This document shows positions 1-64,000 of a stretch of 64,000 nt of DNA, one piece after another. Both the position numbers and the translations under genes were made by a program. The notes beneath the pieces are model-generated. The model was not told where the DNA came from. It did no database searches and was given only the letters and a program-made list of their open reading frames with translations. Each line of letters begins with the position of its first letter. Position 1 is the first letter of the stretch. This DNA is from Sedimentitalea nanhaiensis DSM 24252 (lineage in GTDB: Bacteria; Pseudomonadota; Alphaproteobacteria; Rhodobacterales; Rhodobacteraceae). Location: positions 17,774-81,773 of the forward strand of contig NZ_KI421508.1 in NCBI RefSeq assembly GCF_000473225.1. The letters run 5' to 3'.

Positions 1-237
1 TTGTTCCACCTTCTCAGTAAACTCTACGAGCGCACCAGCGTCGTCATCACCACGAACTTGAGCTTCAGCGAATGGGCCAGCGTGTTCGGCGATGCGAAAA
101 TGACCACCGCGCTACTCGACCGCCTTACCCACCGCTGCCACATCCTGGAGACCGGCAATGACAGCTATCGGTTCAAGGCCAGCTCGGAGACAGCGAAAAA
201 GAAACGAAAGGAGACAGCAGCATTGACGCCATCATGA
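1..237 (+). CDS. istB: IstB-like ATPase of an IS21-family element, C-terminal part
   Basis: This is the last 78 codons of the ATP-dependent transposition helper of IS21-type elements; the gene enters from beyond the window edge. The visible residues include the family's late motif [20 protein letters not shown] followed by the [14 protein letters not shown] segment and a basic tail, which is the typical IstB ending. IstB assembles on target DNA and stimulates the IstA transposase. The IS end follows the stop codon directly. Identity is firm from the motif; completeness and activity cannot be judged because the Walker motifs and istA lie outside the window. Confidence 0.9.
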
Positions 238-310
238 CGCAAAGAACATAACAGCTGGGTGGGTCAAGTCTCGGTGACAATGCCGGGTCAGTTCTCAGCG
301 ACAATCAACA
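238..310 (+). mobile_element. Right end of the IS21-family element
   Basis: After the istB stop the sequence carries two related tracts, gggtcaagtctcggtgacaa and gggtcagttctcagcgacaa, and then ends in tcaaca. Tandem terminal repeats of this kind with a CA-3' tip are usual at IS21 ends. The exact tip (about position 310) is inferred because the left end is not in the window. Confidence 0.65.
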
Positions 311-537
311 CCTCATCGGCAGCTTGATCGGCCTGCATCGGAGACGAGGCTTGTGAGGCGCGTTGCAGCAAGAGCCATTGATTCAGGTCCTTTTTTGGAG
401 CTCTCTCGTTGTGTTCGCGGGCAACTCCCCTGCCTTACGGTCATGAGATCGACGAGAGAGCGCCGTTTCCGTCCGAGCTTTCCCTTTTTCGGTCCCTGTG
501 GCAGGTTTCCGGCCAAAAGACTTAAAGGTGGGGCGCT

Positions 538-1392
538 ATGAGTTGGGCACTTTTTATCGATGAATCCGGGCAGGATCAGCGGCAATCGCCATATGAAGTC
601 CTTGCTGGGATCGCCATTGAAGACCGAAAACTCTGGCGGCTGATACGGGATCTTTCCGATGCACAGGAGGAGATTTTCGGTCTGCGTCTCTTCGAGGCAT
701 ATGGCAGCGAGGCCAAAGCTCAGAAGCTTCTCAAAAAGAAGGTCTTCACGCATGCAGCGCAAATGCCACCGTTTCCAGCCGATCAGCGACGGACCCTTGC
801 ACGCGAGATTTTGCAAGACGGCACTGCCGTCAGCCGCGAGCGCCTGACGGCCCTGGCACAAGCGAAACTCGCTTATGTTTGCCGTGCGCTAGATATCTCT
901 CGCAAAGCGAAGGCACAGGCTTTTGCATCCATTGTTCCCCAGACCGCGCCTCGCCCCGCTGGAGGTATGTTGCGCAAAGACTATGCCTATCTGTTCGAGC
1001 GGTTTTTCTACTTTTTGAACAGTCAGCCGGAAGATCCGATGGGATACGTCGTTTTCGACGAGCTGGACAAAAGCGCAAGCCATATCCTCCTGACTCAAGT
1101 GTCAGAGTATTTCCTGAAGACCAACAAAGGCCGAACCCGGTCACGTCTGATCATTCCCGAGCCGTTTTTCGTTCACAGCGATATGACCACAATGGTCCAA
1201 GTTGCTGATTTGATGGCCTATTTCATCAGTTGGGGTGTGCGGTTGAACGGCATGCACGCGCAGCGGCGCCCCGAGCTCGATGATCTTTCTCGCAAAGTTA
1301 TGCGTCTTCGGTTTACCCAACACACGCCCGGGGGTTACACGAACTATGGGTTCAAAATCATCAACGACCTGAGAGCAGCCGTCGACCAATAA
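538..1392 (+). CDS. DUF3800 domain protein
   Basis: The 284-residue protein starts MSWALFIDESGQDQ; the IDESG motif near the N-terminus is the hallmark of the DUF3800 family, which is predicted to have an RNase H-like fold with acidic catalytic residues. A second acidic motif, VVFDELDKS, lies in the middle and the family-typical ADLMAYFISWG segment with its Asp lies near residue 225. A ggtgggg tract 7 bases upstream supports this start. DUF3800 genes are common on mobile elements and in defence islands, but no substrate is established. It stands alone, transcribed toward the SMC-like ATPase gene. Confidence 0.85.
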   Translation: MSWALFIDESGQDQRQSPYEVLAGIAIEDRKLWRLIRDLSDAQEEIFGLRLFEAYGSEAKAQKLLKKKVFTHAAQMPPFPADQRRTLAREILQDGTAVSRERLTALAQAKLAYVCRALDISRKAKAQAFASIVPQTAPRPAGGMLRKDYAYLFERFFYFLNSQPEDPMGYVVFDELDKSASHILLTQVSEYFLKTNKGRTRSRLIIPEPFFVHSDMTTMVQVADLMAYFISWGVRLNGMHAQRRPELDDLSRKVMRLRFTQHTPGGYTNYGFKIINDLRAAVDQ

Positions 1393-1583
1393 AAAAGGCA
1401 ATGCCGTCGCCAGCAAAGCCTCCGAGGAGAGAGATAGCACCAGCAGATCGATTTGTCCAGTTCGGCAACACCGTTCGATGTTCTTACGCCACTTTAAGGC
1501 CTTGATTTATAGTCCTAAAATTATTTTCTACTGGTGCGGTACGCCCGTGTTTCAATGTCAGTCATTGGTATGTTCAGGGGGCG

Positions 1584-1620
1584 TCGCCTGCGGCGATCAG
1601 CTCTAGTCGGCCTCGCCGAC
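1584..1620. terminator. Two tandem hairpins between convergent genes
   Basis: TCGCC-tgc-GGCGA (1584-1596) and GTCGGC-ctc-GCCGAC (1606-1620) lie between the ends of the convergent DUF3800 and ATPase genes. Neither has a clear T-run, so a bidirectional terminator role is inferred from position. I see nothing else in 1393-1682. Confidence 0.35.
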
Positions 1621-1682
1621 CGGAGCCTAGGGTCTCCGCCCATACGGGTCACGATCTTCGCCCAAAACGTCCTTGTGCCACG

Positions 1683-4136
1683 TCACTTTGGCTTCCGTTT
1701 CAGATTCAGGTTGGTCGACGAGCACGAGCATCGCAGCGCTTCAGGCGGGCCATGTCGAGGTGTCACATAAAGCCAGCCCTGGCATTCCGGACATTTGGCA
1801 CAGTCAAGGAGATCCTGAAGAGCTTTCACGACTGGCGCGAAGTCGTTTGCAGTGAAGTTGGCCCAATCATTGAAGTGAACCGCCCGATTGATCGCCCAAT
1901 CCTCTTCACCCTTGTGAGTGCTGGCCTCTTTCAGCTTCTGTTTGCGCGCTAAGGCGTCGGTCTTTTGAGAGCCATTGTTCCAGGATTGCGCAGCATCTGC
2001 TGCTTTCCCTAGCAGCTCTTTCAGTCGAAACATGGCGCTTGGAAGCAAACTTCCCATGTCATAATTATTGTCAGCCCGAAACCCTGTCTGAGCTGCCAGC
2101 TGATCTGCAAGCAAGCGAGAAACGAATTCCATATGGCGCCGCAGAATGGGTGCCGCAACTTCGACCCTGTCCTTGGCCAGCTCAGCTTCAATATCAGCCC
2201 ACACGTCCGGATTGGCCTCCACAACCGGCCCGGTCTCCACAGACCAGCTGTCAAATGCGATTGAAGTCTTGCGGGTCACCAATTTGGCCGACCGCATTTG
2301 CTCTGCCCAAACTTTATCATGCGTGGCGATCACAAACTGGGTGTCGGGAAACTCCGACATCAGCAGTTTGCAGAACTGATATCGGTGATCCGCGTCGACG
2401 GACATGACGACATCATCGAGTAGGGCGACCGAAAATCCATCTCCGAGCAGTCGCTTCATGAGAGCCAGATACAGGCATACGCCCATTCCGTCCTGATGGC
2501 CTTCGCTGTGAAACGCCCCCGGTGGAAACAGACCGCGTTCGTAGAAATTGACGTCAAAGTCGAGACGACCTTCGGTCGCCTTCAAGCGTGCCACGAATTT
2601 CTGTTCATCGCCATCATTGAGGACACGGTAGAACTTGCTGAAATCATCTTCGACTGCGTCATAAAGCGCGTCGAGTTCTGTTTCCATTGCGCTGCACCAA
2701 GCCTCATAGGCCACCTCACTGGCCTCGCGGGCTTTCTTGGCGTCAGTCTCTACTTTCCGTGCCTCACGGTAGTCGTGAAACCGCTGATCCGCGTTGATCA
2801 GAAAGCTTTGCGCTTCAACCGTTGCTGTCTGATCAGGCTTGGCCCGCACCGCTTCCGTGAACTCGGACAACGCCACTTCGAACCCGCGCGGCATCCCAGG
2901 CCACCCCGCTTCAAGCCGATCCTTGAGAGCCAGTACATCGGAAAACTGCTTCAGTTTCTCCTGTAAAGAGGCCAAGTCCTTGCCCCAGGCTTCAATCTGC
3001 GCCAGAAAATCTGCCGCCTTCTCAGCTTTTGCGATGCGATGCGCTTCCAACAGAAGCGCTTTCAGGTTTGCCACCTCAGACGACAAAGCACCGGCGTCAT
3101 CCATAAGATTTTGCTGCACCTCTCCGGCCGTCTTCGACTTTTCCTGTTTCGCGTGCAAATGCGCCAGCAGATGCGCCTCATCCGGCCATTCATGGTCGCA
3201 CATCGGACATTCAGGTCCGTCGACGAGTTTCAAACCTTGAGCCACCAAGGCGCGCTGGTGCAACGCGATCAACAGTTGCGGGTCGTTTTCCAGTTTTTTG
3301 ATATGATCCAGGAGACGGGTCGCTGCTGGCGTTTCCAGTGTTGGCAAGCCATCGATCGCATCCTTGAGCTTCGTTAGCTCAATCAGCGCCGCGGCGGTGT
3401 TGAGCGGCTGCTCTGACGACGGTTCAGCTAGGCCCTGGTCAAGTTTGGTCTCTGCCGTGACCTCGTCAAGAACCGGCAATCCAAGCAGCTGCCGATTTGG
3501 GTTCACGGCTCCCATGACATCGGAGGCTGAGAGAGATGACAGGCCGAGATGCTGAAGCAGGGTGTTACGCTTGTTTTTTGTGTCTTTTTCAGCCGCTGTC
3601 GCCGCCCGGTTGAGCTTGCCAAATGCCGTGTTTAACACAGACCGGGTTTGACCAAGGTCGTCGATCTTAAGGATTGCCTGAATTTCCTTGGATCGCTCTG
3701 TCGGTTCGACAAGGATGAACTTCAAAATCTCCCGTCGGGCGAGCGTAATCTCCGGATGGCTCGCCACGTCCTGCAGGACTTCGACGATAGCCGCGTCATT
3801 GGGCTCTATCTTTGGTTTCTTTGGCGCTGAAACGCTGCGCGTGAGCTTCGCCGACTTTCCAAGGGTTGGGAAGGTCAGTTCAAGTTCGACAAACGCTGCA
3901 TCCGGGAAATTGATCCGATCAACATGCGGCGCATGGTCTCCGATGCTCAGCCCCTTGGTACCGCGCCCTGTCAGGCGGCCGATCTGCCCGGTCAGACCAA
4001 ACTCTATCGCATCAATCACGCCGCTCTTGCCGGATCCGTTCGGGCCTGACACGGCAAATGTCTTGCCATCGAGGTCGATGTCGAGTTTGCGAATGCCCCT
4101 GAACTCTTCGATGTGGGCTGAGAGGATTTTGATCAC
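1683..4136 (-). CDS. Rad50/SMC-like ATPase with zinc hook
   Basis: This 817-residue ABC-type ATPase has Walker A GPNGSGKS at residues 31-38, a coiled-coil middle, a Rad50-type hook CPMC at 310-313, a signature-like SEGHQDGMG at 544-552, Walker B VALLDDVVMSVD at 570-581 and a switch histidine in ATHD at 604-607. A C-terminal extension ends with a cysteine cluster (CAKCPEC and CSC) that looks like a second zinc site. It belongs with RecF/RecN/SMC-like AAA proteins used in DNA repair or in anti-phage and anti-plasmid systems. The GTG start overlaps the stop of the 58-residue gene by 4 bases, so the two are translationally coupled. Target and function are unknown. Confidence 0.8.
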   Translation of the reverse strand: MIKILSAHIEEFRGIRKLDIDLDGKTFAVSGPNGSGKSGVIDAIEFGLTGQIGRLTGRGTKGLSIGDHAPHVDRINFPDAAFVELELTFPTLGKSAKLTRSVSAPKKPKIEPNDAAIVEVLQDVASHPEITLARREILKFILVEPTERSKEIQAILKIDDLGQTRSVLNTAFGKLNRAATAAEKDTKNKRNTLLQHLGLSSLSASDVMGAVNPNRQLLGLPVLDEVTAETKLDQGLAEPSSEQPLNTAAALIELTKLKDAIDGLPTLETPAATRLLDHIKKLENDPQLLIALHQRALVAQGLKLVDGPECPMCDHEWPDEAHLLAHLHAKQEKSKTAGEVQQNLMDDAGALSSEVANLKALLLEAHRIAKAEKAADFLAQIEAWGKDLASLQEKLKQFSDVLALKDRLEAGWPGMPRGFEVALSEFTEAVRAKPDQTATVEAQSFLINADQRFHDYREARKVETDAKKAREASEVAYEAWCSAMETELDALYDAVEDDFSKFYRVLNDGDEQKFVARLKATEGRLDFDVNFYERGLFPPGAFHSEGHQDGMGVCLYLALMKRLLGDGFSVALLDDVVMSVDADHRYQFCKLLMSEFPDTQFVIATHDKVWAEQMRSAKLVTRKTSIAFDSWSVETGPVVEANPDVWADIEAELAKDRVEVAAPILRRHMEFVSRLLADQLAAQTGFRADNNYDMGSLLPSAMFRLKELLGKAADAAQSWNNGSQKTDALARKQKLKEASTHKGEEDWAINRAVHFNDWANFTANDFAPVVKALQDLLDCAKCPECQGWLYVTPRHGPPEALRCSCSSTNLNLKRKPK

Positions 4137-4309
4137 AGAACCTCTCCCCCATCCGGCAGAGAGAAGATGTCGACCAGCTCGTCTGCCTTGGTCTTCTTGT
4201 CATCCAGAAGGCAGTCTTTCAGCTTTTCGATCTTGGCAGAGTCAAAGGTTTCATTTGCCTCTAAAGTCTCAATGAATTTTGCGACCACCGCCGCCTGCAG
4301 GGACGCCAT
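4133..4309 (-). CDS. 58-residue partner protein of the SMC-like ATPase
   Basis: This small reading frame begins MASLQAAVVAKFIETLEA and ends SLPDGGEVL. It starts 12 bases after the repA stop and its TGA overlaps the GTG start of the ATPase (GTGA), which is the arrangement of a co-translated partner. The composition is acidic and helical with no signal peptide or cysteine motif beyond one Cys. No family is recognised. The coding call rests on the precise packing between two longer genes and on sensible amino-acid use. It could regulate or stabilise the ATPase. Confidence 0.65.
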   Translation of the reverse strand: MASLQAAVVAKFIETLEANETFDSAKIEKLKDCLLDDKKTKADELVDIFSLPDGGEVL

Positions 4310-4320
4310 GCTCTTAACTC

Positions 4321-5379
4321 CTAGGGCTTGCCGCGCTTTTCATACCAGCTGTGGCAGAATTTGATGAAATGGCGCGCCGGATGCTTGGGCTCGATCTCTT
4401 CGCGTCCGCACCATGCCCTCCACTCCTGCTCGATCATCCGCACGTCCCAGCCAGGCGCAGCGGTGCGAGCGTCATGGTAGGCTTCAGGATCGAGCGCCCC
4501 TTCGTAGATTTCGACAACAGGTACCGGAACTGTTCCCTTACTGCGGAAGACGACGATGTTACCCTCCAGGAAAGGATCGTAATCCGGGAAGTGATCGTGC
4601 TGCTCAGCATCCGCGATGATGTTGTTGACCAGGCGCTTGAACTCTTTAGCCGACGACTGCGAGCCGCATTTCAGGCGCAGCTTTTCCAAACCAATGCGCC
4701 ATTCAGCTGACTTCCCACAGTGTTTGCGGGCGATCTCATACATCCGCCGCTCTAGCGGTTTCTTCAGGCGGAAATAATCTCGGCTGATCGTCAGCACTTC
4801 CTTAGCCTGAATGGCATTGAAGACCCAATCCGACAGTGTCACCTGGACTTCCTGTAGCACCCCATCGACATCGCGGCGCACCGTCTTCGCGCTTTCCACC
4901 AAGCCAAACACGTTCCACTGCCGCTCATCACCGGTGTGGATGTTTGTTTTGATTGTCGTCCCCCGCAGTCGCTCAAGAGCCTCTTCGGCCCGATTATATG
5001 CGCTGCCCCCTGCCGGCTTGCCGGTTGCAACGATATAATCGCTCACCTTGAAACTTACCGTCTTGGAGACTTCACGGCCGTCATTCAGTGCAGCAATAAG
5101 CTGCGAGATACAAAAAATGAGAATGTCACGATCAAAAACCGTTGCCATTCCCTTCGCTGACGGTGAAATCTCGATGTAATTTTCGCCGTTCTCATAGCGG
5201 CGCGTCTGATGGTCTGGCTTCTTGGAGATCGAGAAAACCGGATGCTCCATACCGGCCATGTCGCTCTTTGGCGCTGCATCGAAGATATCGCAGATGAACA
5301 GATCCGGCTGCTGGAACCGGTCTGGCAGCAGCGGGTTCGCTAACCGCTTCACTGGCTTATCACCCACCTCAGTCACCAT
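4321..5379 (-). CDS. repA: Plasmid replication initiator RepA (RPA family)
   Basis: The 352-residue protein carries the conserved start of the RPA replication-initiator family (LLPDRFQQPDLFICDIFDA, then DMAGMEHPVFSISKKPD) and the winged-helix region with IEISPSAKGMATVFDRDILIF. Such proteins bind iterons upstream of their own gene and open the origin. Nine iterons lie immediately upstream and the first lies inside the first codons (residues 3-8), so initiator binding probably also represses repA. The ATG at 5379 is chosen because the conserved LLPDRF block needs a start upstream of it. The 58-residue and SMC-like genes follow as one unit. Confidence 0.9.
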   Translation of the reverse strand: MVTEVGDKPVKRLANPLLPDRFQQPDLFICDIFDAAPKSDMAGMEHPVFSISKKPDHQTRRYENGENYIEISPSAKGMATVFDRDILIFCISQLIAALNDGREVSKTVSFKVSDYIVATGKPAGGSAYNRAEEALERLRGTTIKTNIHTGDERQWNVFGLVESAKTVRRDVDGVLQEVQVTLSDWVFNAIQAKEVLTISRDYFRLKKPLERRMYEIARKHCGKSAEWRIGLEKLRLKCGSQSSAKEFKRLVNNIIADAEQHDHFPDYDPFLEGNIVVFRSKGTVPVPVVEIYEGALDPEAYHDARTAAPGWDVRMIEQEWRAWCGREEIEPKHPARHFIKFCHSWYEKRGKP

Positions 5380-5609
5380 ACTGGCCTATTACCCACCGAT
5401 TCTCTCTGTCTCTGGCTTATCACACACTAGTGGCTTATCGCCCACCAAGTCAATCCTTTGGCTTATCACCCACCAAAACCCCTATTTAGCTGGCTTATCG
5501 CACACTCGGCCAATGGCTGAGCCAAAATGATCAATGAATACATGCCAGTGGCTTGCCACACACCGAACGCTGGCTTATCGCACACCCTTTTGTTGGCTTA
5601 TCACCCACC
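5353..5609 (+). repeat. Nine iterons of the RepA origin
   Basis: Direct repeats of the 16-mer tggcttatc(a/g)c(c/a)cacc begin at 5353, 5382, 5413, 5431, 5459, 5491, 5549, 5571 and 5594. Most differ by one or two bases; the copies at 5382 (tggcctattaccc) and 5549 (tggcttgccacac) are the most diverged. Spacing is irregular (18 to 58 bases). All copies point the same way and the first overlaps the repA coding start. This is the expected RepA binding array. Confidence 0.93.
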
Positions 5610-5750
5610 GCACATTTTGTAAGCTATTGATATCATGCATTGAATCAGAACAAATTTATCCGTAACCCATTCATATAACACAGATTTAACACACACTGAT
5701 CGGCTATACGTCCAACCAATGATTTGTGCGAAGAGACATAGAGCAACGAA
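5610..5750. other. AT-rich segment next to the iterons, probable origin-melting region
   Basis: The stretch is clearly richer in A and T than the genes around it (for example cattcatataacacagattt). It sits directly outside the iterons on the side away from repA, where duplex opening is expected. A weak DnaA-box-like ttatccgta lies near 5657. The role is inferred from position and composition. Confidence 0.5.
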
Positions 5751-5856
5751 ATGCTTAGAAGAATTGGTGCATTTTCATCAATTGAGTCACCCAGAGAAGC
5801 CTTGGAACGATCAGCAAACTTGAATTTAACCCCCAGTATCGTATATCTATCTGGCT

Positions 5857-6114
5857 ATGACCAAGACGATGCAAACAGCGATACTGACCACAGTGAACGC
5901 TCCGTACCAGACGATGCTGGATGCGGACGCTCTCGCGTTGGCCATTTCGCAGCACGACATCAAGCTTGCACAAGTGGGGTCGTTTTTGACCGAAACCCCG
6001 GTCGACGCACAGATCGCTTTCGCCGAGGCTTTTGGCATTTCGCCATCGGAACTCGCGGCAACCGCAACAGAGTTTGCGAACTGGTCCGGCCAGCCCGTCG
6101 CCCTGGCTGCTTAG
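5857..6114 (+). CDS. Small protein upstream of AbiEii-type toxin, probable antitoxin
   Basis: This 85-residue protein (start MTKTMQTAILTTVNAPYQTML) ends two bases before the GTG start of the nucleotidyltransferase-type toxin gene, so the pair is probably translationally coupled. It contains DADALALAISQHDIKLAQVGSFL and AFGISPSELAATATEF, which resemble helical blocks but not a helix-turn-helix I can name. The antitoxin role is inferred from position only; it does not look like the usual AbiEi protein. No good ribosome-binding site is seen before the ATG. Confidence 0.6.
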   Translation: MTKTMQTAILTTVNAPYQTMLDADALALAISQHDIKLAQVGSFLTETPVDAQIAFAEAFGISPSELAATATEFANWSGQPVALAA

Positions 6115-6116
6115 GC

Positions 6117-6776
6117 GTGGTTTCGGCCGCGTCCCGATGGCGCGATCTTATCATGGAAGCCTTCAGCATTATTGATCGCGTCAATCACGACGTACAGATC
6201 TTGGAGAATTGGTCATTCGGTGGTGGTACCGCAATGATGATCCAGATTGATCATCGCGAGAGCCATGATGTCGACCTCTTCCTCGATGACCCCCAGTTGT
6301 TGCCCTACGTGGAAGCGACCGTTGCCGAGATGCAGTTTTCCATCGGCGAAGCGACCTATAACGGAGACGGGTCCGGCCACCTTAAGATCGCTTTCGACGG
6401 TATCGGCGAAATCGACTTTATCGTCACCGGCCATGTCACAGACACCCCGACCATCGAAACACAAATCGAAGGCCGGCAGGTCTCGCTCGAAACCGTTCCA
6501 GAAATCGTCGCCAAGAAAATCCGGTACCGTGGGTCGCGCATCCAACCGCGGGATATCTTCGACGTTGCAGCAGCAGTGACATCCGGGCAGTCCGACGAGA
6601 TCCTTGCTGCATTGGCAACCATTCCCGGCCACGTTCACATCGCAATCCAACAGATTGAAAAGCTGTCAGAAGATTACATCTCCAACAGCATCTCACAGCT
6701 GGCTCTTCGGGACACCTCCGCCGGTCTCGTAAAAACCGCCCGCGACATAGCCCTCGAGACACTGCGAAAGGTCTGA
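6117..6776 (+). CDS. AbiEii/AbiGii-type nucleotidyltransferase toxin
   Basis: Starting at GTG 6117 the protein has 219 residues. It shows FGGGTAM (34-40) followed by HRESHDVDLF (46-55), the nucleotidyltransferase motif with paired Asp residues that defines the AbiEii/DUF1814 family. Members transfer nucleotides to RNA, often tRNA, and block growth. The C-terminal part has the family helices after PREIVAKK-like VPEIVAKKIRYRGSRIQPRDIFDV. The same frame stays open upstream to 5751, but that part overlaps the antitoxin in another frame and has no family features, so the GTG just after the antitoxin stop is preferred. Confidence 0.82.
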   Translation: MVSAASRWRDLIMEAFSIIDRVNHDVQILENWSFGGGTAMMIQIDHRESHDVDLFLDDPQLLPYVEATVAEMQFSIGEATYNGDGSGHLKIAFDGIGEIDFIVTGHVTDTPTIETQIEGRQVSLETVPEIVAKKIRYRGSRIQPRDIFDVAAAVTSGQSDEILAALATIPGHVHIAIQQIEKLSEDYISNSISQLALRDTSAGLVKTARDIALETLRKV

Positions 6777-6948
6777 CATCTCTGACAAGTCTTTCAGAGA
6801 CGAAGATACAATTACGTCAAGGGCCCTCCCCTCCACATACATCGACGATCCGCTTTGGTCAGGTCCCGACCAGAATCGAGGTCCCATCCGAGGCACGATC
6901 TTTGCGCCGGAGTGGCCTATCACACTCCTTGAACGTGACTTCGCAAAC

Positions 6949-6980
6949 CGAAAGACGGGGCCGAAGCCCCACCCCTTTCG
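6949..6980 (-). terminator. Hairpin after the 155-residue gene
   Basis: Nested arms CGAAAG/CTTTCG (6949-6954 with 6975-6980) and GGGGC/GCCCC (6957-6961 with 6966-6970) form a strong hairpin directly after the stop of the minus-strand gene. The gene from 6117 converges on it from the other side. The region 6777-6948 holds nothing I recognise. Confidence 0.6.
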
Positions 6981-6981
6981 T

Positions 6982-7449
6982 CTAGGTTTCAGCACCTGCC
7001 GCATCGTCTGCCCTGACAGCAAGATCGATGACGTGATGAACCAAAAAAGCCTCAATCAAGGACAGCGCATATTCACTGTCGATTGGGAGCATGTCTGGGC
7101 TGAGATGATGATTGTCGACATAGTCTTCAGCATCCCAAAGCGCCCGCGTATCCCTCGGATTGTCCGGCTCAATTCGGCGCACAACCATTTCGAAGGTGCT
7201 GTTTGCCAGCGAGATCGCCTCCCTCCGATAGGACGCGTCTACAGGAAGGGAGGTGATTTGATACCCCGTTCGAGGTAGTGCATTCGGCTTTGGTTTTTGC
7301 GCTTCATAGTCACGGATCAACAAGCCCCAGCTCGGATAGCCTTCCTCTTTGGCGATGCGTTCCAGAGCACGGTTCAAAGGAATGTCGTCTTCGCGACGAA
7401 TGAGCCTCGCCTTGCATTTCAGTTCATTGATGGGTGCAGAGAGGTTCAT
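6982..7449 (-). CDS. Hypothetical plasmid protein
   Basis: The 155-residue protein begins MNLSAPINELKCKARLIRRE. The N-terminal block KCKARLIRREDDIPLNRALERIAKEEGYPSWGLLIRDY resembles the short helical module seen at the start of some plasmid and glyoxalase-like proteins, where it precedes another domain. The rest is unrecognised. I chose the ATG at 7449 because an AGGAG tract lies 8 bases upstream; a start at 7494 would add 15 residues without a ribosome-binding site. It is transcribed away from the RES operon downstream of it. Confidence 0.65.
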   Translation of the reverse strand: MNLSAPINELKCKARLIRREDDIPLNRALERIAKEEGYPSWGLLIRDYEAQKPKPNALPRTGYQITSLPVDASYRREAISLANSTFEMVVRRIEPDNPRDTRALWDAEDYVDNHHLSPDMLPIDSEYALSLIEAFLVHHVIDLAVRADDAAGAET

Positions 7450-7656
7450 GTGAGTTTCTCCTATTGCGAGCAAAAATTCACAATCCCTCCTCATGTGAGC
7501 GCTCGAACAGAAAAAGCTCTATTGCAAACCCTGCATGCTGAATACTTTCCCAACGGAGGGGGGAGGCTGGGGCGTCAGCCGTGTCCTGAGAATAGGAACC
7601 CACCGGCTGCCCTTCAACCCGAAAGCGAAGGAATGATTGTTTGGCCGCGGTGTCAG

Positions 7657-8226
7657 CTAGATCTTTGTCCAGTCGATCACGCCATGGTCTTTGACATGGT
7701 CAACAGCTTCAAAGCTGACATAGTCCCCGAAAATCACCATGTTGCTGCCGTCATGCCGCGCGTTTGGCACCAATAGCGCCGAGGGATCTGCTTCATCCTC
7801 TGAGCCTAGGAAATGCGCAGCCTCGCCGATCTTTTGGCAAGCTTCATACTCACCTTCCCGCTTAAGATAAGGCAGCTTTCCGTATGTCGCCGGATCAATC
7901 CCAAGACCGGCCAGGAATGACATGTCGGTTAGGTCGAGAACGCCATCGATCTTCACCTGTAGCTCATGCAGCCGGTACTTGATTTTTGAAGGTGCAATCG
8001 GCTGGCCCCGCGCGACATGATAGTGCATCTCCGCAAGCGCCCCTTCCCGGCTCATCGAGGTGTAGAGGACCTCAAATGTGCCGTCATCCCACCGGTTGCC
8101 GCCTGCAAAGAAAAGCGTCGGGTCCCGCCCGTCGCGCGTAACGCGCCACAGGCGGCCTTCATATGCCTGGGTCGCTAGTCCTTCCAGAGCATCGATGAGT
8201 GTGTGATCTCTGGGACCTTCGATCAT
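7657..8226 (-). CDS. RES-domain toxin (NAD+-degrading family)
   Basis: The 189-residue protein shows the RES layout: LWRVTRDG with Arg28, LYTSMSREGALAEMHYH with the conserved Glu66, and a late GDYVSFEAVDHV segment with the family serine. RES toxins (ParT, MbcT and relatives) break down NAD+ or modify enzymes with its ADP-ribose part. The gene follows the Xre/DUF2384 antitoxin by 3 bases, as is normal for this class. Identification is strong by both motif and neighbour. Confidence 0.88.
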   Translation of the reverse strand: MIEGPRDHTLIDALEGLATQAYEGRLWRVTRDGRDPTLFFAGGNRWDDGTFEVLYTSMSREGALAEMHYHVARGQPIAPSKIKYRLHELQVKIDGVLDLTDMSFLAGLGIDPATYGKLPYLKREGEYEACQKIGEAAHFLGSEDEADPSALLVPNARHDGSNMVIFGDYVSFEAVDHVKDHGVIDWTKI

Positions 8227-8229
8227 GTG

Positions 8230-8571
8230 TTACAGATATCCGTCAGTGTCCAGACGATCGAGCACGCGGAAGATCTCCACCACCTCGCCATCATGGATCA
8301 AGTCAATGGCCCGCTGCCCTTCGAGCTGCGGATGGCGCGCGTATAGCCAAAGACGAATTTCGTCATTGGAGTAGTAGTCTTCCAACCGCCTCACAACATA
8401 GATGAGGTCAGACAGAACTCGCTCGCTGGTTGGCTGAGGTCGCTTCGTCCCATTTCGCCAGCGAGAGACTGTGGCTTTGGAGACATCTGTGACATTCGCA
8501 ATGTCTGTCCCGTTCAAACCACCGATAGATTCAAGATCTGATATGCTCCTTGCAATTGCTGTAGTTGTCAT
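8230..8571 (-). CDS. Xre/MbcA/ParS-type antitoxin (DUF2384)
   Basis: The 113-residue protein has a helix-turn-helix (LNGTDIANVTDVSKATVSRW, residues about 19-38) and the C-terminal DUF2384 toxin-binding region ending GEVVEIFRVLDRLDTDGYL. It neutralises the RES toxin encoded next and should repress the operon. Its start overlaps the stop of the 449-residue gene by 4 bases (ATGA), so three genes are co-translated from the promoter upstream of 9917. Confidence 0.88.
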   Translation of the reverse strand: MTTTAIARSISDLESIGGLNGTDIANVTDVSKATVSRWRNGTKRPQPTSERVLSDLIYVVRRLEDYYSNDEIRLWLYARHPQLEGQRAIDLIHDGEVVEIFRVLDRLDTDGYL

Positions 8572-9917
8572 CTCTCCGTTCCAGTCTGGTTGAGTGGAGT
8601 GCTTCGACGCAAATCGCCGATCGCCCTCACCGTCGCCCCCTGTTCCGTACGTTCTTGAGCAAGATTTTCATATGTCCCCCTGAGTTTTTCTGATTGCGTG
8701 CTGAATTTGACGAGCCGCGCGCGCAGCTTTGTCAGATCCACTTTTTTGGCCTCGGCAATCTCTGCCTTTGGATTCAGCTTTGCGGCCTTGTTCGCTGTGG
8801 CAACGACCTCGCGCATGCGCTTATCGGCAAAATGGTCTGGCCGATTGGCGGTCGGAATTGCGTTGATCTCTTCCATGCGGCGCTGCGCATCATAGACATT
8901 GAAACGGCGCGGATCGCGACGAATGTCCTCTACCCCGTTTGGCAACACCGTCCGGTCATTGGGCAGCAACGCTGATTTCGCGCCATGCGCCGACATCAGC
9001 ACATCCAGCTCCGCACTTGTAAATGTGCATCCAAGTGACGACACACCAATGCGGGTTGCCCGTCCACCGGGCTTGTCCTTGTCGCGTTCTTCGGGCGGTT
9101 CCGCCCATTTTGTAGTTGTGAAGGACGTTTGTTCCCCAAAGCCATGTGCAATGCCTGAGACGACATTCATCGCCGCCAAGGACTCTGCCGACAATCCACC
9201 CATATAATCCATCACAATCGGTTTCCCGATATTGTGCCAACGGGACAGCGTGCGCACGAGACGCTGCGCATTCACCGGCCCAAGAGCTTTGGACATCGAT
9301 GCCCGCACCCAGAGATTGTCATAAGGCAGATCCGACAGGTTCGGCATCATCTTCGATTGGAAGCTCTCATCCATAAAGTCCGTCAGCCGCGCGGCCACGA
9401 GATAGTCTATCGCGATTGACTTTCCGCCTTCTGAATCAAGCGCGCGCCGCAACAGCAAACAGGCGTCATGGTCGATCGCCTGCCAGCCTTCAAAACTGGG
9501 ATCGGCAAGATAATGCGACGGTGACAAGACGGCACTGACGCCATGTTTAACGGCACACCGCGCAATGGCCCCATAGATATCGGTCGGGTGACGGTCCCGA
9601 AACACATCTGGCGCAAGCGGTACGCCCCGTGTCTCAGGTGCCCATGGGGCGCTCGAGGCCAGTCCTGCACATTTGCGTCGCGCAGAGAGCTCGATGGTGC
9701 GCGGATCAAGGACTATCTCTGCACCAAGGCCCTGCAGAACCTGAATAATGTCTTCCTGAAAGCCGATTTTCGAACCATCCAGCACAAAGCGCTTGCTCTT
9801 GATCACGCCCGCAGCGGCCAGTTCAGCGACCTTTCGGTAACTCGTTTCCCCCAGGCGGATGTAATGCGCCACAGGTTGAAAGACGGAAGCTTGCTTTGGA
9901 AATGCGATAACGCTCAT
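8568..9917 (-). CDS. 449-residue protein of unknown function leading the Xre/RES operon
   Basis: I do not recognise this protein. It alternates predicted strands and helices (IVLDPRTIELS; SAVLSPSHYL; SIAIDYLVAARL; KPIVMDYMGGLSAESLAAM; VSGIAHGFGEQ), a rhythm that suggests a TIM-barrel-like enzyme of the kind seen in tRNA-guanine-transglycosylase relatives; this is a guess. The last 90 residues are charged and helical. There is no signal peptide or membrane segment. It is the first gene of a unit overlapping the antitoxin by 4 bases, so it may be a third component of this system or a cargo gene under the same control. Confidence 0.75.
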   Translation of the reverse strand: MSVIAFPKQASVFQPVAHYIRLGETSYRKVAELAAAGVIKSKRFVLDGSKIGFQEDIIQVLQGLGAEIVLDPRTIELSARRKCAGLASSAPWAPETRGVPLAPDVFRDRHPTDIYGAIARCAVKHGVSAVLSPSHYLADPSFEGWQAIDHDACLLLRRALDSEGGKSIAIDYLVAARLTDFMDESFQSKMMPNLSDLPYDNLWVRASMSKALGPVNAQRLVRTLSRWHNIGKPIVMDYMGGLSAESLAAMNVVSGIAHGFGEQTSFTTTKWAEPPEERDKDKPGGRATRIGVSSLGCTFTSAELDVLMSAHGAKSALLPNDRTVLPNGVEDIRRDPRRFNVYDAQRRMEEINAIPTANRPDHFADKRMREVVATANKAAKLNPKAEIAEAKKVDLTKLRARLVKFSTQSEKLRGTYENLAQERTEQGATVRAIGDLRRSTPLNQTGTER

Positions 9918-9931
9918 GATGTGACCTTTCT

Positions 9932-9942
9932 GTTTCAGAAAC
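9932..9942. promoter_or_regulatory. Palindrome before the 449-residue/Xre/RES operon
   Basis: GTTTC-a-GAAAC lies 15 bases upstream of the first start codon, with a further TTTC/GAAA pair on each side. An Xre-type repressor is encoded in the operon, so this is its likely operator. Confidence 0.5.
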
Positions 9943-9984
9943 TAATTCCGTGAAACGCAAAAGTCAATCCAGTCTTCTTAGCAG

Positions 9985-10010
9985 GCCGCCCGCGCTTCAG
10001 CGTGGGCGGC
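9985..10010 (+). terminator. Strong 11-bp hairpin with T-rich tail
   Basis: Arms 9985-9995 and 10000-10010 pair over 11 base pairs (one G-U) around a TTCA loop, followed by ttctcttt. No plus-strand gene ends here, so it could close a short untranslated or antisense transcript starting in the operon's leader. The stretch 10011-10200 shows nothing else recognisable. Confidence 0.5.
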
Positions 10011-10200
10011 TTCTCTTTCGGTCTGACACTGCGTGAATCCTTCTGGAATTCGGCCAATCCTACGCCCGAACCATGACACATCGGCACGTGCCCGCAAGGG
10101 CTTCGCTCTTCTTCACTGCGTTGCGACCCTGCGGGTGCAGACACGCGTCTCTGTGTGTCACTTGGACTTCGTCATTACCCGTAAGCAAAAGGAGATCACT

Positions 10201-10359
10201 ATGACAAAACTGATGAAGAAAATCCGTGCCACCCTACGTAGCCTCGGCGACAAAGCTAAAGTCACCATTAGCGTTGCCCTGTCGATACCTGGCTTCCTCA
10301 AAGTCGAGGTTGAGTACGAAAAGACGCTGGTACCGCCGGATCAATCAGATCCTGCTTAG
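10201..10359 (+). CDS. Small basic hypothetical protein
   Basis: A 52-residue protein (MTKLMKKIRATLRSLGDKAK to PPDQSDPA) with a perfect AGGAG 7 bases before the ATG and a rho-independent terminator immediately after the stop, so it appears to be a stand-alone monocistronic gene. The N-terminal third is basic; the middle (VTISVALSIPGFLKVEVEYEK) looks like a beta hairpin. I do not recognise a family. Confidence 0.65.
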   Translation: MTKLMKKIRATLRSLGDKAKVTISVALSIPGFLKVEVEYEKTLVPPDQSDPA

Positions 10360-10367
10360 CCGCTCCG

Positions 10368-10392
10368 GCCCGCGCTTTTGGGCGGGCTTTTT
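10368..10392 (+). terminator. Rho-independent terminator after the 52-residue gene
   Basis: GCCCGC and GCGGGC arms (10368-10373 and 10382-10387) with a GC-rich stem are followed by TTTTT. It begins 9 bases after the stop codon. The sequence 10393-10690 has no gene I can support. Confidence 0.8.
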
Positions 10393-10690
10393 GCAGCAAC
10401 GCCCAGCAGGCGCACCAAAGGCGTCGGAGAACCGTCTGTATAGGGAACACTCAGGAGGACCGCGTTTTTCCAACACTCTTGGGAGGCCAAAATTTGGCTC
10501 TCAAATCCGCTACGCTTTGGGCACAAGGGTCTCTTTTGGCCAGTGAGCTTCCCAACACTACGCCACTTAGCCCAGTCAGGCGAATAACACGTGTGTGAAG
10601 AGTCATCACAATAATATCATTGGCCAAAACCCGATTCGCTCGTGCGTATTAGCTGGTTTGGACTCTCGTCAGGAAAAAAGGGTTCAAAAC

Positions 10691-10936
10691 ATGCATCAAC
10701 CGTCTCAGACACCAATCTTCTGGACCATCGTGTTTCTTACCGTCGCCTGTGGTGTAGGCGCGGGCGCCACCGCTGTCTACACCGCAGTGAATGGATCAAG
10801 CCAAAACATGGACCAGCTCTTCGCAACACTCTCCCATCTGTTCTCCGGTGGCATCGGCGCCATCTTCGGGGCCCACGCCGCAAGCTTGAGTGCGCGACCA
10901 CCAAGTGCGCCGGCAAAAGATGAGCCAGGCACATGA
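10691..10936 (+). CDS. Small membrane protein
   Basis: Starting at ATG 10691 (MHQPSQTPIFWTIVFLTVAC) the protein has 81 residues with a clear membrane segment IFWTIVFLTVACGVGAGATAVYTAV and a second glycine-rich hydrophobic stretch FSGGIGAIFGAHAASL, so two short membrane spans are likely. An agga tract lies upstream. The frame stays open further upstream but without features. Function unknown; small proteins of this kind are common on plasmids. Confidence 0.6.
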   Translation: MHQPSQTPIFWTIVFLTVACGVGAGATAVYTAVNGSSQNMDQLFATLSHLFSGGIGAIFGAHAASLSARPPSAPAKDEPGT

Positions 10937-11262
10937 CCCCCGTCAGACGACGAGCATCTACCTATGACGACCTGGCGGAAGAGACGTTTGACGCACGGAG
11001 CGCGGCATCGCTTGCGCGCGCCAAAACCTTGTCACCCAATTCCCGGCAGTCGCAAACAGCGCTACGTCTGCAACAGCACAGCGTAGGATGCTGCTTGGTC
11101 CCGGATCAGCTCGTCAACCATATCGGTGGTCAAACGATGAGGATCGTAAACTGCCCTCACAAATCCAAAGCCGTCGCATTCGGTCTCGTGGCGCAGCAAC
11201 GTGCCTACCCAGCCAAACAAACGGATCATGGCAATGAACCCGCCAGTATCCGAGGGCAATGA
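10933..11262 (+). CDS. Doubtful hypothetical protein overlapping the membrane protein gene
   Basis: The ATG overlaps the preceding stop (ATGA), and the first 40 residues (MTPVRRRASTYDDLAEETFD...) have reasonable composition. From about residue 45 onward it is antisense to another plausible short gene and reads poorly. Either the 5' half is a real but shortened gene or the whole frame is chance. No family recognised. Confidence 0.3.
   Translation: MTPVRRRASTYDDLAEETFDARSAASLARAKTLSPNSRQSQTALRLQQHSVGCCLVPDQLVNHIGGQTMRIVNCPHKSKAVAFGLVAQQRAYPAKQTDHGNEPASIRGQ
11062..11229 (-). CDS. Small hypothetical protein
   Basis: A 55-residue frame (MIRLFGWVGTLLRHETECDG ... ELIRDQAASYAVLLQT) with natural composition: a short hydrophobic start and an amphipathic C-terminal helix. 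It lies opposite the 3' half of a doubtful plus-strand frame; only one of the two is likely to be real and this one reads better. There is no strong ribosome-binding site. Confidence 0.42.
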   Translation of the reverse strand: MIRLFGWVGTLLRHETECDGFGFVRAVYDPHRLTTDMVDELIRDQAASYAVLLQT

Positions 11263-11379
11263 CCGCGGCCACTATTTGTTAAACTCGCACACGAACCCCT
11301 GACACCTCAAACACTGCAGCGCAGAAGCAACCTCTCCGCTGAAAACAACCTTCTTCACTGAACCCCTGAAAACCTTCCC

Positions 11380-11643
11380 CTACCCCGCTGTCGATCTGAG
11401 CACATTGCAGGCATACATGCCAATCTCAGCACCGTCGGCACCATAGGCAATCATCGTCCCCTCCAGCATTCCCTGACCTTCCGGGACTTCCATGGCCTCT
11501 ACCCTAACCTGATCATCAATCTCCTGAAACTTCGTCAATGCCGCGGCATGGCAGGCGGGTTCGTTCCCAAAACTCATATCAGTTGCAAGCTCCGCACCTG
11601 TTTCGAAGTTGAAAACGACAATGATCAGTAAAACCTTCATCAT
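11380..11643 (-). CDS. Small exported or membrane-anchored hypothetical protein
   Basis: The 87-residue protein begins MMKVLLIIVVFNFETGAELA; the hydrophobic N-terminus could be a short signal or anchor. The rest (TDMSFGNEPACHAAALTKFQ ... GMYACNVLRSTAG) has two cysteines that could form a disulphide. I do not recognise a family. An aggcgcgc tract lies upstream of the tandem ATGs. Confidence 0.55.
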   Translation of the reverse strand: MMKVLLIIVVFNFETGAELATDMSFGNEPACHAAALTKFQEIDDQVRVEAMEVPEGQGMLEGTMIAYGADGAEIGMYACNVLRSTAG

Positions 11644-11800
11644 GCGCGCCTCTCTGAAGCGAAAACCGGAGCCTTGTGGCCCCGGCTTCCTAGTGAATGG
11701 ATTGCCATTTCACCTTGCAGGACCATCGCCGTCCCCGGCTGTATCCTGCAATAACAGTAATACTGTATTGTTACGTAAACAAGAGTTCCGTTTTGCTCTT

Positions 11801-11857
11801 CATCTTGCCCGAAATATCCTCGGGGGAGGCGCGGGACGCGCCAGGGGCAGACAGCCC
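11801..11857 (+). repeat. Double-hairpin intergenic repeat, copy A
   Basis: The unit catcttgcccgaaatatcct is followed by cggggga, hairpin GGCGCG-gga-CGCGCC, then hairpin GGGGC-agaca-GCCCC. A second copy lies at 14665-14723 and a worn copy at 13881-13919. The stems of copies A and B differ while pairing is kept. The surrounding stretch 11644-11890 has no gene. Confidence 0.8.
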
Positions 11858-11892
11858 CAGAGGACCGTTGTAAGCCGCCGCGTACGGTGTTG

Positions 11893-11921
11893 TTGAATTC
11901 TTAGGCCAGATTTGCTATATC
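11893..11921 (+). promoter_or_regulatory. Sigma-70-like promoter
   Basis: TTGAAT (11893-11898) and TATATC (11916-11921) are separated by 17 bases. Together with the terminator at 12009-12031 this frames a transcript of about 100 bases. Confidence 0.55.
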
Positions 11922-11927
11922 TTTCGC

Positions 11928-12031
11928 GTGACCTGTCAGGCCGTGTGCCGGGCGGGAGCAGCGGTGACCCGGGCCTCAAACAAGGACCGGTTGCGAGCCG
12001 CACCCCAAAAAACCGCCCTCGTGGCGGTTTT
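11928..12031 (+). ncRNA. Candidate small RNA resembling the SRP RNA apical domain
   Basis: Between a good promoter and a strong terminator lies gcgtgacctgtcagg ... gggagcagcggtga. The blocks TGTCAGG and GGAGCAGC in this order are the two sides of the conserved internal loops of bacterial SRP (4.5S) RNA. Between them the usual short CC-GGAA-GG tip is replaced by a longer cgtgtgccgggc. The 5' arm of a normal SRP RNA is missing, so this is either a shortened plasmid copy, a decayed one, or an unrelated RNA with a chance match. The call is tentative. Confidence 0.4.
12009..12031. terminator. Bidirectional rho-independent terminator
   Basis: AAAACCGCC (12009-12017) and GGCGGTTTT (12023-12031) pair perfectly around ctcgt. 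The A- and T-runs let it act in both directions, ending the candidate RNA on the plus strand and the short minus-strand gene that stops at 12037. Confidence 0.88.
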
Positions 12032-12036
12032 TGCCA

Positions 12037-12162
12037 TTATAGGACTTCGATCCTGTAAGCATCGCGGAGCTTTTTGGCGTTTTCTTCCTCTTTGTCGATC
12101 CACGCACGCGCATGTGCAACTACATCGGCAAGTTGCAACATGCGCGATGCGGCAGAGTCCAC
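12037..12162 (-). CDS. Possible 41-residue protein
   Basis: From GTG 12162 the frame reads VDSAASRMLQLADVVAHARA and then a charged helix (WIDKEEENAKKLRDAYRIEVL). Its stop is 5 bases before a strong terminator in the right direction, which supports expression. It overlaps the start of the divergent plus-strand gene by about 20 bases and lacks a clear ribosome-binding site. Family unknown. Confidence 0.35.
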   Translation of the reverse strand: MDSAASRMLQLADVVAHARAWIDKEEENAKKLRDAYRIEVL

Positions 12163-12484
12163 TGGCGTGACGCGTCTCACAGCCGCCGACAAGCGCAACA
12201 TTCTTGACTGCATTGAGTATCTGCGTGGCGAAGAAAACCATGCGCAATGGTTGGGTCGCAAAGGTTCAAACAAGCGCTATTGCCTGACCAGCGACCCAGA
12301 GCAGCCGAACCGCTTCTACATCCTCATTGGAGAGACCTACCGCACAGACAGCGGAGCGAAACGCGAACGGCAGTCAAAAATCATCATTGAAACCACAGGG
12401 GTCGATCCCCTGCCCGCCGCGTCATGGCAGATCAATCAAGGCGATCTATTCGACGGGCTGGATACGAACGAGGCCCAGACATGA
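12140..12484 (+). CDS. Small protein in operon with a DNA methyltransferase
   Basis: The 114-residue protein reads well from GVTRLTAADKRNILDCIEYL; the start may be ATG 12140 or GTG 12167, since neither has a strong ribosome-binding site. The middle (KGSNKRYCLTSDPEQPNRFYILIGETYR) looks like a beta-rich domain and the C-terminus is acidic (NQGDLFDGLDTNEAQT). Its stop overlaps the methyltransferase start (ATGA), so the two are coupled. I do not recognise a family; a role with the methyltransferase is inferred from the overlap. Confidence 0.65.
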   Translation: MRDAAESTGVTRLTAADKRNILDCIEYLRGEENHAQWLGRKGSNKRYCLTSDPEQPNRFYILIGETYRTDSGAKRERQSKIIIETTGVDPLPAASWQINQGDLFDGLDTNEAQT

Positions 12485-13836
12485 ACCAGCACACGGAATT
12501 CGCCCGCATCGGTGAAACTATAGACCAAGAGGCGCATAACGCCCCAGCCATCCGCTTGAGCCTGTCCGATATCGTTGAGGAATACGATATCAAAGCGGCG
12601 GCAATCACAGAGGCCGTTGCCACCTTTCATGAGGCAGAAACAGCAATCAAAACAGCCGCCTGCATTCAGGGCACCTATGGTTCTGACCCGTTTTCATCGG
12701 ATGCACGGCTATATGAACGAGACGTGCGCCTAGCCCTTCTGCGGTCCGCATGGAAGCACGTCTACAACGGGTTGAAAATCGAGAGCATTGCGACGGCCAA
12801 GGACCGCAAACAGCTTGAGTTGAAGCTGACAACGCCCCTCCCCTTCACTCTTGAAAACATCGCCGAAATCTTCGGGGACTACCTGCTGGACCGGCGCTTT
12901 CATGTGCTGAAAGGCTTGGCCGAATGCTTCTGCGATCTGGACCCGGCCTACAAGAGCCATTCAAAGGTCAAAATCGGGGTTGAGGGCCTGCCTAAGCGGA
13001 TCATCGTTTCCTATGTCACAGGCTGGAATTCATGGGGCCGTGAGCGGGTCAAAGACACCCTCAATGCCTTGCGGCTCTATCGCGGCGAGGCACGCTACAC
13101 CCACGTCGAGTTTGAAAACATGATGGATGAGGCCGAAAAGTGGGGGGAGGCCGATTTCTGCGGCGGCAAGATCAAGGTTTTCAAGAACGAGAACGGGCAT
13201 CTGATCTTCGACAAGCAAGGCTTGCTCGATATCAACCGTGCCCTTGCAAAGTTCTACGGCGAGGTCCTGCCCGATGCTCCGAGCGAGAGCGAGGCCAAGC
13301 GGCCAAGCACCGAAGTGGCCCGCGACTTGCAATTTTACCCGACGCCAAAAACGGTTGCCGAAACCGTCGTTGACGCCCTGCATTTGCGGGGCGGTGAGGC
13401 AATCCTAGAGCCATCATGCGGTGACGGCGCGTTGATGGACGAGCTGGCCGTCCGTAACGCCGATCTGCACGAAAGCCGTATGAGCGGCCCGGTCACTGTC
13501 ACAGGCGTTGAGTATGACGGCGGGCGCGCGGCCCAGGCTAGCGCGAAGGGCCATCACGTTATGGTTGCCAATTTTTTGCAGGTCGCCGCTGACCCGTCTT
13601 TTGACGCCGTGGTGATGAACCCCCCTTTCTACGGTAAGCACTGGCTGAAGCACTTGACCCATGCCATGCGATTCTTGAAACCGGGCGGGCGGTTGGTCTG
13701 CATCCTGCCTGCGACGGCGCACTACGACCACGACGAGGCTGTAGGGGATTGGCGCGATCTCCCTGTTGGCAGCTTCGCAAGTTCAGGCACGAACGTGCCG
13801 ACCGGCTATTGCATCTATTGGAAGCCGAGGGCCTAA
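12481..13836 (+). CDS. DUF4942 / N6-adenine-type DNA methyltransferase
   Basis: The 451-residue protein has an N-terminal DUF4942 region (about 30-260, with helical repeats and the GWNSWGRERVKDTLNAL segment) and a C-terminal methyltransferase: FYPTP at 285-289, the SAM-binding motif EPSCGDGAL at 310-318 and the catalytic NPPFYG at 380-385. The NPPF motif indicates an N6-adenine enzyme. No restriction gene lies beside it, so it is probably an orphan plasmid methylase that protects or marks the plasmid. The ATG 12481 overlaps the preceding gene; an upstream ATG at 12424 would overlap it by 60 bases and is less likely. Confidence 0.85.
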   Translation: MNQHTEFARIGETIDQEAHNAPAIRLSLSDIVEEYDIKAAAITEAVATFHEAETAIKTAACIQGTYGSDPFSSDARLYERDVRLALLRSAWKHVYNGLKIESIATAKDRKQLELKLTTPLPFTLENIAEIFGDYLLDRRFHVLKGLAECFCDLDPAYKSHSKVKIGVEGLPKRIIVSYVTGWNSWGRERVKDTLNALRLYRGEARYTHVEFENMMDEAEKWGEADFCGGKIKVFKNENGHLIFDKQGLLDINRALAKFYGEVLPDAPSESEAKRPSTEVARDLQFYPTPKTVAETVVDALHLRGGEAILEPSCGDGALMDELAVRNADLHESRMSGPVTVTGVEYDGGRAAQASAKGHHVMVANFLQVAADPSFDAVVMNPPFYGKHWLKHLTHAMRFLKPGGRLVCILPATAHYDHDEAVGDWRDLPVGSFASSGTNVPTGYCIYWKPRA

Positions 13837-13880
13837 CATGCTGATAAGCTCTTAAGACAAGGGCAAATTGCTCATAGTGT

Positions 13881-13919
13881 TCTCGGGGTCGTGCACAGTA
13901 TAGGGGCAGATAGCCCCTC
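13881..13919 (+). repeat. Double-hairpin intergenic repeat, worn copy C
   Basis: tctcgggg, a short gtgcac in place of hairpin 1, and hairpin AGGGGC-agata-GCCCCT (13902-13918) match the order of copies A and B. It sits between the methyltransferase gene and the next small gene. Confidence 0.55.
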
Positions 13920-13945
13920 CCCTCCCAACAAGAAAGGCATCTGGA

Positions 13946-14149
13946 ATGCTTGTGAACTTCTACACGCCGCGAGAAGACGACCACGAGTTGATCCTTGCAA
14001 CCCGTCTCGACATTCTGGGGGCCTTACCAAGGGTAGGAGACGAAATTCACATCGACGATTTTCAGGGTGTCGTCAGCGTGGTTCGGTGGCGGATCAAGGA
14101 CGAAAAGCGCCTCGTAGCAGTCATGGTAGATGAACGCAGCTTAGACTGA
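13946..14149 (+). CDS. Small hypothetical protein
   Basis: The 67-residue protein MLVNFYTPREDDHELILATR ... VDERSLD has a beta-rich composition (DEIHIDDFQGVVSVVRWRIKDEKRLVAVMV). A weak aaagg tract lies 10 bases upstream. It looks like a small barrel-type protein; no family is recognised. It is transcribed in the same direction as the methyltransferase but 109 bases away, with the worn repeat between. Confidence 0.6.
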   Translation: MLVNFYTPREDDHELILATRLDILGALPRVGDEIHIDDFQGVVSVVRWRIKDEKRLVAVMVDERSLD

Positions 14150-14168
14150 CACGCACCAAAAACGTGCT

Positions 14169-14546
14169 TCAGCGTCGATAAAACGCATCGTTTTGATCGA
14201 GCCATTGGCGCATTTTTTCCAAATGCGATCTGACATGGTGCACGGTCTCGCGAATGGTCCAAAAAATTCCAAAGGCACAGACGCCCAAGACCATGTAGAA
14301 CGCAGGATTTGTCAGCCATGAAATGTCCCACATGACATAGGCCAGCATGGCAACGACCACGAAACCACCAATCAGCAACGATAAGAAAACCGCACGGGTG
14401 CGATGTCGATACGCTTCCGTCAGCAGCTTGTCGTGGCCGCTGGCCAAGATCGGTTCGACGACGCGATCTTGCCATTCTTCATGGGCGTTCTTTTGAGCCA
14501 CCACACGTTGACGCAACTCAAGCAAAGATCGAAGCGGGTTTTTCAT
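14169..14546 (-). CDS. Two-span inner-membrane protein
   Basis: The 125-residue protein has a charged N-terminal helix (residues 1-48), two membrane spans (AVFLSLLIGGFVVVAMLAYVMW and AFYMVLGVCAFGIFWTI) and a charged C-terminal tail (HHVRSHLEKMRQWLDQNDAF). Such hairpin membrane proteins with cytoplasmic helices are frequent on plasmids. Family and function unknown. Confidence 0.68.
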   Translation of the reverse strand: MKNPLRSLLELRQRVVAQKNAHEEWQDRVVEPILASGHDKLLTEAYRHRTRAVFLSLLIGGFVVVAMLAYVMWDISWLTNPAFYMVLGVCAFGIFWTIRETVHHVRSHLEKMRQWLDQNDAFYRR

Positions 14547-14664
14547 TGTGCCAACGTATCACACTGGCTTTGCCAGCGCACGGCCTGACGATGTTTGCGC
14601 GCGATCACAGCCTAGTTTGCCGATGATCACTCTCAAACCTCGACTATCCCCAAGAACTGGATTT

Positions 14665-14723
14665 CATCTTGCCAAGAATATCCTCGGGGGAGCGCCCGAA
14701 GGGCGCGGGGGCAGACAGCCCCC
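14665..14723 (+). repeat. Double-hairpin intergenic repeat, copy B
   Basis: catcttgccaagaatatcct is followed by cggggga, hairpin GCGCCC-gaa-GGGCGC and hairpin GGGGGC-agaca-GCCCCC. It abuts the 3' end of the minus-strand gene that stops at 14726, so on that strand it would fold in the 3' end of the mRNA. See copies A and C. Confidence 0.82.
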
Positions 14724-14725
14724 TC

Positions 14726-15013
14726 CTACCTATGCGGCCCGCGATAGGGCTCCCCAACAAGCTGGACGTGGGGGCATCCCAAAATGAAGCTCGTCGCAGC
14801 ATGCAGCGAACGGAAGTAGATGCAATGCGCTTTCTGTGAAGACCAGAGCGTGTGAGGCTTGCTGGCATAGTTGCCGGTCCCGACATGGCGTTGCAACCAT
14901 TGCCGGGTCAGCTCGTTTGTCGCGGGATCGGCGCGCACACTGATGCGGACAGGAAACTCCCGATCCATGATGTCATAGCGATGTGGCGCTTTGCTTCCCA
15001 TGACGGAGAACAT
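14726..15013 (-). CDS. Hypothetical protein
   Basis: The 95-residue protein MFSVMGSKAPHRYDIMDREF ... reads naturally (FPVRISVRADPATNELTRQWLQRHVGTGNY). It has a basic, globular composition with no signal peptide. The repeat copy B begins right after its stop. I recognise no family. Confidence 0.55.
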   Translation of the reverse strand: MFSVMGSKAPHRYDIMDREFPVRISVRADPATNELTRQWLQRHVGTGNYASKPHTLWSSQKAHCIYFRSLHAATSFILGCPHVQLVGEPYRGPHR

Positions 15014-15125
15014 AAGCAGAACAAATAGCCCTTATCCAGAGCACAACGTGATCTGCGATCATCCGTACCGATGCCGATGTTGAGAACGCAAACGCCGCCG
15101 TGAGGAAAAGTGCGGGATACTTCAT
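14973..15125 (-). CDS. Possible small exported peptide, perhaps a decayed gene
   Basis: A strong AAGGAGA lies 6 bases before the ATG, and the first residues MKYPALFLTAAFAFSTSASV look like a signal peptide. The mature part (RMIADHVVLWIRAICSAYVL...) is poor and overlaps the start of the next gene by 40 bases. This may be a signal-peptide gene whose body has been lost. Confidence 0.35.
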   Translation of the reverse strand: MKYPALFLTAAFAFSTSASVRMIADHVVLWIRAICSAYVLRHGKQSATSL

Positions 15126-15356
15126 GACGTGTCTCCTTAAGGGTAAGGGGGGCTGTCCGTCGTCAGGGTTTTGGCCCCGAAGACGGCTTGATCTAAGAGA
15201 GAGTCCGGCTCATCTGATTGGGCACGCTGGCGGGGATGCAAGCGTCGCGCTTCGAGCGTCTTTTGTTGATCCTTTCACGTTGATTTAGAATGGCTTGGTC
15301 ATGTCCGAAGCAACCGTTCGGCGAACTCGCCAGAGACGCAACTGGAACCGGTATCG

Positions 15357-15527
15357 CTAGGCAGGCGCGGTTTCATACGCATGATCCTGTCCGGCGTCCT
15401 CTGCGATAAAATCGAATCCGAAGTCCCACGCGGCGAATTCGCGTCCTGGCGCGATCTCGTCTGATGGCGCCAATGCGGGACCGGCAAATACCAGAAGCAC
15501 GGTGCAGGCGGTTTTCAGAGTTTTCAT
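15357..15527 (-). CDS. Small secreted protein
   Basis: The 56-residue protein has a signal peptide (MKTLKTACTVLLVFAGPALA, cleavage after about residue 20) and a short acidic mature part (APSDEIAPGREFAAWDFGFD...). AGGAA lies 8 bases before the ATG. It is divergent from the MarR gene with a 12-base palindrome between them, so MarR may control it. Function unknown. The stretch 15126-15356 has no other gene. Confidence 0.6.
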   Translation of the reverse strand: MKTLKTACTVLLVFAGPALAPSDEIAPGREFAAWDFGFDFIAEDAGQDHAYETAPA

Positions 15528-15555
15528 TTTCCGCGTTCCTTCCGATTCGATATGA

Positions 15556-15567
15556 ATAGCTAGCTAT
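15556..15567. promoter_or_regulatory. Palindromic operator candidate for the MarR regulator
   Basis: ATAGCTAGCTAT is a perfect 12-base palindrome in the 81-base space between the divergent secreted-protein gene and the marR-type gene, followed by the A/T-rich atactattacatag. MarR proteins usually repress from such sites. Confidence 0.5.
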
Positions 15568-15608
15568 ATACTATTACATAGCATACAATGCAATGTTAAA
15601 GAACATTC

Positions 15609-16049
15609 ATGAAATTCGATCGCATGACCTCCGCAGGATACCTCGTGAACCACGTGGCCCGGCTCTTCGCCGACGGGCTTCGCAAGCGGATAGCTCCGCT
15701 CGGCATCGTCCCCGGCCAATTCCCGGCCCTGCTGGCGCTGTGGGAAAAAGACGGTCTGACACAGAAAGAGCTTCTTGCCGTTCTCGACATTGAACAGGCT
15801 ACGCTTGCCAATACACTGACGCGAATGGAACGGGATGGCCTGATCGTGCGCAAGGAACATCCGTCAGACGCGCGTGCGCGCACGATCCATTTGACCGAGA
15901 AAGCCCGAGGTATTCGTGCTGACGCATACCGTGCGGCCGCTGAGACCAACAGATGCGCATTGGCCGATATGACCGAGGACGAACAAGATCTGCTGCTGGA
16001 GTTCATCCAGAGGGTCATCGACACGATGCAAAAAGACAAAGAGCAATGA
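15609..16049 (+). CDS. MarR-family transcriptional regulator
   Basis: The 146-residue protein has the family's winged helix: LTQKELLAVLDIEQATLANTLTRMERDGLI (recognition helix) and the wing VRKEHPSDARARTIHLT, with dimerisation helices at both ends. Length is normal. It probably controls itself and the divergent small secreted protein. The ligand is unknown. Confidence 0.9.
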   Translation: MKFDRMTSAGYLVNHVARLFADGLRKRIAPLGIVPGQFPALLALWEKDGLTQKELLAVLDIEQATLANTLTRMERDGLIVRKEHPSDARARTIHLTEKARGIRADAYRAAAETNRCALADMTEDEQDLLLEFIQRVIDTMQKDKEQ

Positions 16050-16064
16050 GGGGCGGCGCAGACC

Positions 16065-16215
16065 GCCCCCTGCCAGCTTGAGACATAGGTGAAATCCGAA
16101 ACCCACAACCGGTTCGGCGTGCCCGCCAGGACGGCTCTTACGCATTTGCCTGCTCCTAAATAGGCGGGGCAGATTCTACCTCATGGTGAGGGATCGGCGG
16201 GGCACAGGTCAGGGT
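16065..16215 (-). pseudogene. IS3-family transposase remnant (orfA start fused to orfB fragment)
   Basis: On the minus strand, ATG CGT AAG AGC CG (MRKSR, the usual start of IS3-type OrfA, at 16145) with a good ribosome-binding site is followed after a few codons, in another frame, by NRLWVSDFTYVSSWQGAV, a conserved piece of the OrfB catalytic core. About a kilobase between them is missing. The stretch upstream to about 16215 (tgacctgtgccccgcc) may be the left end. From 16216 to 16495 I see nothing coding. Confidence 0.7.
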
Positions 16216-16495
16216 CAATCCAATCGCCGCAACGGCACATCGCGATGCCGCCGGGCGCGGGCATTCACTCCATCGGACATGAACGCCGGTCCACGGTCAT
16301 GAGATCCGCGCGTCGGCACGTGGCCGCGCGCCAGCCAAGCCCCTTTGAAAAAACCCGTTCGGGCTGTATTGTTCCCGTCGACATAGTGATGTACCGCGAC
16401 TCCGCCAGCTGCGCCCGGAGAGGGCTGCATCCCATCATTTGCGGGCGGCAAGGTGCCGAACCCGGTGTTTCGCGCACTGAAAGGATCCGTTTCCA

Positions 16496-16975
16496 TTGGC
16501 CAATCAACACACCGACAACCCGGCGCCCTCCTGGTGGACAGCACCCGGCGAAACCGACACGTTCTCCTATATCAGCCTCGTGGTCATTCTACTGCTGGTG
16601 CTTCTGGTGATCCATCTCTATGCGCGGTTCGACCGCTTTGCCGAGCATCACAGCGCGGATACGCCGCTGCGGACGACGGTACCAACCATGCTGATGATTG
16701 CACTCGCCTTTGAGGTGTTCCCGCCGCTGTCGCATTTCAGCATTCTGCTGCCTCTGGCGTTGATCGCGGCGGCCTTGGGCCGCGACTACATGCTTTGGTC
16801 GCACGGCTCCGGCGCGTTGACGCAAAACCAAGCCCCACCCGCCGCATCCGTCGAAGATCCAGGTGCCGAAGCGCCGCCGGACGCGGGTGGTCGGCAACGG
16901 GCCGTTTTCCCAACCGATCCCGGCGTAGCACCACGACCCGACCGCCCGATCGGGGGGAAGGACGACAATGCTTGA
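16496..16975 (+). CDS. Small inner-membrane protein paired with HlyD-type protein
   Basis: The 159-residue protein has membrane segments SLVVILLLVLLVIHLYARF, TMLMIALAFEVFPPL and SILLPLALIAAALGRDYML, and a proline-rich cytoplasmic tail. Its end overlaps the HlyD-type gene by 8 bases. The arrangement of a small membrane protein before a membrane-fusion protein resembles the yiaW-yiaV and yibI-yibH pairs of enterobacteria. The TTG at 16496 is the most plausible start; no upstream ATG is available. Confidence 0.65.
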   Translation: MANQHTDNPAPSWWTAPGETDTFSYISLVVILLLVLLVIHLYARFDRFAEHHSADTPLRTTVPTMLMIALAFEVFPPLSHFSILLPLALIAAALGRDYMLWSHGSGALTQNQAPPAASVEDPGAEAPPDAGGRQRAVFPTDPGVAPRPDRPIGGKDDNA

Positions 16976-18185
16976 GCTCATGATCACTTCCATCCCGTTC
17001 GTCTTGCGCATCCTGTATCTGCGCTGGAAGAAAATTCCTGTCACACTTTACAACGTGCATTATGCCTTGTTCACTTGGTTGGTGCTGGCGCTGGTCGTCT
17101 TTTTTGCCGTGTTTTACTATCACCCGAAATCCTACACCGCGTTCGTCCCATTCCGCACGGTGCCGGTGGTTGCCGAAATCGGCGGCGACGTGACCGAAGT
17201 GACCGTACATGCCAGCAAGAGAGTAGCGCCCGGCGACGTGCTCTTTCGCATCGACGATGCCCGCCAAAGCGCTGCCTTGGATCTCGCCGAAAGCAGGCTC
17301 AAGGAGGTAAATGCCGCCGTCACTTCGGCCAAGGCCGCCGTCGCCTCGGCCAAGGCGGCGCTCGCCCGCGCCAATGCACAGCTTGCCCGGGCCAGGGAAC
17401 GATTGGCCGACCAGGAAGAACTGCGTGACAACGGCTCTGCCGCGTTCCGCGAAACCGAACTTGAAACCGCCATAAGCGAGACCGCTTCCCGGGCCGCCGA
17501 CGTGGACGCCGCCCAGTCGCAGATTGACGCTGCCACGGCCGAGCTCGAGATCGTCCTGCCTGCCCGTCGGCAGAGTGCCGAGGCGGCGCTCGAACAGGCG
17601 CAGGTGGAGCTTGAAAAGACGGTGGTCCGTTCGCGGGTGTCGGGCCTTGTCGAGCAGGTCACGCTGACCGAGGGCGCGCGCGCGGCGCAGATCGCGGTGC
17701 GCCCGGCCATGGTCATTGTTCCCGATCGCCGCCCGGACGAGCCGTTGCTGGTCGCGGCCGGCTTCTCGCAGGTGGCGTTGTCGGTTCTGCATGTCGGCAT
17801 GGCGGCCGAGATTGCCTGTGAAAGCAGTCTCAAGGCGTCGATGGAAAACACGGTCCTTCCTGCCCGGGTCGCCCGGATCCAGCGCGCCGTCGCGACCGGG
17901 CAACTGTCCCCGACGGGCCGCCTGCTTGAGCCGCAGGAATTCGCACGCGGCGGCGAGGCGGTGGTCTATTTCAAGATGGAACATCCAGAACACGCGGCGC
18001 TGCTCGTCGACGGAACCAGTTGTATCGCGCAGACCTATACAACCCACCTTACAGGATCGCTGGAGGGCAGCCTGGCCGCACATGGCATCGAGGCGCTTGG
18101 CATGATCAAGGCAATCCTGCTGCGGATCAAGGTCTGGGTCGCTCTCGTCGCCGGTGCCGGGCTTGGCGGTGGCGGCGGGCACTGA
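16968..18185 (+). CDS. HlyD-family membrane-fusion (periplasmic adaptor) protein
   Basis: The 405-residue protein has an N-terminal membrane span (LFTWLVLALVVFFAVFYY), a biotinyl-lipoyl-like domain (VVAEIGGDVTEVTVHASKRVAPGDVLFRID), a long alanine-rich coiled coil (about 100-215) and the second lipoyl half (VVRSRVSGLVEQVTL). It ends with an unusual hydrophobic, glycine-rich tail. Such adaptors link inner-membrane pumps to outer-membrane channels, but no pump gene lies here; the partner may be the overlapping small membrane protein. Substrate unknown. Confidence 0.88.
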   Translation: MLELMITSIPFVLRILYLRWKKIPVTLYNVHYALFTWLVLALVVFFAVFYYHPKSYTAFVPFRTVPVVAEIGGDVTEVTVHASKRVAPGDVLFRIDDARQSAALDLAESRLKEVNAAVTSAKAAVASAKAALARANAQLARARERLADQEELRDNGSAAFRETELETAISETASRAADVDAAQSQIDAATAELEIVLPARRQSAEAALEQAQVELEKTVVRSRVSGLVEQVTLTEGARAAQIAVRPAMVIVPDRRPDEPLLVAAGFSQVALSVLHVGMAAEIACESSLKASMENTVLPARVARIQRAVATGQLSPTGRLLEPQEFARGGEAVVYFKMEHPEHAALLVDGTSCIAQTYTTHLTGSLEGSLAAHGIEALGMIKAILLRIKVWVALVAGAGLGGGGGH

Positions 18186-18248
18186 CATGAGGCATTGTCG
18201 CACAGATCGGCTGCAACTCGGAACGTACCCAACCCGGCGAGACAGGGT

Positions 18249-18530
18249 TCAGGCGGTACGTTCAAAACTTGGGCAGCCAAGTCCGGTCATTCGGCTACGA
18301 CCCCGGACGCCAAGCTTCGCTTCTGTTTTCCGATTGTCGACGGTGTGCGCCTTTAGCCTGGGCCCGCTGACAGCCTTTCATCGGCCCAAGAAGGTTTCGC
18401 CCCGGCTGCGGTGATTGCAGCCGGAGGTCTTCTGCCAAGCCATCCGCCCGTGGACCTTGATCTGTGCAAGAGCCCGGGCGCGCGACTGTCCATCTCGCGT
18501 CGTTCGGTGCCGTGCCGACCACAAACCGCA
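18249..18530 (-). pseudogene. C-terminal remnant of an IS5-family transposase
   Basis: The minus strand reads ALAQIKVHGRMAWQKTSGCN, HRSRGETFLGR, a stop, then KAVSGPRLKAHTVDNRKTEA and a decayed end. HGRMAWQ...SG and GRWK...GPRL are typical of the C-terminal part of IS5-type transposases; here the tryptophan of GRWK has become TGA. No N-terminal part remains. The rest of 18186-18537 has no gene. Confidence 0.72.
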
Positions 18531-18537
18531 CGCATCA

Positions 18538-19686
18538 TCATTGATCTGAACAAGCCACACCGGCATCAGTAGAACCGCGATCTGTCCGCGCCTTGTCGGT
18601 CGCCTGCCGCAACTCGGCCAGAATTTCGGCGCTGTGCTGACCGCGCGCCGGGATCGGCGGCGGTGACCACGCCCCCTGCCCCGCAAAGCGCGGCGCAGGC
18701 GCGGCCTGCAGGATGCCGTCCGCCGTCACCCACATACCGCGCGCAGCGTTCAGCGCATGGTCGCGCGCCTCTTCCGGCGACAGCACCGGCGCAACGCAGG
18801 CATCCGTTCCCATGAACAACGCGGCCCAGTGATCGCGCCGATGTGCCGCAAAAATGCCCGCCAGCCGACCGGTCAGTCGCGGCCACAGATCCCTGTCATA
18901 CTGACACTGAAACTCGGGATCGTCAGACAGCCCAAGCAGCTCCAGAAACAGCGCGTAGAATTTCGGCTCAAGACATTGCACCGAAACATGGCCCCCATCC
19001 GCGCAGACATAGCTGCGCGACCAGTGTGGCCCGTCCAACAGGCTTTGGCCGCGTTCGTTCACAAAGCCGCCGTTTGGGCGCATCGAATGGATCAGGTTCA
19101 TCATATGCGCCGAGCCATCGCAAATCGCGGCATCGACCACCGTGCCCTGCCCGGTCGCACGCGCCCTCAGCAAGGCCGCCAACATGCCCACAGCCAGATA
19201 CAGCGCACCGCCGCCGATATCTCCGACCAATGTCGGGGGCGTCACCGGCGCGTCTCCTGCCACGCCAGCATACCACAACGCGCCCGACATCGAGATATAG
19301 TTCAGGTCATGCCCCGCTGTGTGCGACAACGGCCCCCCCTGCCCCCATCCGGTCATACGGCCAAAAACCAGCGCCGGATTGACCGCGTGGCAGACATCCG
19401 GACCGATCCCCAGCTTTTCCATCACGCCGGGGCGAAACCCCTCTATCAGCCCATCGGCGCCCGAGATCAGCGCCATGAAGGTCGCGATGTCTGTCCCGGC
19501 CTTCAGATCCAGTTCGATCGATCGCTTGCCACGGTTCAGCAGGTTGACGTCGGGCATTCCCGGAGTTACCGCCCCCCCCTTTCGGTGCACGGTGATCACA
19601 TCGGCCCCCAGATCCGCCAGCAGCATGGCGGCAAAGGGACCCGGACCCAAACCCTCGACCTCGATAATCCGTATTCCGTCCAGCAT
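18538..19686 (-). CDS. CoA transferase family III, alpha-methylacyl-CoA racemase-like
   Basis: The 382-residue protein matches the CaiB/BaiF family and specifically the racemase branch: His126 in AGHDLNYIS, Asp156 in VGDIGGG and Glu240 in QCLEPKFY correspond in position and context to the catalytic His, Asp and Glu of the mycobacterial alpha-methylacyl-CoA racemase. It should epimerise 2-methyl-branched acyl-CoAs during branched-chain or sterol side-chain degradation. No related catabolic gene lies beside it, and remnant IS5 sequence adjoins its 3' end, so it may have arrived alone. Confidence 0.87.
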   Translation of the reverse strand: MLDGIRIIEVEGLGPGPFAAMLLADLGADVITVHRKGGAVTPGMPDVNLLNRGKRSIELDLKAGTDIATFMALISGADGLIEGFRPGVMEKLGIGPDVCHAVNPALVFGRMTGWGQGGPLSHTAGHDLNYISMSGALWYAGVAGDAPVTPPTLVGDIGGGALYLAVGMLAALLRARATGQGTVVDAAICDGSAHMMNLIHSMRPNGGFVNERGQSLLDGPHWSRSYVCADGGHVSVQCLEPKFYALFLELLGLSDDPEFQCQYDRDLWPRLTGRLAGIFAAHRRDHWAALFMGTDACVAPVLSPEEARDHALNAARGMWVTADGILQAAPAPRFAGQGAWSPPPIPARGQHSAEILAELRQATDKARTDRGSTDAGVACSDQ

Positions 19687-19774
19687 GCGCGCCCTTCCCT
19701 ACCTATTCCGAGACGTCAGTCCTGCGTCTGCATTATCCGCGCGACCAAAAACCGAGCGCCGCGTCTTGGCGGGC

Positions 19775-20452
19775 TCAGGCCACAACCGCTACCTGGGCCA
19801 CCGAATCGTCGACACTTTGACAGGCGGCCAGCAGCCGCGGGATAAAATGGGTCTGCACATAGGCGGCATGGAACCGGCTCGGCGCGGTCAACGTCAGACG
19901 CCCCCCTGCCCGCTCGCCGCGCACCAGCGCACGCAACCAGGCACCATAGACCGCAGGATCCTCGGCGTGCAGAACCGCCTGGGCCAGCGACCATTCCTTG
20001 CCATCGCCCAATTCCGGAGGGGCGACCAGGCCGCGTACCGGCAAGGGAACCACCGCCGCGCTTTCCCGACCGTCCAGGCGCAGTTCGAAATCGGGGCCAA
20101 CCGCCGCCCAGGCCGGGCGCGTGTCATCCAGAACCCGCTCGATGTCCAGGCCGTATTCGGTGACCCGTCCACGCGCACCTTGACGTTTGACCACAAGCCA
20201 GCCCATGCCCCGCAACCGTGCCATTTCTCGTTTGACTGTACGTTCCTGTATCGCCCACAATCGGGCGATCTCGCGTTGGCCAACCGCCAATTCATCTCGG
20301 GACCAATTGTATCGCGCCGTGATCAAAGTCATCAGCCGCAGTATCAGGCGCTGTCGGGATTTGTCTTGTGAAAGGGCAAACGCCCCCATCGCAGTGAGCA
20401 AATCGTATTTGCGCGCAGCCGCACTGCGACCGATGGGTTTGGGGTATAGCAT
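19775..20452 (-). CDS. DnaA-like plasmid replication initiator
   Basis: The 225-residue protein has a winged-helix-like N-terminal half (ELAVGQREIARLWAIQERTVKREMARLRGMGWL) and a C-terminal block that resembles DnaA domain I (PAVYGAWLRALVRGERAGGR, LTLTAPSRFHAAYVQTHFIP). This is the layout of the DnaA-like replicases of Rhodobacterales plasmids, which lie divergent from parAB as here. It should recognise repeats in 20453-20958. It lacks the AAA+ domain of true DnaA, as expected. This is the second replicase in the window, besides RepA. Confidence 0.85.
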   Translation of the reverse strand: MLYPKPIGRSAAARKYDLLTAMGAFALSQDKSRQRLILRLMTLITARYNWSRDELAVGQREIARLWAIQERTVKREMARLRGMGWLVVKRQGARGRVTEYGLDIERVLDDTRPAWAAVGPDFELRLDGRESAAVVPLPVRGLVAPPELGDGKEWSLAQAVLHAEDPAVYGAWLRALVRGERAGGRLTLTAPSRFHAAYVQTHFIPRLLAACQSVDDSVAQVAVVA

Positions 20453-20632
20453 ACCGCTTCATTCCGCCTGTGTACGGATCTGTCGACCCGCTTTTGTCTC
20501 AATTTTGCGGGCTCTTTGATGGCCCATCTTGTCTTAACGGTCAGTCAACTCAGCGCACTCGGCGCTTTTCCCGGCCACTCCATAATTTGCGTCCTGTTTG
20601 TCGATTCTGTCAAGCCCAGAGTTTTTCTGGCC

Positions 20633-20757
20633 TGTCCCTATTCCAATTCAAAATGAAATTTGAGGTATTATAGGTATTGGGGGTCACCCAGGCTGTCCCC
20701 CAATAGGTGGGAAATGTCCCCCATTTTGGCCGCTTGGGGCGCATCGTGTCCCCTAAT
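20633..20757 (+). repeat. Short TGTCCCC repeats in the DnaA-like origin region
   Basis: TGTCCC(C)(C/T)AAT-like units begin at 20633 (tgtccctatt), 20694 (tgtcccccaatagg), 20715 (tgtcccccatttt) and 20747 (tgtcccctaatgg), with an inverted attgggggtca just before the second. The array lies between the divergent replicase and parA in an A/T-rich setting. These are the best candidates for replicase-binding sites. The remainder of 20453-20958 holds no gene. Confidence 0.6.
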
Positions 20758-20841
20758 GGCCGGGCCAGTTCTGCTCGAGGTTCCAATAAATTGGCGTCTG
20801 CGCCCGCTCTACGTAGAATTTCCATTTAAAAACAATGCAGT

Positions 20842-20851
20842 CCCCGCGGGG
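20842..20851. promoter_or_regulatory. CCCCGCGGGG palindrome upstream of parA
   Basis: This 10-base palindrome lies 107 bases before the parA ATG. The same 10 bases form the centre of the larger palindrome just after parB. A partition site or parA operator is possible. Confidence 0.4.
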
Positions 20852-20958
20852 GCGTTGCCGAATTGGGCCAATGATAATTCATTTTGCTTTTTTTCGCAAA
20901 TCAGCGTAAATCAGGGTCGAGCAAAAATTAGCGTCCCGAAAAGCGGACAGGAGGCAGG

Positions 20959-22263
20959 ATGTACACCCACAGCGATTTGGCCCAATTGCAGGCGCAATCC
21001 CTGAAAATGCAGGGCTGGATTCGGCAGCAGACCTATTCACCCGAGTTGGAAAAGACGCTGCGCCGCTTTTCCAGCTGGGAAGTGGCCGAGCTGATCTTCC
21101 GGGTCAATCAATCTACTTTGCGAGGGCGGCTGGCCGCAGACCCCAGCCTGCCCCAGGGATTGGTCGAGGAAGAGGGGCGCCAGCGATGGTACAGCCTGGA
21201 CGAAATCAACGAGATTCGCCGCCGTCTCAAGGTCAACCGCAAATCGCTGATGCCGCCCCGCCCCTCTGGCAAGCGGGCGATTCGTGCTGCCATTGCCAAT
21301 TTCAAGGGGGGGGCCGGAAAATCCACCGTGGCCTTGCACTTTGCGCATGCGGCGGCGTTGGATGGGTATCGTGTGCTGTGCGTGGACTTTGATCCGCAGG
21401 CCACGTTGAGCCACTCAATGGGCCTGAGTGACGTTGCCGAGGAATATACCGTCTGGGGTATCATGGCGCGGGACCTGATTGCCGAGACCGAGCGCATGAA
21501 CACCGCCGCGCAGGGGGCGGAAAGTGGCACCGCCCTGCCCCGCCGCCGCCTGCCGCCGTCTGTCACGGGCATGGGGCTGGCAGAATTGCGCAACTCGGAT
21601 TTCATCAAATCGACCAGTTGGTCAACCATAGACGTGATCCCCAGCTGTGCCAACGCGGCCTTCGTCGAATTCGCAAGTGCACAATATCGCCATCTGAACC
21701 CGGAATGGTCCTTTTTTGCCGCTGTTTCCAGGTTTCTGGATAGCCTGCCGGACGATGCCTATGACATGATCATCTTCGACTGCCCCCCGGCCATCGGGTA
21801 TCAGTCGATGAATGCCGTGTTTGCCGCCGACGTCCTCTATATCCCCTCGGGGCCCGGCTATTGGGAATACGATTCGACCACATCCTTTATTGGCCAGTTA
21901 TCCGAGGCGCTCGAGGATTTATCCAGATTTTCCAATGCTGTCCCGGCGGGGACGATGCGGTTGCCCAAGGCATTCTGCGACATCCGCTTTCTGCTGACAC
22001 GCTATGAGGCGTCAAACGATCTGCACCGTGCGATGCGCTCAGCCTTTGGCAAGGTGTTTGGGGACAGAGTGGCGGAACACCCGATCGAAATGACCCGGGC
22101 CGTCGAACAATCCGGACGGTTCCTCAGTTCGATTTACGAAACGGATTATCGCGAGATGACACGAGAAACCTGGCGGCGGGCTCGGGCGTCTTTTGACGGT
22201 GCCTACGGCGAATTTCGGGACAACCTGCTCGCTGCCTGGGATGAACTGGAGGCCACAGAATGA
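20959..22263 (+). CDS. parA: ParA-type partition ATPase
   Basis: The 434-residue protein has an N-terminal DNA-binding part with a MerR-like helix-turn-helix (about 38-92), a deviant Walker A KGGAGKS at 116-122, CVDFDPQATLSHSMG (Walker A') and IIFDCPPAIGY (Walker B). This is the long ParA type of alphaproteobacterial plasmids, which also binds its own operator. It moves the ParB-bound plasmid over the nucleoid. An AGGAGGCAGG tract precedes the ATG. The stop overlaps parB by 4 bases. Confidence 0.95.
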   Translation: MYTHSDLAQLQAQSLKMQGWIRQQTYSPELEKTLRRFSSWEVAELIFRVNQSTLRGRLAADPSLPQGLVEEEGRQRWYSLDEINEIRRRLKVNRKSLMPPRPSGKRAIRAAIANFKGGAGKSTVALHFAHAAALDGYRVLCVDFDPQATLSHSMGLSDVAEEYTVWGIMARDLIAETERMNTAAQGAESGTALPRRRLPPSVTGMGLAELRNSDFIKSTSWSTIDVIPSCANAAFVEFASAQYRHLNPEWSFFAAVSRFLDSLPDDAYDMIIFDCPPAIGYQSMNAVFAADVLYIPSGPGYWEYDSTTSFIGQLSEALEDLSRFSNAVPAGTMRLPKAFCDIRFLLTRYEASNDLHRAMRSAFGKVFGDRVAEHPIEMTRAVEQSGRFLSSIYETDYREMTRETWRRARASFDGAYGEFRDNLLAAWDELEATE

Positions 22264-23345
22264 GCAAGCGACGCGTATTTGACATCGAATTCCCCGACGT
22301 CGACCCCCCTGAACCCATCGCATCCGAATCTTCTGTTCCGGCGGCAGACCCGCGGCGTGGCCCCATGGCGTCCGCAATCGCAGAAAACGCCGATGCGCTG
22401 CGTGAACGCGAGACGCTTGAGGCTCGGATCCGGGCCGAGAATGACCATCTGGCGCATGAGCATGTGCGCTTGAAAAAGGCCGGTCTGATCACCGACCTGA
22501 TCCCGATAGAATCGATAAAAACAAGCAAGCTGACGCGGGATCGTAGGGCCGGGCGCGACGACGAGTTGGACGAGCTCAAGGAATCGATCCGTGCTGTAGG
22601 TCTGTCCAACCCGATCCGAGTAGAGGCGTTGGGGCAGGGATCCTACGAGTTGATCCAGGGCTATCGCCGGCTGGCGGCTTTCCGCGAGCTTTTTGAAGAG
22701 ACGGCTGATGCGGCCTATGCAAACATTCCTGCGGGTTTGACCGCCCGTGGCGAAGAACTGGAACTTCTCTATCGGCGCATGGTTGACGAGAACCTGGTGC
22801 GTCGGGATATTTCCTTTGCTGAAATGGCGCAGTTGGTGCGGGCCTATGCGGATGACCCGGAAACGGAGGCGGTCGACCTGGATGCCGCGTTGACCGCGCT
22901 GTTCGGGTCGGTGTCGCGCCAAAAGCGGAGCTACATTAAGCATTTTGTCACGGTTCTGGACGCATTTGGCCCGCGCTTGAAGTTCCCGGAGGCGATTCCA
23001 CGGGCGCTGGGTTTGCAATTGGAGAAGCGGATAAGTCACGAACGAGGGGCGGCGGCACGCATGGCTGCGGCCCTGACGGCAGCCATGGCGGCCACGCCCG
23101 AGGCCGAATTGGAGGTGCTTCGGGACCTTTCCGTGCCCCCGCGAGAGCCCAGAGTGGTTTCGCCGAAACAGGCAGCACGGGCCGCCGCGAAAACGACGTT
23201 TCGGCAGAACGTACGCGGAGGCAGTGTGCGCTGTGCGGCGGCGGAAGGGCGGGTCGAATTGAGGATGAACCGGGACTTCTCGAACATGGACCGGCATAGG
23301 CTGGAAGCTGCAGTGGCCGCATTTTTCCAAGCGCTGGAAGAGTAG
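22260..23345 (+). CDS. parB: ParB-type centromere-binding protein
   Basis: The 361-residue protein contains the ParB N-terminal nuclease-like domain (DELDELKESIRAVGLSNPIRVEALGQGSYELIQGYRRLAAF, about 100-142), the helix-turn-helix region around residue 175-225 and a C-terminal dimerisation domain. It binds the partition site and stimulates ParA. The ATGA overlap with parA shows a coupled operon. A perfect hairpin terminator that may double as a binding site follows. Confidence 0.93.
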   Translation: MSKRRVFDIEFPDVDPPEPIASESSVPAADPRRGPMASAIAENADALRERETLEARIRAENDHLAHEHVRLKKAGLITDLIPIESIKTSKLTRDRRAGRDDELDELKESIRAVGLSNPIRVEALGQGSYELIQGYRRLAAFRELFEETADAAYANIPAGLTARGEELELLYRRMVDENLVRRDISFAEMAQLVRAYADDPETEAVDLDAALTALFGSVSRQKRSYIKHFVTVLDAFGPRLKFPEAIPRALGLQLEKRISHERGAAARMAAALTAAMAATPEAELEVLRDLSVPPREPRVVSPKQAARAAAKTTFRQNVRGGSVRCAAAEGRVELRMNRDFSNMDRHRLEAAVAAFFQALEE

Positions 23346-23373
23346 CGCGCCCAGATCGGTTCCGGGTATTTCA

Positions 23374-23401
23374 GGGTGTCCCCGCGGGGACACCCTTTTT
23401 T
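23374..23401 (+). terminator. Perfect palindrome and T-run after parB
   Basis: Arms GGGTGTCCCC and GGGGACACCC (23374-23383 and 23386-23395, with GC between) are followed by TTTTTT. It is a strong terminator 28 bases after the parB stop. Its arms contain the TGTCCCC word of the origin repeats and its centre equals the palindrome before parA, so it may also be bound by ParB or the replicase. Confidence 0.82.
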
Positions 23402-24690
23402 GCTGCCGGTCTACGGGCACGCGGCAGGGCAAAATTCGTGACCTTTGTGACCGATCGCTTCTGGTCTGAGAGGGGAACCTGATGGCTCAAATGTAAATCC
23501 TTCTTCTGTGTGAGGGGCATTGGACGCAGACACCCGATGCTTCTGGCGTCTTTATTGCAGGGATCGGTGCCTATGGATCACGGCGCTGCCATTGGAATGT
23601 GGACCGTGAACCGGCGTTCCGCACACTTTCAAACTCTTCAGGTTCGGCCGCGCCTTGGCATGATTGGCAAAGGAGCGGCTGACATTTCCAGCCAGAGAAT
23701 TCGATGGGCTGACCGAAAGGGCAGAGGTCATGCCCTGTGGCGGGGCAAGGTCGGCGATATGGAGACCGATCAATTCCGGCGAAACGGGCAGGGGTCCTTT
23801 GTGTTCTGGAAAGGCTGGTCCTCCTGACAGCGCGACACCGGCGGGATTGCCACGAGTTGCTCACCACCCCGATCATCCGCCAGGCGCTGACGGTCGTCCT
23901 TCCCGAGTACGACGAGCTGGTCCCGTTGTTGGTGACGCCCGTGCGCCCCAGTCTGCACGCCTTGGCACAGGGTTTTCGGTTGTCGGCTTTTGCATTGACG
24001 GTGGAGATCGGTCGGATCGTCGAGAATCCCTTGGCACGGCCATCGCCCTGTTGCTCGCCACCGACGCAGGCGGGCAGGAGGCGTTCAGATCATGGCCGCT
24101 CTCGTTGACGCGGCCATCGTCGCACGGTTCTGGCACGCTCAGCGCAACGAGAGAGAGCGCCGCAACGCAAAAAAGCCGCGAGGCGACGCCGGTGTCATAA
24201 ATTGCGACTCACCCGGTTTCACAACCGCCGTTACAGAATCTCGTGCACTCCGGTCAGTTTTTTAGGCCGTGCATGAAACTCATGAATTTCGGTGTTTGGA
24301 CAAATGAAACATGAGCTACGTCCTTGCTGCTGAGCGTATCCCCTTTATGTCCGATAAGGCAAGATTATAGGATATCTTAGAGATCGGCAAACAGCGGCGG
24401 TTTTGAATCAATATACATATAAAAGCGCCGCATCGGGGGCTGGGACATGACCCCCAAGAGATTGCATTGTCTCAAAAGCTGTGACGGAGAATCGGAAAAT
24501 TCGCCAGGTGCATGAGGTACAACCAGGCAGAGGTTCCCTCGGTCGGTCAAGATTTCGGGTGTGGGCACCGTTAAGTCAGTGCGCTGATGTGAAATGGGGC
24601 CACATGATCAAATAGACCTCTGCATGATGAGAGGATTCCCATGGTTTGTTTCGTTTGGTATGGTTTTGGAGAAGTTTCCGGGGGATTTTG
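23402..24690. other. Gene-poor region with no recognisable gene
   Basis: Several frames stay open between 23510 and 24200 because of the GC content, but none has natural amino-acid composition throughout or family features, and several overlap on both strands. A fragment LTTPIIRQALTVVLPEYDEL near 23850-23910 may be a relic of a lost gene. From 24270 to 24690 the sequence is less GC-rich and noncoding. One short frame with a good ribosome-binding site is listed separately. Confidence 0.5.
24092..24265 (+). CDS. Possible 57-residue protein with strong ribosome-binding site
   Basis: AGGAGG lies 9 bases before the ATG. The product MAALVDAAIVARFWHAQRNE continues with a basic stretch and an undistinguished tail. 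The strong ribosome-binding site and the helical basic N-terminus argue for a gene; the tail and decayed surroundings argue against it or for truncation. No family recognised. Confidence 0.3.
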   Translation: MAALVDAAIVARFWHAQRNERERRNAKKPRGDAGVINCDSPGFTTAVTESRALRSVF

Positions 24691-25698
24691 ATGGATCTGT
24701 TCTTGCGAGAAGCGACGGATCGGATCGGGGCAGAAGATGCTCTGGCCAAGATTGATGCGTTGATGGATTGGCGGTCGTTTTCACCCATCCTCAAGCGTGG
24801 TCTTGGGCGATCCGGGTTCGGCCCACGAGGGTATGATGCACTGGTCCTGTTCAAGTGCCTGTTGATTGGTCAATGGCACGGTCTTAGCGACCCGAAGCTG
24901 GAACGCGCACTGAAGGTTCGTCTGGATTTCATGATCTTTTGCGGGCCTGATCTGCATGCTGCAGTACCGGATGAGACGACCCATTGCCGCTTTCGCAACG
25001 CTTTGGTGAAGGGCGGTGTTTATGACGACCTTCTGGCCGAAGTCTGCCGCCAGATCGAAGATCACGGGCTGAAACTCAAGGAGGCTGAGGCCGCGATTAT
25101 CGACGCGACTTTGGTAGAAAGCGCAGCGCGGCCCCGTACGCATATAGACGCCCCTGAAGATCGTGCCGAGGGCGAGGCATCGGATGATCCGCAGATGCAT
25201 TTCAGCGCCGATCCCGATGCACGTTGGGTGAAGAAGGGCTCGAAAAGCACGCTTGGTTACAAAGCCTTCGCCCGCACCGACGAGGAAGGCTTTGTCGATC
25301 GTATTCACACCAAGCCCGCCAACTGCGCCGAAAGCCCGGAGTTTGGGCACATGATTGAAGGCGCAAAGGCCCAGCGTGTGCTTGCGGACAAGGCCTACGC
25401 ATCCAGGGCCAACCGTGCCATCCTACGCGGCCAACACCGCGACGGGATCATGAGGAAGGCTGCTCGTAATCGCCCGCTGCGGGCCTCCGAAAAGCGCTTC
25501 AACAAAATGATCTCCAAACGCCGGTTTCGGGTGGAGCAATGTTTCGGAACCATGAAGCGCCTCTTTGGGCTGCACCGCGCCCGCTACTTTGGCGTCGACA
25601 AAACCCATGCCCAACTGGCGATGGCGGCGATCGGGCAAAACCTGCTCAAGGCTGCAAACAAGATCACCCTCAACCGGCAAACCCTCGCAATCGCATAA
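24691..25698 (+). CDS. IS5-family transposase, apparently intact
   Basis: The 335-residue protein has the DDE features of IS5-type enzymes: the N-terminal domain YDALVLFKCLLIGQWHGLSD, PDETTHCRFRN, the first Asp region AAIIDATLVES, the second in VLADKAYASRANR, and the Glu region RRFRVEQCFGTMKRLFGLHRARY. No interruption is seen. The frame is open to 24646, so a start there (MFRLVWF) is also possible. A hairpin follows the stop. I could not fix the terminal inverted repeats by eye. Confidence 0.9.
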   Translation: MDLFLREATDRIGAEDALAKIDALMDWRSFSPILKRGLGRSGFGPRGYDALVLFKCLLIGQWHGLSDPKLERALKVRLDFMIFCGPDLHAAVPDETTHCRFRNALVKGGVYDDLLAEVCRQIEDHGLKLKEAEAAIIDATLVESAARPRTHIDAPEDRAEGEASDDPQMHFSADPDARWVKKGSKSTLGYKAFARTDEEGFVDRIHTKPANCAESPEFGHMIEGAKAQRVLADKAYASRANRAILRGQHRDGIMRKAARNRPLRASEKRFNKMISKRRFRVEQCFGTMKRLFGLHRARYFGVDKTHAQLAMAAIGQNLLKAANKITLNRQTLAIA

Positions 25699-25720
25699 CC
25701 GAACCCCTCAAACGCTCTGT

Positions 25721-25742
25721 GTCCGCTGAAAAATCAGCGGAC
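25721..25742. terminator. Perfect hairpin after the IS5 transposase
   Basis: GTCCGCTGA and TCAGCGGAC pair perfectly around AAAA, 23 bases after the transposase stop, with a short A/T-rich flank. It probably ends the transposase mRNA or blocks read-through at the element's edge. Confidence 0.6.
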
Positions 25743-25778
25743 CAAAACGAGTGAGCACAGTCCTGAAACCACAAAAAA

Positions 25779-26327
25779 ATGACCCGTTACGCAGACGTCT
25801 TTCAAAGCGAAAACCTCACCGCTCTATCACCGCTTCGTTTCCCGTCGGACGTGATCGCCTGGGCGGTCTGGCTGTACTTCGGGTTTCCCCTCAGTATGCG
25901 GATGGTTGAGGGCTTGTCTGCAGAACGCGGTATCGCGGTTTCACATCAAACAGTCCGGGCGTTACTTTGCCGCCGACAGGCGCCTGATGCGCGAACTTAC
26001 AGAGCGGCAAGGGTCGGTTCCACGAGTCATGATCACCGACAAATTGCGGTCATACGCAGCGGCGAAACGGCAGATCATGCCCGGCGTCGAGCATAGATTT
26101 CACAAAAGGTCCGAACAATCGGTCTGGAAATTCTCACCAGCCAACACGGCGACGAGAACGGGGGGAGTGAATAAATTTGAACCGCCCGGCCATTTGCAGC
26201 GATTTTTTCTTTCCACGATCCGATGGCCAACCTGTTCTGTCTCCTGCGCCACGAAATGCCATCAACAGACTTCCGCGAAATGAGATCGCTGCTCATTCAA
26301 ACCTGGCGCGATATCGCTCACGTTTAA
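25779..26327 (+). pseudogene. Broken IS6-family transposase
   Basis: The first part reads RFPSDVIAWAVWLYFGFPLSMRMVEGLSAERGIAVSHQTVR, the N-terminal helix-turn-helix of IS6 transposases. It is joined, after a deletion and frame change, to the C-terminal part RQGSVPRVMITDKLRSYAAAKR and PGVEHRFHKR; further shifts follow, and the frame that ends at 26327 reads MPSTDFREMRSLLIQTWRDI. At least two frameshifts and the loss of the central catalytic block show it is inactive. Confidence 0.88.
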
Positions 26328-26400
26328 GCGGCGTAAAACCAAGGCCGCTGAATTTCCTTGGCCGGCGTCCGTTAACTTTGCGGTGCCTTCGTTTTACCTC

Positions 26401-26431
26401 TTGAAGCTCTAGTTGCTGTAGGAATTATGTG
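26401..26431 (+). promoter_or_regulatory. MerR-type metal-responsive promoter of the P-type ATPase gene
   Basis: TTGAAG (26401-26406) and TATGTG (26426-26431) are separated by 19 bases that contain the imperfect dyad CTCTAG-ttg-CTGTAG. The long spacer with a dyad is the signature of promoters twisted open by MerR-family regulators such as ZntR, CadR and PbrR. No merR-type gene is in the window, so the regulator must be elsewhere. Confidence 0.6.
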
Positions 26432-26463
26432 AATGTGGAATCATTGAACCTTGAGGTCAATCC

Positions 26464-28830
26464 ATGTCTTCCAATGGCCACCGCCACCATCACAAACACG
26501 CCGACGACCACTCAGACGAACAGGAACATTCTCATGGAGAGGGTGTCGCGTGTTGCGGTGCCGGAGCGAACGCAGGGCCGGCACAACCCATTCCCTCGAA
26601 CGGACGTAGCTTTCAGGTCTCCGGGCTCGATTGCGCCGAAGAGGTGGCAATCCTGAACAGGGTTGTTGGTCCAAAGGCCGGCGGAGCCGAACACCTGGCG
26701 TTCGACGTCATCAACGGGCGAATGACCCTCCTCGACAGCGCCGAAAAGATTTCGGACAGCGAAGTCGCGCAGTTGGTGGCAACGACCGGCATGAACGCAA
26801 AGCCATGGGATGCCGACAACGCCGCAGAGGACCAGGCGGCGCATCTGGCGCGTCAAAGGCTCTTCACCTCGTTGAGCGGCGGCTTCTGGGCGGCGGGTTT
26901 CCTTTTCCACATCGTCGAGACCGGCATGGGTGGCGCACTCGGGCTCTTTGCGGGGCATGGCGAGGCGCCGATGCCCATGGCCGAAGCGGGGCTCTTCGCC
27001 GTTGCGATCATATTCGGTGTCTGGCTGGTGACGCCCAAGGCCTGGTCCTCGGCGCGGCGGTTTTCGCCCGACATGAACCTGCTGATGGTAGTGGCTGTGG
27101 CGGGTGCCATCGGTCTCGGCGAGTTTTTCGAGGCGGCGACGGTGGCCTTCTTCTTCTCGCTGTCGCTATTTCTGGAAAGCTGGAGCGTGGGACGGGCGCG
27201 CAACGCGGTTTCCACGCTGCTCGACCTCGCCCCGCCCACGGCGCGGGTGATCCGACCGGATGGCACCGAGGCGGATGTTCCGGCGGCAGAGGTCGCCGTG
27301 GACGATCGCTTCATAGTGCGCGGCGGCGACCGTATCCCGCTCGACGGCGCGGTCGTGGACGGGGCAGGGGCCGTCGATCAGGCCCCGATCACCGGGGAAA
27401 GCGCGCTGGTGCCCAAGGAAGCCGGCGACGAGGTTTATGCCGGCACGATCAATGGCGAGGGCACGCTGACGGTGCGCGCAACCAAGCCCGCGTCGGACAC
27501 GGTGCTTGCGAAGATCATTCGCATGGTGGGTGATGCTCACGCACGCCGCGCGCCGGTCGAGCAGTGGGTCGCGAAGTTTGCGCGTATCTACACGCCCATC
27601 GTCATGGTTCTGGCGGCCGCCATCGCTTTGCTGCCGCCCCTGCTTCTGGGCGGGGCCTGGGATTACTGGTTCTACAATGCGCTGGTGCTTCTGGTCATCG
27701 CCTGCCCCTGTGCCCTTGTCATCTCGACGCCGGTTTCCATTGTGGCGGCGCTGACGGCTTCGGCGCGGGCAGGGGTGCTCATCAAGGGCGGCGCCTATGT
27801 CGAAGCGCCAGGGCGCACCACCGCACTGGCGATGGACAAGACCGGAACGATCACCATGGGCGAGCCGGAGGTGGCGGCAGTTCACCCACTGGGCGGCGTC
27901 TCTGCGCGCGATCTCATGACGCTGGCAGCAGGTCTGGAAGCGCGGTCCTCGCACCCGCTGGCACGCGCCATCCTCGCGCGCGCGCAAGCCGATAATGTTT
28001 CCGTGTCTGCGGCAGAGGACACACGCACCGTGCCGGGGCGTGGGCTGGAAGGGCGCGTCGGGGGGCGCGCGATCTGGCTGGGCTCGGATCGGTTTGCCGA
28101 GGAGAAAGGGTTCGGCAGCGCCATTCCGACGGACCTTCGCGACCGGATCGAAGAGGCCGGCAGCACCCTCGTGGCCGTGGGTGACGACACCGGCCTAACC
28201 GGCGTTCTGGAGCTTCGCGACCGCATCCGCCCCGATGCAAAGGGGGTCGTTGCCCGGCTGCATGCGCAGGGTGTGAAGACGATCGTGATGCTGACGGGCG
28301 ACAACGAACGCACCGCGCGTGCCGTGGCGGCCGAGGTCGGCATCGACGAAGTGCGCGCCGAACTGCTGCCAGAGGACAAGGTGACGGCCATCGAGGAACT
28401 GGCCGCAACACACGACATGGTGGCAATGATCGGTGACGGTGTGAACGACGCCCCCGCCATGGCGCGCGCGCATTACGCCATTGCCATGGGGGCTGTCGGA
28501 TCGGACGCGGCCATCGAGACGGCGGACATCGCGCTGATGACCGACGACATCGGCAAGGTGCCGTGGCTCATCGGCCACTCGCGCCGGACCATGACGATCA
28601 TCCATCAGAACATCGGGATCTCTCTGGCGACCAAGGCGCTGTTCGTCGGGTTGACGGCGTTCGGCATGGCTTCGATGTGGGGCGCGATTGCCGCCGATGT
28701 GGGGGTGTCCCTGCTGGTGGTGGCCAATGCGCTGCGGCTTCTGAACGGCTACCGGAGTAAGACCGGGCGTTCGGGCGGCGAACCGGTTGGCGAGCAGACG
28801 GCCAAGGGGGCGTTGGCGCATGGTCATTGA
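26464..28830 (+). CDS. zntA: Zn/Cd/Pb-exporting P1B-type ATPase
   Basis: The 788-residue protein starts with a His-rich metal-binding tail (GHRHHHKHADDH) and a CC pair at 30-31, then a ferredoxin-like metal domain with the unusual GLDCAEE (54-60). It has ITGES, the transmembrane CPC at 414-416, the phosphorylated Asp in DKTGT (458-462), SSHPLA and GDGVNDAP. CPC with this N-terminus marks the zinc/cadmium/lead group. It pumps these ions out of the cytoplasm. A MerR-type promoter lies upstream and a zinc-ribbon gene downstream. Confidence 0.93.
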   Translation: MSSNGHRHHHKHADDHSDEQEHSHGEGVACCGAGANAGPAQPIPSNGRSFQVSGLDCAEEVAILNRVVGPKAGGAEHLAFDVINGRMTLLDSAEKISDSEVAQLVATTGMNAKPWDADNAAEDQAAHLARQRLFTSLSGGFWAAGFLFHIVETGMGGALGLFAGHGEAPMPMAEAGLFAVAIIFGVWLVTPKAWSSARRFSPDMNLLMVVAVAGAIGLGEFFEAATVAFFFSLSLFLESWSVGRARNAVSTLLDLAPPTARVIRPDGTEADVPAAEVAVDDRFIVRGGDRIPLDGAVVDGAGAVDQAPITGESALVPKEAGDEVYAGTINGEGTLTVRATKPASDTVLAKIIRMVGDAHARRAPVEQWVAKFARIYTPIVMVLAAAIALLPPLLLGGAWDYWFYNALVLLVIACPCALVISTPVSIVAALTASARAGVLIKGGAYVEAPGRTTALAMDKTGTITMGEPEVAAVHPLGGVSARDLMTLAAGLEARSSHPLARAILARAQADNVSVSAAEDTRTVPGRGLEGRVGGRAIWLGSDRFAEEKGFGSAIPTDLRDRIEEAGSTLVAVGDDTGLTGVLELRDRIRPDAKGVVARLHAQGVKTIVMLTGDNERTARAVAAEVGIDEVRAELLPEDKVTAIEELAATHDMVAMIGDGVNDAPAMARAHYAIAMGAVGSDAAIETADIALMTDDIGKVPWLIGHSRRTMTIIHQNIGISLATKALFVGLTAFGMASMWGAIAADVGVSLLVVANALRLLNGYRSKTGRSGGEPVGEQTAKGALAHGH

Positions 28831-28864
28831 GTTAAAGGAACCCGGAAAAGAGCCGAGAAAAAAC

Positions 28865-29152
28865 ATGAACGCAAAAGGCAGGATGATGTGCCCGGTCTGC
28901 GACGTGCCCCTGAGCATGACCGACCGACAGGGGGTCGAGATTGATTTTTGCCCCGATTGCCGGGGGGTCTGGCTCGACCGGGGCGAACTCGACAAGATCA
29001 TAGAGCGCTCGGCATCCGATATCGCGCCCCGGCGTGCGCCCGAGCCGAGCGGCTACGATGACGACCGTGGGCACGGCAGCGGCAAGCACGGCGGCGGCTA
29101 TGGAAAGCACGGCTACCGCCGCAAATCATGGCTGCACGAGTTGTTTGACTAA
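28865..29152 (+). CDS. zf-TFIIB-type zinc-ribbon protein
   Basis: The protein shows CPVCDVPL ... DFCPDCRGVWLDRGELDKI, the two CxxC pairs and the WLDRGEL motif of the zf-TFIIB family, followed by a Gly/His-rich tail (GHGSGKHGGGYGKHGYRR) that may bind metal. With ATG 28865 it has 95 residues; an earlier ATG at 28820 overlaps the zntA end and is possible. It lies in the zntA transcript, so a metal-related role is plausible but unproven. Confidence 0.8.
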   Translation: MNAKGRMMCPVCDVPLSMTDRQGVEIDFCPDCRGVWLDRGELDKIIERSASDIAPRRAPEPSGYDDDRGHGSGKHGGGYGKHGYRRKSWLHELFD

Positions 29153-29256
29153 GAACGAGATGGGGGCGGCGAATTGGTTGGTGCACACATGGCGCATGAT
29201 CATTGATACGGCGTTTTCGATAGAGTAACGTCTGACATCAACCAGACCTCGCAAAA

Positions 29257-29784
29257 ATGAGGCTTCGAGCAATGATGAATACCGGATTTCCACGACGGGT
29301 CTTTCTGTTGAGCGGATTGGCCGCCTTCCTGTCAGGTTGTGCCAACAAGTTCCGGTCGTACAGCGGGCCAGAAGTGACCCGGCTGCGCATGTACAAGGCA
29401 CAGCGGTTGCTGATTTTGGACGGGGCGGACGACGTGTTGCGGACCTATCCCATCGGATTGGGCTTCGCGCCCAAAGGTCACAAGCAGTTCGAGGGGGACG
29501 GTCGTACGCCGGAAGGTTCCTACGTGATTGACCGGCGCAACCCAGACAGCCTCTTCCATCTCTCTATCGGCATTTCATACCCCAACGAAGCCGACATCGC
29601 GTTCGCGGAGGCGCAAGGCCGGTCTCCGGGAAAGGACATCTTCATTCACGGTGGCCCGAGACGCGGGATCGACCCCGTGAATGTCCGCGACTGGACGGCG
29701 GGTTGCATCGCTGTCACAGACCGACAGATCGAGGAAATCTACGCCATGGTGAGAGACGGGACACCCATCGACATCTATGCGTGA
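29257..29784 (+). CDS. L,D-transpeptidase (YkuD) lipoprotein
   Basis: The 175-residue protein has an N-terminal signal with an Arg pair and a lipobox-like LSGC (about 24-27 of the second start), then the YkuD domain with IFIHGGP and the catalytic DWTAGCIAVTD motif (His and Cys spaced as in the family). It would cross-link peptidoglycan through 3-3 links or attach proteins. Two starts (29257 and 29272) are possible. The next genes are convergent. Confidence 0.88.
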   Translation: MRLRAMMNTGFPRRVFLLSGLAAFLSGCANKFRSYSGPEVTRLRMYKAQRLLILDGADDVLRTYPIGLGFAPKGHKQFEGDGRTPEGSYVIDRRNPDSLFHLSIGISYPNEADIAFAEAQGRSPGKDIFIHGGPRRGIDPVNVRDWTAGCIAVTDRQIEEIYAMVRDGTPIDIYA

Positions 29785-29787
29785 TGG

Positions 29788-30546
29788 TCAGGCAAAACGG
29801 CGGCGCAGCGCGACGTTGATGCCTTCGATTGCGATGACCATGAGGACAACGGCAATCGTGACGCTGGCCGCCTTGTCATACTGGAAAGAGCGCACATAGG
29901 TCTGGATGTAAAATCCGATCCCGCCCGCACCGACAATCCCGAGGATCAGCGACTCTCGCAGGTTCAATTCGAACCGGAAGATCGTGTCGCGGGCGACGAC
30001 CGGCGCCATTTGCGGCCAGATCGCATGTCTGAGCCGCACGAGCGGTCCGGCGCCCGCGCTTTCCAGTGCGGCGATAGGCGCGCGGGACACGCCGTCGATC
30101 GCCTCGGCGTAAAACTTGGCGAGCATCCCCGTCGCATGAAACGCGATCGCGATGATACCGGGCAGCGGCCCGAGCCCGACAGCGCCCACCATCAGCATGG
30201 CCACCAGGATCAGCGGAATCGCCCGTATGAAGGCAAGCAGCATTCGGATCGGCCGGAACACCGCACGCGATACCATCGTCTCGGACGCAAGGATGCCCAG
30301 CGGGATCGACAGGACCGTCGCACCAAGGGAGCCCAGGATCGCGATCCTCAGCGTTTCTGCACTGCCTTTCATGATCTCGGCCATCACCGTAGGGTCTGGT
30401 GGAAACATCCGGCCGAGGAAACCGGCGATCCGCGGGCCGGCGGACATGAGACGCGATAACTCGACGTCGGTGGTGACGAAGGACCACAGGACCGCGCCGG
30501 CGATCAGCGCGCTGGCCGCGAATCCGCCAAACTCTCGTAGCCGCAT
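29788..30546 (-). CDS. phnE: PhnE-like ABC transporter permease
   Basis: The 252-residue protein has six predicted membrane spans and the permease EAA-like loop (ESAGAGPLVRLRHAIWPQMAP). Its ending GIVGAGGIGFYIQTYVRSFQYDKAASV is typical of PhnE. The ATG at 30546 overlaps the last base of the phnC stop; the frame is open upstream but that part is antisense-like and unrelated. It is the third gene after phnD and phnC. The true cargo of this importer is uncertain because the operon begins with a di-haem peroxidase and is likely under MntR-type control. Confidence 0.85.
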   Translation of the reverse strand: MRLREFGGFAASALIAGAVLWSFVTTDVELSRLMSAGPRIAGFLGRMFPPDPTVMAEIMKGSAETLRIAILGSLGATVLSIPLGILASETMVSRAVFRPIRMLLAFIRAIPLILVAMLMVGAVGLGPLPGIIAIAFHATGMLAKFYAEAIDGVSRAPIAALESAGAGPLVRLRHAIWPQMAPVVARDTIFRFELNLRESLILGIVGAGGIGFYIQTYVRSFQYDKAASVTIAVVLMVIAIEGINVALRRRFA

Positions 30547-31328
30547 CAGGACACCGCCCGGAGCCCGATACCGGGCATTGGCTTTGGGTCCCTGTAGAGA
30601 TCCGCTGTTGCGTCCTCGTTCAGCTCGGATGTCGGCACATCGAAGACGATCCGGCCGCCACGAATGCCGATAATACGCTGCGCGAAACGCCGCGCCAGGT
30701 CGGGCTGGTGCGACGAGAACATTGCCGTCGCTCCGCGTGCCCGCGCAGCCGCGGTCAGCAGCGCCAGTATTTCGCCGGCGCGGGCGGGGTCGAGATTGCT
30801 CACTGGCTCGTCGGCGAGGATCAGACGCGGTTCCTGGGCCAGACACCGCGCGATGGCCACACGCTGCCGCTGACCGCCGCTGAGGCTGTCGACCCTGCGT
30901 TCGGCAAGGTCTGCAATGCCGCAATCGGCAAGTGCCGTGCGCGCAATCCCCAGATCATGCGCGGTCGGGGATCCCAGCAGGGCCCGCAGCGGCGACATGC
31001 GTCCCAGGCGACCGTTGAGGACGTTACGCAGAACCGTGGAGCGTTCGACCAATGCAAACTCCTGAAACACGAAACCGGTATCCGGACGGCGCGCGCGCGG
31101 CGGCGGGTGGTCGGGGTCGAGCGGCGCACCCAGAACCGAGACCCGTCCGGCCCAGCCCTGGAGCCTGCCGTCGAGCAGCGCCAGAAGCGTCGTTTTTCCC
31201 GCCCCGGACGGGCCGAGCAAAGCGACGCTTTCGCCCGCCGGGACGAACAGCGACACCCGGTCCAACGCCGGGAGATCCGTGCCCAGATGGGCAAAGCTCA
31301 AGTCATCGATTTGGGCGGCGATGCTCAT
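30546..31328 (-). CDS. phnC: PhnC-like ABC transporter ATPase
   Basis: The 260-residue ATPase has Walker A GPSGAGKT (39-46), Q-loop FVFQEFALVERSTVLRNVLNGRLG (typical of PhnC), signature LSGGQRQRVAIAR and Walker B LILADEPVSNLD. It powers the PhnE permease. Its start overlaps phnD by 4 bases and its end touches phnE, so the three are one unit. Confidence 0.88.
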   Translation of the reverse strand: MSIAAQIDDLSFAHLGTDLPALDRVSLFVPAGESVALLGPSGAGKTTLLALLDGRLQGWAGRVSVLGAPLDPDHPPPRARRPDTGFVFQEFALVERSTVLRNVLNGRLGRMSPLRALLGSPTAHDLGIARTALADCGIADLAERRVDSLSGGQRQRVAIARCLAQEPRLILADEPVSNLDPARAGEILALLTAAARARGATAMFSSHQPDLARRFAQRIIGIRGGRIVFDVPTSELNEDATADLYRDPKPMPGIGLRAVS

Positions 31329-32200
31329 TCCAAAAGCCCGTATCGCCGCGCGATGTCGCGCACGCCGTCATAGGCGGCGGGGTCGGCCCTGACATAGCCG
31401 TCCGGGCCATAGAGATAGCGCAGCTTTTCGCGGTTATCCGGCGCGTTGAGCTTTAGCATCGCGTCGATAAACCGGTCCTGCACGTCAGCGTCAAGCCCCG
31501 GTCGCGCGATCACCAGATGGCTCGGGATCGGCGCGCTTTCCGCGATCCATTTCACCTCTGCCTGTTGCTGTGGTGTCAGAAGCAGATCGGCGTACTGGCT
31601 GGCGCCTGCGGCATCGACCAAGCCTTCGGCCATGGCCTGCATGGCCTGCTGGTAGCCACCCGCGAAGAAGATGCGACCAAAGAACGCCTCTGCGGTACCG
31701 GGCGCCTCGATCAGCCCGGCCTGCACGAATTCGGCAAGCGGGTAGAGATATCCCGATTCCGAGATCGGATCGGCGAAGGCGATGTCGCGCCCGCGCAGGT
31801 CGGCGAGCGACCGGATGCCGCTGTCACGGCGCACGTAGATGCGGCCCGTGTAACTCGGTGCATCGCGGTAGACCTCGGACAGGAGAGGCACGGCACCGAT
31901 CTCTGCCTCGGCCAGAACGAAGGGCAGGGCACCCATGAAGGAGATATCTGCGTCGCCGTTTCTCAAAGCTTCGACCGCCGCCGCATGGTCGATGGTGACG
32001 AACCCTTCGACGGGGAGGCCGATCTCGCTGGACAGCCAGCCGGCGATGGCTTCGATGTCGCCCAGCAACTTCTCCGGGTTCTCCTGCGGAATGAAGGCGA
32101 GCCGCAACCTGTCATTCTGCGCAGCGAGCGGGGACGCCAGAGATATCGCGCTCGCGCCGGCCAAACGAAGGACGGTTCTGCGGTTCAGGTGCATCGCCAT
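31325..32200 (-). CDS. phnD: PhnD-like substrate-binding protein
   Basis: The 291-residue protein (start MAMHLNRRTVLRLAGASAIS) has a Tat-type signal with RR, then the PhnD family core: RLRLAFIPQENPEKLLGD, DISFMGALPFVLAEAE and DLRGRDIAFADPISESGYLYP. Members bind phosphonates, phosphite or other oxyanions, but the family is broad. The start is placed at the ATG that overlaps the preceding stop. Its place after a di-haem peroxidase suggests its ligand may be a metal-linked compound rather than a phosphonate. Confidence 0.82.
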   Translation of the reverse strand: MAMHLNRRTVLRLAGASAISLASPLAAQNDRLRLAFIPQENPEKLLGDIEAIAGWLSSEIGLPVEGFVTIDHAAAVEALRNGDADISFMGALPFVLAEAEIGAVPLLSEVYRDAPSYTGRIYVRRDSGIRSLADLRGRDIAFADPISESGYLYPLAEFVQAGLIEAPGTAEAFFGRIFFAGGYQQAMQAMAEGLVDAAGASQYADLLLTPQQQAEVKWIAESAPIPSHLVIARPGLDADVQDRFIDAMLKLNAPDNREKLRYLYGPDGYVRADPAAYDGVRDIARRYGLLE

Positions 32201-34080
32201 CAAAAGGCCCTCTCTTCGATATCGGCGGTTTCGGCCTTGAATGCAGTCCAGCTTGCTTCGGCGGCTGTCCAATCCTCGTCACGCACGGCGGCGCTGACCT
32301 CGGCCAGCTTCTCTGCCAGCGCGTAGACGCCGGGCCGTGCGGCGAGGTTGGACATGGTGCTGGCGTCAGCCGAAAGGTCCGCAGCCACGGTGTCCGTCAG
32401 GAGCAGGATGTGCCGCGCATCCCGCCGGGGCAGCAATGTGTCGAGCGTCGAGGCGAAGGTGATCAATTCGGAGAAGGCCAGTCGGAAGGCGGTGTTCTCG
32501 GCATCGAAGGCCTCATAGGGTTCGTCCGCCGCACCCACGGTTTCCAGATAGGCGGTCAGGTCGGCCCGTTCCGCCCCGGTCAGCCCAAGCGATTTCGTCT
32601 CGTCGAACCAGTCTACGACTGCCGCCAGGGTCGGCAGCGATCCGTCATGGAAATAAGGCGCGGTATAGGCCGTCCCGAGCAGCGTCGGCGTGTCCAGCGC
32701 ACCGGCGCGGGCACCTTCATAGGCCGGCGCGACGGAGCCGATGTTGTGCGCCTGCCGGTCCAGGAAGTTGGCGTCCGAAACGTGGCAACTGGCGCAGGAG
32801 CGGTCGCCGAGACTGGCGAAGGGCGTGTTGAAGATCGCTTCGCCGCGCCGCGCAGCCTCGGGTGCGGCTTCGGTCAGCCTGCCATCGGTTGTCAGCATGG
32901 AATTGGGCAGGAAGTCGAATTCGAGCATGTAGGCGACCAGTGCGTCCATCATGAAAGGCGTCGGCTCGTCGCCGCCGAATTCATTGACGATGACGTTGCG
33001 GGTGAAGTCGCGCAGGGAAGCGAAACGGCCGTCGCGCCCGTACGGCCCGGTGAAGCGCAATCCGCGAAGGCTTGGGATGTCGAGAGGGTCGTTACGCCGG
33101 TCGTTGAAGATTGGGTTGAAAAAGGCACCGTCGACGTCGATCGCGCCCGGTTGATGGCTGGCGCCCGGAATGAACAGCCGTTGGTTGACGTCCGAGCGGT
33201 TGTGACAGGTCGAGCAGGCGAGCCCGAGATCGCGCGCCGGGCCGCCGAAGATTTGCGCGCTGTCGAACAGCATGTCGCCGTAAGCCACGAGCGGCAGGCC
33301 GGTCTCGTCGATGCCCTGTTCCTCGAAGTTGAGGACGAGACGCGGCAGCGGATCCTGATCGAAGATGTCGGAGCCCGGTGGCAGGCTTGGCGGCACCTCG
33401 ATGGCACGACCGCTGAGCACGGCAGTTTCGGGCAGGGCGCTCAGCGTCCGACGCGGAGCGAAATCGTCAATGAGATAGTTCCCCGCAATATAGCCGGAAA
33501 TGACAGCGCGCGCGGCTGCCATCGTATCGCGGTCAGCGGATGTGACGCCCGCGCCCAGGACCCCGGCGGACCCCGTACTGCTGTTCAGCTCCAGCCAGGC
33601 AAGGCCGATTTGCTTTGCGGCGGCTGGCTCCGCCGCGGCGATGCCGTCCGCAAACGCGCGATAGAGTTCGCGAGATGTCCGTACGGTCTGCTGCGCACGC
33701 GCCGGGTCTTCGGCAGCTATAGCACGGTCCAGTTCCTCTTCGATCCTGAGCGCAATGAGCCGCGTCGCCTCGGCAAAGACCGCCTGCCGGTCTTCATCTG
33801 CGATCGCGTCCAGAAGCCGCGCAGGGTCGATATCGCTCACGCGATCCAGCCACGCCAAGGCGCCGATGGACAATTCCGAACCCCGATAGGGTTCCGTCCA
33901 GGCGATCTCGATATCGTTCCAGGGCAGAGGCTCGAGATTTCCAAGAAAGAGCGTCAACCGGTAGGCCGCCGCCTCGGGAAGCCAGGGGGTCTCCTTGGCA
34001 GGTGTCGCGGCTACAGATCCGGACAGGACGAGCGCACTTGCGAACGAGACCATCAGCATCTTTAGGAAATCTCGTGTCAC
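32200..34080 (-). CDS. MauG/cytochrome c peroxidase-like di-haem protein with long N-terminal extension
   Basis: From GTG 34080 (GGAGG 5 bases upstream) the protein has 626 residues with a signal peptide. Two haem motifs, CSTCH (289-293) and CASCH (429-433), and the intervening PSLRGLRFTGPYGRDGRFASL and later TPTLLGTAYTAPYFHDGSLPTL segments are those of bacterial di-haem peroxidases. About 240 residues before the first haem are not part of the usual family. It acts in the periplasm on peroxide or as an oxidase of a protein or ligand. It leads the operon with phnDCE and is divergent from mntR. Confidence 0.85.
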   Translation of the reverse strand: MTRDFLKMLMVSFASALVLSGSVAATPAKETPWLPEAAAYRLTLFLGNLEPLPWNDIEIAWTEPYRGSELSIGALAWLDRVSDIDPARLLDAIADEDRQAVFAEATRLIALRIEEELDRAIAAEDPARAQQTVRTSRELYRAFADGIAAAEPAAAKQIGLAWLELNSSTGSAGVLGAGVTSADRDTMAAARAVISGYIAGNYLIDDFAPRRTLSALPETAVLSGRAIEVPPSLPPGSDIFDQDPLPRLVLNFEEQGIDETGLPLVAYGDMLFDSAQIFGGPARDLGLACSTCHNRSDVNQRLFIPGASHQPGAIDVDGAFFNPIFNDRRNDPLDIPSLRGLRFTGPYGRDGRFASLRDFTRNVIVNEFGGDEPTPFMMDALVAYMLEFDFLPNSMLTTDGRLTEAAPEAARRGEAIFNTPFASLGDRSCASCHVSDANFLDRQAHNIGSVAPAYEGARAGALDTPTLLGTAYTAPYFHDGSLPTLAAVVDWFDETKSLGLTGAERADLTAYLETVGAADEPYEAFDAENTAFRLAFSELITFASTLDTLLPRRDARHILLLTDTVAADLSADASTMSNLAARPGVYALAEKLAEVSAAVRDEDWTAAEASWTAFKAETADIEERAF

Positions 34081-34097
34081 TGCGGCCTCCAGACCCA

Positions 34098-34119
34098 AAA
34101 GTTAGACATGGCTAACTTT
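34098..34119. promoter_or_regulatory. Inverted repeat between mntR and the di-haem peroxidase gene
   Basis: AAAGTTAG-N6-CTAACTTT is a perfect 8+8 inverted repeat 17 bases upstream of the peroxidase start and 55 bases upstream of mntR. Its form resembles DtxR/MntR-type sites. The DtxR-family gene lies beside it, so it is very probably that regulator's operator for both directions. Confidence 0.7.
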
Positions 34120-34174
34120 CCTACCCAAAGCAAACAAGTTGTCAACCCCGCTGTTTACCTGCAAAGTCACAAGT

Positions 34175-34645
34175 ATGACAAAGCTGCAATCACATGGGCG
34201 TGAGCCGTTTGAAACTGTCGACAGGGCTCCCGAGGCCCAGGCCGAGGGGTTTGCAACCGTGCGCCAGGCGCATGAGAGTGAAATGGCGGAGGATTACGTC
34301 GAGTTGATCGCAGAGCTGATCGAGACGCGCGGAGAGGCCAGACCGGTCGAGATTGCAGAACGACTTGGCGTGAAACCGCCAACCGTGACCAAGAACATTT
34401 CGCGGCTCAAGGCCGCTGGCCTTGTACGGAGAGAGCCCTACCGGGCGGTTTTCCTCACCGATGCAGGCCAGAAGCTGGCAGAGGCCTGTCGGCAGCGCCA
34501 CAGGATCGTCGTCGCGTTTCTTTGCAGTCTCGGGATCGACGGAGAAACCGCGGAACGCGATGCGGAAGGGATCGAGCATCACGTCAGCGAAACGACGCTG
34601 GAGGCATTCGAACACGCGCTGATGCAATCCCGGAGCCACAAATAA
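34175..34645 (+). CDS. mntR: MntR-like DtxR-family metalloregulator
   Basis: From ATG 34175 the protein has 156 residues, close to the length of E. coli MntR. It has a winged helix (EIAERLGVKPPTVTKNISRLKAAGLV, RREPYRAVFLTDAGQKLAE) and a dimerisation domain with metal-ligand residues (RHRIVVAFLCSLGI, ERDAEGIEHHVSE). It should bind DNA when loaded with Mn(II) or Fe(II). A start at 34139 (TTG) would add 12 unconvincing residues. It is divergent from the peroxidase-phnDCE operon. Confidence 0.85.
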   Translation: MTKLQSHGREPFETVDRAPEAQAEGFATVRQAHESEMAEDYVELIAELIETRGEARPVEIAERLGVKPPTVTKNISRLKAAGLVRREPYRAVFLTDAGQKLAEACRQRHRIVVAFLCSLGIDGETAERDAEGIEHHVSETTLEAFEHALMQSRSHK

Positions 34646-34892
34646 CGCCGCAGCGGGCTCTTGCGACAATGAGGCGGCGACACCGACAAAGGGGGCAACG
34701 CCAGCGGTCAAACGCCGGGGCGGGGCCTGTGTGCTGATTTCGAACTCTGGCGTCCAAAGCCGATTGGGTCGTCACTGCCCACGCGCGCCGGATGTAGCGC
34801 ACCTATAATTCTCTGCTTGCGACCGACCGTTCGCCAAAGAATTCGGTGTTGGGATATACCTTGGACGCCTGAGCTGGCCCGTGATCGATGGC

Positions 34893-35273
34893 TTAGAGCG
34901 CGTAGACGATCGTGGTGATCGTGATCATGATCGTCGAGAACATGGCCAGCACGCCCAGAGCGAGCGTCCGGCCCATGTCGCGATTTGGCTTTTCCACTTT
35001 TAAGCGCAACTCCTCTGCGGTTTCCGGAAACTCGAGCGCCGCCGCATTCGAACCACGCCGCAACTCGTATTGGGTGTTCCATCGGCGCACTTCCGCCGCG
35101 TTCCAGCCGTTCAGCACGAGGATGATCGCCACAATCAAAACCATCGAGGACGGGACCCAGATCGTATAGCCACCGATGGTCTCGTCAGCCAAGGCGCTGA
35201 GTCCGGTACCGTTGCTTACCGTTTGGTCGGACGCATAGCCAAACGGATCGTATTGGATGAGATACGTGATCAT
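34893..35273 (-). CDS. C-terminal fragment of a CtaG-type cytochrome oxidase assembly protein
   Basis: The 126-residue frame has two membrane spans. ALADETIGGYTIWVPSSMVLIVAIILVL matches the late conserved loop and helix of caa3-type CtaG proteins (usually L-x-D-Q-Q-x-x-G-x-I-M-W-V-P). The N-terminal five or so spans are missing and a stop lies upstream, so it is probably a truncated relic, though a ribosome-binding site (AGGAGCC) precedes the ATG. It lies near SCO and DUF411 genes, which fits a former copper/oxidase assembly cluster. 34646-34892 has no gene. Confidence 0.5.
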   Translation of the reverse strand: MITYLIQYDPFGYASDQTVSNGTGLSALADETIGGYTIWVPSSMVLIVAIILVLNGWNAAEVRRWNTQYELRRGSNAAALEFPETAEELRLKVEKPNRDMGRTLALGVLAMFSTIMITITTIVYAL

Positions 35274-35380
35274 TGGCTCCTGTCCTTTATGGTCCGCGCG
35301 CTGTCCGCCGATTTAGGTGACAATCCAGATGTTCCGGCGGTGCCACTGCGGGCCAAGCACGGATCCGTGGTCATCATGAG

Positions 35381-35662
35381 TTATTTACCCCGGATCCACA
35401 TCGGAAAGAGGTTTTCGTAAAACCTTGAGACTGAGTGCCCGGACTGACCGGCGGGCGCGATGAAATAGGAACCGCGTTCGTCCGAAAGCGAAACGACCGC
35501 CTGAGAATTGGTGCCCGCGTTAGAGACAAACGGCCGAGCACCGTCCGATGCAAACACGGTCGACATCTGAGTAAAGGGATCGCCGGCGTTGGTGCTTCGA
35601 GAGACAGCAAGCTGCTCGCCATCCCGCTCGATCTGATCGGCGATCGCGGCACGTTCAAAATG
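35381..35662 (-). pseudogene. C-terminal fragment of a penicillin-acylase family protein
   Basis: The minus strand reads ERAAIADQIERDGEQLAVSR ... FASDGARPFVSNAGTNSQAV and ends SYFIAPAGQSGHSVSRFYEN-LFPMW. The GQSGHxxSxxYxxxxPxW ending is the C-terminus of the Ntn-hydrolase penicillin/acyl-homoserine lactone acylases. No start codon and no catalytic serine region remain; a stop lies directly upstream. 35663-35774 holds nothing. Confidence 0.65.
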
Positions 35663-35774
35663 TGCTCCTCACCCCGCCGCCCCGGTCGCAGTCAGCGATC
35701 CGGCGGCCAGGCTTGCAAGAAAGCCAAGCGCTATGGGGCAGAGGGGTTCCAATTGCTAAGGTCTTGCCGGGAGT

Positions 35775-36233
35775 TCAATCAGAGCCGAGGTAGCTGGTAT
35801 AGACCTCGGTCGAGCCGTCTTGGCGGATCAGGAAGACATCGTAAGCCTCTCGGTCGTCCTGCGGTCCCATGCCGGGCGACCCGTAGGGCATTCCCGGCAC
35901 CGCCAGGCCCACCGCGTCCGGTCGGTCCTCCAGCAGGCGCTGGATGTCAGCGGCCGGCACGTGGCCCTCGATCACGTAGCCGTCGACCAGAGCGGTATGG
36001 CAGGACACCATGCGTTGTGGCACGCCCTTGTCGAGTTTGAAGCGCACAAGAGAGCCTCCGAACATATCCTCGCCCGTCGGCGCAAAGCCGTTCTCCTCGA
36101 TGTGCTTCATCCAGGACAGGCAACAGCCGCAGCCGCTTGTCTTCCGGACATCGATGGGGATCGCCTCAGCGACAGCTTGCGCCGCGGGAAGCAAGGCCAG
36201 TGCGATGGCAAGGGCGGGAGCATACATTTTCAT
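35775..36233 (-). CDS. DUF411 periplasmic metal-binding protein
   Basis: The 152-residue protein has a signal peptide (MKMYAPALAIALALLPAAQA) and the DUF411 motif KTSGCGCCLSWMKHIEENGF, with later MVSCHTALVDGYVIEGHVPA and VPGMPYGSPGM. DUF411 proteins occur in copper and other metal-resistance clusters and bind metal through the Cys cluster. It follows the M23 peptidase gene by 3 bases, and both follow the SCO gene, so the three are likely co-transcribed for copper handling. Confidence 0.87.
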   Translation of the reverse strand: MKMYAPALAIALALLPAAQAVAEAIPIDVRKTSGCGCCLSWMKHIEENGFAPTGEDMFGGSLVRFKLDKGVPQRMVSCHTALVDGYVIEGHVPAADIQRLLEDRPDAVGLAVPGMPYGSPGMGPQDDREAYDVFLIRQDGSTEVYTSYLGSD

Positions 36234-36236
36234 GGG

Positions 36237-37610
36237 TCAAAGCCTTTCAGTTGTCGTTTGTACAAGTTCGCTCGCGAGCCTTTCAGCCAGAAGCGAGCGT
36301 GCCTCAGCCAGCCGCCTAAGCGCGGCTGTGTCGTCCGCTTCACGCTCGGCGGCCTCTGCCAGCCGGTCGTTCGAGAGAGGATCGGTCGGGCGACCGTCCA
36401 CCCGCACTTCGTAATGTAGGTTGGGGCCTGTCGCGGTACCCGTCGCACCGACGCGGCCGATCATTTCTCCGGCCATCACGCGTTGCCCTTGTGTGAGCCC
36501 GTCCGGTACAGCGCTCAGATGCGCATAGCGCGTCAGGGTGTCGGAGCCATGCGCGATCTCGACCACCCGGCCATATCCTCCGCGTCGGCCTATGAAGCTC
36601 ACTCGGCCGGGTGCCGTCGCCTGTACCGGCGTGCCACGCGCCGCCGCGAAGTCGACCCCTGTGTGCATTCGTACATTGCCGTAGACCGGATGGGTGCGGC
36701 GCCCGAACACAGAACTCAGCCGTGCACCTTCGACCGGTTGCGCGAACACGCGCAGCACCTCTCCGTCGACATAGATCGCCGCCCGTCCGCTGCGGTCGTC
36801 CGGCCAGACGATCTCATAAACCGAACCGCCGAGATCCAGTGCAGCAAAGGCAAGCTCGGGCTGGCCAATCCTCTGGGTGCCGTCCCGTGCCTCGCGCCAA
36901 AGGAGGCGCATCGTCTCGCCACCCGCAAGATCACGACGGAAATCGACAGTGCCGCCCAGCATCTGCGCCAGGTCCACCGCAAAACGGGCAGGGATATCTG
37001 CCGTGTCGAGCGCCGCGAAGATGGTGCTTTCGATCACCGCCTCACCGGCGAACGTCACCCATTCAGGGTCCGGCTCTAACACGCGAGTGGCAAGCTGTTC
37101 GCCGAAGGCCGCCTCTATCCGGACACCGTCTTCGACGGCAAGCTCTACACGACGCGGGGTGCCGTCCGGTCTTGAAACCACGGTAATGACGTGACCCGGA
37201 CGCAGACGGCGCAGATCGTATTCCGCGCCAATCGCCAAGGCGATTTCGGCGCGATCCGAAGCGCCCAGCCCCGCATCGGCAAGGACCGCATCGAGCGTCT
37301 CGCCCGACGCAATCTCGCGCGACCAGGTGGTCAGCGGGGGCTCGATAGATGGCAAGGAGGTATCAGCCAGGGACACGGGCAGGAGGGGCAGGGGTCTGAC
37401 CTCGAACGCGACATCCGCCTGGGCGAATGGAGGGCGGACAGAATTGGTTTCGGCAATCCGAGGCGGCGCGAGCGGTGCGGGCGTCCAGAGGGTCGCTTTG
37501 GCAATCGCAGGCGGCACCGGATCCTTGGGTAGAACGCCAAAGACAGCGAGAGCAGTCATCGAAGCGCCCACCACGACAACCAGAGACACCTCTACCTTTC
37601 CCATCCTCAT
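36237..37610 (-). CDS. M23 (LytM-type) peptidase with altered active site
   Basis: The 457-residue protein has an N-terminal membrane anchor, an OapA/LysM-like region (ASGETLDAVLADAGLGASDR ... LRPGHVITVVSR) and a C-terminal LytM domain: the zinc ligands in HTGVD, the histidine of YAHLSAV, and then GPNLHYEVRV. In active members this last motif is HLH; here the first His is Asn. The protein may therefore be a weak enzyme or a regulator of amidases like EnvC/NlpD. It overlaps the SCO gene by 4 bases. Confidence 0.85.
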   Translation of the reverse strand: MRMGKVEVSLVVVVGASMTALAVFGVLPKDPVPPAIAKATLWTPAPLAPPRIAETNSVRPPFAQADVAFEVRPLPLLPVSLADTSLPSIEPPLTTWSREIASGETLDAVLADAGLGASDRAEIALAIGAEYDLRRLRPGHVITVVSRPDGTPRRVELAVEDGVRIEAAFGEQLATRVLEPDPEWVTFAGEAVIESTIFAALDTADIPARFAVDLAQMLGGTVDFRRDLAGGETMRLLWREARDGTQRIGQPELAFAALDLGGSVYEIVWPDDRSGRAAIYVDGEVLRVFAQPVEGARLSSVFGRRTHPVYGNVRMHTGVDFAAARGTPVQATAPGRVSFIGRRGGYGRVVEIAHGSDTLTRYAHLSAVPDGLTQGQRVMAGEMIGRVGATGTATGPNLHYEVRVDGRPTDPLSNDRLAEAAEREADDTAALRRLAEARSLLAERLASELVQTTTERL

Positions 37611-38227
37611 GTTGTCTTCTCAACTTCTTCTTGCAACGCGCGGCGGATCTTGGGCACCGCGAACTCACGCGGTTCGCGGTTGTCGATCATGGTGACGAAC
37701 TGCCCTTCTGCATCGAACGGCAAGCCACTCGCAGTATGGTTCATGGTGTACTCTCCGTCTTTGGTTTGCACCTTTTCGTAAGTCGCGCGGAAGCCGTCGG
37801 CCGCGCGTGCGATCTGGTCTTGCGGACCCGTCCAGCCGCGGATTGACGGATGGAAATGGCCAACATACCCGGCCATCGCCTCGACCCTGTCCCGCTCCGG
37901 GTCTACCGCGATGAAAATCACGTTCAGCCGCGCCGCGTCCTCTCCCGTCTCGTCCAGCCAGCCGGAAATATCCGATAGCGCGGTCGGACAGACATCGGGG
38001 CAATTGCTGAAGCCGAAGAAGACCAACATCCAGCGTTCTGCAAAATCGTCGTCGGTTCGGACCATGCCGTGATGATCGGTGAGTTCGAAATCAGCGAAAA
38101 ACAGTGGTGCATCCCCGGTTCCGGCCCGGTCAGAACGGTCGTCGGACCATAGCAACAGCCAGGCGAAAATGGGCGCCGCCACGCCCGCAAACACCCACAA
38201 TATCTTTTGAAGACCTGAAAGCCTCAC
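37607..38227 (-). CDS. SCO1/SenC-type copper chaperone
   Basis: The 206-residue protein has an N-terminal anchor (ILWVFAGVAAPIFAWLLLW) and a thioredoxin fold with the copper motif FGFSNCPDVCPTALSDIS and the distant ligand His in NHTASGLPFD. SCO proteins deliver copper to the CuA site of cytochrome oxidase or act as redox switches. It is the first gene of the SCO-M23-DUF411 unit. Confidence 0.9.
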   Translation of the reverse strand: MRLSGLQKILWVFAGVAAPIFAWLLLWSDDRSDRAGTGDAPLFFADFELTDHHGMVRTDDDFAERWMLVFFGFSNCPDVCPTALSDISGWLDETGEDAARLNVIFIAVDPERDRVEAMAGYVGHFHPSIRGWTGPQDQIARAADGFRATYEKVQTKDGEYTMNHTASGLPFDAEGQFVTMIDNREPREFAVPKIRRALQEEVEKTT

Positions 38228-38709
38228 GACGCTTCGCCCGAAGTTGATTCTATATTTTGTGTGCGTTTACATCCTCTAGCCACTGTAGGTTCAAGCGCGA
38301 TTGTCATTGATCGGCCATCCATCACCGATCTGTGAAACCCCGGTGAAGCTTGTGATGTGCGCGGCATGAAGCTACGCCCACTGTTGGGAATGCGGAGACC
38401 AAATTCAGCGCCTGAAACTTCACCATCGCGTGTGGCGACCGGCAGGTCGAGATCGACACGGAAAACAGCATGACCTGCGATGCGGAGAACTTCTTTCTGC
38501 ATCGGAAACTGCGCACGGCCGAAGGTGCAGAGAAATCGGAAACCGTTGAAGACATACCGCCGCCTGAGCTGATCGAGCAGGGCAAAAACCTGCCAAAACC
38601 TACTGAGTTTTGCCGTAGGGTATTGGCATGGGGTTTTTGTCCGATGCGCAGTGAAAGCCACCGCTGACCAGTCGGTTTGAGCGTCAGTTTTAGTTCCCGC
38701 ATTATTGGG
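38228..38709. other. Intergenic region without a recognisable gene
   Basis: A minus-strand frame ending at 38224 overlaps the SCO start, but its product (AFTAHRTKTPCQYPTAKLSR and a tail without family features) does not look like a real protein. I see no RNA gene or clear repeat. Promoters for the SCO unit must lie here. Confidence 0.4.
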
Positions 38710-39582
38710 CTATGACGCCCGCGCCAGGTGATGCTTTGGCGAGCATCCGAACTTGCGCGAGTAGTCGCGACTGAAATGCGTCGGGCTTTCATAGCCGACT
38801 TGAAATCCCGCAACGGATACGGAAGGCACACCCCTTTCCAGGAGTGCTCGCGCTTCGATCATCCGTAGGTCTTTTTGATATTGCAGAGGCGTTGTGCCGG
38901 TCACTGACTTGAAGTGTTCGTGAAACGATGACGCGCTCATCCCCGCGACCTGGGCCAGATCGCTCACGACCAAAGGTTCACGAAAACTGGTCCTAATCTG
39001 CTGGATGGATTTGGCGATGCGGCTGGCATGGCTGTCTACCGCCAGCAGGTTCCGCAACATGCCCCCGATGGGGGACAGAAGCAGGCGAAAGTGAATTTCC
39101 TTCAGGATCATCGGGCCAAGAACCTGTATGTCAAGCGGCGCGTCCATCAGCTCCAGATACCGAACCATGGGGTCGATCCATGCGGGGTCTGCGGCACTGG
39201 CGGACAGGGACATCGCGTGATGGTCGTCGGACACGGCCTCGCCAACCTGCTCATAGAGACTGCGGAGGATGCCCAGATCGAGCGAGATGATCAGGGCCAG
39301 ATACGGGGCCTCTGGACTGGCCTCGGTAATCCTGGACGTCACCGGAAGGTCGTGGCTGACCAAAAGCGCGTCTCCTTCCGCCAGGGAGACGAACTGCCGA
39401 CCCACGTTCATTTCTTTGCGCCCCTGTAGGATCAGACAAATCACGGGATTGTAGACGACAGCCTCGAACGTGGTGACCTCAGCCCGCTGAAAGATATGCG
39501 CGGCGGGGAGAGCCCTGCCAGAATTCGCGGTTTCCCGCGCTGAAAGCTCGATTGCCAGGGCTCTTAGTTTCTCAAGCGACAT
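38710..39582 (-). CDS. AraC-family transcriptional regulator
   Basis: From ATG 39582 (GAGGAG 7 bases upstream) the protein has 290 residues: an AraC-type N-terminal sensor domain (ARETANSGRALPAAHIFQRAE ... VICLILQGRKEM) and two C-terminal helix-turn-helix units (LVVSDLAQVAGMSASSFHEHFKSVTG and VSVAGFQVGYESPTHFSRDYSRKFGCSP). This subgroup often lies divergent from aldehyde or aldo/keto reductase genes, as here, and senses reactive aldehydes. Confidence 0.9.
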   Translation of the reverse strand: MSLEKLRALAIELSARETANSGRALPAAHIFQRAEVTTFEAVVYNPVICLILQGRKEMNVGRQFVSLAEGDALLVSHDLPVTSRITEASPEAPYLALIISLDLGILRSLYEQVGEAVSDDHHAMSLSASAADPAWIDPMVRYLELMDAPLDIQVLGPMILKEIHFRLLLSPIGGMLRNLLAVDSHASRIAKSIQQIRTSFREPLVVSDLAQVAGMSASSFHEHFKSVTGTTPLQYQKDLRMIEARALLERGVPSVSVAGFQVGYESPTHFSRDYSRKFGCSPKHHLARAS

Positions 39583-39631
39583 CACATTCTCCTCGTGGCC
39601 TGGATAGCAGAGCGGTCCTATCGGATCACGC

Positions 39632-39674
39632 AATTTGCCCGCCATTCGGAGAAATTGGCAAGTGTATCGGAGAA
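39632..39674 (+). repeat. Two 22-base direct repeats in the araC/reductase promoter region
   Basis: Two related units in register every 21 bases share the words AATTtGcc/AATTgGca at the start and TCGGAGAA at the end (39632-39653 and 39653-39674). The spacing of two helical turns and the position between the divergent genes fit binding half-sites for the AraC-type regulator. Confidence 0.5.
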
Positions 39675-39741
39675 TCCGGCAGGACCGATGCCCGCCCTCC
39701 GCTTAACTTGGCATCAATGAAGCGATCCAACGGAGCATGGC

Positions 39742-40650
39742 ATGTCTGGAACGGACACAACCTTCAAACTGAACTCTGATACAATGATCCCTGCGGTGGG
39801 GTTCGGCACGTATCTGATCTCGAACGAGGATGCCGAAGTGGCGATCAGCGCTGCGATCTCGGCTGGCTACCGGCATATCGACACCGCCTCTGGTTACCGC
39901 AACGAAGAGACGGTCGGCGCGGGGATCGAGAACGGGCTACAGGCGCAGGGCCTGTCTCGCGCGGACCTCTTTGTGACGGCAAAGCTTTGGCCCGGAAATC
40001 CCGCCTGGGGGGACGCCCCCAAGACCGGGGCGCAGACCATCGCGGAATGCGACGCAAGCCTGTCGCGCCTGGGGCTGGACTATGTGGACCTATATCTGAT
40101 CCACGCCCCCTATGGTGGCGACATGCGGCTTGAGCAATGGCGCGCCCTGCTGGACCTGCAAGCCCAGGGCAAGGTGCGGTCCGTGGGTGTCAGCAACTTC
40201 AACGAAGGCCACCTGGACGAGATCAGCGCGGCGGGCCTGCCCATGCCGGATGCCAACCAGATCGAACTGCATCCCTGGTCCCAGAAACCCGACCTTCTTG
40301 CCCATATGGCCAAGCACGACATCGCGCCAATCGCCTATAGCAGCCTTGTGCCTCTGTCGACCTGGCGCACTGAGGCGGGCCAGGACAGCGCCAAGACCGA
40401 CGAGATGAAAGCGGACGGCGCGGCCTTTCAAGGTATGGCCGAGAAGTACGGCGTGTCAGAGGCGCAGCTCTTGCTGAGGTGGGGCGTTCAGAACGGCTAT
40501 GCCGTGCTGCCCAAGAGCCTGAACCCAGACCGGATGCGCCAGAACATTGACCTCTTCTCCTTTGAGATCGACGATGCGGACATGGCGCTGATGGCCACAA
40601 TGGATCGCGGCGATGGTGTCGCCTGGGCGACGGGCGATCCCAGCAAGTAG
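39742..40650 (+). CDS. Aldo/keto reductase
   Basis: The 302-residue NADPH-dependent reductase has the full catalytic tetrad: Asp47 (HIDTAS), Tyr52 (GYRNE), Lys81 (TAKLW) and His121 (LIHAP), and the nucleotide-binding LPKSLNPDRMRQN near the C-terminus. Its shape matches the 2,5-diketogluconate/methylglyoxal reductase group. It probably removes toxic aldehydes under control of the divergent AraC protein. Confidence 0.9.
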   Translation: MSGTDTTFKLNSDTMIPAVGFGTYLISNEDAEVAISAAISAGYRHIDTASGYRNEETVGAGIENGLQAQGLSRADLFVTAKLWPGNPAWGDAPKTGAQTIAECDASLSRLGLDYVDLYLIHAPYGGDMRLEQWRALLDLQAQGKVRSVGVSNFNEGHLDEISAAGLPMPDANQIELHPWSQKPDLLAHMAKHDIAPIAYSSLVPLSTWRTEAGQDSAKTDEMKADGAAFQGMAEKYGVSEAQLLLRWGVQNGYAVLPKSLNPDRMRQNIDLFSFEIDDADMALMATMDRGDGVAWATGDPSK

Positions 40651-40756
40651 ACGCGGCCTTCGCCTTCCCTCGAGCAGTCAAAAAAATCCAAACACGATTG
40701 GAGCTACTATGACACCTCCAATTCTTCGAACCTCAACCGCGCTCACGGTTTTGCAA

Positions 40757-40831
40757 TCAGCGCAATCCCAGGAAACTGAGAACGAGCAGCACGACAACGA
40801 CTACACCTATGATATAGAAAACACGATTCAT
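40757..40831 (-). CDS. 24-residue single-span membrane peptide
   Basis: CGGAGGG lies 5 bases before the ATG. The product MNRVFYIIGVVVV continues hydrophobic to FLGLR and stops, a single membrane span with a basic residue at each end. The excellent ribosome-binding site and clean span argue for a real micro-protein beside the CsbD gene. Function unknown. Confidence 0.65.
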   Translation of the reverse strand: MNRVFYIIGVVVVVLLVLSFLGLR

Positions 40832-40914
40832 GTGACCCTCCGGTTTTTTAAATTGTACCTGCCTTGTGACCAGCAGTCTCGATGTGGGACCGCCCCGCAG
40901 GGCGATCCCTTGTT

Positions 40915-41115
40915 TTAGGAGTGGCTGTTCAGGAAGTCGTCGACTTCCTTTTTGGCTTCTTCTTTGGATTTGCCGTATTTAGCCTGAAGTTTGCCTTCCA
41001 GTGCTTCGCGGTTTCCATTAATCTCGGCCAGTTCGTCGTCCGTCAGATCGCCCCATTTGGCCTTGATGTTGCCGGACATCTCTTTCCACTTTCCTTCAAT
41101 TTGATCCCAGTTCAT
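40915..41115 (-). CDS. CsbD-family stress protein
   Basis: From ATG 41115 (AAAGGAAA upstream) the 66-residue protein reads MNWDQIEGKWKEMSGNIKAK and WGDLTDDELAEINGNREALE, the CsbD signature. CsbD proteins are small, hydrophilic and strongly induced in general stress. A longer start at 41181 adds residues without family match. A micro-protein gene lies downstream and the PRC-barrel gene upstream in the same direction. 41116-41319 holds nothing else. Confidence 0.9.
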   Translation of the reverse strand: MNWDQIEGKWKEMSGNIKAKWGDLTDDELAEINGNREALEGKLQAKYGKSKEEAKKEVDDFLNSHS

Positions 41116-41319
41116 AGATTTTCCTTTCGAGGTAATGACAACGTCCGGACACAGCCCATCGTCGTCGATTGATTGTTTCAAGACAGCCGCTGGTGCAAAG
41201 CGGATTGAGCCGCCCCCGCGATCCTGATCGGGTTCTGCTGCGGGTCATCCGCACCGCTGCAATCGAGAGGCCGCCGCGCAGGGTGCGGAGGGGAGCGTTT
41301 GCTCGCCCTCCGGTATTGT

Positions 41320-42114
41320 CTACTTCTCGTAGGTCGGTTGCGCTTTGAGCGCTTCCTGCGACGAGTCGATATAGACTTGTACCTCGTCGCCGCCGTCCTT
41401 GCGCAAGATGGTCAACTCGTCAAACGTAACGGCCACAGGTTTTTCCCCCATACCCAGAAATCCACCGACGTCGATGACTGCACGCTCAATGGCACCCTTG
41501 TCATCCAGAAGAAGCGAGTGGATTTCGCCCACATCTTCGTCATCAACCCCATAGACGCGCGCGCCTGTAAGCATCTCTGTGGTCAGCTCAGTGCGCTCTG
41601 TCTTGGCATAGCCTTCGCGCTTGACATCGGGAGCCATAAGCATGGAACGTTTGGGTTCTGCCGCGGCGTCCATCTCCGGCTTGTTCATGTCACGTGCAAA
41701 GCTCGGTGCTGCCTTGAGCGCGTCGCTGGAGGATTTGATTACCAGGAAATAGTCATCGGCGTCATCCGCTTCACGCAGGATGTGGATCTGATTCATGTCC
41801 ATGGCGACATCCTTTTCGCCAACTCCAAGAAAGCCACCGACACCGACGATCACGGCAATGACGTTGCCATCCGGCGAGATCACGAGTTCATTGATTTCAC
41901 CTATGTCGTCCCATTCGGTTTGCGCGTCGGGAGCCATGTTTGTCATGACATCAACGTCTTCTTCGGCGCGATAGACACGCATACCGATGAATTCGGAGGC
42001 CAACAGGTCATTGTTGGTGACGGAATAGTCCATAAAACCAGTCATATGGTTGTCCGCAACTGCCGATGTCGCCATCGTCAGACATACGGCGGTTGTCATC
42101 ATAAGGGTTTTCAT
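41320..42114 (-). CDS. Exported protein with two PRC-barrel domains
   Basis: From ATG 42114 (AAGGAA upstream) the 264-residue protein has a signal peptide (MKTLMMTTAVCLTMATSAVA) and two PRC-barrel units, each with the pattern IGEINELVISPDGNVIAVIVGVGGFLGVGEKDVA and VGEIHSLLLDDKGAIERAVIDVGGFLGMGEKPVA. Such proteins are often induced with CsbD in stress-tolerant alphaproteobacteria. Function not established. Confidence 0.87.
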   Translation of the reverse strand: MKTLMMTTAVCLTMATSAVADNHMTGFMDYSVTNNDLLASEFIGMRVYRAEEDVDVMTNMAPDAQTEWDDIGEINELVISPDGNVIAVIVGVGGFLGVGEKDVAMDMNQIHILREADDADDYFLVIKSSSDALKAAPSFARDMNKPEMDAAAEPKRSMLMAPDVKREGYAKTERTELTTEMLTGARVYGVDDEDVGEIHSLLLDDKGAIERAVIDVGGFLGMGEKPVAVTFDELTILRKDGGDEVQVYIDSSQEALKAQPTYEK

Positions 42115-42337
42115 TTTCCAAGTTCCTTCGTTGTGGCGCGACGGCGTAATGCCGGCAAAGTGCGCCTGTGGTTTGTCTCTGCACCTCGCATCTGAACGCC
42201 GGGAAAACCTCGGCACACATCCGAGAACCTGGACTCGGAAAGATCATTTGAAGCACAGAGCCGAACTCTGGATTAGCCGATGAGAGAAACAGCGCAGCAT
42301 CATATGACATAGCAACCGCCACATTCCTGTATGTCTG

Positions 42338-42358
42338 CCCTACGTCATTTCAGGTAGG
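42338..42358. promoter_or_regulatory. Inverted repeat upstream of the Crp/Fnr gene
   Basis: CCCTAC-N9-GTAGGG lies 79 bases before the Crp/Fnr start. A related word, ggtagggca, occurs at about 43221 just after the gene. It does not look like a classical Fnr box. It may be bound by this regulator. The rest of 42115-42437 is noncoding. Confidence 0.4.
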
Positions 42359-42437
42359 GATCAGATAAATTCCGGATTAAGTTCCTCGCAGAGCCAACCC
42401 TTGGTAGGTTGACCCTGTTCAGAGAAAGGGCATTACA

Positions 42438-43166
42438 GTGGCCACAAAATGCGAATACTGCCCGTTGCGTCGGAAACCGCTCTTTGCCCCGATGAGCGCG
42501 GACGAAGTGGCAAGTATGCAGCGGTTCAAGGTCGGTGAATTGGTCGTTGATCCTGGCACCCCGATCCTGATGGAAGGTTCAAATAGTCCACAATTGTTTA
42601 CCGCGTTACATGGGATGGGCCTGCGTTATCGCCATTTGGAAAATGGCGAACGCCAGGTCATCAACTTCGTTTTCCCGGGTGACTTTCTGGGTCTGCAAGC
42701 CGGGCTGATGGGAGAGATGGGGCATTCTGTAGAGGCAACGACAAAAATGACCCTCTGCGTCTTCAATCGAAGTGAGCTTTGGTCGTACATCAAAGCCGAT
42801 CCCGAACGCGGGTTTGAGCTTGCATGGCTTGCCGCTGTCGAAGAGCATTTTCTGGGTGCTGCCCTGACCACGGTCGGTCAGCGCACCGCGCTGCAAGCCG
42901 TAGCCTGGGCATTTGTGCGAATTTATCTGCGTGCCAATGCAAGTGGGAATGGGGGCAACGGGGCAATGCGCTTGCCGTTCAAGCAAAAAGACCTGGCGGA
43001 TGCTCTAGGGCTCTCGCTGGTTCATACGAACAAGACCATTAGACTCTTGAAGTCGCGTCAACTGATTAGTTGGACCGGCGAGGAAGTTCTGATCCATGAT
43101 CTGCCCGGTCTGGCCAAGGTTGGTCTGACCAACGTCGACACTCCGGAAAAACGCCCCATCATGTGA
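42438..43166 (+). CDS. Crp/Fnr-family transcriptional regulator
   Basis: Starting at GTG 42438 with an agaaaggg tract upstream, the 242-residue protein has a cyclic-nucleotide-type sensor domain (about 15-140) and a C-terminal helix-turn-helix (FKQKDLADALGLSLVHTNKTIRLLKSRQLI). The N-terminal CEYC pair resembles the start of FixK/Fnr-like proteins but the full four-Cys set of an iron-sulphur Fnr is not present. It may control the stress genes that lie divergent from it. Confidence 0.88.
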   Translation: MATKCEYCPLRRKPLFAPMSADEVASMQRFKVGELVVDPGTPILMEGSNSPQLFTALHGMGLRYRHLENGERQVINFVFPGDFLGLQAGLMGEMGHSVEATTKMTLCVFNRSELWSYIKADPERGFELAWLAAVEEHFLGAALTTVGQRTALQAVAWAFVRIYLRANASGNGGNGAMRLPFKQKDLADALGLSLVHTNKTIRLLKSRQLISWTGEEVLIHDLPGLAKVGLTNVDTPEKRPIM

Positions 43167-43497
43167 ATGGTGAATGATGTCTGAACTTAAAGGCAGTGGG
43201 ACGTATCCCATTGACATACGGTAGGGCAAAGCCAAGCCATACTGTATGAAACCGCAAACCTGTTGCGCCCCCACCGTCCCTAGTTTTCCGGAGACCTATA
43301 ATTTCATTTCATGCGGCCGTATCGAGTACGTCACGCGAAGGCATTTCTGGTCGGTGTTCCGTCCCGGGAGATGGAATAAATTGCTCTTTGGCCGGGTTAT
43401 GAGCCGTGTTTACAAGATCGGGTTTTAGCGGGTCCATAGCAGTATCTTTGCAGACGGCGGTAACTCCGACTGGGGCAAAGCTCGCGACAGACTTTTT
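43167..43497. other. Intergenic region without a recognisable gene
   Basis: Between the Crp/Fnr gene and the convergent LysR gene I see only a short, poor frame (43246-43428) and the ggtagggca word near 43221. No hairpin terminator is obvious. Confidence 0.4.
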
Positions 43498-44370
43498 TCA
43501 ACATCTCTCCAGAAGCGACCAGAACACGGCCACCGGAGCACTCATGCGGTCCTTGTTCTGTTTGATTTTCCGCAGTTCACGGCGAGTCACCGGATTTGTC
43601 GGAACAAAGAACTCCACCCGATCCGGTTGATCCCTGACGGCGTCGTATGGCAGGATGCTCGCCCCCAGATTTCGCCTGACAAATGAGAGGATTGCCGTCG
43701 TGTTGCGCGCTTCAAGCGTGCTCGACGCCAACAATTCCTGGACCGACGGGTCGTTGACCAATCGACACAGGGGATTTGCGACCAGGGGTTCATGTCTGAG
43801 GAGGCTCCAGTCCGATTGCCCTTTGTTTTCAAGATGAGCCATGTGAACCGGGCCACCTTCGGAACAGACGATACCCAGATCGTCACAGAGAATTTGCTCA
43901 CCCTCCAGCGCGTCACCTGGTTGGGCGGACAAGATACCGATATCGGCTTCGTCGCGCTGGATACGACGGCGAACTGCGGCACTGTCGACATCGCTTATTT
44001 CAATACGCACGTTTGGATGGGTCGATCGGAATAGTTTGATGACCTCGGGCAACAGCGCGATGGTCGCCGATGGCACCGCAGCGATGCGCACTATGCCAAC
44101 CAGCGAGACGGCATGCCGGCGGATCGCTTCCACGCTCGTATCGAACACATCCGTCGCCCTCTGGCTTTCTTCGAGCACCAGCAGCCCCAGGGGCGTCAGG
44201 CGACTCTTGCGGTCGGTTTCGAACAGCGGCGCGCCGATATGCTCTTCGAGTTGGGCCAGAACCATCGAGATGGCCGAGGGGGTGCGTCGCAAGATCTTGG
44301 CCGCCCCTGAAAGTGTACCTCTTTCGGCCACAACACAGAAGGTACGGAGCATCTCGAGTTTTACTGTCAT
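43498..44370 (-). CDS. LysR-family transcriptional regulator
   Basis: The 290-residue protein has the N-terminal winged helix (LEMLRTFCVVAERGTLSGAAKILRRTPSAISMVLAQLEEHIGAPLF) and a substrate-binding-like effector domain. It is divergent from the aldehyde dehydrogenase operon with a 19-base palindrome in between, so it should control that operon in response to its substrate. Confidence 0.92.
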   Translation of the reverse strand: MTVKLEMLRTFCVVAERGTLSGAAKILRRTPSAISMVLAQLEEHIGAPLFETDRKSRLTPLGLLVLEESQRATDVFDTSVEAIRRHAVSLVGIVRIAAVPSATIALLPEVIKLFRSTHPNVRIEISDVDSAAVRRRIQRDEADIGILSAQPGDALEGEQILCDDLGIVCSEGGPVHMAHLENKGQSDWSLLRHEPLVANPLCRLVNDPSVQELLASSTLEARNTTAILSFVRRNLGASILPYDAVRDQPDRVEFFVPTNPVTRRELRKIKQNKDRMSAPVAVFWSLLERC

Positions 44371-44397
44371 TCAATTTTCCTGAAAAAAGGTTCACTA

Positions 44398-44416
44398 AAT
44401 TCAGTCTATCTGAATT
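44398..44416. promoter_or_regulatory. LysR-type operator
   Basis: AATTCAG-tctat-CTGAATT is a perfect 7+7 palindrome in the 90-base space between the LysR gene and the operon. It has the T-N11-A form of LysR binding sites. Confidence 0.72.
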
Positions 44417-44460
44417 ATCGGGATTGCAATAGGCCTTCTGCAAGCAAACAGGAGAAACCT

Positions 44461-45912
44461 ATGACCGATCGCACGCAACTTTACATCGATGGAACCTGGA
44501 GCGACGGCGCCTCGCAGATCGAAAACCGCAACCCGTCTGACATATCCGATCTGATCGGAATGTATGCGCAGGCGGATGCCTCCCAACTTGACACCGCGCT
44601 TGAAGCCGCGCGCCAGGCACAGCCGCTGTGGTGGGCCGCCGGCATACAGAAGCGCCATGATGTGCTGATGGCGATCGGCACCGAATTGATGGCGCGCGCC
44701 GAAGAGATCGGCCGCCTGTTGTCGCGTGAAGAAGGCAAGCCGTTGGCCGAAGGCAAGGGCGAAGTGTACCGCGCCGGGCAGTTCTTTACCTATTTCGCCG
44801 GCGAAGCCCTGCGTCAGCACGGTGACCTGGCCGAAAGCGTGCGTCCCGGCATAGAGATCGACGTGCGCCGCGAGCCTGTCGGTGTCGTCGCCATCATCAG
44901 CCCGTGGAACTTCCCTGTGGCCACCCCTGCATGGAAGATCGCGCCGGCACTGGCCTTTGGCAACGCCGTGGTCTGGAAGCCGGCCAATGTTACACCCGCC
45001 AGCGCCATCGCGCTGACCGAGATCATTGCGCGTCAGGACATCCCGAAGGGCCTGTTCAATCTGGTTTCGGGACCGGGGCGCGATGTCGGCCAGCGTTTGG
45101 TTGAAAGCGCCCTGGTCGATGCGATCAGCTTCACGGGCTCGGTGCCTGTCGGGCGCGGAATCGCGGCGGCTGCAATTCAGAACATGACCAAGGTGCAGAT
45201 GGAAATGGGGTCCAAGAACCCGCTGATTGTCATGGACGACGCGGATCTCGATCTGGCGGTGATGCACGCCGCCGGGTCGGCCTTTGGTGGTACCGGCCAG
45301 AAATGTACCGCTGCAAGCCGCCTGATCGTGCATGCCGCGGTGCATGACGCCTTTGTTGAAAAGCTGGTTGCGGCGACCAAGGCGATGAAGGTTGGGCACG
45401 CATTCGGGGACGGCACCCAAATAGGTCCTGTAGTCAGCGAAGCACAGCTTGTGCAGAACCTCGATTACATCGGGCTCGGCAAATCCGAAGGCGCCGAATT
45501 GCTGTGCGGTGGGGATCGTCTGGAGATGTCGACGGATGGCTATTACATGGCCCCCGCCGTGTTCGCGAATACGCGCAACGACATGCGGATCAACCGCGAA
45601 GAAATGTTCGCGCCGATCACGGCCGTGCAGCGTGCCGACAGTTATGAAGACGCCCTGTCCCTTGCGAACGACACGCAGTTCGGGCTGACGGCCGGCATCA
45701 TGACGGGGTCGCTTGCGCGGGCCAGCCATTTTCGGGCCAACATGCGCGCCGGCTGCGTGATGGTCAACCTGCCGACCGCTGGCACGGATTACCATGTGCC
45801 ATTTGGCGGGCGCGGTGCATCCAGCTTTGGCCCCCGCGAACAAGGCTCTTATGCCGCCGAGTTTTATACCACCGTCAAGACGGCCTATGTCTCTGCGGGA
45901 GAGCCGCAATGA
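44461..45912 (+). CDS. NAD(P)+-dependent aldehyde dehydrogenase
   Basis: The 483-residue enzyme has Asn150 (SPWNFP), Lys173 (VWKPAN), Glu248 (QMEMGSKNP) and the catalytic Cys282 (GGTGQKCTAASR). The VQMEMGSKNPLIV and GGTGQKCTAA context is close to alpha-ketoglutarate-semialdehyde-type dehydrogenases, so a dicarboxylic or keto-semialdehyde substrate is possible. It is the first gene of the operon; its stop overlaps the next start (ATGA). Confidence 0.92.
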   Translation: MTDRTQLYIDGTWSDGASQIENRNPSDISDLIGMYAQADASQLDTALEAARQAQPLWWAAGIQKRHDVLMAIGTELMARAEEIGRLLSREEGKPLAEGKGEVYRAGQFFTYFAGEALRQHGDLAESVRPGIEIDVRREPVGVVAIISPWNFPVATPAWKIAPALAFGNAVVWKPANVTPASAIALTEIIARQDIPKGLFNLVSGPGRDVGQRLVESALVDAISFTGSVPVGRGIAAAAIQNMTKVQMEMGSKNPLIVMDDADLDLAVMHAAGSAFGGTGQKCTAASRLIVHAAVHDAFVEKLVAATKAMKVGHAFGDGTQIGPVVSEAQLVQNLDYIGLGKSEGAELLCGGDRLEMSTDGYYMAPAVFANTRNDMRINREEMFAPITAVQRADSYEDALSLANDTQFGLTAGIMTGSLARASHFRANMRAGCVMVNLPTAGTDYHVPFGGRGASSFGPREQGSYAAEFYTTVKTAYVSAGEPQ

Positions 45913-46922
45913 GCCTTCTGATCGACGGGCTGCAATATGCCAACTGGTCTGAAAAGATCTTTCGCCAGATGCGCGAGGGCGGCGTCGATGCCGTCCACGT
46001 TACCATCACCTATCACGAGACCTTCCGCGAAACCGTTCTGGTGATCGAGCGGTGGAACCGCTGGTTCGAAATGTACCCAGACCTGATCTTTCAGGGGCGG
46101 ACCGCTGCCGATGTGACGCTGGCGCGCGAGACGGGGCGCACCGCGATCTTCTTTGGCTCGCAAAACCCGTCCTGCATCGAGGATGACATCGGGTTGGTCG
46201 AGGTGCTGCACACCCTGGGTCTGCGGTTCATGCAGCTCACCTATAACAACCAGTCGCTGCTGGCGTCAGGCTGCTACGAGGATGAGGATACCGGTCTGAC
46301 CCGCATGGGCCGTGCCGTTGTCACGGAGATGAATCGCGTAGGTCTTGTCGTGGATATGAGCCATTCCGGCGAACGGTCCACCTTTGAGGCGATCGAGCAT
46401 TCGACACGCCCCATCGCGATCACCCATGCCAACCCGGCAAGCTGGCACGCCGCCCTGCGCAACAAATCTGATGATCTGCTTCAGGCTTTGGGGGAAAGCG
46501 GCGGAATTCTCGGCCTGTCCGCCTATCCCCATCACCTGAAAGACGGCACTGCCTGTTCACTGCAATCCTGGTGTGACATGGCGGCGCTCGCGGTCGATCT
46601 GGTGGGGCCGAACGGCGTCGGGATCGGCACCGATCTTTGCCAGGATCAGCCTGACAGCATCGTCGAATGGATGCGGGTCGGGCGCTGGACCAAGACCATT
46701 GATTACGGTGAAGGCAGCGCCGATGCGCCCGGGTTCCCGGCCATGCCCGACTGGTTTCATGACAACCGCGACTTGGCCGCGATCCGCAAGGGATTGCGCG
46801 CCGCCGGTCTCGATGAAGCGACATCTGACGGCGTGATGGGAGAAAACTGGCACGCCTTTTTCGACCGAAGCTTTGGCGCACAAACCATGCAATCGGCAAA
46901 ATCGAACCGCGCCGCCGAGTAA
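45909..46922 (+). CDS. M19 membrane dipeptidase-like protein lacking the HxD motif
   Basis: The 337-residue protein matches M19 through LTYNNQSLLASGCYEDEDTG, VDMSHSGERSTFEAIEHS, PIAITHANPASWH and LRNKSDDLLQALGESGGILGLSAYP. The second set of metal ligands (SH and TH histidines) is present, but the N-terminal H-x-D that binds the first zinc reads IDGLQYAN. It may use one metal or act on a non-peptide substrate. Its place between an aldehyde dehydrogenase and a BCCT transporter suggests hydrolysis or ring opening of a small imported compound. Confidence 0.82.
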   Translation: MSLLIDGLQYANWSEKIFRQMREGGVDAVHVTITYHETFRETVLVIERWNRWFEMYPDLIFQGRTAADVTLARETGRTAIFFGSQNPSCIEDDIGLVEVLHTLGLRFMQLTYNNQSLLASGCYEDEDTGLTRMGRAVVTEMNRVGLVVDMSHSGERSTFEAIEHSTRPIAITHANPASWHAALRNKSDDLLQALGESGGILGLSAYPHHLKDGTACSLQSWCDMAALAVDLVGPNGVGIGTDLCQDQPDSIVEWMRVGRWTKTIDYGEGSADAPGFPAMPDWFHDNRDLAAIRKGLRAAGLDEATSDGVMGENWHAFFDRSFGAQTMQSAKSNRAAE

Positions 46923-46955
46923 GGCGCGACACTGAGTATTCTGGGAGGATCAAGA

Positions 46956-48518
46956 ATGAGCGATACCGCGACAACACACACCAGCGCAGCGTCCGGGAGG
47001 ATCGACAAAGCGCTTTTTGCAATTACGGGCGGATTCATTGCCCTGTTCTGCACCTATGCGTTCTTTGACATCGAGGGACTCTCTGCGCTTGTCGATACGG
47101 GGTTCGGCTTCTCGGCGAGATATTTCGGCCTGTATTGGCAGGTCCTGCTTCTGGCGACCTTTCTCATCGGTCTTGTGCTCTGCGTCCTGCCCGGTTCCAA
47201 GACTTTGATGGGCGGGCTGACCATACCGGAATTCAACACGTTCAGCTGGGGGTCCATGATCATGTGTACACTGCTTGCCGGCGGTGGCGTGTTCTGGGCC
47301 GCAGGCGAGCCGATTGCGCATTTTTTGTCCACGCCGCCGGTTTTCGGTGATTTGGGCGAAGATCCGCAGGCCATTGCGCATGCGGCGCTGGCTCAGAGTT
47401 TCCTGCACTGGGGCTTTCTGGCCTGGGCCATCCTTGGGTCGCTGACGACCGTCATGCTGATGCATTACCACTATGACAAGGGCCTGCCGCTTGCGCCGCG
47501 CACCCTGCTTTATCCGGTGTTCGGCGATCGCGCGCTGCATGGGCCGATCGGTCTGATCGCGGACGCCTCTTGTGTCATCGCGGTGGTTGCGGGCACTGTA
47601 GGACCGATCGGCTTTCTGGGTTTGCAGATGTCTTATGGCCTGAATGCGCTGACCGGCATTCCTGACACCTTTACCACTCAGGCTATCGCGGTTCTGGCGC
47701 TTGTCGGGGCCTATACCGTTTCCGCGGTCACCGGTCTGGCCAAGGGCATCAAGGTGCTGTCGCAGATCAACGTGATCCTTGCGGTTGCCTTGCTGGTCTT
47801 CATGCTGATCGCCGGTCCGACTTCCGACATCTTCTCGGGATTCTTTGGTGGCATGCAGGTCTATCTGACCTACTTCTTCGATCTGACCCTCTATCGCGGT
47901 GATGCGGCGCTGTTCGGCGATCCGGGCTGGCTGGGCTGGTGGACAGTGTTCTTCTGGGGCTGGTTCATGGGCTACGGACCGCTGATGGCGATCTTCATTG
48001 CCCGCGTCAGCCGTGGGCGCTCGATCCGTCAGATCATCGTCATGCTGTCCATCGTCGCACCGATCATCACCAACTTCTGGTTCACGATCATCGGCGGGTC
48101 GGGTATCTTCTTTGAGATTGCCGAGCCGGGCATCATCTCCGCTCCGTTCGAAGGCTTCAACCTGCCCGCCGGACTGTTGGCGATCACTCAGGCGATGCCG
48201 ATGGGCTTTCTCCTTTCGGTTCTGTTTCTGGCGCTGACGATGTGTTTTGTCGCCACCACCAGCGACTCGATGAGCTATGTGATCTCGACCACCATGTGTG
48301 ACGGCGAACCCTCGACCGGACTGCGTGCCTTCTGGGGGATTGCCATGGGCGTGATGGCATTGATCCTGATCTCGACCGGTGCCGGGGGCATTGGAAAGCT
48401 TCAGAGCTTTATCGTGATCACGGCGGTGCCCGTATCTCTGATCCTGCTGCCCTCGCTCTGGGACGCCTTGCGGATCACGTGGATGCTTGGACGTGCGCCG
48501 GAACCGGCGCATGGCTAA
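46956..48518 (+). CDS. BCCT-family transporter
   Basis: The 520-residue protein has about twelve membrane spans and BCCT features: FNTFSWGSMIMCTLLAGGGVFWAAGEPIAHF, the Trp-rich substrate region WLGWWTVFFWGWFMGYGPLMAIFIARVSRGRSIRQII and a short C-tail. The family takes up betaine, carnitine, choline and similar quaternary compounds or their relatives. It starts 33 bases after the M19 gene behind GGGAGG. It probably imports the operon's substrate. Confidence 0.92.
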   Translation: MSDTATTHTSAASGRIDKALFAITGGFIALFCTYAFFDIEGLSALVDTGFGFSARYFGLYWQVLLLATFLIGLVLCVLPGSKTLMGGLTIPEFNTFSWGSMIMCTLLAGGGVFWAAGEPIAHFLSTPPVFGDLGEDPQAIAHAALAQSFLHWGFLAWAILGSLTTVMLMHYHYDKGLPLAPRTLLYPVFGDRALHGPIGLIADASCVIAVVAGTVGPIGFLGLQMSYGLNALTGIPDTFTTQAIAVLALVGAYTVSAVTGLAKGIKVLSQINVILAVALLVFMLIAGPTSDIFSGFFGGMQVYLTYFFDLTLYRGDAALFGDPGWLGWWTVFFWGWFMGYGPLMAIFIARVSRGRSIRQIIVMLSIVAPIITNFWFTIIGGSGIFFEIAEPGIISAPFEGFNLPAGLLAITQAMPMGFLLSVLFLALTMCFVATTSDSMSYVISTTMCDGEPSTGLRAFWGIAMGVMALILISTGAGGIGKLQSFIVITAVPVSLILLPSLWDALRITWMLGRAPEPAHG

Positions 48519-48586
48519 CGTCTCGGTGTGGCGCGATGTCTTTGCGCCACACCTGCTCCACGTCAAAGACTCCAGGAGGAAATGCG

Positions 48587-50263
48587 ATGTCCCTATACGA
48601 TCATGATACGTCTTCCGACACCGCCGACTATCGGCGTCCGGCAACAGAAGTCATGCGCCTTGCGCGGATGGGGAGCAGTCATCCGACCCGCTTGTCCTTC
48701 CTTCGGGTGCTTCTGCGGCGGTTGGCCAGCGGAGATTGGGATGTCGATCGTCCGGTCTGGGCCGTCGACGCGAAAGGCGTCGGTCATGCGGTCTACCGGG
48801 TGCGGGGCGCGGAGCAGACCTATAGCCTTGTCGCGTTCTCCCATGATCTGCCTGCCGAGATGCGTTCGGACCGGGTGATCGCGACCGCCTGGGATGCAAC
48901 GTTCACCCTGTTCGACGGCGACCCGACGCCGGCCGATATCGCCCGGCTGGGCGACAATGTCCCCTATCAGGAAGCCGGCCGGATCAGCCCCAGGGAACTG
49001 ACGCTGGCCCGCGCAAACCGTTCGGTGCGGCTGTTCGATCATGTGGTTGGCGCGCTGTCGCACGGCAAACAGCCCGACCGCGAAGAAATCGACGCTGTCG
49101 GTTATCTCATGCGAACCACGGCGGTTTACGGTTCGGGAAAGTTCGGCGCGGCAGACCGCGACGACATTGCACGGCGTCCGGAACTGGCGGCACCGTTTCA
49201 GGTTGAAATGCTGACAGTCTGGCTGATCCGCGCCTTTACGGTCGATATCGTCGAGCACATGGCGGTGGTCAAAGGTGGCGATCGTGCCGTCCGTCTCGAT
49301 CCCACTGTGCGCCGGAGCCTTGGTGTCGGCAATTCCACCGGACTTGGCATGGCACCGTTCCTTGTCCGCCATCCGGTGCTCCTGAACAACTGGATCATGG
49401 CCCGCGAAGATGCGCTGGCGCGGGTGCGTGCCCAGCCCGGCGCAACCGCCGCCGCAGTGTCGCGGTTGCACGAGGCGCTGGACCTTTCCATCGCAAATGC
49501 CGAGCTCTGGCGCTCTGAGCACCCGGTACAGGTCGCGAAGCTGCACGATCTGCGCCGCGATCTTGCGCTTGTATCGGACAAATTGGCGAACTGGGATCCG
49601 CAGCAACCGCACCCCTGGGATGCGTTGTGGAGATGGGGCGCCGCGAGCTTGACCTATGAAGGGCAGGAGGCGCTGCTGTCGCTGATGCTTGAGCCGCATG
49701 GAGAACTGGTGGACGATCTCGCCGACCATATGGGCGCCGACGAGGCGGCAAGCTTTCAGTTGAACGGCGCGATGACGGTCAAGGCGCTGCGCGACATCCT
49801 GGTGACCGAATATGCATGGGCGCTGTCGATAGATTTCACGTCGCCCGAAAACATCGCGCGGTTTTGGTATGTGTCCGAGGAAAAGCTCGAACCCCGTCTG
49901 GGCGAGCGCGCTTTCGAGGACGGGGCGGCGCTTGAGCAACCGTTGTGCATCGCCCGCCTGATGAGCGAGCTTGACGCGACATTGCAGGGCTATGACGGGA
50001 TGACGCCCGTGGCCTCGGTTCTTCTGGCTCACCCCGAGCACCGCTACGCTGTGCGACGGGTCCAGATCGCGCAGCACCATCCGTTTGCAGAGATCCGCGA
50101 CAACCTGATCGCGGCCGATATGCTGCCAATCGATCTGTTGCGCTGCAAGCTGGCCTTCTTCGGAGCAAGCCAGTTTGACCCCCGGTCGGATCGCTGGGTC
50201 CGCATCAATCTGTTTCAGGGCGCATCTTATCCCGACGAAATCAAATCGGAGGACATCCGATGA
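48587..50263 (+). CDS. 558-residue protein of unknown function in the BCCT operon
   Basis: ATG 48587 follows AGGAGGAA exactly as expected. The protein (start MSLYDHDTSSDTADYRRPAT) has no signal peptide and no membrane span. It has natural composition throughout, including YSLVAFSHDLPAEMRSDRVI, FLVRHPVLLNNWIMAREDAL and a C-terminal ASVLLAHPEHRYAVRRVQIA. I recognise no enzyme motif. Its stop overlaps the DUF3726 gene (ATGA), and the two probably act together. Confidence 0.8.
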   Translation: MSLYDHDTSSDTADYRRPATEVMRLARMGSSHPTRLSFLRVLLRRLASGDWDVDRPVWAVDAKGVGHAVYRVRGAEQTYSLVAFSHDLPAEMRSDRVIATAWDATFTLFDGDPTPADIARLGDNVPYQEAGRISPRELTLARANRSVRLFDHVVGALSHGKQPDREEIDAVGYLMRTTAVYGSGKFGAADRDDIARRPELAAPFQVEMLTVWLIRAFTVDIVEHMAVVKGGDRAVRLDPTVRRSLGVGNSTGLGMAPFLVRHPVLLNNWIMAREDALARVRAQPGATAAAVSRLHEALDLSIANAELWRSEHPVQVAKLHDLRRDLALVSDKLANWDPQQPHPWDALWRWGAASLTYEGQEALLSLMLEPHGELVDDLADHMGADEAASFQLNGAMTVKALRDILVTEYAWALSIDFTSPENIARFWYVSEEKLEPRLGERAFEDGAALEQPLCIARLMSELDATLQGYDGMTPVASVLLAHPEHRYAVRRVQIAQHHPFAEIRDNLIAADMLPIDLLRCKLAFFGASQFDPRSDRWVRINLFQGASYPDEIKSEDIR

Positions 50264-50985
50264 GCATCGAACCACACGACCAGACGCGCGGCGATTCCAC
50301 GCTGTTTTTCAATGACTCGAAGGCCGCCCCCTTGTCGCGAAACGAAGTTGCTTCGCTTTGCATGAAGGCCGCCCGTGGGGCGGGCATGAGTTGGGGAATG
50401 GCCGAAGAAGCCGGTTATGCCGCCGCCTGGCTGGTGACGCACGGCATTGACGGTCCGGAACATCTCAGCGCGCATCTGGAGCAAGCTCAGGGCCGCGAAT
50501 GGGCAGCGCTTTGCCCGAATGTCAGGCTCGGCAATTGGCGTTCAGCAGCCGGACGCGCGCTATGTCCGATCGTTCTGGGGGCGACCCTGTGCGATCACGC
50601 GGCTCTGTCGGAAGGGCCGGTGGCGGATTGTTCGATAACGCTTGGCATGGTTGATCACCCGATCCTTCTGTTGCCTTTCCTCGCCGAAATCGTTCGGGCG
50701 AACGGTCTTCTGATCACGGTGGAATGTGCGGCAGGTCGGGTCTGTATCGGTGAGAGCGCGTCTTGGTTGAAGTCTGCTGTGCATCTGCTTTCCGGTCCGG
50801 AAGCTGACCTGACGTTGACGGCCAGGAAAGGCAAGCCACAGACCCCGCCCGCGTTGACAACGCGCGATGCACAAACCAGCGCGGAAACCATCTCCGCGCT
50901 CACCACCTTTGCCATGCACACGACGGTTCCGGCCTCCGAACTGTCGCGTGCCGGCGCCGGTTCAACCCTCGACGACAACGATTGA
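50260..50985 (+). CDS. DUF3726 family protein
   Basis: The 241-residue protein begins with the DUF3726 pattern LSRNEVASLCMKAARGAGMSWGMAEEAGYAAAWLVTHGID. The role of the family is unknown; members accompany small-molecule catabolic genes. The central part (DHPILLLPFLAEIVRANG) is hydrophobic but not a membrane span. It overlaps the 558-residue gene and precedes ridA by 16 bases. Confidence 0.8.
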   Translation: MSIEPHDQTRGDSTLFFNDSKAAPLSRNEVASLCMKAARGAGMSWGMAEEAGYAAAWLVTHGIDGPEHLSAHLEQAQGREWAALCPNVRLGNWRSAAGRALCPIVLGATLCDHAALSEGPVADCSITLGMVDHPILLLPFLAEIVRANGLLITVECAAGRVCIGESASWLKSAVHLLSGPEADLTLTARKGKPQTPPALTTRDAQTSAETISALTTFAMHTTVPASELSRAGAGSTLDDND

Positions 50986-51001
50986 AACAAAAGGAAAACC
51001 A

Positions 51002-51361
51002 ATGACACTCAAACGCCTCAACCCCGGTTCCCGTATGAGCCAGGCAGTCTGTATCGGCAACATTGCATTTCTTGCCGGGCAGGTCCCGGATGATCTGGAC
51101 GCCGACATCTCGGAGCAGACCCGGCAGGTCCTGGGTAAAATGGACCAGGTAGTCAAAGAACTTGGCGCAACCAAGGCCGATATTGCTTCGGTTCAGGTCT
51201 GGCTGTCCGATATGGAGGACTTCCAGGGCATGAACGCGGTCTGGGATGAATGGGTCAGCCGTGATGCTCCGCCGGCCCGCGCGACCGGAGGTGTCGCTTT
51301 GGCTCGTCCCGGAATGCGGGTGGAAATGATCGCCGTTGTGGCGCTTCCCGTGGTCGGCTGA
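51002..51361 (+). CDS. RidA/YjgF-family imine deaminase
   Basis: The 119-residue protein (start MTLKRLNPGSRMSQAVCIGN) shows the RidA fold pattern IAFLAGQVPDDLDADISEQTRQVLGKMDQVV and the conserved Arg in ARPGMRVEMIAVVALP. RidA proteins hydrolyse reactive enamines and imines made by dehydratases, oxidases or lyases. Here it suggests that the operon's pathway forms such an intermediate. The ATG at 51002 has AGGAAAACC upstream. Confidence 0.9.
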   Translation: MTLKRLNPGSRMSQAVCIGNIAFLAGQVPDDLDADISEQTRQVLGKMDQVVKELGATKADIASVQVWLSDMEDFQGMNAVWDEWVSRDAPPARATGGVALARPGMRVEMIAVVALPVVG

Positions 51362-51491
51362 TCTGATTTCAAACAGGGTGGCACGCGTTTGCCAGCCTGT
51401 TTGCACTGTCGCAAATGTGTCGGAACGGTGATAGATTCCAAGGGCGTACGCTACCCGAAGGCAGTAATCCGCATGCCGTTTTTTCGATGCC

Positions 51492-51597
51492 CGCTATGCC
51501 GTTCCGTACCGCGACCCTGAACAGGATCACCGCTTTCTAAAGCGCATCACCGGTCCGATGCTTGGCTTCAAAGCCTTTCGTTCCGCAACAGCCAGTT
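51492..51597 (+). pseudogene. Fragment of an IS6-family transposase
   Basis: The plus strand reads RYAVPYRDPEQDHRFLKRIT then GPMLGFKAFRSATAS, the late catalytic part of IS6-type transposases (DHR..K.RT.PMLGF..F..A). Nothing else of the gene remains. It abuts and slightly overlaps the UvrD fragment on the other strand. Confidence 0.68.
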
Positions 51598-51792
51598 CGG
51601 AGCCAATATCGCGAGCTGCGCAATACCCCGAGTGGTCTTACCACCGCCTGGGCAAGCCGACACATCAAAAGTACCGGTTCTCTTCAGGAAAGCCTGCCGA
51701 TCCACATCCAGATCCGCTGCTCGGAGCGTCGTATTTCCGTCAAAAGCCGTTTTGTCCGTCAGGGTCAGGCTACGGGACTGACCGGACAACAA
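51568..51792 (-). pseudogene. N-terminal fragment of a UvrD-like helicase
   Basis: The minus strand reads LDVDRQAFLKRTGTFDVSAC followed by PGGGKTTRGIAQLAILAPNWLLRNERL. ACPGGGKT(T) is the Walker A of UvrD/Rep helicases, in the variant often seen in defence-associated helicases (FDV-ACPGSGKTT). Only this corner of the gene survives; a stop and IS6 sequence follow. The rest of 51362-51902 has no gene. Confidence 0.55.
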
Positions 51793-51902
51793 GCCCCCTT
51801 TCCACTTTTGGAGCGCAAAGAAGGCTTGAACGTCTGGCGGGAGGAATGGGTGAGTGCAGTCCGCCGGAAGTGCCGGACCCAGTACATCTTAGTGGCGCGC
51901 CA

Positions 51903-52298
51903 TCACCCTTGATGTCGATTTGAGTGAAGGCTGCGCAGCCAAGCCGCGAAATCAACTTCGCTCACCTGATCGGATGCCAGATGTTCCATCATCCGGACAC
52001 CGATCTCAGGGTCGGGCCGGATCGCAATTCCATTGAGCCTCAGAAAGGTGAACGCCGCCACAAAGGCTGTGCGCTTGTTCCCATCGACGAAGGCATGGGC
52101 TTTGGAAATGCCGAACGCATAAGCCGCGGCCAGCGCATAGGCATCGGGGCTGCCGTAACCCGCCGCGTTGACCGGGCGCCCGCAAGCGCCTTCCAGAAGT
52201 GCTGGGTCCCGGGTGCCGGGCGCGCCGCCATGTCGCGAGATTTGGCGGTCATGAATGACATACACGGCTGGCAGCGGCACCCAGACCCATTTGCTCAT
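51903..52298 (-). CDS. doc: Doc-type (Fic family) toxin
   Basis: The 131-residue protein has the Fic/Doc motif HAFVDGNKR at 68-76, with the usual upstream ISRHGG and RDPALLEGACGRP blocks. Doc phosphorylates and so inactivates elongation factor Tu. It follows the AbrB-type antitoxin with a 4-base overlap. Length and motif are those of intact members. Confidence 0.92.
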   Translation of the reverse strand: MSKWVWVPLPAVYVIHDRQISRHGGAPGTRDPALLEGACGRPVNAAGYGSPDAYALAAAYAFGISKAHAFVDGNKRTAFVAAFTFLRLNGIAIRPDPEIGVRMMEHLASDQVSEVDFAAWLRSLHSNRHQG

Positions 52299-52519
52299 GC
52301 AAGGGCCTGAAGCAGCTCACGGTTTTCATCCATGACGTCTTCCGCTGCCGCGAGCGCGGCCTGCAATTCGGGGTTTTCCGTCATCAGTTTCAGCCCGCCA
52401 TCATCCGTGCGCACGGCATAGAGCGTGTCGCCCTCCTTGGCATCAAGCAGGGCAAGCATCTCGGTGCTGAGCGTCACGACAGCGGAATTGCCGACTTTGC
52501 GGATCTTGGATACAATCAT
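52295..52519 (-). CDS. AbrB/MazE-type antitoxin
   Basis: From ATG 52519 (GAGGT 6 bases upstream) the 74-residue protein has the swapped-hairpin DNA-binding domain (IVSKIRKVGNSAVVTLSTEMLALLDAKEGDTLY) and a C-terminal toxin-binding tail. An earlier ATG at 52531 is possible. It neutralises Doc and should repress its own operon by the palindrome upstream. Confidence 0.88.
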   Translation of the reverse strand: MIVSKIRKVGNSAVVTLSTEMLALLDAKEGDTLYAVRTDDGGLKLMTENPELQAALAAAEDVMDENRELLQALA

Positions 52520-52539
52520 GGGAGACCTCATGGGTTATA

Positions 52540-52553
52540 CGTATGTATATACG
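52540..52553. promoter_or_regulatory. Operator of the AbrB/Doc operon
   Basis: CGTAT-gtat-ATACG lies 21 bases upstream of the antitoxin ATG within an A/T-rich promoter-like stretch (tatacgtatgtatata). Confidence 0.6.
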
Positions 52554-52622
52554 ATGGCCATGCTGTTTGTCAACCTAAGGCAAGGCTTCACGGCCCCGGC
52601 GAGGAAGAGGTTTGAACTTGGT

Positions 52623-53606
52623 TCAGCTCCCAGTGATCAGGATTTTGAAGGACCGTTGCGCCCCTGCGGGAGGGGGCGGAAATGGGGCGGCGCGTTGGAC
52701 CGCACGCACGGCAGCTCTGTCAAACGCGCTGGACCCGGAACTGCGGCGCAAGCTGGCACCGTCCAAGCCACCATTGGATGCGATCTTGAACGCGACCTCG
52801 GCCTTACCGCGCCCTACGCCGCGGACCTTTTTGACGCGTGCCAGTCTGCGCATCACTTTACCCGGATAGTTGCTGGCGACCGCGTTGCCGCTTGTCTGGG
52901 CCACCCCGGCTTTTGTGCCCTGTACGGCGGCCTTGGCTTGCTGCTGTCCTGTGGTCGCGCCCTTGCGTGCGTCGCGACCGGCGGCACCTTTCGCTTGGCG
53001 TCGTGGCTTTGCGGGGGCGTTTAGTTCCTTTGCCGGGTTCCGCCGCTCCGGTCGCTTCGAGACCATTGGCGCTGCCTGATCCGGTGTAACTGCGGTGATG
53101 CGGGTGGCCGCTTCTGCAGCTTGCGTTTGCGATGGCTGAACCCGGGTCGCAACCAAGGTCAGAGCCGACGGGTCTGGAACAGAGTCCAGAGCTGGAGTTG
53201 GAGAAAGCGTTGCTTGAGCTCTGACGATTGGCGCGCGTGGGCGCGGTGCTTCAGCCGTCTTGATTTTTGTTGTTTGGCTCGGCTGAGCCTCGGGCGCTTC
53301 TGCGGATCTGAGGAAAGGGCGCGCCACTGTTTCGGCAGGCTGTGTTGGTGGTGTACGTTCGGGCGTGGGCGTATCTGGCAGACCCTCGGTCGGTTCAACC
53401 GGCTCGGCCTCTGTCTCTACCGCCTTCGCCGTCATAACGCCCTCGCTCATATCGGCAAAGCTGGACCCAACAGCCGCTTGGGTGGCCCCTGCGGCGCTTT
53501 CCAGTTCGACCCTGGCCTCTGGGGCGAAACCGTTGGCCACCCCTACATGCAACGCCACGGCAATGCCCAGTGCGGCTATCTTCAATGCCTTTGAACTTGC
53601 GATCAT
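52623..53606 (-). CDS. tonB: TonB-family energy transducer
   Basis: The 327-residue protein has an N-terminal anchor (ALKIAALGIAVALHVGVANG), a long proline- and alanine-rich periplasmic spacer and the C-terminal TonB fold (NYPGKVMRRLARVKK, AEVAFKIASNGGLDGASLRRSSGSSAFDRAAVRAVQRAAPFPPPPAG). It passes proton-motive force from ExbB/ExbD to the haem receptor. It is the last gene of the locus and overlaps exbD by 4 bases. Confidence 0.9.
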   Translation of the reverse strand: MIASSKALKIAALGIAVALHVGVANGFAPEARVELESAAGATQAAVGSSFADMSEGVMTAKAVETEAEPVEPTEGLPDTPTPERTPPTQPAETVARPFLRSAEAPEAQPSQTTKIKTAEAPRPRAPIVRAQATLSPTPALDSVPDPSALTLVATRVQPSQTQAAEAATRITAVTPDQAAPMVSKRPERRNPAKELNAPAKPRRQAKGAAGRDARKGATTGQQQAKAAVQGTKAGVAQTSGNAVASNYPGKVMRRLARVKKVRGVGRGKAEVAFKIASNGGLDGASLRRSSGSSAFDRAAVRAVQRAAPFPPPPAGAQRSFKILITGS

Positions 53607-53992
53607 TCCAGCCCCCGTTCGGTGACAATCATGATTTTCTCTGCCCCAGCGTTCCGCAGATCCCGCGCGATCCTGACCAGTGCGTCCGCTGGCAATGCGC
53701 GATCCGGCACAAGCCTGATGGTCTTGCGATCTTCCGCGCTGAGACTCTCCAAATAGGCGGCAACGGTTTCTTGAGTTGTCCCGCGATAGCTGAGCGTCGC
53801 ATCCGGATGCACAACCAGCGCATCCGGCGGGCTGCGCCCGTCCAGTTCGGTTGTACGGATCAAGGACAGGGGCGCATCGATGGGGTGTGCCAAGGTACCT
53901 GCCACCATGAAGAAGACCAGCATCAGAAAGACGATATTGATCAAGGCAATTGTCGGTTCCCGCTGAGATTTCGCTTTGGCCAGTTTGCGCAT
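53603..53992 (-). CDS. exbD: ExbD-type protein, second copy
   Basis: The 129-residue protein has the N-terminal membrane span (ALINIVFLMLVFFMVAGTLA) and the periplasmic ExbD domain ending ALVRIARDLRNAGAEKIMIVTE. The catalytic Asp of the span that is usual in ExbD (LIDVxFLLLxFF) is Asn here (LINIVFLMLVFF). Two ExbD proteins are encoded side by side; they may form a mixed dimer. Confidence 0.87.
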   Translation of the reverse strand: MRKLAKAKSQREPTIALINIVFLMLVFFMVAGTLAHPIDAPLSLIRTTELDGRSPPDALVVHPDATLSYRGTTQETVAAYLESLSAEDRKTIRLVPDRALPADALVRIARDLRNAGAEKIMIVTERGLE

Positions 53993-53995
53993 CGC

Positions 53996-54373
53996 TTAAG
54001 ACCCCAACACAGTGACACTGAGCCGTGGCAGTTTGCGCAAAGCCACCAGCAAATCGGTCAGCCGTTGCGCGTCGACGCCGGTTTGCAAGCTGACGAGCAG
54101 CGGCGTGCCGGGTTCTGTCGCGCCAAGCGCCGATGTATCAAGGGCCGCCAAATCCAACGCCTCGCCGTTTAGGCGCACAATGTCGGTATCTAGTTGCAGG
54201 AAGAATGGCGGGACATCGGGAAGGGCCGCGCCGCCACTTGCCGCTTCCGTCAGCGCAACCTCGGAGAACTTCGAGAAGGTCGATGTCAGCATGAAAAACA
54301 ACAAAAGAAGGAAGATGATGTCAATCAGCGACGTCACCTGCAACTTGCGCCGTCTATTGCGCGGTTTAGCCAT
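53996..54373 (-). CDS. exbD: ExbD-type protein, first copy
   Basis: From ATG 54373 the 125-residue protein reads MAKPRNRRRKLQVTSLIDII then FLLLLFFMLTSTFSKF; the span keeps the essential Asp in LIDIIF. It is the proton-carrying partner of ExbB. Its start overlaps the ExbB stop by 8 bases. The next gene begins 3 bases after its end. Confidence 0.9.
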   Translation of the reverse strand: MAKPRNRRRKLQVTSLIDIIFLLLLFFMLTSTFSKFSEVALTEAASGGAALPDVPPFFLQLDTDIVRLNGEALDLAALDTSALGATEPGTPLLVSLQTGVDAQRLTDLLVALRKLPRLSVTVLGS

Positions 54374-55031
54374 GGGCGGGTTCCATTGCGGCAGGTAGGT
54401 GCGATGACGCCTTGCGGCCAGAGGGCGAAAGCACAGTAAAAATCGCCTTCTCTGCAAAGAGCCGCTCCGCCTCCATGCGGCCCTCGAACCAGCTTAGGAT
54501 CAGCGCGGTCGGCATCGCCACGACAAGCCCCACGGCCGTGGTTAGCAAGGCGACCCAGATGCCCCCGGCCAGGATCGACGGATCGACCTGCGCGCCCGCG
54601 TCTTGCAAGGACTGGAACGCCTCAATCATGCCCAGTACGGTGCCAAAGAGGCCCAATAGCGGGGCCAATTGCGCTACGCTATCCAAAAACCGCATGCCGC
54701 GTTCCAGCCTGCCGAACCGCAGTTCGGCCTCTGCCTGCAAGCGCTCAGACGCAGTGCGTTCGCTGGTCAAAGCCATATCGACGATGGGCACTAGATAGCT
54801 GGTGGAGCGATCTAAGGCCGCCCGTGCGCCCGTGCGATCCGCGCGGTCCCACGCCTCAATGGCCTCGGACAATGCCTTATGCCGCCCAACACCCGCAGCT
54901 GAGAATTGCCAGAGCTTGTACAGGACCACGGCCAGCGTCAGCACCGAGACGCCCATCAGGATCACAACCACCGGGCCGCCTATTTCAGCGGTTTTGCGCA
55001 GCGGGTCGAGCCATGTCATCACCATATCCAT
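54366..55031 (-). CDS. exbB: ExbB-type proton channel protein
   Basis: The 221-residue protein has a first span (VVVILMGVSVLTLAVVLYKLW), a cytoplasmic loop and two spans in the MotA/TolQ/ExbB domain (LAPLLGLFGTVLGMIEAFQSL and IWVALLTTAVGLVVAMPTALILSWF). It forms the pentameric channel of the TonB motor. Confidence 0.92.
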   Translation of the reverse strand: MDMVMTWLDPLRKTAEIGGPVVVILMGVSVLTLAVVLYKLWQFSAAGVGRHKALSEAIEAWDRADRTGARAALDRSTSYLVPIVDMALTSERTASERLQAEAELRFGRLERGMRFLDSVAQLAPLLGLFGTVLGMIEAFQSLQDAGAQVDPSILAGGIWVALLTTAVGLVVAMPTALILSWFEGRMEAERLFAEKAIFTVLSPSGRKASSHLPAAMEPAHG

Positions 55032-55450
55032 CAGCCCAGCACCTCGATTTCGAGGCGCGAGCTTGGCAGGAGGCCTTTGTCACACACCGCCGCATCCAGC
55101 CCTTCACCGGTGCAGGTATTGGCCCCGTTGAACAACACCCGTCCAAGGGTTTCACACGCGAGCTGGGGCACGACAAACTGACGTACACGCGGTCGTGCGG
55201 GGGGCAGGGCGCCAAAGTCGAACAAAGTCAGGCGGTCGACCTGCCCGTCGGTGTTGAACAACACCGTTTCATAGATGACCTGGCTGGCTTCAGCCTTGGT
55301 CCCATTGGTGATCGTGAAGGTCAGCATGCAGTTACCTTCGCGGGTCTCGGCGGAGTTCAACTCGACCGCGATTTTGCCGCTGAGATCGGTGTCCTGCGCC
55401 AAGGCGGGAGCGCCCAGACATAGGGCAATAGTTGTGATGAGACGTTTCAT
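55031..55450 (-). CDS. Periplasmic protein of unknown function in the haem locus
   Basis: From ATG 55450 the 139-residue protein has a signal peptide (MKRLITTIALCLGAPALAQ) and a beta-rich mature part with four cysteines (EGNCMLTF, QLACETL, ANTCTGEGLDAAVCDKG), probably two disulphides. It fits tightly between the VOC and exbB genes. I do not recognise a family; a role in the TonB-dependent system is inferred from position. Confidence 0.75.
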   Translation of the reverse strand: MKRLITTIALCLGAPALAQDTDLSGKIAVELNSAETREGNCMLTFTITNGTKAEASQVIYETVLFNTDGQVDRLTLFDFGALPPARPRVRQFVVPQLACETLGRVLFNGANTCTGEGLDAAVCDKGLLPSSRLEIEVLG

Positions 55451-55833
55451 ATTGGGTCCTTTATCGCCCGCGCCGTGCCGACCTTTGCGCCGAGAAAGCG
55501 AAGCGTGTTTCCAAACGGATCCTTGACGGTGACGAGCTTGCCCCAAGGCAGCCCTTCCAGGTTGGCGTTTGGATGCCCCCGGCTGCGCGGGTCATCCGGA
55601 ACGGCTTGTGCGTCCAAGACATCGACGATGACCGTACTGCCGGGCGTCGCGCCGCCGTGATGCTCGGTTGCATGCAGACGCAAAGGGCCTTTCGACAGGA
55701 CCGCGTAAAGCGGCGCGGTTTTGCCAGAACGGTGCGCGTTGTCCCAAGTGAAGCCGGGGTAATCGACATAGACCGCGCGCGATTTGGCTTCGTCAAAGCT
55801 GCGGAAAACGGGGATTGCGGGGCCGGTCTTCAT
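55447..55833 (-). CDS. Glyoxalase/bleomycin-resistance (VOC) family protein
   Basis: The 128-residue protein shows the VOC pattern PAIPVFRSFDEAKSRAVYVDYPGFTWDNAHR, LRLHATEHHGGATPGSTVIVDV and a late VKDPFGNTLRF. It is close to the bleomycin-resistance-like proteins. VOC proteins bind metal and small ligands. Its job in the haem locus is not known. It overlaps the next gene by 4 bases. Confidence 0.82.
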   Translation of the reverse strand: MKTGPAIPVFRSFDEAKSRAVYVDYPGFTWDNAHRSGKTAPLYAVLSKGPLRLHATEHHGGATPGSTVIVDVLDAQAVPDDPRSRGHPNANLEGLPWGKLVTVKDPFGNTLRFLGAKVGTARAIKDPI

Positions 55834-55836
55834 GGA

Positions 55837-56148
55837 TCACGCGATGTGTTGGATGGCAGAAAAGCCTTCAAATTTCGGAGCGCCCTTGTGCAGCTTTGCC
55901 GTCTGCCCTGCGCCCTTGTGGGCTTGGCGAAACGCGTCACTACGGGTCCAGGCGCGGAAGACGTCTTCATTTTGCCAGACCGTGTGGGACGCATAGAGTA
56001 TCGCGCCATCGGCCTCAGGGCCTTTGAGCATGTGAAACTCGACAAAGCCCTCCATGTCTTTGAGATGACTGTCGCGCCCCAGCCAAAGCTCCTCGAACGC
56101 CTGCGCGTTTTCTACGATCACGGTAAACCGGTTCATGGCGATATACAT
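55837..56148 (-). CDS. Antibiotic-biosynthesis-monooxygenase/haem-oxygenase-like protein
   Basis: From ATG 56148 the 103-residue protein MYIAMNRFTVIVENAQAFEE ... shows the ABM ferredoxin-like fold (FEELWLGRDSHLKDMEGFVEFHMLKGPE, SHTVWQNEDVFRAWTRSDAF). Close relatives (HmoA/IsdG type) break down haem. In this locus a haem-degrading role is likely. It follows the chaN gene by 16 bases. Confidence 0.85.
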   Translation of the reverse strand: MYIAMNRFTVIVENAQAFEELWLGRDSHLKDMEGFVEFHMLKGPEADGAILYASHTVWQNEDVFRAWTRSDAFRQAHKGAGQTAKLHKGAPKFEGFSAIQHIA

Positions 56149-56164
56149 GGGCTTGTCCCTTCTT

Positions 56165-56950
56165 TCAGTTTTTGAATACGTCACAAGGATTCTCGCGTTC
56201 TGCGGGGCCGGTGACGATGGTGTGGTGGAAACGCGGGTCATTTGTCTCTGCTGGCGCCTCGACAAAGCCAACAGAGAAAACGGTGAGATCGGGTTGGGCG
56301 ACTGCGATCATCGCGGGTATGCCCCAGTCAATGCGCGCATGACCATTGCCTGCAATCAACACAACAGGGGCGCCGTATGTCTTCAGCGCATCAAGCGTCG
56401 CCCTGGCCAGGGTCGCGTCGCGTAAGCGCTGCGCCTCGATCATGCCGCCCATCATATTCAATGGCATCGCCTCGCAATGGGCGGTGAACTGCATGTCCTT
56501 GCGGAAGGACAGCTGGATTTCCGGGACTGCCTGGTCCAGCCCGAATTCCGCGGCGTCTTCGCCAAACACAGCCGCAGCCCCCTCGCTGAACGCGCGCCGC
56601 ACGTCGGCTTTCGGGGCCGCGGCCCCTACGGCAGGGATTTGTTCCAAGGCTTCAAACACAGGCTGGTACAGCTCGAAATCCGGCCAGTTGGAAGAGGCCC
56701 AGCCGATCCGTGCTGCGACCTTTGCCATGTCTTCGCGCGGCGTTGCGTTCAGCTTGGCGGCCTGCGCGGGCGACAACATCTCGAACACCACGGCTTTGGG
56801 CTGTACCTGCCGGATCAGATCGCCTTGGCCTTGATGATGGAGCGGGTTGTCATGGATCTCGCCCAGAAGGACGATGTCGGCGTCTGGCGCCATATCCAAT
56901 GCGGCAGCTGGCGTGCTTAACGTCATCACCGCAAGTATAGTCCGGATCAT
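56165..56950 (-). CDS. ChaN-type haem-binding protein
   Basis: The 261-residue protein has a signal peptide (MIRTILAVMTLSTPAAA), then DIVLLGEIHDNPLHHQGQGDLIRQVQPKAVVFEML, and late LIAGNGHARIDWGIPAMI. The GEIHDNP and GNGHAR motifs define the ChaN family, an iron-regulated haem-binding group. It would handle haem in the periplasm. It overlaps hmuV by 4 bases. Confidence 0.87.
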   Translation of the reverse strand: MIRTILAVMTLSTPAAALDMAPDADIVLLGEIHDNPLHHQGQGDLIRQVQPKAVVFEMLSPAQAAKLNATPREDMAKVAARIGWASSNWPDFELYQPVFEALEQIPAVGAAAPKADVRRAFSEGAAAVFGEDAAEFGLDQAVPEIQLSFRKDMQFTAHCEAMPLNMMGGMIEAQRLRDATLARATLDALKTYGAPVVLIAGNGHARIDWGIPAMIAVAQPDLTVFSVGFVEAPAETNDPRFHHTIVTGPAERENPCDVFKN

Positions 56951-57750
56951 GATGCCACCTTTGCTTCGGTCTGGGACCGTGCCGCATGCGGCAGAACAAA
57001 GGGGACGCCGGGTGATGGAATCTTGTTAACCTGCAAACGGCAGCCATAGGCCGCCGACAGCGTCTCATCGGTCAGAACTTCGGCGGGTGTTCCCTGTGCT
57101 TGCACCGTGCCTTCCGACAGGATTGTCACCGCATCGGCATACAGCGCGGTCAGGTTCAGATCATGCATCACCGCGACCACGCCGCCACCAGAACGCGCAT
57201 AGCTCCGCGCGATATCCATGACTTCCAACTGGTGCCCGATATCCAGGCTCGCGACCGGCTCATCCAGCAACAACCAGCGTGGAGCCCCGTTCAGGACCGG
57301 CTCCCACACCTGCGCCAGCACGCGGGCCAGTTGGGCGCGCTGTTGCTCTCCGCCCGAAAGCTCCTGATAGAACCGGTTCGCATAATGGCCAAGGCTGACG
57401 CGGTTCAGCGCCTGCATTGCCAGGCGGTCCACATCACCCGATGTGCCGCTGTGCAACCCAATGCGGACCACTTCGATCACCGTGAACGGAAAGGCCAGGG
57501 TGGTTGCCTGCGAGAGCACCCCGCGTTGCGCGGCCAACTCCCATGCCTGCATCGTCGCGATGTCTTGCCCGTTCAACACCACGTCACCGCGATGGCTCAC
57601 GTCACCCGTCATTGCCCGCAAAAGCGTGGTTTTTCCGGACCCATTGGGACCTACAATCGCTGTGACCCGACCCGGCTTTGCGGTGAAATCGACGCTTTTC
57701 AGAATGGTCTTCTTGCTGAAAGCGACTGTGATATGGCGCGCCTCCAGCAT
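56947..57750 (-). CDS. hmuV: Haemin ABC transporter ATPase HmuV
   Basis: From ATG 57750 the 267-residue protein has Walker A GPNGSGKT (34-41), signature LSGGEQQRAQLARVL and Walker B WLLLDEPVASLD, and the HmuV-specific VLAQVWEPVLNGAPRW segment. It drives haem import through HmuU. It starts 1 base after the permease gene. Confidence 0.93.
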   Translation of the reverse strand: MLEARHITVAFSKKTILKSVDFTAKPGRVTAIVGPNGSGKTTLLRAMTGDVSHRGDVVLNGQDIATMQAWELAAQRGVLSQATTLAFPFTVIEVVRIGLHSGTSGDVDRLAMQALNRVSLGHYANRFYQELSGGEQQRAQLARVLAQVWEPVLNGAPRWLLLDEPVASLDIGHQLEVMDIARSYARSGGGVVAVMHDLNLTALYADAVTILSEGTVQAQGTPAEVLTDETLSAAYGCRLQVNKIPSPGVPFVLPHAARSQTEAKVAS

Positions 57751-57751
57751 C

Positions 57752-58816
57752 TTACAGATCCACCATTCCGCGACGGCGCAGAAGGATCCAAAGAAAGACC
57801 GGCGCGCCCAGAACGGCGGTGACAATGCCGATGGGCAGCTCTGCGGGGGCAATGATCACACGGCTGATCACATCCGCGATCAGCAGAAGACTCGGCCCTA
57901 AAAGCGCAGAATTAATCAACAGAGCCCTGTGATCCGGTCCAGTCCAGAGCCGTAACAAATGCGGCACGACAATGCCGATGAACCCGATGCCACCCGAGAC
58001 TGAAACGGCTGCGCCTGTTGCGGCGGCGACGATCAGGATGGCTGTATTTTTCATGCGCTGCACCCGGATGCCGATATGATGCGCCGTCGCTTCCCCAAGT
58101 GCCAAACCGTTCAAGCCGCGCCCCAGCGTGAAGGCCGCAAGAAGCGCAAAGAGGATGATCGGCGTAGCGACGAACGCCTTGGTCCATGTCGCGCCCGCCA
58201 GCGATCCCAACCCCCAGAAGGTCAGGTCGCGCAACTGACTGTCATCAGCCATATAGACCAACACGCCCGATACCGCCCCCGCAAGCGCGCCAAGCGCGAT
58301 GCCTGCCAGAAGCATGGTCGCGACAGATGTGCGCCCGCCGCGCGTGGCCATCCGGTAGAGGATCAGGGTCGAGCCCCAGCCGCCCAGGAAGGCCGCGAAG
58401 GGGACCAAATAATTGCCGGTCATCGTCAAAAGCCAAACCGGCATGAAGCTGCCCAAAACGATTGCGATAATTGCGCCTAGGCCCGCGCCCGCGCTGACAC
58501 CGACCAGGCCGGGATCTGCAAGCGGGTTGCGGAACAGCCCCTGCATCACTGCCCCCGACACCGCCAGTGACGCGCCCACGCAAATGCCCACGATCAAACG
58601 TGGCGCGCGGATGTCCCACAGCACGACGCGCTCCATCTGGGTGAGCGCCTTACCCGTCACCAGCTTGCCGATTGCGCCCCAAAGCGATGTGCCCGAGGCG
58701 CCAACGGCAAGGCATGCGACTGACACAGAGAATAGCAAAAGTGCCAGCCAAAGATGCGCTGCCCGCGCCGTTTGGCTGCGGTCCACCGGGGGAGATATGT
58801 CACTGACAGCCAACAT
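57752..58816 (-). CDS. hmuU: Haemin ABC transporter permease HmuU
   Basis: The 354-residue FecCD-family permease has about nine spans and the family motifs PRLIVGICVGASLAVSGAVMQGLFRNPLADPGLVGVSAGAGLGA and GGIGFIGIVVPHLLRLWTGPDHR. It forms the inner-membrane channel for haem. It follows hmuT by 1 base. Confidence 0.93.
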   Translation of the reverse strand: MLAVSDISPPVDRSQTARAAHLWLALLLFSVSVACLAVGASGTSLWGAIGKLVTGKALTQMERVVLWDIRAPRLIVGICVGASLAVSGAVMQGLFRNPLADPGLVGVSAGAGLGAIIAIVLGSFMPVWLLTMTGNYLVPFAAFLGGWGSTLILYRMATRGGRTSVATMLLAGIALGALAGAVSGVLVYMADDSQLRDLTFWGLGSLAGATWTKAFVATPIILFALLAAFTLGRGLNGLALGEATAHHIGIRVQRMKNTAILIVAAATGAAVSVSGGIGFIGIVVPHLLRLWTGPDHRALLINSALLGPSLLLIADVISRVIIAPAELPIGIVTAVLGAPVFLWILLRRRGMVDL

Positions 58817-58817
58817 G

Positions 58818-59711
58818 TTAGCTGCCGTAAAGCGCGGCGTTCAGGTCAAGAACTGCCTCTGCCGTACGTGGGCCAAAGCCCAGAAGGTAGAGCCCGTTCA
58901 TGCGCACGACAGCGCGGTTTGCCGCCGCCGGTGTCGCCACGATGGCGGGCATGGCGAACAACTCGTCATCGGCGGCGCCGAAATCGCCGCCGCGGTCCAT
59001 CATCAAGATTACATCCGGCGCTGCGGCACTGACGGCCTCGTCCGTCATCGGTTTATAGCCTTCAAACGCTGTTACTGCGTTTTCCGCCCCCGCCAGCTTT
59101 ATGATACCGTCAGCTGCGGTATTCGTGCCCGAGGCCAGAATGCGCCCGCCTTGGGTGGACAAGATGAACAGAACCTTCTTCGGCGCCCCATCATATGCGC
59201 CGGACTGCGCAACGGCTTTATCCAATTGCACGCTCACTTCGGCGGCCAGGGCCTCCGCCTGCTGAATGGCACCAAGCGCTTCACCAACAGCGCGGATCTT
59301 GGCGACGACACCGTCACGGCTGTAGTCGTCGGGAACCACCACGAACGGGATCGCCGCCTCTTCAAGGATTTCTATGGTCTCGGGCGGACCTGCACCATTT
59401 TCCGATATGATGAGTTCCGGCCTCACCGACAAGACGCCCTCGGGCGATAGCGCGCGCATATAGCCTACATCCGGCAAACCCGCCGCTTTCTCTGGGTAGG
59501 TCGAGGTGGTATCGCGCGCAATCAGACGGTGGCCCTGATCGAGGGCATATACAATCTCTGTGACAGAGCCGCCAATCGACAGAACATCCGCGTATGGATC
59601 GGCCTGCTGGGCCGCACCGGCAGAGACCCAAGGAGCGACTCCAGCCCCCCAGAGCGCAATCATGAATATCAGCAAGGTCGTTTGATATGCGGAATTTTTG
59701 GAACCGCTCAC
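58818..59711 (-). CDS. hmuT: Haemin-binding periplasmic protein HmuT
   Basis: The 297-residue protein has an N-terminal signal (TTLLIFMIALWGAGVAPWVSAGA) and the binding fold of haem/siderophore ABC systems (VLSIGGSVTEIVYALDQGHRLIARDTTSTYPEKAAGLPDVGYMRALSPEGVLSV). The Tyr in DVGYMRALS is the expected haem ligand. It overlaps hmuS by 4 bases. Confidence 0.92.
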   Translation of the reverse strand: MSGSKNSAYQTTLLIFMIALWGAGVAPWVSAGAAQQADPYADVLSIGGSVTEIVYALDQGHRLIARDTTSTYPEKAAGLPDVGYMRALSPEGVLSVRPELIISENGAGPPETIEILEEAAIPFVVVPDDYSRDGVVAKIRAVGEALGAIQQAEALAAEVSVQLDKAVAQSGAYDGAPKKVLFILSTQGGRILASGTNTAADGIIKLAGAENAVTAFEGYKPMTDEAVSAAAPDVILMMDRGGDFGAADDELFAMPAIVATPAAANRAVVRMNGLYLLGFGPRTAEAVLDLNAALYGS

Positions 59712-60754
59712 GACAGCACCTCTTCGGGCAAACCGTCGAGCGTTTCCACAAGCTTACCCCATGCCGGACGGTGGTCGTTCCCCTCCTTGCCGACCCCAAA
59801 CACCTGAAGGATCAGCATGCCTTTGTTGTCGAACGCCTCGACCGAGACGGCGATGCCGCGCTGCGTTGGTTTCTCTACCGCCCAAACCTCGGCGACGTGA
59901 TCCAGTCTCAGATGCAGGTTAAAGCCGGGGTCCATCACATTTTGCCACGGGCCCATCGGGCGCAGAGTGTCAATCAGACCGTTATGGATTTGAATGCAGC
60001 CCCTATTGCCCACAAAAACCATCACCTCCGTTTCGCTGTCTTGCAGCTTATGGAGCATTTGATTGATTGCTTCGGGCCGCAGGGCCCGCACAAATGGCGC
60101 GCCAACGATACGATAAGCACCGAGCCGGTTCATCTTCAGCTTCGACGTCAGGCGCATGAATTGATGCGTATCCGTCATGCGCGTCCACTCTTTGCGTAGA
60201 ATGCTGAGCTTCGCAGGATCGGACTTTGCAGCCTCAACGGGTGCGCGGGGTTCAACCTTCAAGACCTGGCTTTGATCCTTGACCGCGAGGGAAGATTTCA
60301 ACTCCTCCCATGTCTGCTCATGCTCGTCATTTCGCAGGAATATCTTATGAACTGCATCACCCGCCGCATCGAACACTTGCAAGCTGCGGCGCATGCCTGC
60401 GTCGGTTTCCTTCTCCACAAGGAAGCCGTGCCGCCAATGGCTTGGGAATATCCGCAGGTCAATCTCGGGCGTCAGAACCATGCACGCATGACCCCCAGAA
60501 TGATAGTTGTCGTAGACGCCGATTTTCTCGTGCACACAAGACGCGTTGCGGGTCAGGGCCATAACCTCACCTAACAGTTGCGCGGCCCCAATGATGCGGT
60601 CGGGATGGGCTTCAATCCGGGTGGCGTCAATGCTGGAATAGGCCGCAAGCAACTCGGCCTCGTTTAACCCGTTCTGGTCCGCGAAGTCGCGGTCCCGCAT
60701 TTTAGGGTTCTCGCCGCGCAATGTGCGGATGTCTTCTGGTGTCAGGTTGGCCAA
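59708..60754 (-). CDS. hmuS: Haemin-degrading factor HmuS
   Basis: The 348-residue protein has the two-repeat HemS/HmuS fold: VMALTRNASCVHEKIGVYDNY and EVMVFVGNRGCIQIHNGLIDTL at equal places in each half, the second with the GxRGCIQIH motif of the haem site. It binds and degrades haem in the cytoplasm. It is the first gene of the minus-strand operon, divergent from hmuR. Confidence 0.93.
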   Translation of the reverse strand: MANLTPEDIRTLRGENPKMRDRDFADQNGLNEAELLAAYSSIDATRIEAHPDRIIGAAQLLGEVMALTRNASCVHEKIGVYDNYHSGGHACMVLTPEIDLRIFPSHWRHGFLVEKETDAGMRRSLQVFDAAGDAVHKIFLRNDEHEQTWEELKSSLAVKDQSQVLKVEPRAPVEAAKSDPAKLSILRKEWTRMTDTHQFMRLTSKLKMNRLGAYRIVGAPFVRALRPEAINQMLHKLQDSETEVMVFVGNRGCIQIHNGLIDTLRPMGPWQNVMDPGFNLHLRLDHVAEVWAVEKPTQRGIAVSVEAFDNKGMLILQVFGVGKEGNDHRPAWGKLVETLDGLPEEVLS

Positions 60755-60816
60755 GACAGCACCTCTTTGTGATCATTGTGATGTTCAGAGGCTGGCACGA
60801 CATAGCGGCTGGCAGT

Positions 60817-60864
60817 CCAAAGATATACTTTGGAAATATACTTGACGCTTTTAGTAAGAATAAT
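60817..60864. promoter_or_regulatory. Palindrome and iron-box-like motif between hmuS and hmuR
   Basis: CCAAAG-atata-CTTTGG (60817-60833) is a perfect palindrome, and ATATACTT is repeated in tandem within 60823-60844. A further TTTAGTAAGAATAA at about 60849 weakly resembles an Irr (ICE) box. Iron control of this divergent promoter region is expected from the gene content; which protein binds is not shown. The rest of 60755-60972 is noncoding. Confidence 0.45.
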
Positions 60865-60972
60865 CTATGAGCGCAAGTGGCGCGATTGCGCATTTACAAT
60901 TTTTCACAATAACCACGACACGCCAGCGTCTCTGCAAGCATCGGTCGAACACCATGTCTGTGAGGGGACCAC

Positions 60973-62979
60973 ATGTATTATTCCACAAAGCGCGCTTATC
61001 TATGGGCGACGACAGCGTTGATCGCCGGTCTGTCATTTGCCGCACCTGTATTTGCCCAGGCACAAGCCGAAGTCGATCTTGGCGTGCTTGTGCTTGGCTT
61101 AAGCAAGCGGGATGTTCAAACCGATACAGCCACGGCTGTGACGGAGGTGGATCAGGAAGAAATCGATGACCGCCAAGCCGGCACCGTAGCAGAGCTTGTC
61201 GACAGCGTTCCCGGTGTGAACCTTGTCAATGGCTCAACGCCCCAAGGCTCCGGCATCAATGTGCGCGGCTTTGGCTCCAACGCCACCTTCGGGTCAGACC
61301 AGAAAGTAAAGATCATTGTCGATGGCGCCGATGTCGGGGCGGAGGAACTGTATCGCATCGGCACACAATTATTCACGGATCCGGAACTTTATCGCTCAGT
61401 AGAAGTCATCCGCGGCACGGTTGGAAGTTTTGAATACGGTTCCGGCGTTGTGGGCGGCGTGATCAGGCTGGAAACCAAAGACGCGTCTGATTTTACTGGC
61501 GGCGAGCCGGGATTTGTCGGCAATCAAGCACTGCAATTTTCAAGCAATGGCGACGGTATCACCAGCTCTACGATTCTTGCATGGCAGCCGAACGAGAACC
61601 TTGAGCTCCTTGCGAATTATACCATCCGTGACGAAAACGTGCCAACGGATGGCAGCGGAACACCGATCGGAACGAAGGGTTTCAAACTGCCATCCGTATT
61701 GCTCAAGGCAAAATACACGTTTGGCGATGCACGAGAGCATTCTTTGGCCTTCTCCTACACCGACAGCTCAACCGATGACCGCGACGTGCCCTATGACACT
61801 TTCACGACGACCGGCGTCGGGTTTGGCAATGTCGACCGTCAGACCGAGTCGCGCACCGCGTCGTTGAGCTATGACTACAATCCGTCCGGCAATGACCTGA
61901 TCGATCTGAACGTGGTCCTGTCCTATGCGGATCAGGAAATCATAAGCGAAGGTACGAGCGGCCAAACCGGATTTCTTGCAGCTCTTGTAAATGCCGACCA
62001 GCGCTATGAAACGACGAAGCTGGCCTTCAAGAATACCAGCCTTTTCGAAACCGGCGCGCTCTCTCACAATCTGCGCGCGGGCCTTGAATTCATCCGTAAA
62101 GAGCGCCTGAATGCGTCATCTGCGCCAGGCGGCACGGACAACCGTGTTGCCATCTTCGCCGTTGACGAGATGTCGATTGGCAACGCGTGGACGATCACCC
62201 CCGCGCTGCGCTACGAGACGTCCAAGATCAAAGGATCCACCGCGCCAAACAATGGCGCTTTCGACAATAGCGCGCTGATGGGCGGCATTTCGGTCCGCTA
62301 CGCATTCGATAACGGCTTCGCCATCTTCGGAAGCGCGGCCTACACCGAAAACCTGCCAATCCTGGATGACCTTGGAAATCCGGCCTTCATGGTCACATCG
62401 GAGAAAGCCCGCACATGGGAGTTTGGCGCGGCGTACAACGGCACCGATGTGTTCCAAGGCGGCGATCGTTTGGCTGTGAAAGCCAACATCTACTTCACCA
62501 CACTATGGGACGTGACCTCTTATCAGGCGGCGGGTCTGCCGTTCAACTCACCCATCAATTTCATCGAAACCAAAGGGCTCGAGCTTGAAGCGTCCTATTC
62601 GATGGCAAGCGGGCGTTACGTCGATCTGAACGCAAACATCAGCCGGGGGAATGAAAACCATCCGGGCGGCACAACAGCCGATTGGCGCGGCATCCCTGCC
62701 GATACGGTTCAATTCACCTTGGGCAAACAATTCGGTGAAGAACTGGACCTCAGCTGGGAGGTCGTGGCCGACCGGCGCTACACCCGCTCCACCACGCCTG
62801 TGCCCGGTTTCGCCGTCCACAACCTGCGCGCGACATATGCACTGCAACAAGGAATATTGGAGGGCGCGGAAATTCGTATTGGCGTGGAAAACCTGTTCGA
62901 CAAACAATACACCCGCCGCCTCTCAACCCGCCCCGCACGCGGACGGAACGTGAAGCTGACCCTGGCAAAGAGCTTCTAG
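60973..62979 (+). CDS. hmuR: TonB-dependent haem receptor HmuR
   Basis: The 668-residue outer-membrane protein has a signal peptide, a TonB box near LGVLVLGLSK, the plug domain (EIDDRQAGTVAELVDSVPGVNLVNGSTPQGSGINVRGFGS, RSVEVIRGTVGSFEYGSGVVGGVIRLETKDA) and a 22-strand barrel that ends in an aromatic residue (VKLTLAKSF). It takes haem or haem proteins through the outer membrane with TonB energy. I could not find the FRAP/NPNL pair of classical haem receptors. A GGGGACC tract precedes the ATG. Confidence 0.92.
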   Translation: MYYSTKRAYLWATTALIAGLSFAAPVFAQAQAEVDLGVLVLGLSKRDVQTDTATAVTEVDQEEIDDRQAGTVAELVDSVPGVNLVNGSTPQGSGINVRGFGSNATFGSDQKVKIIVDGADVGAEELYRIGTQLFTDPELYRSVEVIRGTVGSFEYGSGVVGGVIRLETKDASDFTGGEPGFVGNQALQFSSNGDGITSSTILAWQPNENLELLANYTIRDENVPTDGSGTPIGTKGFKLPSVLLKAKYTFGDAREHSLAFSYTDSSTDDRDVPYDTFTTTGVGFGNVDRQTESRTASLSYDYNPSGNDLIDLNVVLSYADQEIISEGTSGQTGFLAALVNADQRYETTKLAFKNTSLFETGALSHNLRAGLEFIRKERLNASSAPGGTDNRVAIFAVDEMSIGNAWTITPALRYETSKIKGSTAPNNGAFDNSALMGGISVRYAFDNGFAIFGSAAYTENLPILDDLGNPAFMVTSEKARTWEFGAAYNGTDVFQGGDRLAVKANIYFTTLWDVTSYQAAGLPFNSPINFIETKGLELEASYSMASGRYVDLNANISRGNENHPGGTTADWRGIPADTVQFTLGKQFGEELDLSWEVVADRRYTRSTTPVPGFAVHNLRATYALQQGILEGAEIRIGVENLFDKQYTRRLSTRPARGRNVKLTLAKSF

Positions 62980-63173
62980 ATAAAGAGCCCCGCTGACGTG
63001 AAGCCGCTGGTCGCCGCGCCGGGAGCTGTCCCGCTCTTGTGCCGTCCCAGGCGCTCGTTCAGACTTGATCCCGGCAACACGGTCGCGCCGGGACATCCCC
63101 CTGAAAGCATGTGTTACGCAATGCCACGAAAACTATTGCAAAATCGGGGCTGCCCACCAAGGGCGGACACCGT

Positions 63174-63476
63174 TCAGTGTCCGATCATCCACTTGTACCG
63201 CGTCGGTCGTTCCTTGGGTTTTCCGATCTTGCAAATTGGGCACCCACATCCTGCTAAGTGTTTTTTGTTCACCACCCGCGGCTCGTTACCACTTTTTTCC
63301 GAACGCGACATGTACCCGCGCAGTGTCGAGTTCATCAGATTGAGCCCGGGAAGCGCCACCTGGCGTGGGCTGGGCTTCGTACAAATGGGGCAATTAATCT
63401 CATTGGTGGCATCAACAATTGTCCTCCATGTATCGAATGTTCCGCAATCGTTGCAGGTGTACGTATAGATCGGCAT
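63174..63476 (-). CDS. fmdB: FmdB-type zinc-ribbon protein
   Basis: The 100-residue protein begins MPIYTYTCNDCGTFDTWRTI with CPICTKPSPRQVALPG, the FmdB zinc ribbon, and has another pair, CGCPIC, near the end. FmdB-like proteins accompany formamidase/acetamidase genes and may regulate them. It follows the AmiS/UreI-type gene by 59 bases in the same direction. 62980-63173 contains nothing I recognise. Confidence 0.88.
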   Translation of the reverse strand: MPIYTYTCNDCGTFDTWRTIVDATNEINCPICTKPSPRQVALPGLNLMNSTLRGYMSRSEKSGNEPRVVNKKHLAGCGCPICKIGKPKERPTRYKWMIGH

Positions 63477-63535
63477 CTGAAAGTCTCACTTATCTTAGTT
63501 GGCGTTTTGTGATCGTCCAAAGCTTCGCGGGCGCT

Positions 63536-64000
63536 TTACAGAAGCCCGTCAAGGATCAGGAAACCCGGGATCCAGCCCGTTACAATGCCGGTCAGCAACG
63601 TCGTGGTGGCCGTCGCTCGCAATATCGGCCGCTGCATGGCGAGCAGCAGGAAGTACATGAACCAAAGTACCGCCCATAACGCCCAATTGAGTCCCATCCA
63701 GATGTCCAAGGCCGACTCTGCCGTCGACAATCCCCTGATCGCAACAGGTACAACCGTGATCGAAACAAACAGGCTGAACCATCCCAGCCCGCGCCCGTCC
63801 ACGGCAACCAGCCGGTTGTATGCCACCCAGAAATAGGTCGTCGCGAACAGCAACGTCAGAGCACCGGCACGGATTGACCCGTCATCTGCGCCACTGCCGA
63901 ACACCGAGACAAGCCCAACCAAAAGGGCCACGATACCCGACATGACGTCGATAACAACGATTTCGCGATCCTCGATCTTTCCAGAAAGCCAAAGACCGTT
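63536..64000 (-). CDS. AmiS/UreI-family amide or urea channel, N-terminus beyond the window
   Basis: The frame is open to the window edge and reads NGLWLSGKIEDREIVVIDVM then SGIVALLVGLVSVFGSG, followed by spans FATTYFWVAYNRL and LGWFSLFVSITVVPVA, and the NWALWAVLWFMYFLLLA region with the family Trp residues. These are AmiS/UreI features. It passes short amides or urea across the membrane. With fmdB beside it, a formamidase/acetamidase gene is expected upstream, outside the window. Confidence 0.88.
   Translation of the reverse strand, partial: NGLWLSGKIEDREIVVIDVMSGIVALLVGLVSVFGSGADDGSIRAGALTLLFATTYFWVAYNRLVAVDGRGLGWFSLFVSITVVPVAIRGLSTAESALDIWMGLNWALWAVLWFMYFLLLAMQRPILRATATTTLLTGIVTGWIPGFLILDGLL

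Follow-up and report, generated by a model that had tools for sequence, protein, structure and literature searches.

The described systems closest to this locus in their regulation are the MntR-controlled manganese importers mntH (Nramp) and sitABCD. These are also divergent from mntR, the island Nramp genes and two of three Sit sets share the operator type, and one mntH copy holds the same island position as the five-gene unit reported here. However, the transporter proteins are unrelated, and mntH and sitABCD have no oxidase partner. The substrate-binding protein, ATPase and permease of the unit are homologous to those of PhnCDE, PtxABC and HtxBCDE (importers of phosphonate, phosphite and hypophosphite), from which the unit differs by a replaced oxyanion motif, a di-haem partner and MntR control. 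Its annotated neighbours include neither C-P lyase genes nor phosphite genes. The di-haem protein has two CXXCH haems and a PF03150 region in common with MauG, MbnH and bacterial cytochrome c peroxidases, but carries helical N- and C-terminal extensions and PYGRDGR (73/73 relatives) instead of the FWDGRA-type motif usual in this superfamily. MbnH, too, has a metal-binding protein as its partner. Coupling of an oxidase to a transporter is known from the oxidase-permease iron uptake of Fet3-Ftr1, whereas the five-gene unit combines a haem rather than a copper enzyme with an ABC importer and manganese control. LutA-type lanthanide-linked ABC systems contain a periplasmic-binding protein and a c-type cytochrome in one cluster, a likeness at the level of general description. 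Within the literature searched no description of the system was found, and to that extent the term "undescribed" in an earlier note on this DNA holds.

The window analysed comprises 64,000 nucleotides of Sedimentitalea nanhaiensis DSM 24252. The gene mntR, encoding a Mn-sensing repressor of the DtxR family, occupies 34139-34645 of the forward strand (168 residues from TTG; an in-frame ATG at 34175 gives 156 residues). On the reverse strand follow the genes for a di-haem c-type protein of the oxidase/peroxidase superfamily (32200-34080, 626 residues, GTG start at 34080), a phnD-like substrate-binding protein (31325-32200, 291 residues, twin-arginine motif near the start), a phnC-like ABC ATPase (30546-31328, 260 residues) and a phnE-like permease (29788-30546, 252 residues counted from ATG). 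The di-haem gene and phnD have one base in common (TGATG), as do phnC and phnE (TGATG), and phnD and phnC overlap by four bases. The open reading frame coordinates confirm the operon of overlapping genes proposed earlier and the divergent position of the DtxR/MntR-type gene across the operator.

The MntR passes the NCBIfam equivalog model NF008273 (199.7 bits, cut-off 153) and matches E. coli MntR (2h09) with an E-value of 7.8e-40. The Mn-site ligands, which we take to be D8, E11, H77, E99, E102 and H103 of B. subtilis MntR, are all kept in 77/77 MntRs compared, including the two of the source genome. As judged from sequence, the regulator speaks for manganese rather than iron, since these are the six ligands of a Mn-selective MntR. 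Of the two metals named for the proposed "manganese- or iron-linked" cargo, manganese is therefore preferred. Each of the two MntRs of the source genome lies beside one copy of the five-gene unit, so the sensor looks dedicated to it.

The predicted MntR operator AAAGTTAGACATGGCTAACTTT (34098-34119), a perfect palindrome of 8+8 bases with a 6-base spacer, is located just 5' of the start of the di-haem gene. As the earlier note stated, it is without mismatch, and it is the only match in the window at up to three mismatches (mean of shuffles 0.03). An operator-like site is present in 76/76 mntR-operon spacers scanned, with 12-15 of the 16 half-site bases matched; shuffled spacers score at least 12 in 8/1,520 cases and at least 13 in 1/1,520. 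In the whole genome at three mismatches there are two sites, both at copies of the cluster, and 22 sites for the reversed control pattern. It is therefore the position and conservation of the operator, rather than its rarity, that make the case for it. A promoter scan revealed no sigma-70-like site.

In 198 genomes of the family, 19 strict operator sites are spread over 16 genomes, compared with 12 sites in 9 genomes for the reversed control pattern. Eleven of the 19 are found at the five-gene unit, its remnant or a Sit cluster and the other eight (7 genomes) elsewhere; around four of the latter that were examined, none of 12 window proteins is encoded nearby. Five of the 11 unit carriers in this sample have no strict match, and all 10 carriers re-examined have an operator-like site with 12-15 matches. 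These strict-site counts argue against a general role of the operator as a Mn box.

Conservation of the gene set and the operator had been named as a check, and both are kept. All five genes are present in 68 of 77 related loci, with the same order in 68/68, and seven of the nine incomplete loci run off a contig end. The order also recurs in 10/10 further carrier genomes of the family sample, which may share strains with the 77-locus set. The unit is carried on plasmids of marine bacteria, mostly conjugative or mobilizable. Flanking genes (P-type ATPase, L,D-transpeptidase, DUF411, SCO and M23) were rejected as parts of the system, because they are lost in diverged copies and several recur around Nramp islands. 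Copper and heavy-metal genes are also found in the islands, and the unit may therefore act under metal stress.

MntRs of this clade, with an operator of this type, also stand divergent from the island Nramp, a SitABCD-type transporter, or a multicopper oxidase with a ZIP-like transporter. Nramp is the neighbour in 16 of the 41 MntR places in the 198 genomes, the five-gene unit in 12, the oxidase/ZIP-like pair in 4, and Sit and a truncated remnant of the unit in 3 each; 3 are unassigned. Plasmids of Martelella and Frigidibacter have nine genes including mntR in the same order (60-74% identity) and differ only in the importer, which is the five-gene unit in one and Nramp in the other. The stretch with the unit contains no Nramp, and the stretch with Nramp contains no di-haem/PhnDCE genes. 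Among the MntRs, the sequence from the Martelella copy groups with those from Nramp and oxidase/ZIP islands (local support 0.93) and is nested among them at 0.78, which suggests an exchange of cargo. Occupation of the same MntR/operator slot by Nramp and Sit importers supports the proposed metal-uptake system. The TTAG-type operator is restricted to the two island pairs among 16 mntR-Nramp pairs; the 14 outside islands have no site above 12/16, and some of them have TAGCC-type palindromes. One Sit locus lacks an operator of this type, and three of the six oxidase/ZIP operator sites are identical and come from closely related plasmids. These findings, too, count against a general Mn box. At least three ABC-3 permease matches were found in 8 of the 11 unit carriers; these genomes thus probably encode Sit-type uptake as well, which would make the unit an additional system. 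Nramp occurs in 0/11 carriers and, over the cut-off, in 33/198 genomes, which is not significant (Fisher p 0.22); no significant exclusion of other Mn importers was observed in the 198 genomes.

PhnD belongs to PF12974 (186.8 bits) and its best folds are PtxB, ArrX and PhnD (PtxB-type fold). It passes the broader model of phosphate/phosphite/phosphonate binding proteins (152.4 bits, cut-off 112.05) and remains below the phosphonate model (157.7 vs 261.1 bits). PhnC is also below its phosphonate cut-off (TIGR02315, 213.3 vs 266.1 bits), and PhnE, scored with one extra upstream codon, is above that of the permease (TIGR01097, 233.8 vs 216.7 bits). A cluster A-I Mn/Zn-binding protein of the SitA/PsaA type was considered and rejected on the family and folds of PhnD. 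At E 1e-45, PhnD was found in 2/398 genomes of the phylum, the source genome and one family member, and in no other context.

According to PMC5700983, the oxyanion ligands of this type of binding protein are an STS-H motif plus a Tyr. In 71/71 complete PhnD sequences other residues stand at three of the six oxyanion-ligand positions and at both cap positions, with S-E-S in place of STS and Y in place of H (71/71). Judged from these residues, PhnD is without the phosphonate pocket. The candidate ligands include His72 (codon 31985-31987), Glu148 (31757-31759), Tyr183 (31652-31654) and His228 (31517-31519), all on the reverse strand, and the replacement His2/Glu/Tyr2 set resembles a metal site. 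Its residue types fit the FbpA-type His/Glu/Tyr/Tyr set. In PtxB, the corresponding columns come together around the bound ligand, and the relative HtxB, with another small ligand, has F at the His position (both PMC5700983). Since relatives with other small ligands are also substituted, the pocket changes indicate altered specificity and not metal binding as such. Trp55, Tyr117 and Tyr183 are invariant in 36 aligned sequences. Twin arginines are found near the start in 71/71, and from these invariant residues PhnD is probably exported folded via the Tat route.

The di-haem protein consists of a helical N-terminal domain (residues ~35-223), a di-haem core (~232-525) and a helical C-terminal domain (~531-625); a signal peptide was recognised by eye. 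The core matches PF03150 (41.0 bits, cut-off 25.6). Two CXXCH motifs are present in 73/73 complete relatives; here they are CSTCH (residues 289-293, 33202-33216) and CASCH (residues 429-433, 32782-32796), both on the reverse strand, with Cys, Cys and His invariant across 37 sequences. The Trp between the haem motifs, also usual in the superfamily, is absent from 71/73. The earlier description as "MauG-like" is valid at the superfamily level only: membership in MauG or MbnH was rejected (TIGR03791 and TIGR04039, 39.7 and 44.7 bits, cut-offs 443.85 and 362.85). The long novel N-terminus is real: within residues 1-230 every NCBIfam and Pfam model stays below its cut-off, and the single Pfam match (E 0.077) is at chance level. 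The protein additionally carries a helical C-terminal extension of ~100 residues. The predicted structure (pLDDT 63.6 overall) is confident in the helical parts only and low in the core, and in a Foldseek search nothing reached E 0.001, with generic helical bundles ranking first. Distant relatives (11 matches, 37-48% identity, 10 genomes of the class) are not accompanied by any other gene of the window within the surrounding stretches examined.

Most probably, the five genes form a metal importer repressed by Mn(II)-MntR, in which PhnD, PhnC and PhnE import manganese and the di-haem enzyme oxidises or prepares the cargo; we infer the import role from regulation and slot replacement. At low cellular Mn, MntR would leave the operator and the di-haem/phnDCE operon would be made, as the conserved operator and the sensor suggest. 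The invariant pocket residues suggest that the oxyanion site was turned into a His/Glu/Tyr metal-type site, with which periplasmic PhnD would capture manganese for import by PhnC and PhnE. In the least supported step, the di-haem protein would most likely oxidise Mn(II), or strip or prepare the metal for binding to PhnD. Mn oxidation raises cellular Mn in Pseudomonas putida (PMC3798386). The need for oxidation, and a compound instead of the metal ion as cargo, are the more conjectural parts of the earlier proposal. A more specific version is tentative: under MntR control, the enzyme may oxidise periplasmic Mn(II) or take Mn(III) from ligands, and Tat-exported PhnD may hold Mn(III) in the His2/Glu/Tyr2 pocket derived from the anion site for redox-gated ABC import. 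If so, the multicopper oxidase and ZIP-like transporter linked to MntR would represent a further case of Mn import coupled to an oxidase, independent of the first.

Possible, though doubtful, is direct import of Mn(II) by PhnDCE, with the di-haem protein as a periplasmic peroxidase protecting cells short of Mn-dependent enzymes. The protein belongs to the cytochrome c peroxidase superfamily, a link between Mn uptake and H2O2 defence is established, and His2/Glu could hold Mn(II). The one-base overlap of the di-haem gene with phnD in 67/71 loci and the extensions outside the PF03150 match argue against it, as does the recurrence of an oxidase beside a transporter (the oxidase/ZIP-like operon) behind an MntR and operator of this kind. 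Ferric iron is an unlikely cargo under the same regulation, with Fe(II) oxidised by the di-haem protein and Fe(III) bound by PhnD as in a ferric-binding protein. The pocket residues are invariant and fit the FbpA ferric site in type, and Fe(II) can also be transported by Nramp and Sit importers, but the six MntR ligands point to manganese. It is rather improbable that the di-haem protein builds the ligand site by modifying PhnD post-translationally, by analogy with MbnH, which modifies MbnP, and MauG, which modifies its partner. The similarity to both models, far below cut-off, and the invariant Trp and Tyr residues of PhnD would fit, whereas modified residues are not visible from sequence, the case is one of analogy and PhnD, apparently Tat-exported, would already be folded. 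An ordinary phosphonate/phosphite importer beside mntR by accident is very improbable. It agrees with the PhnE score and with database records, which label the transporter as a phosphonate importer; the loss of the STS-H motif, the PhnD and PhnC scores, the fixed coupling to MntR and operator and the replacement of the unit by Nramp in the slot speak against it. The earlier view of phosphonate as an unlikely cargo is thus supported.

If the proposed manganese import is true, marine bacteria would have another kind of manganese importer, which is plasmid-borne, and many records now labelled "phosphonate transporter" would be corrected. Pairs of oxidase and transporter genes behind a Mn sensor would then also provide a concrete answer to the old question of why bacteria oxidise Mn. 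Furthermore, an anion-binding family may have become metal-binding through few exchanges in a defined pocket.

The mntR gene (34139–34645, + strand) is separated from a leftward operon by a perfect palindrome, AAAGTTAG-N6-CTAACTTT, the predicted MntR operator (34098–34119). The operon encodes a 626-residue di-haem protein (34080–32200), PhnD (32200–31325), PhnC (31328–30546) and PhnE (30546–29788), all on the − strand. One base, within a TGATG junction, belongs to both the di-haem gene and phnD; the overlap is four bases between phnD and phnC, and one base between phnC and phnE. With start codons picked by script, the first junction is found as in the window in 67/71 related loci, the four-base overlap in 59/67 and the one-base overlap in 60/68 (loci from the best 80 of 83 matches). 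Because the junctions are kept across relatives, they point to translational coupling of the oxidase and transporter genes.

A scan of genome contigs yielded 77 loci from the best 80 of 83 matches. Within these, tblastn located MntR in 76, PhnD in 74, PhnC in 73 and PhnE in 70. The complete set of five occurs in 68, with identical order and orientation in each of the 68. An operator-like site (12–15 of 16 half-site matches) occurs in 76/76 spacers scanned from this set. In shuffled spacers the best site reached at least 12 matches in 8 of 1,520 cases and at least 13 in one. The perfect operator and overlapping genes described in the earlier note are present (1–4 bases shared per junction), and the conservation it had proposed as a check is observed. 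Seven of the nine incomplete loci end at a contig edge. Locus L040 has a gap behind a shortened di-haem gene, and the whole unit is found in a plasmid record bearing the same species name. At locus L078, MntR was not found in the 1.6 kb ahead of the di-haem gene.

The MntR of the window passes the curated MntR model in a profile search, and its closest match of solved structure is E. coli MntR. All six residues that bind metal in B. subtilis MntR are present in 77/77 MntR sequences from the best 80 of 83 matches, including both of the host genome. Searches of 198 genomes of the family, with MntR as protein query and with the strict form of the operator, gave 41 MntR places. Twelve adjoin the unit, 16 Nramp, 3 SitABCD-type genes, 3 a di-haem remnant and 4 a multicopper oxidase/ZIP-like operon; 3 are unassigned. 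A TTAG-type operator with 13–15 matches precedes each of the three Nramp genes that lie in islands (L182, L185 and the plasmid locus L194), the Sit sets L142 and L177 (two out of three) and every one of the six oxidase/ZIP sets examined; the other 14 mntR-Nramp pairs have none.

In these oxidase/ZIP sets (L173, L174, L175, L176, L193, L195), a multicopper oxidase of two domains and a ZIP-like transporter form a two-gene operon behind an MntR of the same clade and an operator of the same type. Such operons are common on plasmids of Sulfitobacter and Pseudosulfitobacter. Three of the four from the 198-genome sample were scanned with Pfam. The ZIP match lies under the cut-off (31.6–33.7 vs 35.1 bits), and plasmid records annotate the gene as a metal transporter. 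The pair is possibly a second oxidase-coupled metal importer.

Decayed copies of the unit, with mntR, operator and only ~90 codons of the di-haem gene, are present on some plasmids, at L118 (D. shibae pDSHI01; 8976–9807), L143 (6925–7726), L206 and L207; PhnDCE was not found in the stretches holding these remnants. A second MntR of a unit-carrying genome (G432; L181, 4171–4569) has an in-frame TGA and is accompanied by an operator-like site with 12 matches; no Nramp, Sit or unit gene was found next to it.

Apparent slot replacement is seen most clearly when two plasmids are compared. That of Martelella sp. AD-3 carries, in order, P-type ATPase, methyltransferase, lspA, dsbB, thioredoxin-like, mntR, [di-haem, phnDCE], SCO, PCu(A)C, SCO. 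The Frigidibacter mobilis plasmid has the same order with [Nramp] in place of the bracketed genes. The nine common genes, including mntR, are 60–74% identical, and the bracketed genes of either plasmid were not found in the compared stretch of the other. In a FastTree tree of selected MntRs (18 from loci of the unit), the Martelella MntR shares a clade (local support 0.93) with MntRs from islands that carry Nramp or oxidase/ZIP genes, and is nested inside that clade (0.78). Taken together, the swap and this placement suggest exchange of cargo behind a Mn sensor, and this is the strongest argument for regarding the unit as a putative Mn importer.

PhnD of the window belongs to PF12974; its model (pLDDT 83.8) has PtxB, ArrX, HtxB and PhnD as nearest folds. 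PtxB binds the phosphite oxygens by Y55, Y100, S130, T131, S132 and H160 and is capped by Y208 and D22 (PMC5700983). In an alignment with three PtxB sequences, the equivalents are H72, Y117, S147, E148, S149 and Y183, and the cap positions hold H228 and Q39, each residue being present in 71/71 complete sequences (best 80 of 83 matches). Relative to PtxB, three of the six ligands differ, as do both residues of the cap. The carboxylate amid the anion site and the lost histidine are hard to reconcile with phosphonate binding. Two His, one Glu and two Tyr are a set of the kind seen around Mn or Fe(III). The metal-type pocket is a prediction, because the same positions are altered for other small ligands elsewhere in the fold (PMC5700983). 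A twin-arginine motif lies inside the first 16 residues in 71/71 complete sequences of the same matches (best 80 of 83). This fits export of PhnD as a folded protein, for which the Mn cupin MncA is a precedent. The view of the unit as a metal-uptake system with phosphonate an unlikely cargo is therefore strengthened on both counts, by the Nramp replacement and by the pocket.

The di-haem protein contains a PF03150 region and falls far short of both the MauG and MbnH models. Among 73 complete relatives (loci from the best 80 of 83 matches), all have two CXXCH motifs and 71 lack a Trp between them. Residues 35–223 and 531–625 are predicted mostly as confident helices, the core without confidence. 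E538, D554, H557 and D568, in the helical C-terminal extension (residues 531–625, window 32200–32500), are invariant across 37 sequences and possibly form a metal site.

In the proposed mechanism, MntR-Mn very probably represses the operon, PhnD plausibly captures the metal, judging by its pocket, and PhnCE would import it, by homology. The di-haem protein might oxidise or prepare the metal, as suggested by the coupled genes, by the oxidase/ZIP operon as a parallel and by a report that Mn-oxidising P. putida cells contain more Mn than non-oxidising mutants (PMC3798386). An independent peroxidase is a minority possibility; it would suit a member of the cytochrome c peroxidase superfamily, and the retained junction with phnD speaks against it. 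Fe(III) as cargo would agree with the pocket residues and is improbable in view of the conserved metal ligands of MntR. Slightly less probable still is modification of PhnD by the di-haem protein. Oxidation or preparation of the metal for Mn import is preferred here.

No account of the MntR-linked di-haem/PhnDCE unit was found in the open literature searched (5.39 million papers), including the relevant passages of PMC2631029 and PMC5387054; older work on alphaproteobacterial Mn regulons and MntX could mention it.

The replicon of the window is probably a plasmid, because 20959–22292 shows ~75–77% DNA identity to AAA-ATPase/ParB partition genes from plasmids of the Roseobacter group. By eye, one transposase-like gene of 350 aa and fragments of similar type were recognised at 24646–26283, just beyond the metal island and adjoining the P-type ATPase gene that lies at 26464. 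Compared with the island at L119, the window (34893–36233) has a CtaG-like gene cut to a 126-aa remnant and ~0.5 kb in place of penicillin acylase, lnt, lspA and ZIP genes ahead of DUF411, which indicates a deletion of approximately 4–5 kb.

The di-haem protein is matched by 44 plasmid records (19 typed conjugative, 18 mobilizable), 43 of them across at least 80% of its length; Roseibium, Labrenzia, Leisingera, Ruegeria and Martelella are among the matches at 55–75% identity. All five genes are present in the three records opened (Roseibium, Martelella, Ruegeria). The host genome has two copies of the unit with island neighbours, on this replicon and on a 4.4-Mb contig; between the two copies the proteins of the unit are 86–91% identical. 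A full-length di-haem gene is present in 11 of the 198 sampled family genomes, and the ten carriers besides the host all have the five genes and an operator-like site. With 11 carriers in 198 genomes, the unit is therefore accessory in the family.
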